This document shows positions 1 through 40,662 of a DNA stretch of 40,662 bases, piece by piece. The DNA lies in the NCBI GenBank assembly GCA_030679145.1, contig JAUXTU010000103.1, forward strand, positions 1-40,662. The letters run 5' to 3'. A program made the position numbers and the translations under genes. The notes below the pieces were generated by a model. It made no database searches and had not been told where the DNA came from. It saw only the letters and a list, made by a program, of their open reading frames with translations. The stretch comes from Bacteroidota bacterium. Its GTDB lineage: Bacteria > Bacteroidota > Ignavibacteria > UBA10030 > UBA8401. Positions within the stretch are counted from its first letter, which is position 1. Each line of letters begins with the position of its first letter.

Positions 1-285
1 AAAAATTTAGCAACAAAGGATATTCCTGATCCTGACCTTTTGATCAGAACAAGCGGTGAACTTAGACTCAGTAATTTTTTACTCTGGCAGTTGGCATATT
101 CAGAGATGTACGTAACAGACGTGTTTTGGCCCGATTTTCGACGTAATGAATTGTATCATGCCATTGAATCATATCAATCTCGAGAACGTCGGTTCGGGAA
201 AGTAAGCGAGCAGTTGAAAACCTCATCAAATCCATCTTCCAAAAACTACGTGCGGCGTTTGTTAAAAAGTGTCTCCGGAATCTAA
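1..285 (+). CDS. uppS: Undecaprenyl diphosphate synthase, C-terminal part (5' end outside window)
   Basis: The frame is open from base 1 and ends at TAA 283-285, so only about the last 94 residues are present. The family makes the C55 polyprenyl carrier lipid for peptidoglycan and O-antigen by cis-adding isopentenyl diphosphate to farnesyl diphosphate. The visible signature is the conserved C-terminal block: [20 protein letters not shown], followed by WQLAYSE and, further on, WPDF. It contains the Arg-x-Ser-Gly-Glu and Arg-Leu-Ser residues that bind diphosphate and the conserved Trp/Glu region at the dimer interface. bamA follows directly, as is common for uppS in envelope clusters. Identity is secure for the part that is seen; the start cannot be judged. 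Confidence 0.93.
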
Positions 286-295
286 TCGAATAATA

Positions 296-2668
296 ATGAC
301 CATAAAAAAAATATGTATTGCGCTGATCTGCGTTGGCAGTCTTGTGTTCTCGCAGCAAAACTTTCAACCCAAACAATATAAAATCCTCGGTATCAGTGTC
401 TCCGGCAATAAACTTTCAGAACCGGCGGCGATCATCGGAAATTCAGGATTGAAGATCGGCGACGAGATCAGTGTTCCCGGAGAACAAACGCGAAATGCGA
501 TCTTGCGATTGTGGAACCTGCGTATCTTTGCTAATGTAGATATTATTGCAGAAAATTTTGTTGGTGAGGGTGTTTATCTATTGATCACTGTCCAGGAATT
601 TCCGCGCATTGAAAAAATTGAATATGTCGGGAATGACGAACTTGATAATGATGATCTTGATAAAAAGGTAAATATCACAAAAGGACAAATCATTTCCCCG
701 CAAGAGATCAATAAACTGATCAAGATCATCAAAAAAGCATATGAAGAAGAAGGTTACCTTCAAGCAGATGTTTCATCTGAAGTGATTGAGTCAACAGATA
801 CAACTGCAAAAGGAAGGGTGATTTTGAAATTGACCATTTCAGAAGGCACTGATGCCCGCATTCGCGAAGTGCAGTTCTTTGGTAATAAATTTTTTGAAGA
901 CGGCGATCTTGAAAGTGAACTCCCTGATGTGAACACAACAACATGGTGGAAATTCTGGCGCACCGGAAAATTGGAAAAGAAAAAATATGATGATGCAAAA
1001 AAGAAATTAGTGGAGTTTTATAAGAAAAATGGATTTCGAGATGCTGAATTGATCACCGATTCAATTGTTTTTAGTGAAAACAAAGAGGATATCATTCTAA
1101 AGCTGTTCGTTTTTGAAGGACCGCAGTATAAAATTGGGAATATCACTTGGGAAGGAAATACAGTCTTCAAAACAGAAGCATTGGTAGAACGTCTTGGCTT
1201 TAAGCCGGGTGAAGTGTATGACATGGAGAAGTTTGAACAAAATCTAAGAGCAAATCAAGACCAAACCGATGTAGCGTCAATGTATCTTGATAATGGCTAC
1301 CTTACGGTTCAGATTGAACCGGAAGAACAAAAAGTTGGCGACGATGTGATTAATATTATTATTCGTGTTCGCGAAAGAAATCAATTTAAAATTGCTGCTG
1401 TTGATATCCGTGGGAATACGAAGACTCAAGAGCGCGTAATTCGACGAGAATTATATGTCCGTCCCGGCGATTATTTCAGCCGTTCAAATATCATTCGAAG
1501 TATTCGTCAGTTATCAGTATTAAATTATTTCAATCCTGAAAAGATCAAACCAGATACAAAATTTGTTGATGATAAAAATGTAGATATCGTATTGGATGTT
1601 GAAGAAAAATCAAGCGATACATTCAATGCTTCAGTGGGATACAGCGGAGCGTTTGGTGCTACTGGTGCGCTCGGTTTAACGTTCAATAATTTTGATATTA
1701 CTGAACCGTTCTCCGGCGGCGGCGGTCAAATATTGAATTTTGATTGGCAGTTTGGAGAAGGCTCACGGTATAGAACATTTTCTGTATCATTCCGCGAACC
1801 GTGGGTGTATGATACGCCGACGTCGTTTGGTTTTAGTTTATACGATACGAAACAAGATTATTATTATTCCATTCACCAGCAAGGCGGGACAATCAGCGTA
1901 GGTCGACGATTCAAATTTCCTGACGATTATTTCAGTGCAACATGGACGTTTCGTTTTCAAAATCTCGATGTTAGCAATGTTGGTACATCGTATTATTATC
2001 AAGAAGGAAAAACAAGTCAGCTAAGTATTTCTCAAATGATTCAGCGTAACAGTGTAAACAGTCCATTGTTCCCGACACAAGGAAGTAATATTTCTCTATT
2101 AACTGAAATTGCCGGTGCACCGATATTACCCGGAACCGCTCAATACAATAAACATGTCTTCTCGGCGGACTGGTATATGCCGGTGTTGAATAGTTCGCGT
2201 GTTGCATTATATTTTGGAACGCAATACGGCGCGATCTTTCCTTACAAAAAGGATTCCTATATTCCGTATATCGAAACATTTTATATGGGGGGAACAGGAC
2301 TTGGACAAATTGCAACCACGCCATTACGCGGATATGAAGATCGCAGCATCGGACCAGTGAATGTGGCTAATCAATATATCCCTGCACATGCAATGGCAAA
2401 ATATACTGCTGAATTAAGATTTAATGTTGCACTTAATCCAATTCCGATTTACTTTCTTGTGTTCGCTGAAGCGGGAAATACGTGGGAAAATCTGGCAAAG
2501 TCTGAAGTATTTGATCTAAAGCGTTCGGCTGGTTTAGGTGCGCGTCTTCTTATCAATCCTATCGGTCTGCTTGGGTTTGATTATGGTTATGGCTATGATA
2601 ATATTACAGCCGGAATTAAAAGTCCATCGGGATGGAAATTCCACTTCCAATTCGGAAGAGGATTCTAA
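296..2668 (+). CDS. bamA: Outer membrane protein assembly factor BamA (Omp85)
   Basis: About 790 residues, close to the 800-810 usual for the family. ATG 296 is chosen because it gives a clean signal peptide (basic start, hydrophobic core, ending VFSQQ near residue 20). An in-frame GTG at 269 would add nine polar residues and overlap uppS by 17 bases. The N-terminal half, roughly 25-430, reads as a chain of POTRA domains with repeated patterns such as GN..f....l and eGp.y.ig.i...GN. From about 440 comes the beta barrel, with the loop-6 motif LRGYEDRS (family consensus VRGF) near residue 676 and a C-terminal Phe (FQFGRGF) that acts as the barrel signal. It inserts beta-barrel proteins into the outer membrane. 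The two Skp-like chaperones downstream fit that role. The Shine-Dalgarno site is weak. Confidence 0.96.
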   Translation: MTIKKICIALICVGSLVFSQQNFQPKQYKILGISVSGNKLSEPAAIIGNSGLKIGDEISVPGEQTRNAILRLWNLRIFANVDIIAENFVGEGVYLLITVQEFPRIEKIEYVGNDELDNDDLDKKVNITKGQIISPQEINKLIKIIKKAYEEEGYLQADVSSEVIESTDTTAKGRVILKLTISEGTDARIREVQFFGNKFFEDGDLESELPDVNTTTWWKFWRTGKLEKKKYDDAKKKLVEFYKKNGFRDAELITDSIVFSENKEDIILKLFVFEGPQYKIGNITWEGNTVFKTEALVERLGFKPGEVYDMEKFEQNLRANQDQTDVASMYLDNGYLTVQIEPEEQKVGDDVINIIIRVRERNQFKIAAVDIRGNTKTQERVIRRELYVRPGDYFSRSNIIRSIRQLSVLNYFNPEKIKPDTKFVDDKNVDIVLDVEEKSSDTFNASVGYSGAFGATGALGLTFNNFDITEPFSGGGGQILNFDWQFGEGSRYRTFSVSFREPWVYDTPTSFGFSLYDTKQDYYYSIHQQGGTISVGRRFKFPDDYFSATWTFRFQNLDVSNVGTSYYYQEGKTSQLSISQMIQRNSVNSPLFPTQGSNISLLTEIAGAPILPGTAQYNKHVFSADWYMPVLNSSRVALYFGTQYGAIFPYKKDSYIPYIETFYMGGTGLGQIATTPLRGYEDRSIGPVNVANQYIPAHAMAKYTAELRFNVALNPIPIYFLVFAEAGNTWENLAKSEVFDLKRSAGLGARLLINPIGLLGFDYGYGYDNITAGIKSPSGWKFHFQFGRGF

Positions 2669-2719
2669 CAATAGAATTTTTTTAATCAATTCATTTTAAT
2701 CAAATATATAGAGGTCATC

Positions 2720-3235
2720 GTGAAAAAGTTCTTATTAGGTATGTTGTTTTTAACATCTGTGGTTTTTGCTCAACAAGGAGCATTAAAAATCGGATATGTT
2801 AATTCTGAAACAATTATCAAGGAATTACCCGAAGCAAAAGAATCACAGTCAAAATTAGAAACAATGTTAAAAGGCTGGCAGGAAGAAATTGAAAAACGGG
2901 GTCAGGCATTACAGTCGAAATACGAAGAGTACCAAAAACAGGCAAATATGTTGAACGAGTCATCCAAACAAGTGAAACAAAAAGAACTTGTTGAAGAAGA
3001 ACAAAAACTTAATCAATATCGCCAGGAGAAACAACAGGAACTCGCCGTTCAGCGTGAAAAGATCATGAAGCCGATTCAGGAAAAAGTATTTAAAGCAATT
3101 GAAAAAGTTGCGAAAGAGAAAAAACTTTCATTCGTTTTTGACAGGGCAACAGAAGTTCCGGTATTATATGCAGATCCTGCATATGATTATACTCCGGATG
3201 TTCTTATCTATCTGAAACGTGGCGGTGGAAAGTAA
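2720..3235 (+). CDS. Periplasmic chaperone Skp/OmpH family, copy 1
   Basis: A 171-residue exported protein. The GTG start at 2720 is supported by GAGGT about 6 bases upstream and by an immediate signal peptide (MKKFLLGMLFLTSVVFAQQ). After cleavage the protein begins with the Skp/OmpH hallmark KIGYVNSETII. A long charged coiled coil follows (about residues 40-120, rich in Gln, Lys, Glu) and a short returning segment KPIQEKVFKAIEKVAKE...FVFDRATEVPVLYAD. Skp trimers hold unfolded outer membrane proteins in coiled-coil tentacles between the Sec translocon and BamA, and this gene lies directly behind bamA. A second, diverged copy follows 39 bases later. The family call is firm; which clients each copy serves is unknown. 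Confidence 0.93.
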   Translation: MKKFLLGMLFLTSVVFAQQGALKIGYVNSETIIKELPEAKESQSKLETMLKGWQEEIEKRGQALQSKYEEYQKQANMLNESSKQVKQKELVEEEQKLNQYRQEKQQELAVQREKIMKPIQEKVFKAIEKVAKEKKLSFVFDRATEVPVLYADPAYDYTPDVLIYLKRGGGK

Positions 3236-3274
3236 TTTGTAATCATTTTGAACGCGATTTTAACGAGGATTTCC

Positions 3275-3787
3275 ATGAAAAAAGTATTGTTGTTCATTGG
3301 TTTGTTTAGTGTACTATCAATAGTGCATGCTCAGACAAAGATTGGTTACATCAATTCTGCAATTGTGATGGAACAATTATCCGAAGCTCAGGATGCCCAA
3401 AAGCAGATCGATGCGCTTTCTCAGCAATGGCAGGCAGAACTGAATCAAATGGCGAACGATATGCAGAAAAAAGTGGAAGACTACGATAAACGAAAATTGA
3501 TCATGTCGGATAAGCGGAGAGCGGAAGTGGAAAAAGAACTTCAGGATCTTGACAAAAAGATCGTCGATTTTCGCAATCAAAAGTTCGGCACAAACGGTGA
3601 ATTGTTTACGAAACAGAACGAACTGATGAAGCCTATCCAGGAAAAGATATTCAAAGCAGTAAAAGATGTGGCTGATGAAGAAGCGTATGATTATGTGATT
3701 GACAGAAGCAGTTCAACATTATTGCTGTTTGCAAACAATAAACATGACCTTACTCAAAAGGTAATCCAAAAACTTCTCCAAAAATAA
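3275..3787 (+). CDS. Periplasmic chaperone Skp/OmpH family, copy 2
   Basis: A 170-residue second Skp/OmpH paralogue. ATG 3275 is chosen over an upstream in-frame TTG at 3248 because it has GAGG at 3265-3268 and starts the signal peptide directly (MKKVLLFIGLFSVLSIVHAQ). The mature part opens with TKIGYINSAIVMEQL, contains a coiled coil from about residue 35 to 120, and closes with MKPIQEKIFKAVKDVADE...YDYVIDRSSSTLLLFAN, matching copy 1 in layout. The two copies share the family frame but differ clearly in the coiled coil, so this is an old duplication rather than a recent one. A hairpin terminator stands directly after the stop codon, so the bamA-skp-skp transcript can end here. Confidence 0.93.
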   Translation: MKKVLLFIGLFSVLSIVHAQTKIGYINSAIVMEQLSEAQDAQKQIDALSQQWQAELNQMANDMQKKVEDYDKRKLIMSDKRRAEVEKELQDLDKKIVDFRNQKFGTNGELFTKQNELMKPIQEKIFKAVKDVADEEAYDYVIDRSSSTLLLFANNKHDLTQKVIQKLLQK

Positions 3788-3791
3788 ATCT

Positions 3792-3819
3792 GCGAGGTCT
3801 TTTGACCTCGCTTTTGTTT
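3792..3819 (+). terminator. Intrinsic terminator between skp copy 2 and lpxD
   Basis: A perfect 8-bp G+C-rich stem (GCGAGGTC 3792-3799, GACCTCGC 3804-3811) with a TTTT loop is followed by TTTTGTTT. It starts 5 bases after the skp stop and its U-tract reaches to 2 bases before the lpxD ATG at 3822. There is therefore no room between it and lpxD for a promoter or a Shine-Dalgarno site. It would either cut expression of lpxD relative to bamA/skp by partial read-through or be bypassed by a promoter inside the skp gene. Confidence 0.8.
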
Positions 3820-3821
3820 GA

Positions 3822-4883
3822 ATGATAACAGTTAATGATATCGCAAAAATATTGGATGGTGAAGTTGTAGGAGATGGAACGCAAATAATATCCGGTGTTG
3901 CAAAGGTTGAAGAGGCGAAAGCGGGGATGTTAGCGTTTATTGCCAACCCAAAGTATGAAAAGTATGTCGAGCTTACGTCTGCTTCGTGTATTCTTGTCAG
4001 CCGAACATTCGATCATACAAAATTCTCCAAATTCCCGCCGGCATTGATCAAACTCGATGACCCGTATTCTTCCTTTGTAATCGCCATTGAAAAATTCGCA
4101 CCAAAGAAAATTGATGTCCCTAAGGGCGTTAATTCCACAGCAGCAGTTCATTACTCTGGAAAAATTGGGAAGAACTGTTCCATTGGAATGTATTCTGTTA
4201 TTAGCGAGAATGTAGTTATTGGCGATAATGTTGTCATCCATCCTAATGTAGTTATTGGACGCGATGTTAAGATCGGCAACGATTGTTTGTTCTATTCGCA
4301 CGTAACGATCAGAGAAGAATGTATCATTGGTAATAGAGTAATTATACAACCGGGGACTGTTATCGGTGGAGATGGATTTGGATTTGCACCTAAAAAAGAT
4401 GGTTCGTATCAAAAAATTCCACAATTAGGAATTGTAGTAATTGAAGATGACGTTGAGATACAAGCAAATGCTTGTATTGACCGAGCAACACTTGGTGAAA
4501 CAAGGATCAAACGTGGGACCAAATTGGATAATCTTGTTCAGATCGCTCACAATGTTGTTGTTGGAGAAGACACAGTCATTGCGGGAGCATCGGGAGTTGC
4601 GGGGAGCACTAAGATTGGCAACAGGAATATGATTGGCGGAGCAGTTGCAATAACCGGACATGTCTTTACAGCGGATGACGTGAAAGTTGGAGGTGGATCG
4701 ATCGTTTCACGCACATTGAGCGATGCAGGCGCAACATATTCCGGTTATCCCGCTAAAGAGGTGAACAAGTGGAGGAAAATTGAAGCAGCGTCCCGACAAC
4801 TTCCTGAATTGCTTGTAACGATACGTGAAATGCAAGCGAAGATCAAAGAATTAGAAGAAGAAATTATGAAATTGAAAAAATAA
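3822..4883 (+). CDS. lpxD: UDP-3-O-(3-hydroxyacyl)glucosamine N-acyltransferase LpxD
   Basis: A 353-residue enzyme of the third lipid A step, transferring a 3-hydroxyacyl chain from ACP to the 2-amino group of UDP-3-O-acylglucosamine in the cytoplasm. The N-terminal uridine-binding domain (about 1-100: MITVNDIAKILDGEVVGDG, then GMLAFIANPKYEKY) is followed by a long left-handed hexapeptide helix (about 105-310, repeats like IGKNCSIG, VIGDNVVI). It contains the block QIAHNVVVGEDTVIAG, whose His matches the catalytic base of the family. The last 30 residues form the charged helix typical of LpxD. The ATG directly follows a terminator tail and has no visible Shine-Dalgarno. The neighbours lpxC-fabZ and lpxA complete the early pathway. 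Confidence 0.96.
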   Translation: MITVNDIAKILDGEVVGDGTQIISGVAKVEEAKAGMLAFIANPKYEKYVELTSASCILVSRTFDHTKFSKFPPALIKLDDPYSSFVIAIEKFAPKKIDVPKGVNSTAAVHYSGKIGKNCSIGMYSVISENVVIGDNVVIHPNVVIGRDVKIGNDCLFYSHVTIREECIIGNRVIIQPGTVIGGDGFGFAPKKDGSYQKIPQLGIVVIEDDVEIQANACIDRATLGETRIKRGTKLDNLVQIAHNVVVGEDTVIAGASGVAGSTKIGNRNMIGGAVAITGHVFTADDVKVGGGSIVSRTLSDAGATYSGYPAKEVNKWRKIEAASRQLPELLVTIREMQAKIKELEEEIMKLKK

Positions 4884-4948
4884 TGAGAATGGAAGACTTG
4901 TCATAGTTATCCGCATCCGTTCTCTTAATAATTTATGCTGGAGGTGTA

Positions 4949-6358
4949 ATGCTCGTTCAACAACGCACAATTAAGAAACCGGTTTCAATGTCCGGTATCG
5001 GGTTGCATACCGGAACACAATGTACGATGACGTTTCGTCCTGCTCCAGAAAATTACGGCATACGTTTTCGTCGTGTGGATATTGGAGGCTCACCGGAAAT
5101 TCCTGCAGATGTCGATCACGTTGTTGAAGTTGCGCGAGGTACTACACTCGGAATTGGTGATGTTCGAGTGCATACTACTGAACATGTTCTGGCAGCAGTT
5201 GTTGGCCTTTTAATTGATAATATCATTATTGATATTGACGGGATTGAACCGCCTATTGGTGATGGAAGTGCAAAACCCTATGTTGATGTATTGCACGAAG
5301 CCGGTTTTGAAATGCAAGATGCGCCAAAAGATTATTTGGTGATCGATCAGGCGATTGAATACAAGGATGAAAAACGCGGTGTTCATATTGTTGCATTGCC
5401 GACAGATGATTTCCGTATGACTGTGATGGTGGATTATAACAATCCTGCACTTGGAAGTCAGCACACAGGCATTTTTGATTTGGAAAAAGAATTTGTATCT
5501 GAATTTTCCATGTGCAGAACATTCTGTTTTCTTCATGAAGTGGAACAGTTGCGTGAAGCCGGATTGATCAAAGGTGGCTCGCTTGATAATGCCATTGTTA
5601 TTGCGGATAAAGATCTTCCTGATGATGAATTGAAAAGGATTGCAGATAAACTTGGAATCAAAGAATCAATATTTCTTGGCGGTCATGGTCAGCCCATCAA
5701 CAACAAACAACTTCGTTTTAAGAATGAACCGGCTCGGCATAAATTATTGGATATGCTCGGTGATCTTGCGTTGATTGGAGTTCCGATTAAAGGTCATATT
5801 CTGGCAGCTCGTCCCGGACATGCGGCAAATGTTGAATTCGCAAAAGTCATTCGCAAGTTATATCAGCAGAAAAAAATAGTAAAGAAATACCAGCACGAGA
5901 AAAAACAAGGAGTTGTATTTGATGTTAACGCTCTTCAACGAATTCTTCCACATCGTTATCCGTTCCTTTTAGTTGATAAGATTGTTGAATTTCAGCTCAA
6001 TGAACGCTGTGTTGGTGTTAAAAGCGTATCAATGAACGAACAATTCTTCCAAGGACATTTTCCCGGCGCTCCGGTGATGCCAGGAGTACTGATTATAGAA
6101 GGAATGGCACAGACTGGCGGTATTCTTCTATTGGATGGCTCTGACCATAGCGATAAGTTGGTTTTATTCATGGGGATCAACAACGCAAAGTTTAGGCGAC
6201 AAGTTGTGCCAGGTGATCAATTGGTGTATGAACTTACTATGGTAAATCGACGAAGCAAAGTCTGCACAATGCGCGGTGAAGCATACGTTGACGGGCAGCT
6301 AGTGTGTGAAGCAGAAATGATGGCAACGATCGTTGATAAACCGAAAATCTCTAAATAG
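4949..6358 (+). CDS. lpxC/fabZ: Bifunctional LpxC deacetylase / FabZ dehydratase fusion
   Basis: 469 residues in one frame. Residues 1 to about 305 are LpxC, the zinc UDP-3-O-acyl-GlcNAc deacetylase that commits flux to lipid A: GIGLHTG near the start, the zinc ligand His in TTEHVLAAVVGL, the ligand pair in ARHKLLDMLGDLALIG, and the catalytic His in RPGHAANVEF. After a short basic linker, about 325-465 is FabZ (3-hydroxyacyl-ACP dehydratase), with the catalytic His in ILPHRYPFLLVDKI and the Glu in PGVLIIEGMAQTGG. The fusion is typical of Bacteroidetes and Chlorobi. It joins two enzymes that compete for the 3-hydroxyacyl pool. The ATG has GGAGG 6 bases upstream, one of the best ribosome sites in the window. 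Confidence 0.97.
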   Translation: MLVQQRTIKKPVSMSGIGLHTGTQCTMTFRPAPENYGIRFRRVDIGGSPEIPADVDHVVEVARGTTLGIGDVRVHTTEHVLAAVVGLLIDNIIIDIDGIEPPIGDGSAKPYVDVLHEAGFEMQDAPKDYLVIDQAIEYKDEKRGVHIVALPTDDFRMTVMVDYNNPALGSQHTGIFDLEKEFVSEFSMCRTFCFLHEVEQLREAGLIKGGSLDNAIVIADKDLPDDELKRIADKLGIKESIFLGGHGQPINNKQLRFKNEPARHKLLDMLGDLALIGVPIKGHILAARPGHAANVEFAKVIRKLYQQKKIVKKYQHEKKQGVVFDVNALQRILPHRYPFLLVDKIVEFQLNERCVGVKSVSMNEQFFQGHFPGAPVMPGVLIIEGMAQTGGILLLDGSDHSDKLVLFMGINNAKFRRQVVPGDQLVYELTMVNRRSKVCTMRGEAYVDGQLVCEAEMMATIVDKPKISK

Positions 6359-6386
6359 AAAATTATTTTTACTATTTGAAATATTT

Positions 6387-7187
6387 ATGCCAACTCAAAT
6401 TCATTCCACTGCAATTGTTAGTTCCAAAGCACAACTGGCGGACGGCGTAATTGTTGAACCGTATGCAATTATTGAAGATGATGTCACGATTGGAGAAGGA
6501 ACATTCATTGGACCACACACATTGATCGCGAATGGGGCACGAATTGGCAAGAACTGCAAGATCCACAATGGTGCGGTAGTTTCGACCGCCCCCCAAGATC
6601 TTTCCTACAAAAATGAACCGACAACGTTTGAACTTGGCGACAATTCAACCATTAGAGAGTTTTGCACGCTCAACCGTGGAACTGTAAAGCAGCATCAAAA
6701 GTCCGCTGTTGGTAGTAATTGTTTGCTAATGGCATATACTCACGTTGCCCACGACTGTCTTATAGGTAACAATGTAATCATTGCAAATTCGGTTCAAATG
6801 GCAGGTCATGTCACTATTCATGATTATGCAATCATCGGGGGACTTACTGCAATCCATCAATTTGTGAACATCGGTGCCTATACAATGATCGGCGGACATT
6901 TTCGAATTCCCAAAGATATTCCACCGTATATAATGGCGGGGGGCTGGCCGGTAAGTTTTGAACGATTGAACATTATTGGACTCAAACGCCGAGGTTTTAC
7001 CCAAGAGGCGATTGATTCATTGAACGATGCTTACCGAATTTTATATCTTTCCAATTTTAACGTGACGCAAGGTGTTGAAAAAATAAAATCAACAATGAAG
7101 ATCACTCCTGAAGTCCAAAACGTGTTAGATTTTATTTCTAATGCAAAACGCGGAATTATCACTGCGCGTCGATCGTTTGGTGAATAA
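6387..7187 (+). CDS. lpxA: Acyl-ACP:UDP-GlcNAc O-acyltransferase LpxA
   Basis: 266 residues (E. coli enzyme 262). The start is ATG 6387 (MPTQIHSTAIV), 28 bases after the fusion stop; an earlier in-frame codon at 6333 would overlap lpxC-fabZ and add an odd N-terminus. It performs the first lipid A reaction, 3-O-acylation of UDP-GlcNAc. The first 190 residues are hexapeptide repeats (IGEGTFIG, IGNNVIIA). The catalytic His sits in THVAHDC, matching His125 of E. coli. The C-terminal helices carry the family block LNIIGLKRRGFTQEAI. The segment MIGGHFRIPKDIPPY keeps Gly at the E. coli Gly173 ruler position, which in known enzymes admits long (about C14) hydroxyacyl chains. The chain-length reading is inference. 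Confidence 0.96.
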   Translation: MPTQIHSTAIVSSKAQLADGVIVEPYAIIEDDVTIGEGTFIGPHTLIANGARIGKNCKIHNGAVVSTAPQDLSYKNEPTTFELGDNSTIREFCTLNRGTVKQHQKSAVGSNCLLMAYTHVAHDCLIGNNVIIANSVQMAGHVTIHDYAIIGGLTAIHQFVNIGAYTMIGGHFRIPKDIPPYIMAGGWPVSFERLNIIGLKRRGFTQEAIDSLNDAYRILYLSNFNVTQGVEKIKSTMKITPEVQNVLDFISNAKRGIITARRSFGE

Positions 7188-7949
7188 ATGAGTGAATGGC
7201 AATTCATCAATACGGGATTAAATTCCGGTGCGTTCAACATGGAGTTCGATATCGAACTTGCCGAAAAATTACAACGTCAGGAAATACTGCCGACGTTGCG
7301 GGTGTATGGATGGAAACCATGGGCAATTTCGCTTGGTTACAATCAATCTGAACAAGATATCGATCAAAATAAATGTTCAAAATTCGGATTCGATATTGTT
7401 CGTCGTCCGACGGGAGGAAGAGCGATCCTTCATGCAAATGAAATTACCTATTCCATTGTGATGTTTGCTGATAGGAAAAGTGTAACGGAAATATATTCTG
7501 AGATTAGCAGATCTCTTGTCAGTGCACTACAAAGAATTTGTCCAGCAGTATCATTCGAAAATTCTCAACCGAATTTTCAAGCGTTATATAAAAAACAAGA
7601 ATCTATCCCTTGTTTTTCCGCTTCAGCGCGATATGAAGTTCAAATCAATGGAAGAAAATTAGTCGGCAGTGCACAGCGTCGATATTCTGCCGATGGTTTT
7701 CCTGATGTTGTGCTTCAACATGGTTCAATCCTTCTTGGTACTGAACACAAATTGCTGGCTGATGTACTAAATCTTGAAAGTAACAATGTTAAAGATAAGA
7801 TTGTAGAGGACATTGACCAAAAGACTGTAGATCTTTCTACAGCTGCACAGAGAGTTGTTTCATTTGATGAAACTGCGGACGTTATTCGTTCAGGATTTGA
7901 AGAGGAGATGAATATTCATTTCCAAAATAATATTGAGGCAGTATTATGA
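7188..7949 (+). CDS. Lipoate/octanoate transferase family protein, LipM-like
   Basis: 253 residues of the biotin/lipoate protein ligase fold. The ATG follows the lpxA stop codon without a gap. Visible family blocks are FNMEFDIELAEKLQ, the acyl-binding RRPTGGRAILHANEITYSIV, and GRKLVGSAQRR with its conserved Lys. The sequence IPCFSASARYEVQINGRKLV places a Cys where Bacillus LipM has its catalytic Cys150. This favours an octanoyl-ACP to GcvH-type acyltransferase over an ATP-dependent LplA ligase, which lacks that Cys. It would start lipoyl cofactor assembly. Its position between lipid A genes and panB is only loosely explained by shared ACP-linked acyl chemistry. An LplA-type ligase remains the alternative. 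Confidence 0.82.
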   Translation: MSEWQFINTGLNSGAFNMEFDIELAEKLQRQEILPTLRVYGWKPWAISLGYNQSEQDIDQNKCSKFGFDIVRRPTGGRAILHANEITYSIVMFADRKSVTEIYSEISRSLVSALQRICPAVSFENSQPNFQALYKKQESIPCFSASARYEVQINGRKLVGSAQRRYSADGFPDVVLQHGSILLGTEHKLLADVLNLESNNVKDKIVEDIDQKTVDLSTAAQRVVSFDETADVIRSGFEEEMNIHFQNNIEAVL

Positions 7950-8764
7950 GCACGCAAATATCGGACTACAAGAGAATTACCACTAAATCCGTTCTTGCCA
8001 TGAAACAAAAAGGCGAGAAACTTGCCATGTTAACCGCGTATGATTATACGACCGCGCGGCTTCTTGATGAAGCGGGAATTGATATTATTCTTGTCGGTGA
8101 TTCGGTTGCGAATGTTTTTCAAGGACTTGAAACAACAATACCTGTGACATTAGATGAGATGATCTATCATACAAAAGTAGTGCGTCGCGCCGTTAAACGA
8201 GCAATGCTTCTTGCTGATATGCCGTTTATGTCGTATCAAGTTGACGTGAAAGAGGCAGTAAGAAATTGCGGGCGAATGCTCAAAGAATCCGGTGCTGAAG
8301 CAGTTAAAATGGAGGGAGGCATGAGAATGATCCCACTTATTGAACAATTGGTTGATATCGGAATTCCGGTTATGGGACATCTTGGACTTACACCGCAGTC
8401 AATTTATAAATTTGGCACGTATGAAGTTCGAGCAAAAGAATCTGCAGAAGCAAAACAGCTTGTGAAAGATGCTATTGCATTAGACAAGGCTGGAGTATTT
8501 GGTATCGTTCTCGAAAAAATTCCCGATTCACTTGCGGCGAAAGTTACTAAATCTGTTTCTTGCTCCACTATTGGTATTGGTGCCGGCGCATTCTGTGATG
8601 GACAAGTTCTTGTTACAAATGATATGCTCGGAATGAATGAACAATTTCGTCCTCGATTTGTTCGTAAATATGCAAATCTTTCAGAATCAATGAGAACTGC
8701 TTTCCAATCCTATATTGCTGATGTAAAATCAGCGAAATTTCCCTCTAAAAAAGAAAGTTATTAG
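7946..8764 (+). CDS. panB: 3-methyl-2-oxobutanoate hydroxymethyltransferase (ketopantoate synthesis)
   Basis: 272 residues, normal for PanB. It converts alpha-ketoisovalerate and methylene-tetrahydrofolate to ketopantoate, the first committed step to pantothenate, CoA and the ACP arm. Seen in order: MLTAYDYTTARLLDEAGIDI, the metal-binding LVGDSVANV, LADMPFMSYQ, EGGMRM, GHLGLTPQS, and the late block STIGIGAGAFCDGQVLVTND. The ATG overlaps the LipM-like stop by 4 bases (ATGA), so the two are translationally coupled. A clear terminator lies about 80 bases downstream, making panB the last gene of the lipid A cluster. No panC or panD is adjacent. Confidence 0.96.
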   Translation: MSTQISDYKRITTKSVLAMKQKGEKLAMLTAYDYTTARLLDEAGIDIILVGDSVANVFQGLETTIPVTLDEMIYHTKVVRRAVKRAMLLADMPFMSYQVDVKEAVRNCGRMLKESGAEAVKMEGGMRMIPLIEQLVDIGIPVMGHLGLTPQSIYKFGTYEVRAKESAEAKQLVKDAIALDKAGVFGIVLEKIPDSLAAKVTKSVSCSTIGIGAGAFCDGQVLVTNDMLGMNEQFRPRFVRKYANLSESMRTAFQSYIADVKSAKFPSKKESY

Positions 8765-8845
8765 CAAAAAATATTTCTTGCATTCAAATTGAAACCTTGA
8801 TATCTTGGAAACGTAAGAAACGATTAAAGTTTCTATATAAAAAAT

Positions 8846-8870
8846 GCCACAAATAGTGGCTATTTTTTGT
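8846..8870 (+). terminator. Intrinsic terminator after panB
   Basis: GCCAC (8846-8850), loop AAATA, GTGGC (8856-8860), then TATTTTTTG. It is a short but G+C-rich stem with a U-tract, placed 81 bases after the panB stop. It separates the lipid A/panB unit from the TetR/efflux unit. It also argues against the early ATG at 8872 as the TetR start, since that codon sits directly on the terminator tail. Confidence 0.7.
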
Positions 8871-8937
8871 TATGAATGGAAACTTAAAAAAATATAAAAG
8901 TATCCAACTAACGACTTCTTTGAAAATTGGGGCAACA

Positions 8938-9564
8938 ATGGACATCTTAACTGAAAATGAACCAAAGGAAAGAATTTTAGATCTAGCACGGGATCGTTTT
9001 TTTAAAATGGGATTTAATAAAGTCACATTAGATGAAATTTCCGGCGAGCTTGGGATCAGTAAAAAAACGATGTACAAATTCTTCCCCAGTAAAGAAGATC
9101 TTGTGAAAACAATAGTTCACATGACACTTCGATCAGCTCAGAAAGAAGTAGAAAGGATCACAACTCAGGATAAACCATTTGTTCATCGCCTAGCAGAAGT
9201 GATGATGTTTATGGGAAAGATGACAAGCCGTTTAGGCAGACCATTCTTGCAAGATATGCAGCGATTTGCACCTTCAATTTGGAAAGAAGCTGATGAGTTT
9301 CGTAGAACTCATCTTTTAAGTAAAGTTATTTCAATGATTCATCAAGCTAAGCAAGAGAATGTATTTCGCGGTGATGTAAACGAAGAAGTTATTGTGATGA
9401 TGTTGACTGCATGTATACAAAATATCGTTACGCCGGATGTATTATCACAACATTCTTTCTCACCAAAAGAAGCAATGTATACGATTTTCCATGTAATATT
9501 TGAAGGTGCGTTAACAGAAGAGTCGCGTAAAGAATTTTTAAACTATGAGATAATAATTCTATGA
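8938..9564 (+). CDS. TetR/AcrR family transcriptional regulator
   Basis: 208 residues from ATG 8938. An in-frame ATG at 8872 would add 22 residues but falls directly behind the terminator tail, and the family normally starts just before the first helix, as here (ENEPKERILDLARDRFFKMG). The helix-turn-helix is textbook at about 31-55: LDEISGELGISKKTMYKFFP then SKEDLV. The rest is a helical ligand-binding domain without an obvious specific match. The stop overlaps the next gene (HlyD-like) by 4 bases. The layout TetR-HlyD-ABC-ABC-permease-permease matches cecR (ybiH)-ybhGFSR of Enterobacteria, so it most likely represses this exporter and responds to an exported toxic compound. The ligand is unknown. 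Confidence 0.9.
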   Translation: MDILTENEPKERILDLARDRFFKMGFNKVTLDEISGELGISKKTMYKFFPSKEDLVKTIVHMTLRSAQKEVERITTQDKPFVHRLAEVMMFMGKMTSRLGRPFLQDMQRFAPSIWKEADEFRRTHLLSKVISMIHQAKQENVFRGDVNEEVIVMMLTACIQNIVTPDVLSQHSFSPKEAMYTIFHVIFEGALTEESRKEFLNYEIIIL

Positions 9565-10565
9565 GGAAAGAAATGAAGAACAAAATTGTTCGTATGCCGT
9601 TGATAAGCAGACTCATTCTGGCAGCGGTCATTACACTTGCGTACGGAGCAGTATCTGGCTGCGGTTCTGACCATGACGGTGCAATTGAATCCAGCGGTAT
9701 TTTAGAAGCAGTTGAAGTGAACGTCGCTTCCAAAGTTTCCGGACAACTTCTCCGGTTGAATATTCGCGAAGGAGATATTGTTGAAAAGGGAGATACAATT
9801 GCATTAATAGACAATGAAACACAGCAATTGATTTTACAACAGATGCAAGCAGGAGTCGATCTGGCAGATGCACAATATCGATTATTGTTAAATGGTGCCC
9901 GATCGGAAGATCTTAATTCTGCCGAAGAAATTGTTCGTCAGACAGAATCAAGTTTTCAAACGGCAAAATCGGATTTTGACCGGATCAAGGAATTATTTTC
10001 GACGAATTCCGTCTCAAAAAAACAATATGAAGATTCAGAATCTCGCGTCATCATCACTCAAGCACAGTTTAATTCTGCAAAACAAAATCTACAAAAACTG
10101 CATCGGTTTGCACGACCCGAAGATCTTAGCGCAGCAAAAGCCCGTGTAGACCAAGCAAAGGCACAAATGAATTTGACAAAAAAACAAATTATTGATTCCT
10201 ATATCATTGCTCCTGTGTCAGGTACGATAACATATAAACCGGTAGAAGAAGGTGAGCTAATTGGGACAGGAACGATCATTGCACGAATTTCCCGTCTTGA
10301 AAAAGTCGAATTGATGATCTACGTAAACGAAACAGAATTAGGAAAAGTAAAATTAGGCTCTCACGCAGATGTCGTTATTGATACATATCCTGATAAGAAT
10401 TATTCTGCCACAGTTATTTATGTCTCTCCGGTTGCAGAATTTACTCCACGTAATGTGCAGACGAAAGATGAGCGGACAAAATTAGTATTTGGTGTAAAAC
10501 TTGAAGTAGAAAATGCCAATGGCGAATTAAAATCCGGCATGCCGGCGGATGCCTATCTAAAGTGA
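9561..10565 (+). CDS. HlyD-family periplasmic adaptor lipoprotein (YbhG-like)
   Basis: 334 residues. The N-terminus is basic and hydrophobic and ends in a lipobox (GAVSGCG) with Cys near residue 34, predicting a lipoprotein. The first biotinyl-lipoyl half reads ILEAVEVNVASKVSGQLLRL followed by REGDIVEKGDTIALID. An alpha-helical hairpin covers about 85-215, rich in Gln and Ala, and the second lipoyl half with the beta-barrel domain starts at YIIAPVSGTITYKPVEEGEL. Adaptors of this family link an inner membrane pump to an outer membrane duct. It overlaps TetR (ATGA) and the first ATPase by 4 bases, so the operon is tightly coupled. A second possible ATG lies at 9573. No TolC-like channel is encoded nearby. 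Confidence 0.92.
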   Translation: MRKEMKNKIVRMPLISRLILAAVITLAYGAVSGCGSDHDGAIESSGILEAVEVNVASKVSGQLLRLNIREGDIVEKGDTIALIDNETQQLILQQMQAGVDLADAQYRLLLNGARSEDLNSAEEIVRQTESSFQTAKSDFDRIKELFSTNSVSKKQYEDSESRVIITQAQFNSAKQNLQKLHRFARPEDLSAAKARVDQAKAQMNLTKKQIIDSYIIAPVSGTITYKPVEEGELIGTGTIIARISRLEKVELMIYVNETELGKVKLGSHADVVIDTYPDKNYSATVIYVSPVAEFTPRNVQTKDERTKLVFGVKLEVENANGELKSGMPADAYLK

Positions 10566-11509
10566 ACATAATGGACGCATTGAACATTACATCGGTTTCA
10601 AAGCATTATGGAGAAATTGTCGCCGTTGATGATATTTCACTCACGGTGAATCGTGGTGAAATGTTTGCTCTTGTTGGTCCGGACGGTTCCGGAAAAACGA
10701 CAACCATTCGAATGTTATGTGGAATTGTTCAAACTACAAAGGGTAGTCTGAAAGTTTTAGGATTCGATGTTCAAAAAGAAAAAGAGGAAGTCAAAAAAAG
10801 GATCGGATATTTATCCCAGAAATTTTCATTGTATGGTGATCTGACAATTGATGAAAACATTGAATTTTTTGCTGAAATCCATGGGGTGTACGACTACCAC
10901 ACAAGACGCGATGAATTACTTGAATTTACCCGATTGACAAAATTCAGAGACCGGCTTGCAGAAAAACTATCAGGCGGAATGAAGCAGAAACTTGCATTAG
11001 CCTGTACGCTGATTCATACACCGGATATAATATTTCTCGATGAACCAACAACGGGTGTTGACCCGGTTTCACGAAGGGATTTTTGGAAAGTATTGTCTGC
11101 ATTACTCAAAACTGGTATCACCATTGTTATGACAACTCCATATCTGGATGAAGCTGAGCGGTGTAATCGTGTTGCATTAATGGATGGAGGAAAGATTTTG
11201 ATGACTGACTCACCGGCGAATCTAAAAAATGTTATGAATGGAGAAGTTGTTGAACTTGTTTGTTCGAATATAAGAGGATCATTTTCGCTTTTAAAGAAAT
11301 TTCCACCCGTGAAGGAAGTGCAGGCGTTTGGTGACCGATTGAATCTCGTAGTTAATTCTTCGGTACATGACATGCAGTTAATCGCGCAACATTTGAAAGA
11401 CAATTCAATCGAAATAAATGAATGGCGAGTTGTAAAACCATCATTAGAGAATGTTTTTATTTCACTCTTAACAGATCGAAAGGTAGGAGAATCTTTTGTC
11501 ACAAAATGA
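10562..11509 (+). CDS. ABC transporter ATPase, first of pair (YbhF N-half-like)
   Basis: 315 residues, with GTG start 10562 or ATG 10571. It contains Walker A GPDGSGKTT, Q-loop YLSQKFSLYGDL, signature LSGGMKQK, Walker B IIFLDEPTTGVD with its Glu, then TTPYLDEAERC. In this last block the usual switch (H-loop) His is replaced by Pro at about residue 193 (codon 11138-11140). That suggests a weak or non-hydrolytic site, as often in one half of asymmetric ABC pairs. The GPDG form of Walker A is also that of the first half of YbhF, where both halves are fused. Here the halves are separate genes 24 bases apart. It powers the ABC-2 permeases downstream. Confidence 0.94.
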   Translation: MNIMDALNITSVSKHYGEIVAVDDISLTVNRGEMFALVGPDGSGKTTTIRMLCGIVQTTKGSLKVLGFDVQKEKEEVKKRIGYLSQKFSLYGDLTIDENIEFFAEIHGVYDYHTRRDELLEFTRLTKFRDRLAEKLSGGMKQKLALACTLIHTPDIIFLDEPTTGVDPVSRRDFWKVLSALLKTGITIVMTTPYLDEAERCNRVALMDGGKILMTDSPANLKNVMNGEVVELVCSNIRGSFSLLKKFPPVKEVQAFGDRLNLVVNSSVHDMQLIAQHLKDNSIEINEWRVVKPSLENVFISLLTDRKVGESFVTK

Positions 11510-11533
11510 TTATGAAAATGGCATTGCGATATT

Positions 11534-12466
11534 ATGAATACCATTGAAGTTGAAAATCTTACCAAAAAGTTTGACGATTTTACCGCTGTCGATCACATTA
11601 ATTTTGAAGTGAAGCAGGGTGAGATCTTTGGGTTTCTTGGAGCGAACGGTGCCGGTAAATCGACAACGATAAGAATGTTGTGCGGATTACTTTCCTCAAC
11701 GGGTGGAACTGCGCGTGTTGGCGGATTTGATATTAATCGCCAGTCAAATTTGGTTAAAGAAAATATTGGTTACATGTCCCAAAAATTTTCTCTTTATGAA
11801 GATCTCACAGTAAATGAAAATATTGACTTCTTTGGGAAAGTGTACGGACTTTCCGACACTGATCTTAAGCTGCGAAAAGAATGGGCACTGGAAATTGCAA
11901 ATCTTCACGGTCGGGAAAAAAGTATTACAAAAACTCTCAGCGGCGGATGGAAACAGCGCCTTGCGCTCGGCTGTGCGGTTCTGCATCGACCAAGAATTGT
12001 ATTTCTTGATGAACCGACCAGTGGTGTAGATCCTGTAATGAGACGTAAATTTTGGGAATTGATCAATGATCTTTCATCAGAAGGTGTTACAGTTTTAGTG
12101 ACTACCCATTTTTTGGAAGAGGCAGAATATTGCAACGACATTATTCTCATTAATGCAGGGAAAATAATTGCTAGTGGGAGTCCGAAAGAATTGAAAGAAA
12201 ATTATGTCAAACATCCAATACTAGAGGTTCAGTGCTCGAATGTTGTTGAAGCAATGGAAAAGATTGAAACACAATCCTGGGCTGTTGAAACATCTGTCTT
12301 TGGAACATATTTACATGTAAATGTTGAAAATGAAATTGTTGCAAAAGAAAAGATCAAGGAAATCCTTTCTGCAAATTCTATTGATCTTTTGAATATTGAA
12401 CGAATCGCTCCATCGCTAGAGGATGTATTTATTTATCTGTTGGATCAGGAGTCGAAGAAAAATTAA
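11534..12466 (+). CDS. ABC transporter ATPase, second of pair (YbhF C-half-like)
   Basis: 310 residues with a complete and canonical set: Walker A GANGAGKSTT, Q-loop YMSQKFSLYEDL, signature LSGGWKQR, Walker B IVFLDEPTSGVD, and an intact switch His in VTTHFLEEAEYC. It shares the CcmA/YbhF/drug-export layout with the preceding ATPase and has the same C-terminal accessory domain ending in IERIAPSLEDVFIYLL. The likely functional unit is a heterodimer of this catalytic subunit with the H-loop-deficient partner. The ATG lies 24 bases after the previous stop and the next gene begins 1 base after this stop. Confidence 0.95.
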   Translation: MNTIEVENLTKKFDDFTAVDHINFEVKQGEIFGFLGANGAGKSTTIRMLCGLLSSTGGTARVGGFDINRQSNLVKENIGYMSQKFSLYEDLTVNENIDFFGKVYGLSDTDLKLRKEWALEIANLHGREKSITKTLSGGWKQRLALGCAVLHRPRIVFLDEPTSGVDPVMRRKFWELINDLSSEGVTVLVTTHFLEEAEYCNDIILINAGKIIASGSPKELKENYVKHPILEVQCSNVVEAMEKIETQSWAVETSVFGTYLHVNVENEIVAKEKIKEILSANSIDLLNIERIAPSLEDVFIYLLDQESKKN

Positions 12467-12467
12467 T

Positions 12468-13595
12468 ATGTTCAGACAACTACTTCCCATCATAAAGAAA
12501 GAATTTCGTCAGATCAGACGCGATAGGAAAGTGCTTGCAATATTAACACTTGTTCCAGCAATGTTGTTACTGTTGAATGGATACGCACTGAATTTTGATG
12601 TCCGCGATATCAAAATGGCTGTATATGATGCGGAAAAAACTCAGCAAAGCAGAGAATTCATCAATAGTTTTATCACGGCAGGATATTTTGATTATACAGA
12701 GTATCTCAATGATTATTCAAAAGCTCAAACGATGATCGATGAGGGGACTGTTAAACTCGTCCTGGTTATACCACCGGATTTCTCCGATGATATTATTTCG
12801 GGTCGTCAAGCAACTATTCAATTTCTTGTTGATGGGATGGATGCAAATGCTGCAACAACAATCATGGGTTATGCTCAAGCCGTTACGTTACAATATTCCC
12901 AAAAAATTGTATTCAGCAATCTCTCTAAAATTGGGAGGAAAAGTTATATTCCGATACGCTATGATGCGCGAATTTGGTATAATCCCGAAATGAAAAGTGC
13001 AAAGTTCTTGGTTCCCGGATTGATTGCTTTTATTCTGGCAATTACTGGTGTCATTGCGACAGCCCTTTCAATAGTCAAAGAAAAGGAGAGAAACACGCTT
13101 GAGCAAATAGATGTTTCGCCCATTAAACCAATCAATTTGATTGTTGGTAAGATGATTCCATATGCGATTATTTCGCTTGTTGCTGCAGCAATTGTTCTTC
13201 TTGCAGCATATTTTTTGTTTGATGTTGTAGTCAAAGGAAACCTATTCCTACTATTTATCACAACACTAATATTTATTTTTGCTGCATTAGGACAAGGATT
13301 ATTGGTGTCAACTATTGCAGATAGTCAACAAGTAGCATTTCAGATTGCAACACTGGTATCAATGCTTCCGACAATGATCCTTTCAGGATTCATGTTTCCG
13401 ATTAGAAGTATGCCGTTATTTCTACAAATTCTCTCTAACATTACTCCTGCAAAATTCTATCTGGTGATTATGAGGGGGATTGTTTTAAAAGGAGTCGGTA
13501 TTGAAGCATTTTGGGATCAGATTCTTTATTTAGGTATATTCATTACGATTGTTGTTGCTATCAGCATTAAACGATTTAAAAATCATGAAGTATGA
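12468..13595 (+). CDS. ABC-2 type permease (YbhS/YbhR-like), first
   Basis: 375 residues. ATG 12468 follows the ATPase stop by one base; an upstream in-frame codon at 12423 would run 44 bases into the ATPase gene. The topology is typical of ABC2_membrane_3: an N-terminal cytoplasmic helix (LLPIIKKEFRQIRRDRK), one membrane span, a periplasmic domain of about 150 residues (LVLVIPPDFSDDI), then five spans from about residue 185. The coupling-helix region KEKERNTLEQIDVSPIKP is conserved in the family, as is the end block PTMILSGFMFPIRSMP followed by TPAKFYLVIMRGI. It forms the pore with the next gene. Confidence 0.94.
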   Translation: MFRQLLPIIKKEFRQIRRDRKVLAILTLVPAMLLLLNGYALNFDVRDIKMAVYDAEKTQQSREFINSFITAGYFDYTEYLNDYSKAQTMIDEGTVKLVLVIPPDFSDDIISGRQATIQFLVDGMDANAATTIMGYAQAVTLQYSQKIVFSNLSKIGRKSYIPIRYDARIWYNPEMKSAKFLVPGLIAFILAITGVIATALSIVKEKERNTLEQIDVSPIKPINLIVGKMIPYAIISLVAAAIVLLAAYFLFDVVVKGNLFLLFITTLIFIFAALGQGLLVSTIADSQQVAFQIATLVSMLPTMILSGFMFPIRSMPLFLQILSNITPAKFYLVIMRGIVLKGVGIEAFWDQILYLGIFITIVVAISIKRFKNHEV

Positions 13596-14721
13596 TATAA
13601 ACATCCAGCGACTAAAAGCGTTGATAGAAAAAGAATTTGCGCAGTTCTTCAAAGACAAAAGACTGCTGCCGATCATTTTTGTTGCGCCAATTTTACAACT
13701 AGTGTTCTTAGGATTTGCTGCATCACTTGACGTTAAAAACATTTCTTTCGTCCTTTGTGATCTTGATAAAACAAGTGAAAGCAGGAAGTTGTCAGAATTA
13801 TTTGTGAACTCAGGATATTTTACCCTTGAATATTCAACTGAAAATTACAAGGACGTTCAACGATTTCTTGATAATAGCACAGTTGCAATGGCGATAGTCA
13901 TTCCTCCAAAGTTTGGGAATAAAATACTACGTAAAGAAACTGCAAATATTCAGTTATTGCTGGATGGTAGCGAAGGAAATTCGACAGCGATTGCTTCAAG
14001 TTACGCCGCCCAAATCATCAACCGATTTTCACAGAATATTTTTGTTGAAATGGTTGGGGATATGAAAAAACTTGGAGGAATCAATGCGGAAACCCGCGCG
14101 TGGTACAATCCAACGTTAATCAGTAGAAAGTTTATGGTTCCCGGAGTATTGGTTCTTATTCTTCTGATTACGACAATGAATTTGACTTCAATGGCAATTG
14201 TCAAGGAGAAAGAGATTGGAACACTGGAACAATTATTAGTAACACCCATTCGTCCAATTGAAATGATCATCGGAAAGTTAGTGCCGTTCACACTTATTGG
14301 ATTGATCGTTGTATCGGTAGCAATGACGGTGATGGTATTTGGTTTTTCAATTCCAATACGGGGAAGTGTAGTGTTATTGTTTGTGTTGACCGGATTCTTT
14401 TTGATGACTTCGCTTGGACTTGGATTATTCGTTTCTACAATATCGAAAACTCAGCAGCAAGCAATGATGATCGGAATGTTCTTTATAATGCAGCCAATGA
14501 TGTATCTGTCTGGTTTTGTATTTCCGGTAGAAAATATGCCGGAACCTTTGCAATGGATTGCACACTTCATTCCAATGAAATACTATTTAACCGTGATCCG
14601 ATCTATCATTCTCAAAGGTGTAGGGATATCCGATTTATGGTTTGAAGCAGCCATGCTTTTTGGGATGGGGGCAGCGATCTTAATAGCGAGTGTATTGAGA
14701 TTTAAAGAAAAAGTTGATTAA
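13585..14721 (+). CDS. ABC-2 type permease (YbhS/YbhR-like), second
   Basis: 378 residues, start ATG 13585, overlapping the previous permease by 11 bases. The layout is the same as in its partner: KALIEKEFAQFFKDKRLLP at the N-terminus, a periplasmic domain with AIVIPPKFGNKILR, the coupling motif KEKEIGTLEQLLVTPIRP, and YLSGFVFPVENMPEPLQWI with FIPMKYYLTVIRSI near the end. Two related permeases with two ATPases indicate a heterotetrameric exporter. The substrate cannot be read from sequence; YbhFSR homologues are reported for cationic drugs and sodium. The stop codon overlaps that of the convergent patatin gene by 4 bases. Confidence 0.94.
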   Translation: MKYDINIQRLKALIEKEFAQFFKDKRLLPIIFVAPILQLVFLGFAASLDVKNISFVLCDLDKTSESRKLSELFVNSGYFTLEYSTENYKDVQRFLDNSTVAMAIVIPPKFGNKILRKETANIQLLLDGSEGNSTAIASSYAAQIINRFSQNIFVEMVGDMKKLGGINAETRAWYNPTLISRKFMVPGVLVLILLITTMNLTSMAIVKEKEIGTLEQLLVTPIRPIEMIIGKLVPFTLIGLIVVSVAMTVMVFGFSIPIRGSVVLLFVLTGFFLMTSLGLGLFVSTISKTQQQAMMIGMFFIMQPMMYLSGFVFPVENMPEPLQWIAHFIPMKYYLTVIRSIILKGVGISDLWFEAAMLFGMGAAILIASVLRFKEKVD

Positions 14722-14739
14722 AAAATCGGGTACCCGATT
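14718..14739 (-). terminator. Palindrome with U-tract over the stop of the patatin gene
   Basis: AATCGGGTACCCGATT (14724-14739) is a perfect 16-base palindrome. Read on the minus strand it folds as a 6-bp stem with a GTAC loop, followed by TTTTTTAA. The hairpin is part of the last codons of the patatin gene, and the T-run includes the Phe codon and stop. It would end the minus-strand transcript before it reads into the permease. No T-run follows on the plus strand, so it should act in one direction only. Confidence 0.5.
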
Positions 14740-17471
14740 GACAAATAACCGATAATTGGTCCGAGTGTCAGTGGCTGTTCAAGCAAATCCCTCCGGATAT
14801 AAAAACTTCTTCCAATTGATGCGCTGATTGGTCCTGCAGGTGTATCAAGTGATAAAATAGCACCAACTCCGTGATGCAAATCTCTCAACCGGATATCTTC
14901 TTTTTGAGGCCAGATACTCCCGATATCATATCTGATTCGAAAATATGTATCCCAAATAATCTTGAATGGGAATTGAGTCCTAAACTCTACGCTGGTTAAA
15001 AAGATTTGCCGCCCCCGTGAATCGTATTCTCGTAATCCGAAAAAAGAATCTTCGCCGCCGAGTGAAAATTGTTGTGTCAAAGGAAGTGTTTGATCTCCGA
15101 AACCGACAATAATTTTTGGATGAAGGGTGAAATTCTCGTACGATGTATTTGTTTCATAGGCAAAATAGATCTTTGAATACCCAACATCTCCAACAACACC
15201 TTTTAAAGTTGATGTTGCAGTTTCCCATGAAAAATTTGTCAGCGAACCGGTGCGAGCAAACGGATATCGATCCCGTGAATCTATCGTTGAACTTATTCTA
15301 AACGCCTGAAGTGTAAATTCTTCCGGATTATATCCAGTTCCTGTAATGAATTTGATTTCATCGGATTCGACGCGATATTCAATATTGAAGACACCAAATC
15401 GTTCTACCTGCTGTCCTAGTTGAAACGAAATCCCATAAAGGACCTGGCGATATTCTCCGATCTTTGATCGAACAAATTTTTTCTTTGATGATTGATTGAC
15501 GTCATTAGCAAAAGTATTGATATCGCGCAGATCATAATACGCATCCAGATTGAAAGTGAAGTAGGTATTGAAGAGTCGATTTGCCTGAAAATCTGTGAGA
15601 TATTTTCTGTTTCTCAACCCTCCTGCAAAACTTGCACCGATTTCAGTGGCTGTTCCGAGAAGATTCTCATTTCGGAATTCCAGTGATGGTTGTAGATTTC
15701 GTTCATTATCAAGTCTGAAACCAAGCCGTGAAACATCGGTCGGTTTTTCTTCCATTTGTATAGTGATTATCGGTTGGTCTTTTTCATATCCGATATCCAA
15801 TGACACCTGATCAAAAAGATTTGTCCCATAGAGATTAGTAAGTGCTTTTTTCCCCTTGTCAACCGTAAAGATATCCCCGTCACTGAAGCCCAATTCCCGT
15901 CGGATTACCCAATCACGGGATATTTCTTTTCCTGTAAGATATATCTTGCTGATAATACCTTCACTGATTTCTAACGATAAACTTCCAGTCGATGAATCAA
16001 AACTTGTTTTTTGTATTCTGGCGAGAGAATATCCATTTGATCGATACATTCCCAAAAGTTTTTCGTAAGCATCTTCAGTTTTAGGATTATTGATGGGTTT
16101 TCCAATTAATGAGTCGAATGAAGAAATCAAGGTCTCCGATTCAATCAATGAATTTCCTGTGATCGAGACAAAACGTAACGTTGGATTTGCAGAAGCAAAG
16201 GTCGTAATAGACGCTGTTGAATCTAAAATTGTAATTTCTGTTCTAACATCTTTATACCAGCCTTTGTTATAGAGATCGGATACCATTTCACGAATATCCG
16301 TAATGGATGTTGTTCTGTTGGCTTGTATTGTATCCTTAAATGATGAATCATTATAGTCAATGTTCTCAATTTTTGAATTGATAAACAGAGAAAAATTCGA
16401 TAGTGGAGACGCATCATATAACATCTGTCTCTTTTTTGATTCAATAGAATCTTTTATATCCTGAATTTTTGCTTTGGTAGAATAATTTCCCTGTTGTTTT
16501 ACAAAAGAAAGATTTGAAAAATCAACTGACGGAAACGATCCTAAATCCGGCGTGATCACAATTGTTGCACTGTCAAGTGCTCTCTTATTCTTTTCCTGCG
16601 CCATGATGTTGACGATCTGATCGGCGACTTCCCAGGCATTGTTTAACTGTGACGAAGTGCGTAAAGGACTTACAGTATTTACGGCAATGATAATATCTGC
16701 CCCCAATGTTTTCGCTACATCAACAGGAATATTTGAAAGTAAGCCTCCATCAGTTAGTTCAAGCGTATCTTTTCGTAAAGGATTGTATAAGAGAGGAATG
16801 GAAATACTTGCGCGAAGTGCTTCAGACAAATTTCCTGAACTGAAAACTATCTTTTTCCCTGAAATAAGATCGGTAGAGACACACCGAAATGGTATTTTAA
16901 GATCATCAAAATTTGTAATTGGATGATAGAGGCTTTGCAGAACTAATTGGTTAATGAAATTGGTTAACCGCTGTCCACTAGAAATTGCAGATGGAACAAT
17001 TGGTGTTAGTCCTTCAAAACGAATAGTCAATTGTTTTCTATCAGCAGCAAGTTTATGCGAAAAATATAGATCCGATCTTTCGTTATCCTGAGAAAGGGAG
17101 AGTACATAATTCCAATCTGTAGTATCAACTAATCGCTCAAGTTCATCTGTTGAATAACCGGATGCATATAATCCACCAATTATTCCGCCAATGCTCGTTC
17201 CAACAATGTAATCAATAGGAATATTATTCTTTTCAAGTTCTTTAATAACTCCAATATGTGCAATTCCTCTAGAACCACCGCCGCTAAGTACCAGACACAC
17301 TGTTGGTCTTTTTATTGAACGAAATGTTACGGATGTAGATGTTTCTGAAGAAAGATCTGAAAACAGCGGGGTAACTATTATTTTCTTTTCTTGAGCATAC
17401 AAAAATGAGTTACAAAGAAAAAGAAACAGTAGAATTTTTTTTATAGTAACTTGAAAAGCAATTATGTTCAT
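14718..17471 (-). CDS. Patatin-like phospholipase with POTRA and outer membrane barrel (PlpD-like)
   Basis: 917 residues. A signal peptide (IKKILLFLFLCNSFLYAQ) leads into a patatin domain at about 57-330. The oxyanion loop is SGGGSRG at 63-69, the nucleophile Ser93 lies in GTSIGG, and the catalytic Asp241 in TDGG. A POTRA-like segment at about 430-590 is followed by an Omp85-type 16-strand barrel to the end, with loop motif GLREYDSRG and a C-terminal Phe (IGYPIF). This order is that of the type Vd proteins such as PlpD of Pseudomonas. The lipase would be exposed or released, or may act on outer membrane lipids. It is a single gene, convergent with the exporter. A TTGAAG-17-TATAAC match lies so close to the ATG that a leaderless start is possible. 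Confidence 0.92.
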   Translation of the reverse strand: MNIIAFQVTIKKILLFLFLCNSFLYAQEKKIIVTPLFSDLSSETSTSVTFRSIKRPTVCLVLSGGGSRGIAHIGVIKELEKNNIPIDYIVGTSIGGIIGGLYASGYSTDELERLVDTTDWNYVLSLSQDNERSDLYFSHKLAADRKQLTIRFEGLTPIVPSAISSGQRLTNFINQLVLQSLYHPITNFDDLKIPFRCVSTDLISGKKIVFSSGNLSEALRASISIPLLYNPLRKDTLELTDGGLLSNIPVDVAKTLGADIIIAVNTVSPLRTSSQLNNAWEVADQIVNIMAQEKNKRALDSATIVITPDLGSFPSVDFSNLSFVKQQGNYSTKAKIQDIKDSIESKKRQMLYDASPLSNFSLFINSKIENIDYNDSSFKDTIQANRTTSITDIREMVSDLYNKGWYKDVRTEITILDSTASITTFASANPTLRFVSITGNSLIESETLISSFDSLIGKPINNPKTEDAYEKLLGMYRSNGYSLARIQKTSFDSSTGSLSLEISEGIISKIYLTGKEISRDWVIRRELGFSDGDIFTVDKGKKALTNLYGTNLFDQVSLDIGYEKDQPIITIQMEEKPTDVSRLGFRLDNERNLQPSLEFRNENLLGTATEIGASFAGGLRNRKYLTDFQANRLFNTYFTFNLDAYYDLRDINTFANDVNQSSKKKFVRSKIGEYRQVLYGISFQLGQQVERFGVFNIEYRVESDEIKFITGTGYNPEEFTLQAFRISSTIDSRDRYPFARTGSLTNFSWETATSTLKGVVGDVGYSKIYFAYETNTSYENFTLHPKIIVGFGDQTLPLTQQFSLGGEDSFFGLREYDSRGRQIFLTSVEFRTQFPFKIIWDTYFRIRYDIGSIWPQKEDIRLRDLHHGVGAILSLDTPAGPISASIGRSFYIRRDLLEQPLTLGPIIGYLSIGYPIF

Positions 17472-17558
17472 ATTGTTATATCAGAAGATACAAAAATCTT
17501 CAAAAAAATGTGTGGAATTATTTGTAACCTATGTGTGAAGTTTAGAATAAAGGGATAA

Positions 17559-17588
17559 TGAGCATTATCACGACAATTTTAATGCTCA
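17559..17588. promoter_or_regulatory. 9-bp inverted repeat in divergent intergenic region
   Basis: TGAGCATTA (17559-17567) and TAATGCTCA (17580-17588) are perfect inverted copies separated by 12 bases. They sit in the 163-base gap between the divergently read patatin gene and a small membrane-protein gene. No T-run follows on either strand, so an operator for a dimeric regulator is more likely than a terminator. The other content of the gap is A+T-rich with possible promoter matches (TTGTAA 17522, TAGAAT 17543). Confidence 0.4.
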
Positions 17589-17634
17589 GAGTGTATCTTA
17601 TAAATAATAAAAATTATATAGGGGGGGAACAATT

Positions 17635-17853
17635 ATGTCCAGTGGCTCAACCAAGGGGATAGTAAAAAAAAATAATGGCATACTATTTTTTAATATTGCT
17701 ATTATGCTCACTAGCTTTACAATTTCATTAGTTATTTTACCCCAAGAAATATTTTTTATCGTTGCGATCATTGTATTAATTGTTCTTCGAATAATTGAAA
17801 ATGACGTTACGCGATCTGAAAAACAAAAAACGTCAATACTTACAAAAATATAA
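17635..17853 (+). CDS. Small membrane protein, unknown function
   Basis: 72 residues that I do not recognise. The ATG at 17635 has a run of seven G (17621-17627) 7 bases upstream, an unusually strong ribosome site for this genome. The gene is followed by its own terminator, so it is very probably real and monocistronic. A polar, Lys-containing N-terminus is followed by two hydrophobic segments (about 15-35 and 38-54, the second rich in Ile and Val), then a charged tail (IENDVTRSEKQKTS). That predicts a two-span hairpin with both ends in the cytoplasm. It lies between a divergent patatin gene and rsmB and shares an operator-like repeat region with the former. Confidence 0.65.
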   Translation: MSSGSTKGIVKKNNGILFFNIAIMLTSFTISLVILPQEIFFIVAIIVLIVLRIIENDVTRSEKQKTSILTKI

Positions 17854-17872
17854 TATAGAAAACTATGTTTAC

Positions 17873-17905
17873 AAAAAGGACGGATCTTTTCCGTCCTTTT
17901 TTGTT
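17873..17905 (+). terminator. Intrinsic terminator after the small membrane protein
   Basis: AAAAAGGACGG (17873-17883), loop ATCTTTT, CCGTCCTTTTT (17891-17901), then TTG. A strong 11-bp stem with built-in A and U tracts, 19 bases after the stop codon. On the minus strand the A-run also gives a U-tract, so it could work both ways. Confidence 0.85.
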
Positions 17906-17918
17906 TTAAACATTGTTT

Positions 17919-17942
17919 ATTGTTCAAGAATATTTGAACAAT
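17919..17942. promoter_or_regulatory. 24-base palindromic site upstream of rsmB
   Basis: ATTGTTCAA (17919-17927), 6-base spacer GAATAT, TTGAACAAT (17934-17942): a perfect 9-bp inverted repeat about 100 bases before the rsmB start. The size and spacing are those of a dimeric helix-turn-helix operator. It is separate from the terminator just upstream and lacks a following T-run. The region up to 18040 also holds the promoter that rsmB must have, since a terminator isolates it from the gene before. Confidence 0.45.
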
Positions 17943-18040
17943 AGATTCTCGAATTCTTCCTTGGACTGAATTCATAAATTGAGTAACTTTCATTGGTCAA
18001 TTGGATTTTTACGTTACATTATCATAGTAGTTCAGTATTT

Positions 18041-19321
18041 ATGAAACTTTCTTCTCTTATTGGGCACGTAAATGAACTATATACTGATGTAATTGCTTCT
18101 CCAAAACCTGCAGACAGACTCATCGATGTTTTTTTCCGTGAGAGGAAATATCTTGGTTCAAAAGATAGGCGATTCATTTCTGAGACGTTATACGGTATTC
18201 TTCGTAATAAACGGAAAATAGAATCAAGTATTCATCATATTGAGAATAAACGAGCTAATCTTTTTAGCTGCATTGCATATTTACTATTGAATAGAAAGTA
18301 TTCTCCCGATTCGTTGATGTCAGAACTTGATATCCCGGCTGAAACGCTCCTAGAAATTGAACAAAATATTAATTCTACTCTTCCTTTTGACTCAAGTATT
18401 GAAAGCACCGCATTACACTATTCATTCCAAGACTGGATGATCAAGGAATGGAATGAATATTTTGGAAACGCAGAATTAGTCCCATTGTGTGAGACACTGA
18501 ATACACAAGCGCCAATGACACTTCGAGTTAATACAATCAGAACTACAGTAGAAGATTGTCAACAGAAAATGTTGTTAGAAGGTGTAGAAACTGAAAAAGC
18601 ACTGTATTGTCCCTACGCTCTCCATTTGAAAAAAAGAATAAATGTTTTTCAATTACAGGCATTTAAGGATGGTTTATTTGAAGTGCAGGATGAGGGGAGC
18701 CAATTGCTTGCACTGCTTGTTGATCCCAAACCTAAATCAAAAGTTCTTGATGCTTGCGCTGGTGCAGGGGGAAAAGCTTTGGCGATGGCTTCAATTATGA
18801 ATAATCGCGGTGAAATATTTGCGTTTGATATTCATTCCACAAGATTAGAAGAGTTAAAAAAACGAATTAGACGAAGCGGAGTTGATTCTATACGAACAAA
18901 AGTAATACAGGAGAATGAAGTAGTGGAAGGATTTATCGGCGCGGCCGATTTTGTATTGGTGGATGCACCGTGTACTGGCACCGGAACGATTCGGCGAAAT
19001 CCCGGTATGAAATGGAGCGTTACACAACAAATGGTTAAAGAACTGCGTGAAAAACAGTTGTCAATCTTAACATTAAATTCTCAATACACAAAAGTTGGCG
19101 GTCGTTTGGTCTACGCTACCTGCTCATTGATAAAAGATGAAAATGAAAATGTAGTAGAACAATTTTTAAGCAAAGAAAAGAATTTTGAATTGGTAAATCC
19201 TTCTTCAATTTTGGAGCGGTATAATCTTGCAGGTGTGACGAATAATAAATATTTTCAATTATTACCACACAAATATAATACCGATGGTTTTTTTGCGGCG
19301 GTAATGAAAAGAGTTAGTTAA
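18041..19321 (+). CDS. rsmB: 16S rRNA (cytosine-5)-methyltransferase RsmB/NOL1/Sun family
   Basis: 426 residues from ATG 18041 (MKLSSLIGHVNELY), near the 429 of E. coli RsmB; an earlier in-frame codon at 17993 would add 16 atypical residues. The N-terminal 130 residues are the NusB-like RNA-binding domain (RERKYLGSKDRRFISETLYG). The SAM site is VLDACAGAGGKALAM near 235. The two family cysteines are present: Cys311 in DAPCTGTG and the nucleophile Cys361 in ATCSLIKDENE. RRNPGMKW lies just after the first. The family methylates C967 of 16S rRNA. It probably heads the unit continuing into the TPR lipoprotein and DUF58 gene. The exact RNA target is assigned by family. Confidence 0.9.
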   Translation: MKLSSLIGHVNELYTDVIASPKPADRLIDVFFRERKYLGSKDRRFISETLYGILRNKRKIESSIHHIENKRANLFSCIAYLLLNRKYSPDSLMSELDIPAETLLEIEQNINSTLPFDSSIESTALHYSFQDWMIKEWNEYFGNAELVPLCETLNTQAPMTLRVNTIRTTVEDCQQKMLLEGVETEKALYCPYALHLKKRINVFQLQAFKDGLFEVQDEGSQLLALLVDPKPKSKVLDACAGAGGKALAMASIMNNRGEIFAFDIHSTRLEELKKRIRRSGVDSIRTKVIQENEVVEGFIGAADFVLVDAPCTGTGTIRRNPGMKWSVTQQMVKELREKQLSILTLNSQYTKVGGRLVYATCSLIKDENENVVEQFLSKEKNFELVNPSSILERYNLAGVTNNKYFQLLPHKYNTDGFFAAVMKRVS

Positions 19322-19340
19322 CATAATTATTAATGCATAT

Positions 19341-19829
19341 ATGAAATTATTCATTCCTTTGGTTTTGTTTTTCCTCTATAGTTGCGACAGTTTTACTGAC
19401 GAGGAACTTTGGATTAAAATAGAGCAGGCAAAGGCTAATAAAAATTGGGATTCGACGTTGCAGGTTTCACAAAGAATTATAAGAGATTTTCCTCAAGGTC
19501 GTTATGCCGGTTGGGCTCGGTTTGCATTGGCTGAAAGTTATCGTTTTAAGAATCGACCTCGTGAAGCATTGGATAATTATAAGCTATTTCACGAACAATA
19601 TCCGGAAATGCAACCAGCTGCGTTATCAATGTTTCTCACTGGTTATATGTATAATAATAATCTTCAAATGTACGACAGTGCGAAAATATACTACGAGGAA
19701 TTTCTCCAAAAATTTCCAAATCACGATTTAGCGCCAACGGTGAAATTTGAATTGGAATCAATGGGAAAGTCGCCGCAGGAAGCATTAAACGAACGACAAC
19801 AGAGAAAATCAGAAATGGCAAAAAAGTAA
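19341..19829 (+). CDS. TPR-containing outer membrane lipoprotein, BamD-like size class
   Basis: 162 residues. The short signal MKLFIPLVLFFLYSC ends at a lipobox Cys15, so it is an anchored lipoprotein. The mature part holds about three tetratricopeptide-like helical pairs: WDSTLQVSQRIIRDFPQGRY, ARFALAESYRFKNRPREALD, and YDSAKIYYEEFLQKFPNH. Spacing and the F/YP..... turns resemble the TPR units of BamD and YbgF/CpoB, but the protein is shorter than BamD (about 245). It starts 19 bases after rsmB and its stop abuts the DUF58 start. Likely a periplasmic scaffold; a true BamD role is not shown. Confidence 0.75.
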   Translation: MKLFIPLVLFFLYSCDSFTDEELWIKIEQAKANKNWDSTLQVSQRIIRDFPQGRYAGWARFALAESYRFKNRPREALDNYKLFHEQYPEMQPAALSMFLTGYMYNNNLQMYDSAKIYYEEFLQKFPNHDLAPTVKFELESMGKSPQEALNERQQRKSEMAKK

Positions 19830-20744
19830 ATGGAGACTCAACGCAAATATCTACAACCGGAAGTCGTCTCAAAACTTGCAAATATGGAGCTTAGAGCTCG
19901 TTTGGTTGTTGAGGGTTTCATTACAGGTTTGCACAAGAGTCCATATCATGGGTTTAGTGTTGAATTTGCTGAACACCGTCAATATATGCCGGGTGATGAG
20001 ATTCGAAGGGTTGATTGGCGTGTTTATGGTAAGACCGATCGGTTCTATGTAAAACAATTTGAAGAAGAGACGAATCTTAAATCGTATATCATCCTAGATA
20101 CAAGTGCGTCGATGAAGTTTGCGTCAACTATTCCACGCTCAAAGGAACTTGGAATTTCAAAGATGGAATATGCGTCTTTTGTCGCTGCCTCGCTTTCGTA
20201 TTTAATGATACAGCAACGAGATGCGGTCGGTCTAACGTTATTCGACTCAATTGTTAGAACGACTATTCCGCCGCATGCAACAAAGCAGCATCTACGTCGA
20301 ATTCTTGTTGAATTAGAAAAAGTGAGTCCGAGTGAAATAACAAATTCAGCATCAGCCCTTCATCAACTTGCAGAAAGAATCTCTCGGAGAGGTTTGGTGA
20401 TTGTGTTGAGCGATCTCTTTGATGATCCGGATAAAGTGATGGCGGCGCTGAAACACTTTCGTCATAATAATCATGAAGTTTTAGTGATGCAGATTCTAGA
20501 TCCGGTTGAAAGGGATTTTGCGTTCGGCAGCGATGCTGTATTTAAGGATGTGGAAACGGGAGAAATGCTCACTACACAACCATATCATATTCAAAAAGCG
20601 TATCAAGAATCAATGAAGGATTTTATTGAACGGTACAAGCGTGAATGCCGTGAGAATTCCATTGATTATATTTTACTTGATACTACGATTCCATTTGATG
20701 TTGCGTTATTGAATTATCTTAACAAAAGACAAAGGTTAGGCTGA
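19830..20744 (+). CDS. DUF58 / von Willebrand A-like domain protein
   Basis: 304 residues. The DUF58 block is clear: [20 protein letters not shown], then [20 protein letters not shown] and [13 protein letters not shown] vWA-like domain follows with the metal-site motif DTSASM near residue 92 and [11 protein letters not shown] later. DUF58 proteins usually act with a MoxR-type AAA+ ATPase and membrane vWA proteins (the BatA/BatD group in Bacteroidetes), and are thought to help assemble envelope or metal-dependent complexes. No MoxR gene is in this window, so any partner is elsewhere. The ATG directly follows the TPR lipoprotein stop, giving a coupled pair. No transmembrane segment is seen. Confidence 0.88.
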
Positions 20745-20834
20745 AATATTTGTGCGGTTCAACCTTTGCCTCTCCAATCAACTTTCTGTATCTTACCATT
20801 TGAACTTCGCTGAAATTTAAATTGTTACAACGGT

Positions 20835-20871
20835 ACCTACCCTCAGGGTATAGCTCGCCTTTGAGGTAGGT
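20835..20871 (+). promoter_or_regulatory. Stem-loop in the uvrA leader
   Basis: ACCTA-c-CCTCA (20835-20845) pairs with TGAGGTAGGT (20862-20871): ten base pairs with one bulged C and a 16-base loop. The loop side of the 5' arm also forms the small palindrome TACCCTCAGGGTA. It ends 16 bases before the uvrA ATG at 20888, and the region is more G+C-rich than its surroundings. There is no U-tract, so it is not a normal terminator. It could affect uvrA translation, bind a regulator, or be a degenerate mobile palindrome. A weak TTGAAC-17-TGTTAC promoter match lies upstream (20800-20828). Confidence 0.4.
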
Positions 20872-20887
20872 TACACCTTGCCAAATT

Positions 20888-23773
20888 ATGAAAAAAAACA
20901 AATCTGCTTCTGTTCCTTCAATCAACTCAGAACAAAATATGCTTATCGTGAAAGGCGCGCGCGAGCATAATCTTAAGAATATTGATGTAGAAATTCCCCG
21001 TGACAAACTTGTAGTGATTACCGGTCTCTCAGGATCGGGAAAATCTTCGCTTGCATTCGATACGATATATGCCGAAGGGCAACGACGCTATGTTGAATCA
21101 CTTTCCGCATACGCTCGCCAATTTCTTGGATTAATGGAGCGCCCTGATGTTGATTATATTGAAGGACTTTCTCCAGCTATCTCTATTGAGCAAAAGACTG
21201 TTAGCACTAATCCACGATCTACTGTTGGCACGGTAACGGAAGTGTATGATTTTCTCCGTCTGCTGTATGCCCGTGTCGGAACACAATTCTGTGTAAATGA
21301 TGGAACACGTGTTCAAAAACAAAGCGTCGATCAGATCATCGATGCGATTATAAAGATTCCGCAGGGGACGAAGATTCAAATCCTTGCACCAATCGTGAAA
21401 GGTAGAAAAGGACATTATCGCGAACTGTTCGAAAAAATTCTAAAAGATGGATTTTTACGTGTCAGAGTCGATAATGAGGTAGTAGAAATTTCAAAAGGAT
21501 TGAAACTTGACCGATATAAAATTCACAATATTGAAATTATAATTGACCGAATTCAACTCAAAAAAGACAGCCGTTCGCGTATTTCAGATTCCGTTGAAGT
21601 AGCTCTACAATTTGGCGAAGGTGTATTGATTGTAAATGATGGTAAACAAGATATTCTCTATAGCAAGAAATACTCTTGTCCTGCTTGTGGAACCAGTTAT
21701 GATGAACCTGCACCAAATTCATTCTCATTCAATACAACATCTGGTGCTTGTAGTGCGTGCGAAGGATTAGGTGAAAAAAAGGATTTTGATCTTTCACTCA
21801 TCATCCCAAATCCCAATTTGAGCATACAACAGGAGGGAATTGCACCGTTAGGAAAACCCCGTGCAACGTGGTTTTACGCTCAAGTGAAAGCTGTTTTAAA
21901 AAAACATGGCTATGATTACAATACACAGATAAGACAATTCACCAAAATTGCATTGGATGAAGTATTGTATGGAACGCATGGTGAAAAAATAGAAGTCGAA
22001 TATACGTATGCTGGTGGGAGAACATCAGTCTATAAACATCGATATGATGGCGTGATGAAAATGCTTCAGGAGTATTATAATGATACTGCGTCAGCAAAGA
22101 TTCGTGAATGGGTAGAAGGGTATATGAGTACCAAAGTATGCTCCGAGTGCGGTGGAGGTCGATTGCGAAAAGAGAATCTTTCAATTCAATTGGAAGATAA
22201 TTCTGGCAACCGACATAAAATTTCTGATCTCGTAAAGCAATCATTAACCGACGCACAGCAATTTTTTACAGGCTTGTCATTTTCAAATCGCCAGATGGAA
22301 ATTGCGCGGCCGATTCTAAAGGAAATTAATCAGCGATTAGGATTTATGGTTGATGTTGGATTGGGGTATCTTACGTTGGATCGTACAGCAAGGACTCTTT
22401 CAGGTGGTGAAGCACAACGAATCAGACTAGCTACTCAAATTGGTTCTCAGTTGGTTGGTGTGTTATATATTTTAGATGAACCAAGTATCGGTCTTCATCA
22501 ACGGGATAATACAAAATTGATCAGCTCACTTAAGAGTTTACGCGATCTTGGTAACACCGTTCTTGTTGTTGAACATGATAAAGAAATGATGGAGAATGCC
22601 GATTTCATTGTTGATCTTGGTCCGCGTGCAGGAGAACATGGCGGGGAATTGGTTGCAGCGGGTTCTCCGGATGAATTTACGAATGGACTATCAAAAACTG
22701 TTGGAGATCGATCATCGACAATTGAATACCTTACCGGAAAAAAGAAGATTGAAATTCCGAAAGAGCGAAGAAAAGGGAATGGGAAATTCCTTTCACTAAA
22801 AGGAACAACAGGAAATAATTTAAGAAATGTCGATCTTTCCATCCCTCTAGGGACATTTACATGTATTACCGGTGTCAGTGGATCAGGGAAATCAACGTTA
22901 ATCAATGAAACACTCTATCCAATTTTGTCGCAACGATTTTATAAAACAAAAATTCCCGTCTATCCATACAAGTCAATTGAGGGAATTGAGAACATAGACA
23001 AAGTAATCGAGATCGATCAATCACCGATTGGAAGAACTCCACGCTCAAATCCTGCAACGTATACAGGATTGTTTACTTTCATCCGTGATTTGTTTTCTCA
23101 GCTTCCTGAATCAAAAATTCGTGGATATAAATCTGGTCGATTTAGTTTTAATGTGAAAGGTGGCCGATGCGAAGCGTGTGAAGGTGATGGAGTAAAGAAA
23201 ATAGAAATGAATTTCCTTCCCGATGTCTATGTGCTTTGCGATGTTTGCCGAGGAAAACGATACAATCGTGAAACGTTGGAAGTGTTATATAAAGGGAAAT
23301 CCATTTCCGATGTATTGGAAATGACGGTTGAAGATGCTCTTGATTTCTTCAGTGAAATGCCGGTGATGAATCGAAAGATCCAAACATTGTTCGATGTAGG
23401 TCTTGGGTATATCCATCTCGGTCAGCAAGCAACAACACTTTCCGGCGGTGAAGCACAGCGGGTGAAACTCTCAACAGAGCTTTCCAAAGTTGGCACAGGC
23501 AATACGATGTATATTCTTGATGAACCGACAACAGGATTACATTTTGACGATGTAAAAATGTTATTAAGTGTGTTGAATAAACTTGTTGAAAAAGGAAATA
23601 CTATTATTGTGATTGAACACAATCTTGATGTGATTAAAACTGCAGATTGGATCATCGATCTTGGACCTGAAGGTGGATCCGGCGGCGGTCAAATTATTGC
23701 CGAAGGAACACCTGAACAAATTGTAAAAATAAAAAATTCATATACCGGTGAATATTTACAGAATGAATTATAA
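20888..23773 (+). CDS. uvrA: Excinuclease ABC subunit A
   Basis: 961 residues, normal for UvrA, the damage-sensing ATPase of nucleotide excision repair. First Walker [10 protein letters not shown] at 46-53; then the UvrB-binding region with [20 protein letters not shown]; the first zinc module with [18 protein letters not shown] and a second CxxC pair (CSACEGLG); signature [19 protein letters not shown]; Walker [16 protein letters not shown]. In the second half: [10 protein letters not shown], the insertion zinc finger [11 protein letters not shown]...[31 protein letters not shown], and [14 protein letters not shown]. All functional residues look intact. The usual N-terminus begins at about [14 protein letters not shown], so the first 17 residues are an extra tail. 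uvrB is not in this window. Confidence 0.98.
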
Positions 23774-23788
23774 AGTAGTGGTCTCTCT

Positions 23789-24457
23789 ATGTCTGAATCT
23801 ACTATAATCACATCGGAAAAAATATTCCGTTGCTTTCGATCAAGCTTTACATCGATTGCGGAGGTCACTAAAGAATCGCTCATTCGTATTGATGTCAATG
23901 ATCCACTCTATCTTGCCGACGGAACTGAACCTCCGCAATCACTGACTACGCGCGTTGGTGTGGAATGGAATGATAAGGGAATATTGATCTTTTTTCGAGG
24001 ACGATTTGAGCATTTGCGGATGATCAGTGAAGGTAAAAAGACCGGAATAAATTCAAAAACGTATAAACTCTGGGAACAAAGTGATGTTTTCGAAGTGTTT
24101 ATTGGAGTAAATGTGAAACAAACAAAGTTGTATAAAGAATTTCAAGTGTCACCCGATGCGCAATGGATTGATATTGATGTGAATAAACAATTGAAAATTT
24201 CAAATCATCATTGGTATTCTGGTTTTCAATGTAGATCATTTATTGATGATGATATGAAAATTTGGACATCAGTGTTTGAACTTCCATGGAATTGTTTTGG
24301 TTTGAATAAAAAAATCGGCGATGTTTGGCATGCTAATTTTTATCGAGCATCAGGTTCATTTCATGGAGAAGAATTGTTAGCGTGGTCACCGACAGGATAT
24401 GGAGAGAAATGTTTTCATCGTCCGGAATATTTTGGGAAAATTGAGTTTATTCAATGA
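23789..24457 (+). CDS. Carbohydrate-binding family 9-like (DOMON-fold) protein
   Basis: 222 residues. The pattern fits CBM9-like beta sandwiches: a middle strand block VGVEWNDKGILIFFRGRFEH, YKLWEQSDVFEVFIGV, FQVSPDAQWIDIDVN, and the late ELPWNCFG...WHANFYRASG followed by LLAWSPTGYGEKCFHRPEYFGKIEF. This late block is characteristic of bacterial carbohydrate-binding family 9-like proteins. No signal peptide is evident at the start (MSESTIITSEKIF), which is unusual since most relatives are exported. ATG 23789 is 15 bases after uvrA. It overlaps the next gene by 4 bases (ATGA). Ligand and role are unknown. Confidence 0.7.
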   Translation: MSESTIITSEKIFRCFRSSFTSIAEVTKESLIRIDVNDPLYLADGTEPPQSLTTRVGVEWNDKGILIFFRGRFEHLRMISEGKKTGINSKTYKLWEQSDVFEVFIGVNVKQTKLYKEFQVSPDAQWIDIDVNKQLKISNHHWYSGFQCRSFIDDDMKIWTSVFELPWNCFGLNKKIGDVWHANFYRASGSFHGEELLAWSPTGYGEKCFHRPEYFGKIEFIQ

Positions 24458-25062
24458 ATCGAATTGTAACTGTTATTGTAATCTTTTTATTCCTTGTGAC
24501 ACAAACAAAAGCGCAAGACAGTACATCTGTTGAAAACACTTCGACTTCTGAGACCATTGCATTATGGACAATGACTGGAATAATTGTTCCGTTAGCAATT
24601 GCCGGATTGGTGATTAGCACAGCTCCACCAAGTGTTGGTTTTGTTTCAAAAAATGGAGTTGAGTACGGTGTATTGAATTTTGAAACGGGAATTGGATTCG
24701 GAGAAAAACGAATCACGGGTGTTTTTTCCGGTTGGAGAATTGGAACAAGCTATAGTTACATTTTTAATTCGAATGTTCGGGATGTTTTTCGGGTTGAATT
24801 GAAAAAAGATTTTCATTTCGATTTTGTAGATCGGAGGAAAATATTACTTTCCGGATTTCATCTCAGCGCAGGATTGATGACCGATTTTCCAAATGACGGA
24901 TATACTGTTGGAACAGGAGCATGGTTAAAATCACCATGGCTGCCGTTCTTTGGACTCTTTCCTCAGCATACCTATGGAATAACATATCGATACAACAAGT
25001 ATTTCAGTGGAACGGATTTCCACGAAGTTTCAGTAGGAGTTACCTCTGCGTTTACTTTTTAG
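24454..25062 (+). CDS. Exported protein of unknown function
   Basis: 202 residues, not recognised. A signal peptide (MNRIVTVIVIFLFLVTQTKAQ) is followed by a short Thr/Ser-rich segment and a second hydrophobic stretch (ALWTMTGIIVPLAIAGLVI). The rest, from about residue 70, consists of alternating polar/hydrophobic strands with many aromatic residues and Gly, ending in SAFTF. Such a pattern and a C-terminal Phe suggest a small beta-barrel or beta-sandwich at the outer membrane. Its start overlaps the CBM9-like gene (ATGA), so both are made together. The 3' end overlaps the convergent mpg gene by 11 bases. Confidence 0.7.
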   Translation: MNRIVTVIVIFLFLVTQTKAQDSTSVENTSTSETIALWTMTGIIVPLAIAGLVISTAPPSVGFVSKNGVEYGVLNFETGIGFGEKRITGVFSGWRIGTSYSYIFNSNVRDVFRVELKKDFHFDFVDRRKILLSGFHLSAGLMTDFPNDGYTVGTGAWLKSPWLPFFGLFPQHTYGITYRYNKYFSGTDFHEVSVGVTSAFTF

Positions 25063-25636
25063 AAATCCAATTATTTCCTTTTACATAAAACCGCCATTTT
25101 TTATCCATCCCAGAGCTAATTCCAATTCGTGTAGTTGTAACAATGCTTGATTTAGAAATTGATTTCCCTTCGGCAATAAAAACCTCTTTTCCGCAAAGAT
25201 CTATTCCGCTATGGGTTTTAGTTAAGGAAAATGCCTGAGTAAATTTTGCTGGACCGTTGGTGAGATGGCGTGGATGATGACCATCTTTGAATTTTCTGTT
25301 TGCACGCATGATTTCAATTCCCTCAAGGGGTTCAACGGCACGAATCAACACTGCTTCGCCAATTTCTTCTTTGTATGTCACAACATTCGCACAGTAATGC
25401 ATTCCATACGTAAAATAGACATAGAGAAAGCCCCCGCTGTTAAACATTGGTTTATTTCGTTCAGTTACACCGCGAAATGAATGACTTGCAGGATCATTGA
25501 ACAAATATGCTTCCGTCTCAACGATCATCCCGGAAAGGTAGTTATTGCCAATTTTATGAATAAATATTTTCCCAAGAAGTTCTTTTGCCACGATAAGAGT
25601 TCGTTGAGTGTAAAATGAGCGGGGGAGTTTTTGCAT
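25052..25636 (-). CDS. mpg: 3-methyladenine DNA glycosylase (AAG/MPG family)
   Basis: 194 residues, the usual size for the bacterial form. It excises alkylated and deaminated purines. Visible blocks: RSFYTQRTLIVAKELLGK, the catalytic VETEAYL (Glu as general base, Tyr as intercalating aromatic), DPASHSFRG, MFNSGGFLYVYFTYGMHYC, EAVLIRAVEPLEG and TNGPAKFTQAF. All key residues are present. The start lies 2 bases after the ruvB stop, so it is the last gene of the obgE-ruvB-mpg operon. This groups two repair functions. No terminator is evident behind it. Confidence 0.95.
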   Translation of the reverse strand: MQKLPRSFYTQRTLIVAKELLGKIFIHKIGNNYLSGMIVETEAYLFNDPASHSFRGVTERNKPMFNSGGFLYVYFTYGMHYCANVVTYKEEIGEAVLIRAVEPLEGIEIMRANRKFKDGHHPRHLTNGPAKFTQAFSLTKTHSGIDLCGKEVFIAEGKSISKSSIVTTTRIGISSGMDKKWRFYVKGNNWISKK

Positions 25637-25638
25637 CT

Positions 25639-27686
<2,048 letters not shown>

Positions 27687-27737
27687 TTACAATAATTTTC
27701 TCAAATGCTTACAAAAGGAAGTATAGAATTTGCGATA

Positions 27738-28802
27738 TTAAAATTCTCGATTAGTAAAATAGGATTGAAGGGCATTGGTCAGCACAATCGCATCGCGTGA
27801 AAACGGGTCAATATCATTCATCGTAAAATAGTGATCGAGCGACAATCCGGCATCATCCCAGGTAGTGGATGAGAGGACTTTTTCCATAGTTATAATATAC
27901 TTTGTTTCATCATCACTAAACAAGGATTTTATGATGGATTGTTTATCTTTTTCTTGGAGGTGAAGTTTGGTAAAATTTTTCTTTTCGTGCGGCCGCACTT
28001 GAGCAACTTCTTCCGTAAGAGAAAAGCTTTTTTGAGTGAATGATTCTTTCAATGCATTCACTAATTCATCATAGGATAATGACTGTTTCCCTTGTTCACG
28101 AAGATTAGTGAGATGACGCGCTACATTCGGCAGTTTTTTATCTTCGAAGAAATAGATTAATGCTCTTGTAGGGAGATCTCCTCTTCCGCCTTCCTGCGAA
28201 TGTTGATGAATAAAACCTATAAATTCATAGAAAGGAATAGTCATCTTAGCCATTTCATCAGCTGCGTGAGTGTTGATTATTTCGGCATCAATTTTCTTCA
28301 ATAAATGAATTGCTTCATCTCTTCCTAACGATAATTTGTTCTTCCCGATAAGAAATTTTTCAAGAATTGTCCAATAGTATGGATAATCTGAACAATACCG
28401 GAACTTGACTGAAAGTTCATTACACGTTAGTTCATTCTTTTCTTCAAATAAAAAACTTTCCAGTGTCCATTGTGGACGACATAGATAATTGAATAGGAAA
28501 TGAACGCATTTGTCAATTACCGTTAAATATTCTTCCCGTGAAAAAGTATAATGATACACGAGTAAAATATCCATTTGTTGCTGGAGAAGTCGTACATCTT
28601 CCTGTTGATAATTAAATTTAGAAGAACGACGTTCATTCAGTCGCTCCTTAAAAAGAAGAGACTCAACTTCGCCTTTGAAGAAATTTTTTATACTGTTGGG
28701 AATATTGGATTCTAATACTGTCTTTAGTGCAATTGATGATGTATTCCCAATTGTATTGTTTACAGCGATTTTTTGGATATTTTCAAGTTCTTGTTCAAAC
28801 AT
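27738..28802 (-). CDS. Conserved-looking hypothetical protein upstream of obgE
   Basis: 354 residues, not recognised. It is cytoplasmic by composition: no signal peptide, no membrane span. Mostly predicted helical, rich in Phe, Leu, Glu and Lys, with segments such as YHYTFSREEYLTVIDKCVHF, LFNYLCRPQWTLESFLFEE and YYWTILEKFLIGKNKLSLGR. The middle part FYEFIGFIHQHSQEGGRGDL and ALIYFFEDKKLPNVARHLTN has a Gly-rich turn. No catalytic motif stands out. It is the first gene of the minus-strand unit and shares the 77-base divergent gap with a small membrane protein. Position suggests co-transcription with obgE, ruvB and mpg. Function unknown. Confidence 0.75.
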   Translation of the reverse strand: MFEQELENIQKIAVNNTIGNTSSIALKTVLESNIPNSIKNFFKGEVESLLFKERLNERRSSKFNYQQEDVRLLQQQMDILLVYHYTFSREEYLTVIDKCVHFLFNYLCRPQWTLESFLFEEKNELTCNELSVKFRYCSDYPYYWTILEKFLIGKNKLSLGRDEAIHLLKKIDAEIINTHAADEMAKMTIPFYEFIGFIHQHSQEGGRGDLPTRALIYFFEDKKLPNVARHLTNLREQGKQSLSYDELVNALKESFTQKSFSLTEEVAQVRPHEKKNFTKLHLQEKDKQSIIKSLFSDDETKYIITMEKVLSSTTWDDAGLSLDHYFTMNDIDPFSRDAIVLTNALQSYFTNREF

Positions 28803-28879
28803 AGGTTTTCATATTAGTTTATCAACAAATTATCGCTAAATTCCCTTGTAATCAATAAATCATTTAGAAAGGTCAAAAT

Positions 28880-29236
28880 ATGTTTCATCAGATTCTCTAT
28901 AGTTTTCACATTGTTGGAATGGCAACAATTATTGGTATTGGTTTATATTTAGTTATCAATAAAAATACCTCAGATGTACTTCGAAAAAAATTAGCATTAT
29001 ACTTAATGTCTGCGGCTCATACACAAGTATTATCCGGATTCATTTTATTTTTTTTTCTGCTTTCACAAGTAAATCATATGAAAGTTGGAATAAAAATGTT
29101 ACTTGCTATTGAAATTGCTCTCTTAGCAACAGTATATCGGAAGAAAATTGCCAAAGACGAAAATCCAAATCCTGTTTTTCTTCTTGTTGTAATCACTTCG
29201 TCAATTGCTGCAACAATGGTTGCATTTCTATTATAA
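28880..29236 (+). CDS. Small integral membrane protein, unknown function
   Basis: 118 residues with four hydrophobic segments: about 5-25 (FHIVGMATIIGIGLYLVI), 41-63 (LMSAAHTQVLSGFILFFFLL), 69-87 (VGIKMLLAIEIALLATVY), and 99-118 (PVFLLVVITSSIAATMVAFL). The ATG has AGAAAGGT upstream. His10 and His47 lie in membrane segments, which would allow haem or metal binding as in some four-helix bundles, but this is speculation. It is a single gene on the plus strand, divergent from the obgE unit and about 300 bases before HU. I do not recognise a family with certainty. Confidence 0.65.
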   Translation: MFHQILYSFHIVGMATIIGIGLYLVINKNTSDVLRKKLALYLMSAAHTQVLSGFILFFFLLSQVNHMKVGIKMLLAIEIALLATVYRKKIAKDENPNPVFLLVVITSSIAATMVAFLL

Positions 29237-29449
29237 AATGAAAAATCACGTATTTAGGCGTAAAAATTTAAAAATATTTTTACCCTTATTTTCATCAATA
29301 AAAATAGCAGTAAATTTATGAAATCTCAGAAAGTGCCATTATTTCACAAAATTTGCCATTATTTTCGCTGTTTTAAAACGCTTATGTTTTGGCTTGATTT
29401 TTGACAATTACAAAAAATCCCAATGAATTAAGATTTTTTTAGTGAAGTA
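29237..29449. other. A+T-rich non-coding region before HU, with an 11-bp direct repeat
   Basis: No gene is seen between 29237 and the HU start at 29543. The first part has a weak A/T hairpin (GTAAAAAT 29260-29267 with ATTTTTAC 29276-29283) that could end the preceding gene. TGCCATTATTT occurs twice, at 29334-29344 and 29354-29364, exactly 20 bases apart, that is about two helical turns. A lone TTGACA at 29401 has no good -10 partner. The HU promoter follows at 29450. Confidence 0.5.
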
Positions 29450-29478
29450 TTGACACTCCCTTTTGAATAGTATATATT
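29450..29478 (+). promoter_or_regulatory. Sigma-70 type promoter of the HU gene
   Basis: TTGACA at 29450-29455, a 17-base spacer, and TATATT at 29473-29478. This is a perfect -35 and a 5-of-6 -10 with ideal spacing, the best promoter match in the window. Transcription would start near 29485, giving a leader of about 58 bases before the HU ATG at 29543. Confidence 0.75.
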
Positions 29479-29542
29479 TACACCAGTTCATTTGAGAGTT
29501 ACTCTAACTAACATTTCCAAATCACTAATTATAGGAGTTCAT

Positions 29543-29830
29543 ATGGGAAAAGCAATGTCGAAATCGCAAATCGCAAGTCATTTTGCAGATAAATTTGGCT
29601 TGAAAAAGAAAGTCGTTGTAGAATTTTTTGAAGAACTATGCAATGTTGCTTATAAAGAAGCACCGAATCAATTCACAATTCCAGGAATCGGAAAGCTTGT
29701 TTTAGTTGATCGTAAAGCACGCATTGGTCGAAATCCAGCAACCGGAGAAACGATTCAAATTCCAGCAAAAAAAGTAGTGAAATTTAAAGTTGCAAAAGCA
29801 GCAAAAGATGCAATTCTCGGAAAAAAGTAA
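29543..29830 (+). CDS. hup: HU-family DNA-binding protein
   Basis: 95 residues. ATG 29543 has AGGAG at 29533-29537 with 5 bases spacing; an in-frame TTG at 29492 would add 17 residues lacking any family match. The HU/IHF fold is clear: MSKSQIASHFADKFGLKKK at the N-terminus, FTIPGIGKLVL in the middle, the DNA-binding arm RKARIGRNPATGETIQIPAK with the conserved RNP turn, and the closing KVVKFKVAKAAKDAIL. It compacts and bends DNA as a dimer. The strong promoter, good ribosome site and strong terminator fit a highly expressed nucleoid protein. It is monocistronic. Confidence 0.95.
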   Translation: MGKAMSKSQIASHFADKFGLKKKVVVEFFEELCNVAYKEAPNQFTIPGIGKLVLVDRKARIGRNPATGETIQIPAKKVVKFKVAKAAKDAILGKK

Positions 29831-29853
29831 CACTCAATTGTTCAGAAATTTTT

Positions 29854-29888
29854 AAAACTCCATTCAGAAATGAATGGAGTTTTTATTT
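29854..29888 (+). terminator. Intrinsic terminator after HU
   Basis: AAAACTCCATTCA (29854-29866), GAAA tetraloop, TGAATGGAGTTTT (29871-29883), then TATTT. A 13-bp perfect stem with a stable GNRA loop and U-tract, 24 bases after the HU stop. The strongest terminator in the window. Confidence 0.92.
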
Positions 29889-29919
29889 TATAGAGATTGT
29901 AAGGCAATTTGGAATATTT

Positions 29920-29948
29920 TTGGATGTCGAAATACTTTTCGCTATTTT
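29920..29948 (+). promoter_or_regulatory. Possible promoter of the FKBP-to-cdsA operon
   Basis: TTGGAT 29920-29925, a 17-base spacer, TATTTT 29943-29948. The match is weak (3 of 6 and 4 of 6), but a promoter is needed in this 80-base gap because the HU terminator stands directly before it and the next twelve genes show no other gap. The start would be near 29955. Confidence 0.3.
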
Positions 29949-29968
29949 GAATAAAATTGAGAGTAGTT

Positions 29969-30373
29969 ATGCATAAAAATCTATTGTTAATAGCACTTTT
30001 ATTCACAATTATTATTTCATCATGCGAAAGAAAAATTTTTATGACAAAATCGGGCGTAAATGTAGAAGTTATCACCGAGGGAAAAGGCCCAACACCAAAA
30101 GAAGGTCAAATGGTTACGGTTCATTATACTGGTTGGTTAACAGACAGCACAAAATTTGATAGTTCGCGAGATCGTGGACAGCCTTTTACATATCAATTCG
30201 GAGTTGGTCAAGTTATTCAAGGCTGGGACGACGGTGTGGCGACATTAAAAGTAGGTGGTAAAAGTAAATTTATAATTCCATCTGAATTAGGTTATGGTGT
30301 GCGCGGAGCCGGAGGAATAATTCCACCGAATGCTACATTGATTTTTGAAGTAGAACTGTTAGGAATTCAATAA
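29969..30373 (+). CDS. FKBP-type peptidyl-prolyl isomerase, lipoprotein
   Basis: 134 residues from ATG 29969. An N-terminal lipoprotein signal ends in IIISSC with Cys19, so the enzyme is anchored facing the periplasm. The FKBP domain follows at about 40-134: [60 protein letters not shown] and [14 protein letters not shown]. The active-site Tyr, Phe, Asp and Trp are all present. It assists folding of exported proteins by cis-trans isomerisation at proline. It is the first gene of the large operon; its stop overlaps the ferredoxin start by one base. Confidence 0.94.
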
Positions 30374-30624
30374 TGCCCCAACCGCATTTAATGATTCATA
30401 TTGTTCCCGGCAAATGCGATTATTGTGGTTGTTGTGTTGGCGTTTGTCCTGAAGATGCAATTGAATTGATGGAATCAAAAATAGCTTTGATTGAAGACCG
30501 TTGCACCAATTGCAGAAAATGTGTTTGGGCTTGTCCGTGGGAAGTAATTGAATTTCATCGTGAGGGAGTCGGCCATCTTCCAAAGCATACTCCTCAAATG
30601 TTAAATGAAGCGGTAAAGTTTTAA
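30373..30624 (+). CDS. 2[4Fe-4S] ferredoxin
   Basis: 83 residues with two complete cluster motifs: Cys15, 18, 21, 25 in CDYCGCCVGVCP and Cys44, 47, 50, 54 in CTNCRKCVWACP. Cys20 is an additional cysteine in the first loop. The motif spacing is that of a low-potential clostridial-type ferredoxin. It overlaps both neighbours by one base (TAATG) and directly precedes the geranylgeranyl reductase-like gene. In methanogens such a ferredoxin next to the reductase supplies its electrons. The same is the likely role here. Cytoplasmic, no signal peptide. Confidence 0.95.
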   Translation: MPQPHLMIHIVPGKCDYCGCCVGVCPEDAIELMESKIALIEDRCTNCRKCVWACPWEVIEFHREGVGHLPKHTPQMLNEAVKF

Positions 30625-31793
30625 TGAAGAATGTTGATTACGATATCATTGTAGTTGGTGCGGGTCCTGCAGGATCAACTGCGGCGCGTTATGCGGCTGC
30701 GGGCGGTGCAAAAGTTTTAATGCTTGAAAAAGATCGCGATGTTGGTTATCCGGTTCGCTGCGGAGAAGCTGTAAGCCATGAGGGAGTTGCGCAATTTATC
30801 AAACCGGATCCGAAATGGATCGCATCATCGGTTTCAAAATTTAGATTGATCGCTCCGAACGGCAGTAGTGTTATGCCAAAACTTGACGGCGGTGGTTATG
30901 TTCTAGAGCGAAGAATATTTGATTACGAACTTGCAAAGTTAGCTGCCAACGAAGGCGTGGAAGTTATTACCAAAGCATATGTATATGATCTCCTTCGCGA
31001 AGATGGAAAAATTGTTGGTGTAAAAACTCTCATCAAAGATCAAAAAGTCGATATCCGGTCAAAAATAGTTATTGCAGCGGATGGAGTTGAGTCTCGAGTA
31101 GGCAAATGGGCGGGAATGGATACAACATGCCACATTCGTGATATGGAAAGTTGTGCTCAGATGACCCTTTCCGGTATCGAAGTCGATCCGGATGTTCTCG
31201 ATTTCTATTTTGGAGACGAAGTATCGCCCGGTGGTTATCTTTGGGTTTTCCCAAAAGGAAACGATACTGCAAATGTTGGCCTTGGACTTTCCGTTGAAGA
31301 GGCAAAAAAGAAATCAGCAATAAAATTCCTCCACGAATTTGTTGATAGAAAATTCCCTAAAGCAGCGATACTCACACATATTGCGGGCGGTGTTCCATGT
31401 GCCAAAACGAATCCGGAAATTGTAAAAGAAAATGTTATTCTTGTCGGTGACGCAGCCCATCAGGTGAATCCTGTTTCCGGCGGCGGTATCATTTCAGGAA
31501 TGATCGGTGGAATGATCGGTGGACAAGTTGCGGCTGAATCGATCTTGAATGGGAATGTGGCCCACCTTCGTGAATATGATAAACGGTGGCATAAACGTCT
31601 TGGCTGGCGTCATGATATATTCTATAATATCCGAAATGCGATAGGAAGTTTCGATGATAAGACCTACAATAATATCTGCGACAGTGCGTTAAAACTTCCC
31701 GAAGATAAAAGAACACTCGGCGGGATTTTCCGTGCGGCGCTGTGGAATCAACCTTCCATGATACTTGATGTTGCAAAAGTATTCCTACAATAA
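30624..31793 (+). CDS. Geranylgeranyl reductase family flavoprotein
   Basis: 389 residues. FAD-binding site IVVGAGPAGSTAARYAAAGG at about 8-28; then LEKDRDVGYPVRCGEAVSH; the family motif PxxYxWxFP is seen as SPGGYLWVFPKG near 204; the second FAD block is VILVGDAAHQVNPVSGGGI near 275. These fit the group that saturates prenyl chains: digeranylgeranyl lipids in archaea, phytyl groups in phototrophs, menaquinone side chains in some bacteria. No bacteriochlorophyll gene is present, so ChlP/BchP activity is not indicated. The linked ferredoxin suggests a ferredoxin-driven enzyme. Candidate substrates are menaquinone or a polyprenyl lipid. The function class is firm, the substrate is not. Confidence 0.88.
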   Translation: MKNVDYDIIVVGAGPAGSTAARYAAAGGAKVLMLEKDRDVGYPVRCGEAVSHEGVAQFIKPDPKWIASSVSKFRLIAPNGSSVMPKLDGGGYVLERRIFDYELAKLAANEGVEVITKAYVYDLLREDGKIVGVKTLIKDQKVDIRSKIVIAADGVESRVGKWAGMDTTCHIRDMESCAQMTLSGIEVDPDVLDFYFGDEVSPGGYLWVFPKGNDTANVGLGLSVEEAKKKSAIKFLHEFVDRKFPKAAILTHIAGGVPCAKTNPEIVKENVILVGDAAHQVNPVSGGGIISGMIGGMIGGQVAAESILNGNVAHLREYDKRWHKRLGWRHDIFYNIRNAIGSFDDKTYNNICDSALKLPEDKRTLGGIFRAALWNQPSMILDVAKVFLQ

Positions 31794-32416
31794 TGAAGAA
31801 AATATTTTCCGCAAATTCGATCGTTATTATTTCAATATTCTGTTTAGGTTACGGTTCAGGGGGACAACCCCAAGAGTCAAAAAGTGATATTGTTGATATT
31901 CTTACCATTGATTCAACATTTGTGCTGGATATTCGATATGCAACCAAAAATAATTTTACGAAAAAGAAATTATACCCGATTGCAAAGGCAAAACTGCGAA
32001 GGGCAGCGGCTGAAAGCCTTGCCTCGATTCAGAAAGAGTTGAGATCAAAAAACTTGAGATTAAAAATCTATGACGGATACCGTCCTCTTGCAATACAATG
32101 GAAATTGTGGGAGATTGTGCCAAACGAAGATTTTGTTGCTAATCCAAAAAAAGGGTCCAAACATAATCGCGGTGCTGCAGTAGATCTGACAATTATCGAC
32201 TCATTTGGGAATGAATTAGAAATGCCAACTGGCTATGATGATTTTACTGAAAAAGCCGCCCACGGATATATGAATCTTTCCAAGGTCGCAATAAAAAATC
32301 GTGCATTGCTAAAAGATGTGATGATCCGCCACGGATTTCAACCGATCACAAGCGAATGGTGGCATTATGATTTTCATGGATGGGAACAGTTTGATATAAT
32401 GGATGAACCTCTGTGA
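31793..32416 (+). CDS. Exported D-alanyl-D-alanine dipeptidase (VanX/DdpX, peptidase M15D)
   Basis: 207 residues. All zinc and catalytic residues are present: Arg97 in DGYRPL, His124 and Asp131 in SKHNRGAAVDLT, Glu188 and His191 in SEWWHYDFHG. The N-terminus (KKIFSANSIVIISIFCLGYG) reads as a signal peptide, so the enzyme should work outside the cytoplasm. Vancomycin-resistance VanX acts inside. No vanH, vanA or vanRS is near. A role in peptidoglycan turnover or use of released D-Ala-D-Ala is therefore more likely. It overlaps the reductase stop by one base and the glycosyltransferase by four. Confidence 0.9.
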   Translation: MKKIFSANSIVIISIFCLGYGSGGQPQESKSDIVDILTIDSTFVLDIRYATKNNFTKKKLYPIAKAKLRRAAAESLASIQKELRSKNLRLKIYDGYRPLAIQWKLWEIVPNEDFVANPKKGSKHNRGAAVDLTIIDSFGNELEMPTGYDDFTEKAAHGYMNLSKVAIKNRALLKDVMIRHGFQPITSEWWHYDFHGWEQFDIMDEPL

Positions 32417-33453
32417 ATCCAACCGATCGTCAATCGATTAAAAAAATTCTTCTTATTCGCACCGATCGTATCGGTGATGTTGTTTTGTCGCTGCCGATGC
32501 TGCCGCTTCTCAAAAAAGAATTTCCAAGCGCATCTATTTCTGTAATGGTCCGATCATATACAAAAGAATTGGTCGAAACACATACTGATGTTTCGGAAGT
32601 TATGTTATGGGATGAGAATAACAGCCTTCTTGATTATGTGAAGGTATTGAAAGAAAAGGATTTTGATCTTGCCATTTTGCCGTATCCCCGGTTCAATTTA
32701 GCATTAATCACATTTCTCTCAGGAATTAGAATTCGAGTCGGAACCGGATATCGATGGTATTCGTTCTTATTCAACAAGAAAATATATGAACATCGTAAAG
32801 ATGCGAAGAGACATGAAGTTGAATACAACCTTAATCTATTGAAGGCAATTGGAATTGAATCGAACGAAGTTCCTCAGTTTGAATTTACCATTAATCGCAG
32901 CGTAAAGAAAAAAATTGAAGATATCTTAACATCAGATGGAATTGATACTTCTAAACTATTTGTTGTTCTTCATGCGGGAAGCGGTGGTTCTGCCAGAGAT
33001 TGGAAAATTGAAAAATTTGCTGAACTCGGTGATCTACTTCAATCGACAGAAGGATTTAGGGTCGTATTGACAGGATCAAAAAGTGAGGAGAAGCTCATTG
33101 GGTCTTTAGTAACAAAAATGAAAACCAAACCTCTTAACTATACAGGCAGATTTTCATTGCAAGAGTTAGGTGCTTTATTTCAACGAGCGAGTGTTTTTGT
33201 TGCAAATTCAACAGGACCTCTTCATATAGCCTCGATTGTTGGAACACCGGTTGTTGCTTTTTATCCCCCGATCATTCAGTGCGGTCCGATGCGATGGGGA
33301 CCATATACGACCAAAAAAAAAGTATTTTCTGCAGACAACAAGCTATGTACATTATGTAACGGCGGTGTGTGTCAATCAAATATTTGTATGGATCAAATTA
33401 GTGTCGAACAGGTTGTTTCCGGAATCAAAGAGTTAATAAATGAAAAAAAATAA
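32413..33453 (+). CDS. Glycosyltransferase family 9 (ADP-heptose:LPS heptosyltransferase-like)
   Basis: 346 residues from GTG 32413, which overlaps the dipeptidase stop (GTGA). The N-domain reads KKILLIRTDRIGDVVLSLPM followed by LPLLKKEFP. The nucleotide-sugar domain has VVLHAGSGGSARDWKIEKFA and the GT9 signature FVANSTGPLHIASIVGTPVV with FYPPIIQCGP. GT9 enzymes add heptose or related sugars to the lipopolysaccharide inner core at the inner membrane. A Cys-rich C-terminal patch (CTLCNGGVCQSNICMD) is common in this family. It fits the envelope theme of the operon. The donor sugar and acceptor are not determined. Confidence 0.92.
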   Translation: MNPTDRQSIKKILLIRTDRIGDVVLSLPMLPLLKKEFPSASISVMVRSYTKELVETHTDVSEVMLWDENNSLLDYVKVLKEKDFDLAILPYPRFNLALITFLSGIRIRVGTGYRWYSFLFNKKIYEHRKDAKRHEVEYNLNLLKAIGIESNEVPQFEFTINRSVKKKIEDILTSDGIDTSKLFVVLHAGSGGSARDWKIEKFAELGDLLQSTEGFRVVLTGSKSEEKLIGSLVTKMKTKPLNYTGRFSLQELGALFQRASVFVANSTGPLHIASIVGTPVVAFYPPIIQCGPMRWGPYTTKKKVFSADNKLCTLCNGGVCQSNICMDQISVEQVVSGIKELINEKK

Positions 33454-34216
33454 TCTTATAACAATCTGTTATTTTTTGTGTTGTATAGTTCAGATCATTT
33501 TCCCACAAAAAGCTGAGAGTCAAAAAGCATTCGTGGTTGGGGAAAAATTATTGTTTGATGTGAACTATGGAATTATTACGGCGGGATATGCTGAGATGTC
33601 CATTCCGCAATATGACACTGTACTCGGAAATAAAACATACAAAGTTCAGTTCACAGTCCGTTCAACCCCGACATTCGATTTTTTCTTTGAAGTTCGGGAT
33701 CGATACGAAACGTATCTCGATGCTGACGGAATTTTCCCATGGCGTTTTGAACAGCATATCAAGGAAGGAAAATTCAAAAAAGATTACAGTGCAGTATTCG
33801 ATCAAAAAAATAATATTGCAAAGACTGATGACGGAGATTTTGCAATTACACCGTTTGTTCATGATATCATGTCCGCTTTTTATTATGCCCGCACGATCGA
33901 TTATTCCAAATTTAAGATCGGGCAACGTGTTCCATTGCAGAATTTTTTCAAAGGAAAAGTAAACCCCTTAGAAATAAAATATCTAGGGAAACAAAAAATT
34001 ACTGTTGACGCAGGAACTTTTAACTGCATAATAGTGGAGCCAATGGTAAAAGAGGGTGGGTTGTTCAAAAGTGAAGGGAGAATTTTAATTTGGTTATCTG
34101 ACGATGAACTAAAGATTCCGGTAAAAGTAAATACGAAGGTCATCATCGGTTCTATAGATGCAGAGTTAAAAGAATATTCCGGCTTGAATGGAACGTTGAA
34201 AGCGAAAATTGAATGA
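33440..34216 (+). CDS. DUF3108 exported protein
   Basis: 258 residues. A hydrophobic N-terminal segment (LITICYFLCCIVQIIFPQ) is a probable signal peptide. The body is beta-rich with the DUF3108 pattern: FVVGEKLLFDVNYGIITAGY, AEMSIPQY, VRSTPTFDFFFEVRDRYETY, then FVHDIMSAFYYART, AGTFNCIIVEPMVKEGGLFK and GRILIWLSDDELKIPVKV. The family is a periplasmic or outer-membrane-associated beta fold with no known catalysis. It overlaps the glycosyltransferase by 14 bases and the CPBP gene by 4, so it is translated with them. Confidence 0.88.
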   Translation: MKKNNLITICYFLCCIVQIIFPQKAESQKAFVVGEKLLFDVNYGIITAGYAEMSIPQYDTVLGNKTYKVQFTVRSTPTFDFFFEVRDRYETYLDADGIFPWRFEQHIKEGKFKKDYSAVFDQKNNIAKTDDGDFAITPFVHDIMSAFYYARTIDYSKFKIGQRVPLQNFFKGKVNPLEIKYLGKQKITVDAGTFNCIIVEPMVKEGGLFKSEGRILIWLSDDELKIPVKVNTKVIIGSIDAELKEYSGLNGTLKAKIE

Positions 34217-35139
34217 GTGAAGAAATAATTCAAAACGAATCTGAGATATACCAATCTCAAGAAACGAAATACAAGCCGGCTGCGTTTGCATTTGTCGCAT
34301 TGTTGATCCTTTTTGTGCTCTATCAATTGGTCGGCGGCGGTCTTACCTTATTGATTATCGGCATAGAGATCAATGAAAGCAATGTAACTATCGCGCGATT
34401 GGCGACGATGTTCTCACAGATCATTTTTCTTTTGGTCCCAACTATATTGCTTGCAAAACACCAGCATGGAAAACTTTCTGAAATATTTCGCTGGCGAATC
34501 CCGACATTCCGCGAAACTTTCCTGGCAGTAATTGGTATGCTCGCGTTAATGCAGATCGGTGAGATGTATTTGTTCTTTCAAAGTAAAATTCCGTTACCTG
34601 AGCAGATCGCTCCATTCATTGAAGCAATGAAGAAAGCGATCGAAGAAGCCTACAAAATACTGATCGTTGCTCATACTGTTCCTGAAATGCTGTTTGTGGT
34701 TCTTGTTGCTGCAGTAACCCCCTCAATTTGTGAAGAATTGATGTTTCGCGGATTGATCCAGAAAAATTTTTCAATCGCATACGGAAATCGAAAAGGCTTT
34801 ATTGTTGCAGGAATGATATTCGCATTTTATCATCTCAATCCGTTTTGGCTTGTTCCACTGGTAGCGCTCGGAATCTATTTCAGTTTTCTTCAATATCGGT
34901 CGCAGACATTGCTCCTTCCAATATTGGCACATCTTATTAATAATGCATCGGCAACTGTAGGAGTATATTTTTATGGAGTGGAAGATACAACAACACCGAC
35001 AATGTTCATGGGGGAACAAATTGAGCCGTCGAATGTTATAGTATTTGGAACAGCATTACTCTTTATGATAATTTTTTCTCTGATTATTGTTCAGTACATT
35101 AAGGCAACGGAAAATGTTCATGCGAGAGTCTCACACTAA
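34213..35139 (+). CDS. CPBP family intramembrane glutamic protease (Rce1-like)
   Basis: 308 residues with about eight membrane spans. The three active-site motifs are present: EELMFRG (Glu174, Glu175, Arg179), FAFYHLNPFW with its His near 213, and LAHLINNASA with His and Asn near 238-242. These define the CPBP/Rce1 family. An extra acidic N-terminal stretch (SEEIIQNESEIYQSQETKY) precedes the first span. Bacterial members act on membrane-bound peptides or bacteriocin-type substrates. The linked prenyl-chain enzyme upstream recalls the CAAX link of eukaryotic Rce1, but no prenylated protein is seen, so this is not claimed. Confidence 0.92.
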   Translation: MSEEIIQNESEIYQSQETKYKPAAFAFVALLILFVLYQLVGGGLTLLIIGIEINESNVTIARLATMFSQIIFLLVPTILLAKHQHGKLSEIFRWRIPTFRETFLAVIGMLALMQIGEMYLFFQSKIPLPEQIAPFIEAMKKAIEEAYKILIVAHTVPEMLFVVLVAAVTPSICEELMFRGLIQKNFSIAYGNRKGFIVAGMIFAFYHLNPFWLVPLVALGIYFSFLQYRSQTLLLPILAHLINNASATVGVYFYGVEDTTTPTMFMGEQIEPSNVIVFGTALLFMIIFSLIIVQYIKATENVHARVSH

Positions 35140-35420
35140 TGAATCAACTGAATAATACTGACATCACTCTTGAAATCGCCAATCCGGAAATTTCTAACGG
35201 ATTTGTTCATTTATTATCTACCTCGACAATTTTTGCGATGGATCTGATCGGGAAAAATCTACAAATGAATGGAATTAATACACAATGGAGCTATTCCGAT
35301 GTGATCGATGTAGAAAATGGACCGTCAAAATTGTATGTAAAAAAAGAACAGCAAGAACAAGCGCTTTCAATTCTTACTTCATTAGATCTATTAGATTTTA
35401 CAATTCAAAATGGCAAATAA
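35139..35420 (+). CDS. DUF2007 small signal-transducer-like protein
   Basis: 93 residues. The central part LLSTSTIFAMDLIGKNLQMN, then GINTQWSYSD and KLYVKKEQQEQALSILTSL matches the DUF2007 fold, a small ferredoxin-like domain called a putative signal-transducing protein. The Phe/Leu-rich helix after STSTIFAMDLIGKNL and the late strand LYVKKEQQEQAL are the usual blocks. There is no signal peptide. It overlaps the CPBP gene by one base and cdsA by 11. Its role is unknown; the overlap with cdsA ties its translation to phospholipid synthesis. Confidence 0.8.
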   Translation: MNQLNNTDITLEIANPEISNGFVHLLSTSTIFAMDLIGKNLQMNGINTQWSYSDVIDVENGPSKLYVKKEQQEQALSILTSLDLLDFTIQNGK

Positions 35421-36372
35421 ATTTTCCAATCTTGTACCCAGGGTCAGCGTAGCTCTTGTTTCCATACCTTGCATTCTTTTTGTCTGTTATCAAGGTGGAT
35501 TATTGTTTCTTCTGTTCGTTCTTGCAATCGGAATACTCGCATTGCTAGAATTTTTCACTCTTGCAAAAGCAAAAGGAGGCAACCCTCAAACTGTTGTTGC
35601 AATCATAGGTCTTTCGGCGTTGCATCTTTCTTTTTTTCACGAACAGACACAGAATTTTATTTTGCCATTTTTTATTAATAGCGGTGGAATTTCGTTATTG
35701 ATGAAACTGCAGTTGTTCCTAACCGCTCTTTTCCTTTTTCTTACACTCGTTATGCTGGTAGAATTATTCCGTAATAAAGGATCTATTTTTTTGAATGCGG
35801 GCTTCACGATCTTTGGAGTGATGTATGTAGGAATATTTCTTGCATCGCTAACAGGAATTCGGGAATTGTTTGGTACAGAGTTTCCATATCATCTTGCAAT
35901 TCAGTTCTTTCCGGATTCCTCTGCATTAAGCGATGCGACATTGCATACGACGACATACACATGGGGAGGACTGACCATCATAGCCATTCTTGTTTCAATT
36001 TGGGTGTGTGATACAATGGCGTACTTTGGCGGACTTTCCATGGGAAAACATAAATTATTTCCGCGCGTCAGCCCAAATAAAAGTTGGGAGGGTGCCGTGT
36101 GGGGATTTGCCGGTGCGCTTCTTACAATGATTCTCTTTCAGCATTATTTTCTTCCATATCTGAAATTACATCAGGCAATTATTATTGGAATTATGATCGG
36201 CGTGTTTGGACAAATTGGCGACTTGATCGAGTCTCTACTGAAGCGAGATGCTGGAGTAAAAGATTCTTCAGGACTCATTCCAGGACATGGCGGGGTGTTC
36301 GATCGATTTGACAGTTTAATTTTTGTATCCCCAATATTGTATCTTTATATAGATTTTGTGGTCTTGTCTTAG
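35410..36372 (+). CDS. cdsA: Phosphatidate cytidylyltransferase CdsA
   Basis: 320 residues with eight or nine membrane spans. The family signature is complete near the C-terminus: LLKRDAGVKDSSGLIPGHGG followed by VFDRFDSLIF, with the Asp residues that bind Mg2+ and CTP. DTMAYFGGLSMGKHKLFPRV with SPNKSWEG comes before it. The enzyme makes CDP-diacylglycerol, the branch point for phosphatidylethanolamine and phosphatidylglycerol. The N-terminus KFSNLVPRVSVALVSIPCIL is typical. It overlaps DUF2007 by 11 bases. Six bases after its stop the methyltransferase begins. Confidence 0.96.
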   Translation: MANKFSNLVPRVSVALVSIPCILFVCYQGGLLFLLFVLAIGILALLEFFTLAKAKGGNPQTVVAIIGLSALHLSFFHEQTQNFILPFFINSGGISLLMKLQLFLTALFLFLTLVMLVELFRNKGSIFLNAGFTIFGVMYVGIFLASLTGIRELFGTEFPYHLAIQFFPDSSALSDATLHTTTYTWGGLTIIAILVSIWVCDTMAYFGGLSMGKHKLFPRVSPNKSWEGAVWGFAGALLTMILFQHYFLPYLKLHQAIIIGIMIGVFGQIGDLIESLLKRDAGVKDSSGLIPGHGGVFDRFDSLIFVSPILYLYIDFVVLS

Positions 36373-36378
36373 AATTTT

Positions 36379-37962
36379 ATGAGTGAAAATCTATTAACAA
36401 TAAAAGAAGCAAGTGAGTGGGCAACGAAACATTTAGGAAAGAATGTTACCCCAGCAAATATTTCATACTTAATTCAATATGGACGTGTTAAAAAAATTGG
36501 TGAAAATGGCAATACACGAGTTGTGAAAGAAGAACTTCTAAGTTACTACAAATCGAATAATAGTAAGAGAGAACTTTCTTGGAAAGACAAACTTGGTAAA
36601 GATTTAAATTGGGCTTTATCGTTTGACCAATACACGGAATCAGAAACAACAAAACATGTCCATCGGTTGCATCCTTACAAAGGAAAATTTATCCCTCAAC
36701 TCGTTGAATATTTTCTGGATGATCATAAAGATAAATTTAAAAAAGAAATCTATTTTAAGAAGGATGATATAGTTCTTGATCCTTTCTCTGGAAGTGGAAC
36801 AACATTGGTGCAAGCCAATGAGCTTGGCATGCACAGTATTGGCATTGATATTTCTATATTCAACTCACTTATTGGGAATTGTAAAATTACAAAATACAAT
36901 TTGATTGATGTTAAAAACGAATTGGATCGAATTTCAAAAGCTTTAAGACATTTTTTAATAGATTCGCATACTGTTGAGTTTGAAGAAAAACTTCTCAAAG
37001 AACTTTATATCTTTAACAATAAGAACTTTCCTGTTCCGAAATATAAATATCAAGTGAAAATAGGAGAGATTGACGAAGATAAATATGGACCGCAAAAAGC
37101 TGCAATTTTTTTACCAACCTATAATGATCTAGTAAAGAAATTCAAAATTAAGTTACGTCAGGATAAAACAGATTCTTTTTTAGATGTGTGGTATTCGCAA
37201 CATATTAGAAACGAAATAGAGTTCGTTTTTGGAGAAATCAAAAAGATAAAAAACCCAGACGCCAAGAAAATTGTTAGTATTATTTTAAGTCGTACCATTC
37301 GTTCCTGTCGTGCTACGACACATGCTGACCTAGCGACGCTTGTTGAGCCAATTACAACTACATACTATTGTTCAAAACATGGAAAAATATGTAAACCACT
37401 TTTTTCAATTTTAAAATGGTGGGAAACCTATAGTAAAGATACAATTAAACGTCTTGGTGAGTTTGATAGCCGAAGGACGAAAACTTTTCAACTCTGTTTA
37501 ACTGGCGATAGCCGAACAATAAATATTTTGAGTGAGATTGATAAGCGAAATTCTGAGTTTGCTCAGTTGGTTAAAAAACAAAAAATTAAAGGCGTTTTTT
37601 CAAGTCCACCTTACGTTGGTTTGATTGATTATCACGAACAACATGCTTATGCCTATGATTTGTTTGGTTTTAAGCGTAAAGATGAACTTGAAATTGGTCG
37701 GCTATATCAAGGACAGGGCAGAGAAGCAAAGCAAAGTTATATTAAAGGTATTTCAGATGTTTTGAATAATTGCAAAGAATATTTTGTTGAAGACTACAAT
37801 GTATTTCTTGTAGCTAATGATAAATATAACATGTATCCGACTATTGCTGAAAATGCTGGAATGCAAATTATAAATCAATTCAAACGACCAGTAATAAATC
37901 GAACGGAAAAAGACAAAGGTGCATATTCAGAAATAATTTTTCATATAAAGGGGAAACCATAA
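36379..37962 (+). CDS. Type II DNA methyltransferase with N-terminal HTH (m4C/N6 class)
   Basis: 527 residues. At about 5-57 lies a helix-turn-helix of the excisionase/MerR-like type (LTIKEASEWATKHLGKNVTP, ISYLIQYGRVKKIGENGNTR), not common in such enzymes. The SAM site follows: HPYKGKF (motif X-like) near 98 and DPFSGSGTTLVQANELG at 134-150. After a 260-residue insertion, which should hold the target-recognition part, comes the catalytic SPPY at 409-412 within VFSSPPYVGLIDYHEQHAYA. SPPY points to N4-cytosine methylation. The order X-I-TRD-IV is the alpha arrangement. The next gene is the matching endonuclease. Base use looks A+T-richer than in cdsA and rimO. Confidence 0.88.
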   Translation: MSENLLTIKEASEWATKHLGKNVTPANISYLIQYGRVKKIGENGNTRVVKEELLSYYKSNNSKRELSWKDKLGKDLNWALSFDQYTESETTKHVHRLHPYKGKFIPQLVEYFLDDHKDKFKKEIYFKKDDIVLDPFSGSGTTLVQANELGMHSIGIDISIFNSLIGNCKITKYNLIDVKNELDRISKALRHFLIDSHTVEFEEKLLKELYIFNNKNFPVPKYKYQVKIGEIDEDKYGPQKAAIFLPTYNDLVKKFKIKLRQDKTDSFLDVWYSQHIRNEIEFVFGEIKKIKNPDAKKIVSIILSRTIRSCRATTHADLATLVEPITTTYYCSKHGKICKPLFSILKWWETYSKDTIKRLGEFDSRRTKTFQLCLTGDSRTINILSEIDKRNSEFAQLVKKQKIKGVFSSPPYVGLIDYHEQHAYAYDLFGFKRKDELEIGRLYQGQGREAKQSYIKGISDVLNNCKEYFVEDYNVFLVANDKYNMYPTIAENAGMQIINQFKRPVINRTEKDKGAYSEIIFHIKGKP

Positions 37963-38805
37963 ATGTCTCCGAAGAATAAGGTTATTGTTGAAGTTATTAA
38001 TGATACCATTGTCCAACTAATGGAAAGGGTGATGAAAAAGGTTTTAATTGAAGACCCTTTTCTATCGGATAATCACAAAGCAAAAAAACCACTATATGCA
38101 GCTTTGGTTCCAGACGAAATATTCAAAGGGTCCCATTTTGAACGTAGATTTGTAACACCGTTTGGTGGAGTTTGGGAAAAATTGGCCAAATCTGCTGCAC
38201 AAAAATATTATGGTAATGCTGTGCTAAGTAAAGCAATAACTGGAAAGATTCCTAAGGAAAGACTCAGAAGAATTCAAGAAGTTTTAAATAATTTGGAGCA
38301 TGCTGAAGTTGGAAAGAAAAAAATCAAACCTAATTGGGATAAGGAATTGGATTATATTCTTGAAGGTAAGGGAAAACTAATTCCGGCGACTGTTGTTTGT
38401 GATTTATTTGTAGAAAACAATAAAGATAAAAAGAGTTATGCATTTGAGTTGAAATCTCCACTTCCTAATAGTGATATTTCAAAAGTGAGCAAAGAAAAGA
38501 TGTTCAAGCTTTATTCAATGTCTCCTTTAATGGTCTCAGATGCATTTTTTGCTTTACCATATAATCCCTTTGGGAAACGCGAAAATTATTCTTGGGCATT
38601 TCCTGAAAGATGGTTTAATATGAAAGAAGATAAAAACGTTTTAATCGGAAACGAATTCTGGGATCTAATAGGTGGGAAAAATACTTATGAAACATTTATA
38701 ACTGAAATCAACAAAGTGGGTGGTCACTATAGAGAAAGAATTTATAGAGAGTATTTAGGCATCGAGCCACCCGCTTCAAGTTCTTCTCACAAATTGATTT
38801 TATAA
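37963..38805 (+). CDS. TdeIII-family type II restriction endonuclease
   Basis: 280 residues, directly following the methyltransferase stop without a gap. It matches the TdeIII family along its length: HFERRFVTPFGGVWEKLAKS, KIPKERLRRIQEVLNNLEH, and the late FFALPYNPFGKRENYSWAFP followed by VLIGNEFWDLIGG. The PD-(D/E)xK site is seen as Asp147 in VVCDLFV and Glu162-Lys164 in AFELKSPLPN, so it looks active. TdeIII itself recognises GGNCC; the target here may be the same or related but cannot be read from sequence. With the methyltransferase it forms a complete restriction-modification pair. Confidence 0.85.
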   Translation: MSPKNKVIVEVINDTIVQLMERVMKKVLIEDPFLSDNHKAKKPLYAALVPDEIFKGSHFERRFVTPFGGVWEKLAKSAAQKYYGNAVLSKAITGKIPKERLRRIQEVLNNLEHAEVGKKKIKPNWDKELDYILEGKGKLIPATVVCDLFVENNKDKKSYAFELKSPLPNSDISKVSKEKMFKLYSMSPLMVSDAFFALPYNPFGKRENYSWAFPERWFNMKEDKNVLIGNEFWDLIGGKNTYETFITEINKVGGHYRERIYREYLGIEPPASSSSHKLIL

Positions 38806-38836
38806 AATTATAATAATCCTTGAAATCAAAAAAATC

Positions 38837-40132
38837 TTGAACACCAAACAACAAAAAATAAACATAATCACGCTTGGCTGCGCAAAAAACACGGTTGATT
38901 CTGAAATGTTGTACAGTCAATTGCTTAGCAATGATTTTACATTGACAGATTCAATTACTGATGCCGACATAGCAATTGTTAATACCTGCGGATTCATAGA
39001 CGCAGCAAAACGTCAATCTGTAGATACAATACTTTCTGTTGTCGAACGAAAAACTTCAGGTCAGTTGGAGAAAGTATTTGTGATGGGATGTTTGGTAGAA
39101 CGATATCAGAAAGATCTTCAAAAAGAGATTCCGGAGATCGATAATTTCTTTGGTACAAATGATCTTCCGAAAATTCTTGAAGCTCTTGGCGGAAAATATA
39201 AATATGAATTGCTTGGTGAACGAACCGTTTCCACTCCAAAATATTTTTCGTATATAAAAATCTCTGAAGGGTGCGATAATCCTTGTTCATTCTGTGCTAT
39301 TCCAATCATGCGGGGAAAGCATAAGACCAAACCTGTTGAACAGGTGATGGATGAGACGATGCGGCTTGTTGAAAAAGGGGTGAAAGAACTAATCGTTATC
39401 GGACAAGATACGACCTACTACGGTTTGGATATCTATGGTGAGCGAAAACTTGCTTCGCTACTTACATCGCTTGCATCAGTGAAGGAATTGGAATGGATTC
39501 GATTGATGTATGCGTATCCGGCAAAGTTTCCGCACGATATTTTACAATCGTTCAGTGACAATCCGAAGATCTGTCGTTATCTTGATATGCCGATACAGCA
39601 TGCAGCGGATAATGTCCTGAAGTCGATGAGGAGAGGAATAACTCGAAAGACAACCGAGAATTTAATTGCAACAGTAAGAACATCGGTTCCGGATATTTCA
39701 CTTCGAACAACATTGATCGTTGGTTATCCGAATGAGACCGAGGCAGATGTAGAAGAGCTTGTCCAGTTCATTAAAGATGTTAAGTTTGACAGACTTGGAG
39801 TCTTTACCTATTCTCAAGAAGATGATACGACAGCATACGGTTTAGGTGATCCGATTCCCGAAGAGGAAAAAGAACGCCGGAAGGAACATGTGATGGAAGT
39901 TCAACGAGCGATTTCCCTTGAACAAAATGAGCTGCGAATTGGGAGAACAACTCGCGCCGTTATTGAACGAATTGAAGAAGGAAATTTTGTCGGAAGGACG
40001 GAATGGGATGCACCGGAAATTGACAATGAAATTTTTGTTCCGAAGAAAAATGGATTTCATATTGGAGATTTTGTGAAGGTAAAAATCGAAGATGCGACCG
40101 AGTATGATTTATACGGAGAGATAATTTCATGA
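38837..40132 (+). CDS. rimO: Ribosomal protein S12 methylthiotransferase RimO
   Basis: 431 residues. The three N-terminal cysteines of the auxiliary cluster are Cys15 (LGCAKN), Cys51 (NTCGFI) and Cys85 (MGCLVE). The radical-SAM cluster is Cys146/150/153 in CDNPCSFCAIP. It continues with IRGKHK-like IMRGKHKTKP, YAYPAKFP, MPIQHAADNVLKSMRRG and RTTLIVGYPNETEADVEEL, and ends in a TRAM domain for S12 binding. The family adds a methylthio group to Asp89 of ribosomal protein S12. The start is TTG 38837, 31 bases after the endonuclease stop; no ATG or GTG fits in frame upstream and no Shine-Dalgarno is visible. The next gene overlaps or starts 8 bases later. Confidence 0.95.
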   Translation: MNTKQQKINIITLGCAKNTVDSEMLYSQLLSNDFTLTDSITDADIAIVNTCGFIDAAKRQSVDTILSVVERKTSGQLEKVFVMGCLVERYQKDLQKEIPEIDNFFGTNDLPKILEALGGKYKYELLGERTVSTPKYFSYIKISEGCDNPCSFCAIPIMRGKHKTKPVEQVMDETMRLVEKGVKELIVIGQDTTYYGLDIYGERKLASLLTSLASVKELEWIRLMYAYPAKFPHDILQSFSDNPKICRYLDMPIQHAADNVLKSMRRGITRKTTENLIATVRTSVPDISLRTTLIVGYPNETEADVEELVQFIKDVKFDRLGVFTYSQEDDTTAYGLGDPIPEEEKERRKEHVMEVQRAISLEQNELRIGRTTRAVIERIEEGNFVGRTEWDAPEIDNEIFVPKKNGFHIGDFVKVKIEDATEYDLYGEIIS

Positions 40133-40140
40133 AGGAGAGA

Positions 40141-40662
40141 ATGAAAATATTTTTAACTCGCGAAACCTTGCGAAGGTTAACTGCCGTTTTCATAAAACCT
40201 TCGCAAGGTTTATTAATTATACTGTTCTCATCCAGCCTATGTGCGCAAGTTGAAACACGTAAACCATTGGCAACATTTGACGCTCCTGAATTTTTTGTTG
40301 AAGCACTCAGTTTTTCAAGTGGGGATTCACTTACCTCTCGCGTTGATGTGTATGTGCAGATACCGTATGATGTTCTTCAATTTGTAAAAAAGAACGATCA
40401 ATATATTTCGAAGTATGAAATTACGATGAATTTTTTGACAGACAAGAATGCATCAATTTCGGAAAAGATATGGACGGAAGAATTCAAAGTCCCTCTGTTT
40501 GAATATACAGGCTCTAAAAAAGCGTACAGCTTAACACAACGATCTGCCGAGATTTCACCCGGGGTGTATACATTAAGGATACAATTACGTGATAACGAAT
40601 CAGGGAAAATATCATCGGTTGTCAAAAGAATTATTGTTGATAATTATTTCAAATCTTCGCTT
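40141..40662 (+). CDS. GWxTD domain-type exported protein, N-terminal part (cut by window end)
   Basis: 174 codons are open to the window end. ATG 40141 has AAGGAG upstream; ATG 40129, in the same frame and overlapping the rimO stop, is an alternative. After the hydrophobic core LLIILFSSSLCAQ the protein continues VDVYVQIPYDVLQFVKKNDQ, YEITMNFLTDKNAS, WTEEFKVPLFEYTGS and ISPGVYTLRIQLRD. This is the beta-sandwich that precedes the GWxTD domain in Ignavibacteria and related bacteria. The GWxTD motif itself lies beyond the window. Between MKIFL and the hydrophobic core is a long insert (TRETLRRLTAVFIKPSQG) encoded by a palindromic repeat, giving an unusually long signal-peptide n-region. Confidence 0.7.
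   Translation, partial: MKIFLTRETLRRLTAVFIKPSQGLLIILFSSSLCAQVETRKPLATFDAPEFFVEALSFSSGDSLTSRVDVYVQIPYDVLQFVKKNDQYISKYEITMNFLTDKNASISEKIWTEEFKVPLFEYTGSKKAYSLTQRSAEISPGVYTLRIQLRDNESGKISSVVKRIIVDNYFKSSL
40163..40211. repeat. Nested palindromic (REP-like) element inside the GWxTD gene
   Basis: AAACCTTGCGAAGGTT (40163-40178) and AACCTTCGCAAGGTTT (40196-40211) are perfect 16-bp inverted copies with 17 bases between them. Each arm is itself a hairpin (AACCTT-GCG-AAGGTT). Two nested palindromes facing each other are the layout of REP/BIME-type or miniature mobile elements. It begins 22 bases after the ATG and is read through in frame. Confidence 0.8.

Follow-up and report, generated by a model that had tools for sequence, protein, structure and literature searches.

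An in-frame double palindrome in a predicted signal peptide and its probable origin in a REPIN-like, RAYT-linked repeat family

How does a perfect inverted repeat come to lie, with the reading frame intact, between the start codon and the hydrophobic core of a predicted exported protein? The repeat sits near the end of a 40,662-nt contig of a Bacteroidota bacterium (the window, by which we mean this whole stretch of DNA), and the original prediction regarded it as a REP-like element of a mobile type that had inserted in a signal peptide. The answer developed here draws on the structure of the repeat, its absence from orthologues, its distribution in the home genome and beyond, and the transposase genes found beside copies in related genomes.

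Structure and insertion at the window site

The double palindrome at 40163–40211 is real and has the form first described. Inverted-repeat measurement gives two 16-nt arms at the predicted coordinates, 17 nt apart and complementary at all 16 positions (Table 1), and each arm is itself palindromic about an unpaired centre triplet, so the repeat consists of the design AACCTT-NNN-AAGGTT twice, in inverted orientation. Two inverted palindromes able to make one hairpin are the hallmark of a REPIN. Folding of the RNA from 40115 to 40240 returned a long hairpin (z = –3.6, with 1 of 200 shuffled sequences equally or more stable), in keeping with the stable hairpin expected near the ATG.

The repeat begins 22 nt past the likely start codon at 40141, in an ORF that stays open throughout the repeat and extends to the contig end, and its proposed position between start codon and core, with frame preserved, was thus correct. 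Of two candidate starts, ATG 40129 overlaps the stop codon of the upstream gene, which we take to be rimO, and ATG 40141 appears the more likely start from the sequence because AAGGAG precedes it. The sequence from the repeat to the hydrophobic core contains no in-frame ATG, GTG or TTG, as had been claimed, and the one TTG nearby is inside arm 1. Searches of Pfam and NCBIfam with the 178-aa piece of the exported-protein ORF gave zero matches, and the label GWxTD-type, which comes from the first reading alone, is kept here as an assumption. Just upstream of rimO, at 36379–38805, a gene resembling a DNA methylase lies together with one of 280 aa, and the two may be a type II restriction-modification pair.

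Table 1. Features of the window site and in-frame elements in enzyme genes of other loci.
Feature	Location	Strand	Basis
rimO-like gene; UPF0004, radical SAM and TRAM domains	38837..40132	+	ORF, Pfam
Exported-protein gene (predicted), cut by contig end; start ATG 40141, alternative 40129	40141..40662	+	ORF; relatives in 39 of 41 genomes
Extra stretch of about 57 nt (19 codons) that same-genus orthologues lack; boundaries may shift by a few bases	40156..40212	+	Orthologue comparison
Arm 1 of double palindrome, AAACCTTGCGAAGGTT	40163..40178	+	Inverted-repeat measurement
Loop, 17 nt; 12–13 of 17 bases common to four other genome copies	40179..40195	+	Loop comparison
Arm 2, AACCTTCGCAAGGTTT	40196..40211	+	Inverted-repeat measurement
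Hydrophobic core and cleavage region of signal peptide, LLIILFSSSLCAQ	40210..40248	+	ORF translation; hydropathy
MalQ with in-frame element	L138		Pfam
ValRS with in-frame element	L142		Pfam
Aconitase with in-frame element	L160		Pfam
PLP-dependent enzyme with in-frame element	L169		Pfam
YgiQ with in-frame element	L173		Pfam
PyrD-like protein with in-frame element	L176		Pfam

Relatives of the exported protein were found in 39 of the 41 genomes searched, and in most of these the alignment begins no earlier than about residue 27. Each of the six same-genus orthologues (G001–G006, with lengths counted from the ATG judged to be the start and with unread bases just after the AQ in G003) has 17 residues up to the first AQ, compared with 36 in the window protein counted from 40141, a difference that corresponds to 57 extra nucleotides in the window gene. 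A seventh genome of the genus, G007, gave no match to the exported protein. Consistent with this count, a DNA alignment of the window with G001, G003, G004 and G006 has a 57-column gap in the orthologues. The prediction that about 54 bases would be missing from orthologues at this site was therefore close, as was the predicted addition of about 18 residues (19 codons by this comparison), but their description as charged was wrong, since only 5 of the 19 carry a charge (3 R, 1 E and 1 K). The hydrophobic core is similar with and without the insert (best 10-residue hydropathy mean of 2.46 in the window protein and 2.31–2.62 in five orthologues). No target-site duplication and no exact empty site was seen for the insertion. 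Taken together, these results support the first reading, of a mobile-type repeat inserted in frame in a signal peptide, as largely right.

Since 450 bases separate the element from the end of the contig, in a genome of 123 contigs, an assembly artefact has to be weighed. Both flanks of the element, however, align in frame with the orthologous rimO-side and gene-side sequences, and the contig has no break at the repeat, making this explanation barely credible.

A dispersed family and its association with RAYT genes

The exact 15-mer of the repeat occurs at 34 places in the 3.83-Mb home genome, where 23 strict pairs were found with none for the reversed control. These numbers rule out a unique or chance palindrome, and they are the many dispersed copies that the original prediction anticipated and that a REPIN should have. 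Thirty distinct elements can be recognized in this genome when one mismatch per arm is allowed; with gene context taken from a crude ORF caller, 15 lie between tandem genes, 7 between convergent genes, 3 between divergent genes and 5 inside ORFs. The loop of the window copy groups with the loops of four other copies, the flanks of the five being unlike (best-four loop match sum of 50, against a maximum of 46 in 2000 shuffles), as copying within the genome predicts. Across the order, strict pairs are present in 32 of 98 genomes, and the control gave zero in all 98. Most of the records used in the analysis are titled as MAGs. The centre triplets vary (GCG, GTC, CCG, TCA and others) and yet those of the two arms complement each other in 26 of the 30 home-genome elements, a set partly fetched with an exact-arm query (shuffle mean 13.5, maximum 20), and in 28 of 37 order elements (mean 9.8, maximum 18; 2000 shuffles each). 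Such covariation would fit either a hairpin formed by both arms or recent perfect copying.

Could the repeats instead be fixed binding sites or RNA hairpins under selection, such as terminators or mRNA stabilizers, with the window copy serving a regulatory role? The stability of the hairpin and the placement of 22 of the 30 home-genome copies between tandem or convergent genes would suit such sites. However, the element is absent from this position in all six same-genus orthologues, distribution over species is patchy, no T-run beyond background accompanies the copies, and in-frame copies reside within six unrelated conserved enzymes. We therefore consider immobile, selected sites very unlikely and conclude that the repeat is probably mobile.

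The family extends well outside the order. A scan of a genome collection placed the exact pair in at least 108 stretches from at least eight phyla. Among the 108 listed, the NCBI phylum is Chloroflexota for 41, Bacteroidota for 26, Ignavibacteriota for 11, Fidelibacterota for 11, Poribacteria for 3, Chlorobiota for 3, Calditrichota for 2 and Cloacimonadota for 2, and 9 have no phylum label (KSB1 among these). The loop is 3 nt long in 43 of 84 pairs from 80 of these listed stretches. A viral collection contained no match to the exact pair, ruling out carriage there. A literature search, outside figures, supplements and most subscription papers, found no description of this repeat family or of its spread over many phyla, and the letters of the palindrome returned no paper on such repeats by title.

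What might move such a repeat? In relatives, RAYT genes lie between elements that are roughly 600 bp apart. At six distinct loci the palindrome adjoins a RAYT gene, and five of these have it on both sides: L085 and L194 are from Ignavibacteriota or the same order, L152 (identical to L221) is from the same-genus genome G001, L151 is from Cloacimonadota, and L146 and L102, both of which read as frameshifted, are from one KSB1 genome, with L102 flanked on one side only. The proteins of L085, L152 and L146 match PF01797 above cut-off and NF047646, a model of REP-associated transposases, below cut-off. A search model built from four of these flanked proteins found matches in 71 of the 98 order genomes. 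Thirty RAYT loci were fetched, each the best of its genome. An AACCTT arm (at most one mismatch) is near 11 of them and at least two shorter cores are near 15, and many of the remaining loci are flanked, by eye, by other palindromes, for example GTGCGACTCACTT or GTGACCGTCACC.

In a tree of 33 RAYTs, rooted by midpoint only, a branch with support 100/98 separates 15 proteins that are exactly the core-bearing ones of the order. At least two ACCTT-NNN-AAGGT cores (at most one mismatch) lie within 300 bp of all 15 branch members, compared with 2 of the 18 others, both from KSB1, the core label having been picked after the tree was seen; one further RAYT outside the branch has a single one-mismatch core. 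The full-arm label changes four times on this tree, rather than once, and none of 500 shuffles gave so few changes (mean 10.5). Moreover, strict pairs have a median of 6 in the 11 genomes whose fetched RAYT has an arm nearby and a median of 0 in the other 87 (one-sided Mann–Whitney, 1.9e-6, uncorrected for relatedness), with pairs nevertheless present in 23 of those 87 and absent from 2 of the 11 (G078 and G080).

The RAYT link that the original prediction proposed to look for exists in relatives: flanked RAYT genes are present in two species of the same genus, G001 and G003, but no AACCTT-flanked RAYT was found in the home assembly. The home genome's nearest RAYT, at C87, was rejected as an arm-flanked mobilizer, as no arm lies nearby and a repeat search saw no inverted repeat there. 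This distant RAYT (L036, 1100–2100) is bordered on each side, by eye, by sequence resembling GACAATGTCTGAC, which may be another repeat family of the genome.

Among 12 further carrier genomes, which were hand-picked and include one (G102) whose places are identical to those of G050 in the order set, two (from KSB1 and Cloacimonadota) have a flanked RAYT, both picked with that knowledge. The other ten, not chosen for RAYT, had no flanked RAYT in the loci fetched, which covered 30 of 51 matches, and one of them, G103, has 10 pairs and zero matches to the RAYT model. The mobilizer in these ten carriers is thus unproven; loss, assembly gaps or another mobilizer could explain the missing genes.

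Several observations bear on the RAYT loci themselves. In some of the ten carriers, RAYTs lie beside other double palindromes, a few of them 15-3-15 in shape with other letters (L305 at 2061–2105 and the flanks of L315 and L325; AACTTTGCGGAAGTT, AGACTTCCGAAGTCT), which suggests that a 15-3-15 double palindrome beside a RAYT is a general architecture. At L151 (2914–3606), the flanked RAYT has an in-frame insert of about 35 codons before the HuH motif, with an inverted repeat at its bounds by eye.

The carriers lacking a flanked RAYT, together with G103, are what would be expected if the repeat were a MITE or other palindrome moved by a different transposase, its place beside RAYTs then reflecting RAYT genes that travel on these repeats or have inserted next to them. 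The ends of the element are also compatible with such an origin: a GT[AG]G or CGTC foot was found in the outer 8 nt of 4 of 60 home-genome ends (shuffled mean 1.3, maximum 4), 0 of 74 order ends and 7 of 248 cross-phylum ends (shuffled mean 10.5). Against a different transposase, the palindrome core goes with one RAYT group in 15 of 15 cases, and the RAYTs read outside that group are mostly flanked by other palindromes, leaving this an improbable account.

We thus think it likely that this REPIN-like double palindrome is a non-autonomous member of a RAYT (HuH/Y1 transposase) system and that one copy has inserted in the window gene. For a RAYT-moved repeat, the two inverted arms would fold in single-stranded DNA as one long hairpin or two small ones, and the cognate RAYT would recognize the folded form. 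Copies would spread in the genome, mostly between genes, and one would have entered the start of the window gene in the lineage of this species, where it directly follows MKIFL and lengthens the frame by 57 nt. Translation would then pass through the repeat, and the protein would keep its export signal, with a longer basic n-region, because the hydrophobic core lies after the insert; export presumably still works.

Copies in other protein genes

Across the collected loci, 45 of 192 distinct elements lie inside ORFs of at least 60 aa (crude caller). Pfam scans of 30 proteins covered 31 of these 45 elements, and in 6 of the 31 a single domain match runs through the element (Table 1). Of the five ORF-internal copies in the home genome, those in the window gene and in a purple acid phosphatase gene (L073, by Pfam) look to be in real genes; L259 and L080 gave no Pfam match, and the fifth, L068, is a 71-aa ORF. 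The L073 copy (C27:33002–33048) falls in the N-terminal leader of the phosphatase ORF and is read in the frame that the window copy uses; relatives in eight genomes of the genus align only from residue 128, and a tandem paralogue differs at the N terminus.

In aconitase and ValRS, the element occupies a loop of variable length, judging by eye from alignments of 10 of 11 full or partial aconitases and 10 of 15 fetched ValRSs. Elements in enzyme loops and leaders indicate that tolerance at such places recurs. Also by eye, one aconitase (L278) carries what resembles a decayed half element, and several ValRS relatives carry other palindromes in the same loop. This loop, between FKYM and YIPVAT (L290–L299), holds palindromic inserts that differ between species of the family, some like GTAG-tagged REPs by eye, and it may be a hot spot for several repeat families.

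A bolder proposal is that a single RAYT-linked palindrome family, present in eight or more bacterial phyla, enters protein genes again and again without loss of frame and so keeps supplying essential enzymes with insertions in loops and leaders, with different palindrome families using the same permissive sites. Repeated in-frame entry would then follow from the common 33-bp form, which is 11 codons long, and from GCG/CGC arms that are free of stops in any frame; only this form of the arms is stop-free, as the GTC/GAC, TCA/TGA and GAA/TTC forms contain a stop. We advance this proposal tentatively and regard it as doubtful.

Relation to known repeat systems

The element best fits the TIRYT/TIRtron kind, in which a RAYT gene is flanked by non-GTAG inverted repeats, some self-complementary, and dispersed copies are often dimers (Di Nocera 2013, PMC3733652). 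A RAYT with non-GTAG inverted-repeat flanks, together with dispersed copies, is what we find in relatives, although not in the home assembly. By contrast, the sequence family and phyla differ from those TIRtrons and the element is 15-3-15 in form; this comparison is one of architecture, and the palindrome may equal one of the TIRs of PMC3733652. Most TIRYT proteins fall in TnpA-Y1 subclass 2.1, which has an HTH domain at the C terminus and the motifs NH[YF]H, FQ and Y[IV]HLNP (PMC6006769). Our RAYT protein alignment has NHYH, F[QE] and Y[IL]H[LC]NP motifs, and an HTH Pfam match was found in none of three proteins tested.

With REPs and REPINs, the element shares two inverted palindromes, dispersal and a RAYT beside its own repeat (PMC3116915, PMC6006769), whereas it is without the GT[AG]G or CGTC foot and numbers tens of copies rather than the more than 100 usual for REPs (PMC2817692). 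Thus, the description REP-like holds for a dispersed, REPIN-like double palindrome but not for a classical REP. Nor is a REP tolerated as coding sequence as unusual as had been supposed, for REPs within coding sequence have already been described from several species (PMC3733652). Intragenic GTAG/CGTC REPs, although a different repeat, insert in frame in genes in the same manner as the window copy, including at N termini, where translation may begin downstream of the REP (PMC3733652); this caveat suits the window copy less well because the stretch from repeat to core offers no start codon. The Rickettsia palindromic elements likewise lie in frame in unrelated protein genes (PMC10969869), as the present family does in the window gene and six enzymes. 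Compared by description, those elements are about 150 bp long rather than 33–50 bp, and here the home-genome copies are mainly intergenic and a RAYT is associated. As intragenic REPs, TIR-flanked RAYTs and the Rickettsia elements are already known, ours appears to be a new repeat family of a known kind.

More broadly, these results, from sequence alone, tie a short repeat found across phyla to a likely group of transposases and supply a natural set of RAYT–repeat pairs for recognition tests. They also illustrate that, outside the best-known case of Rickettsia, other phyla too have housekeeping and exported proteins lengthened by palindromic repeats.
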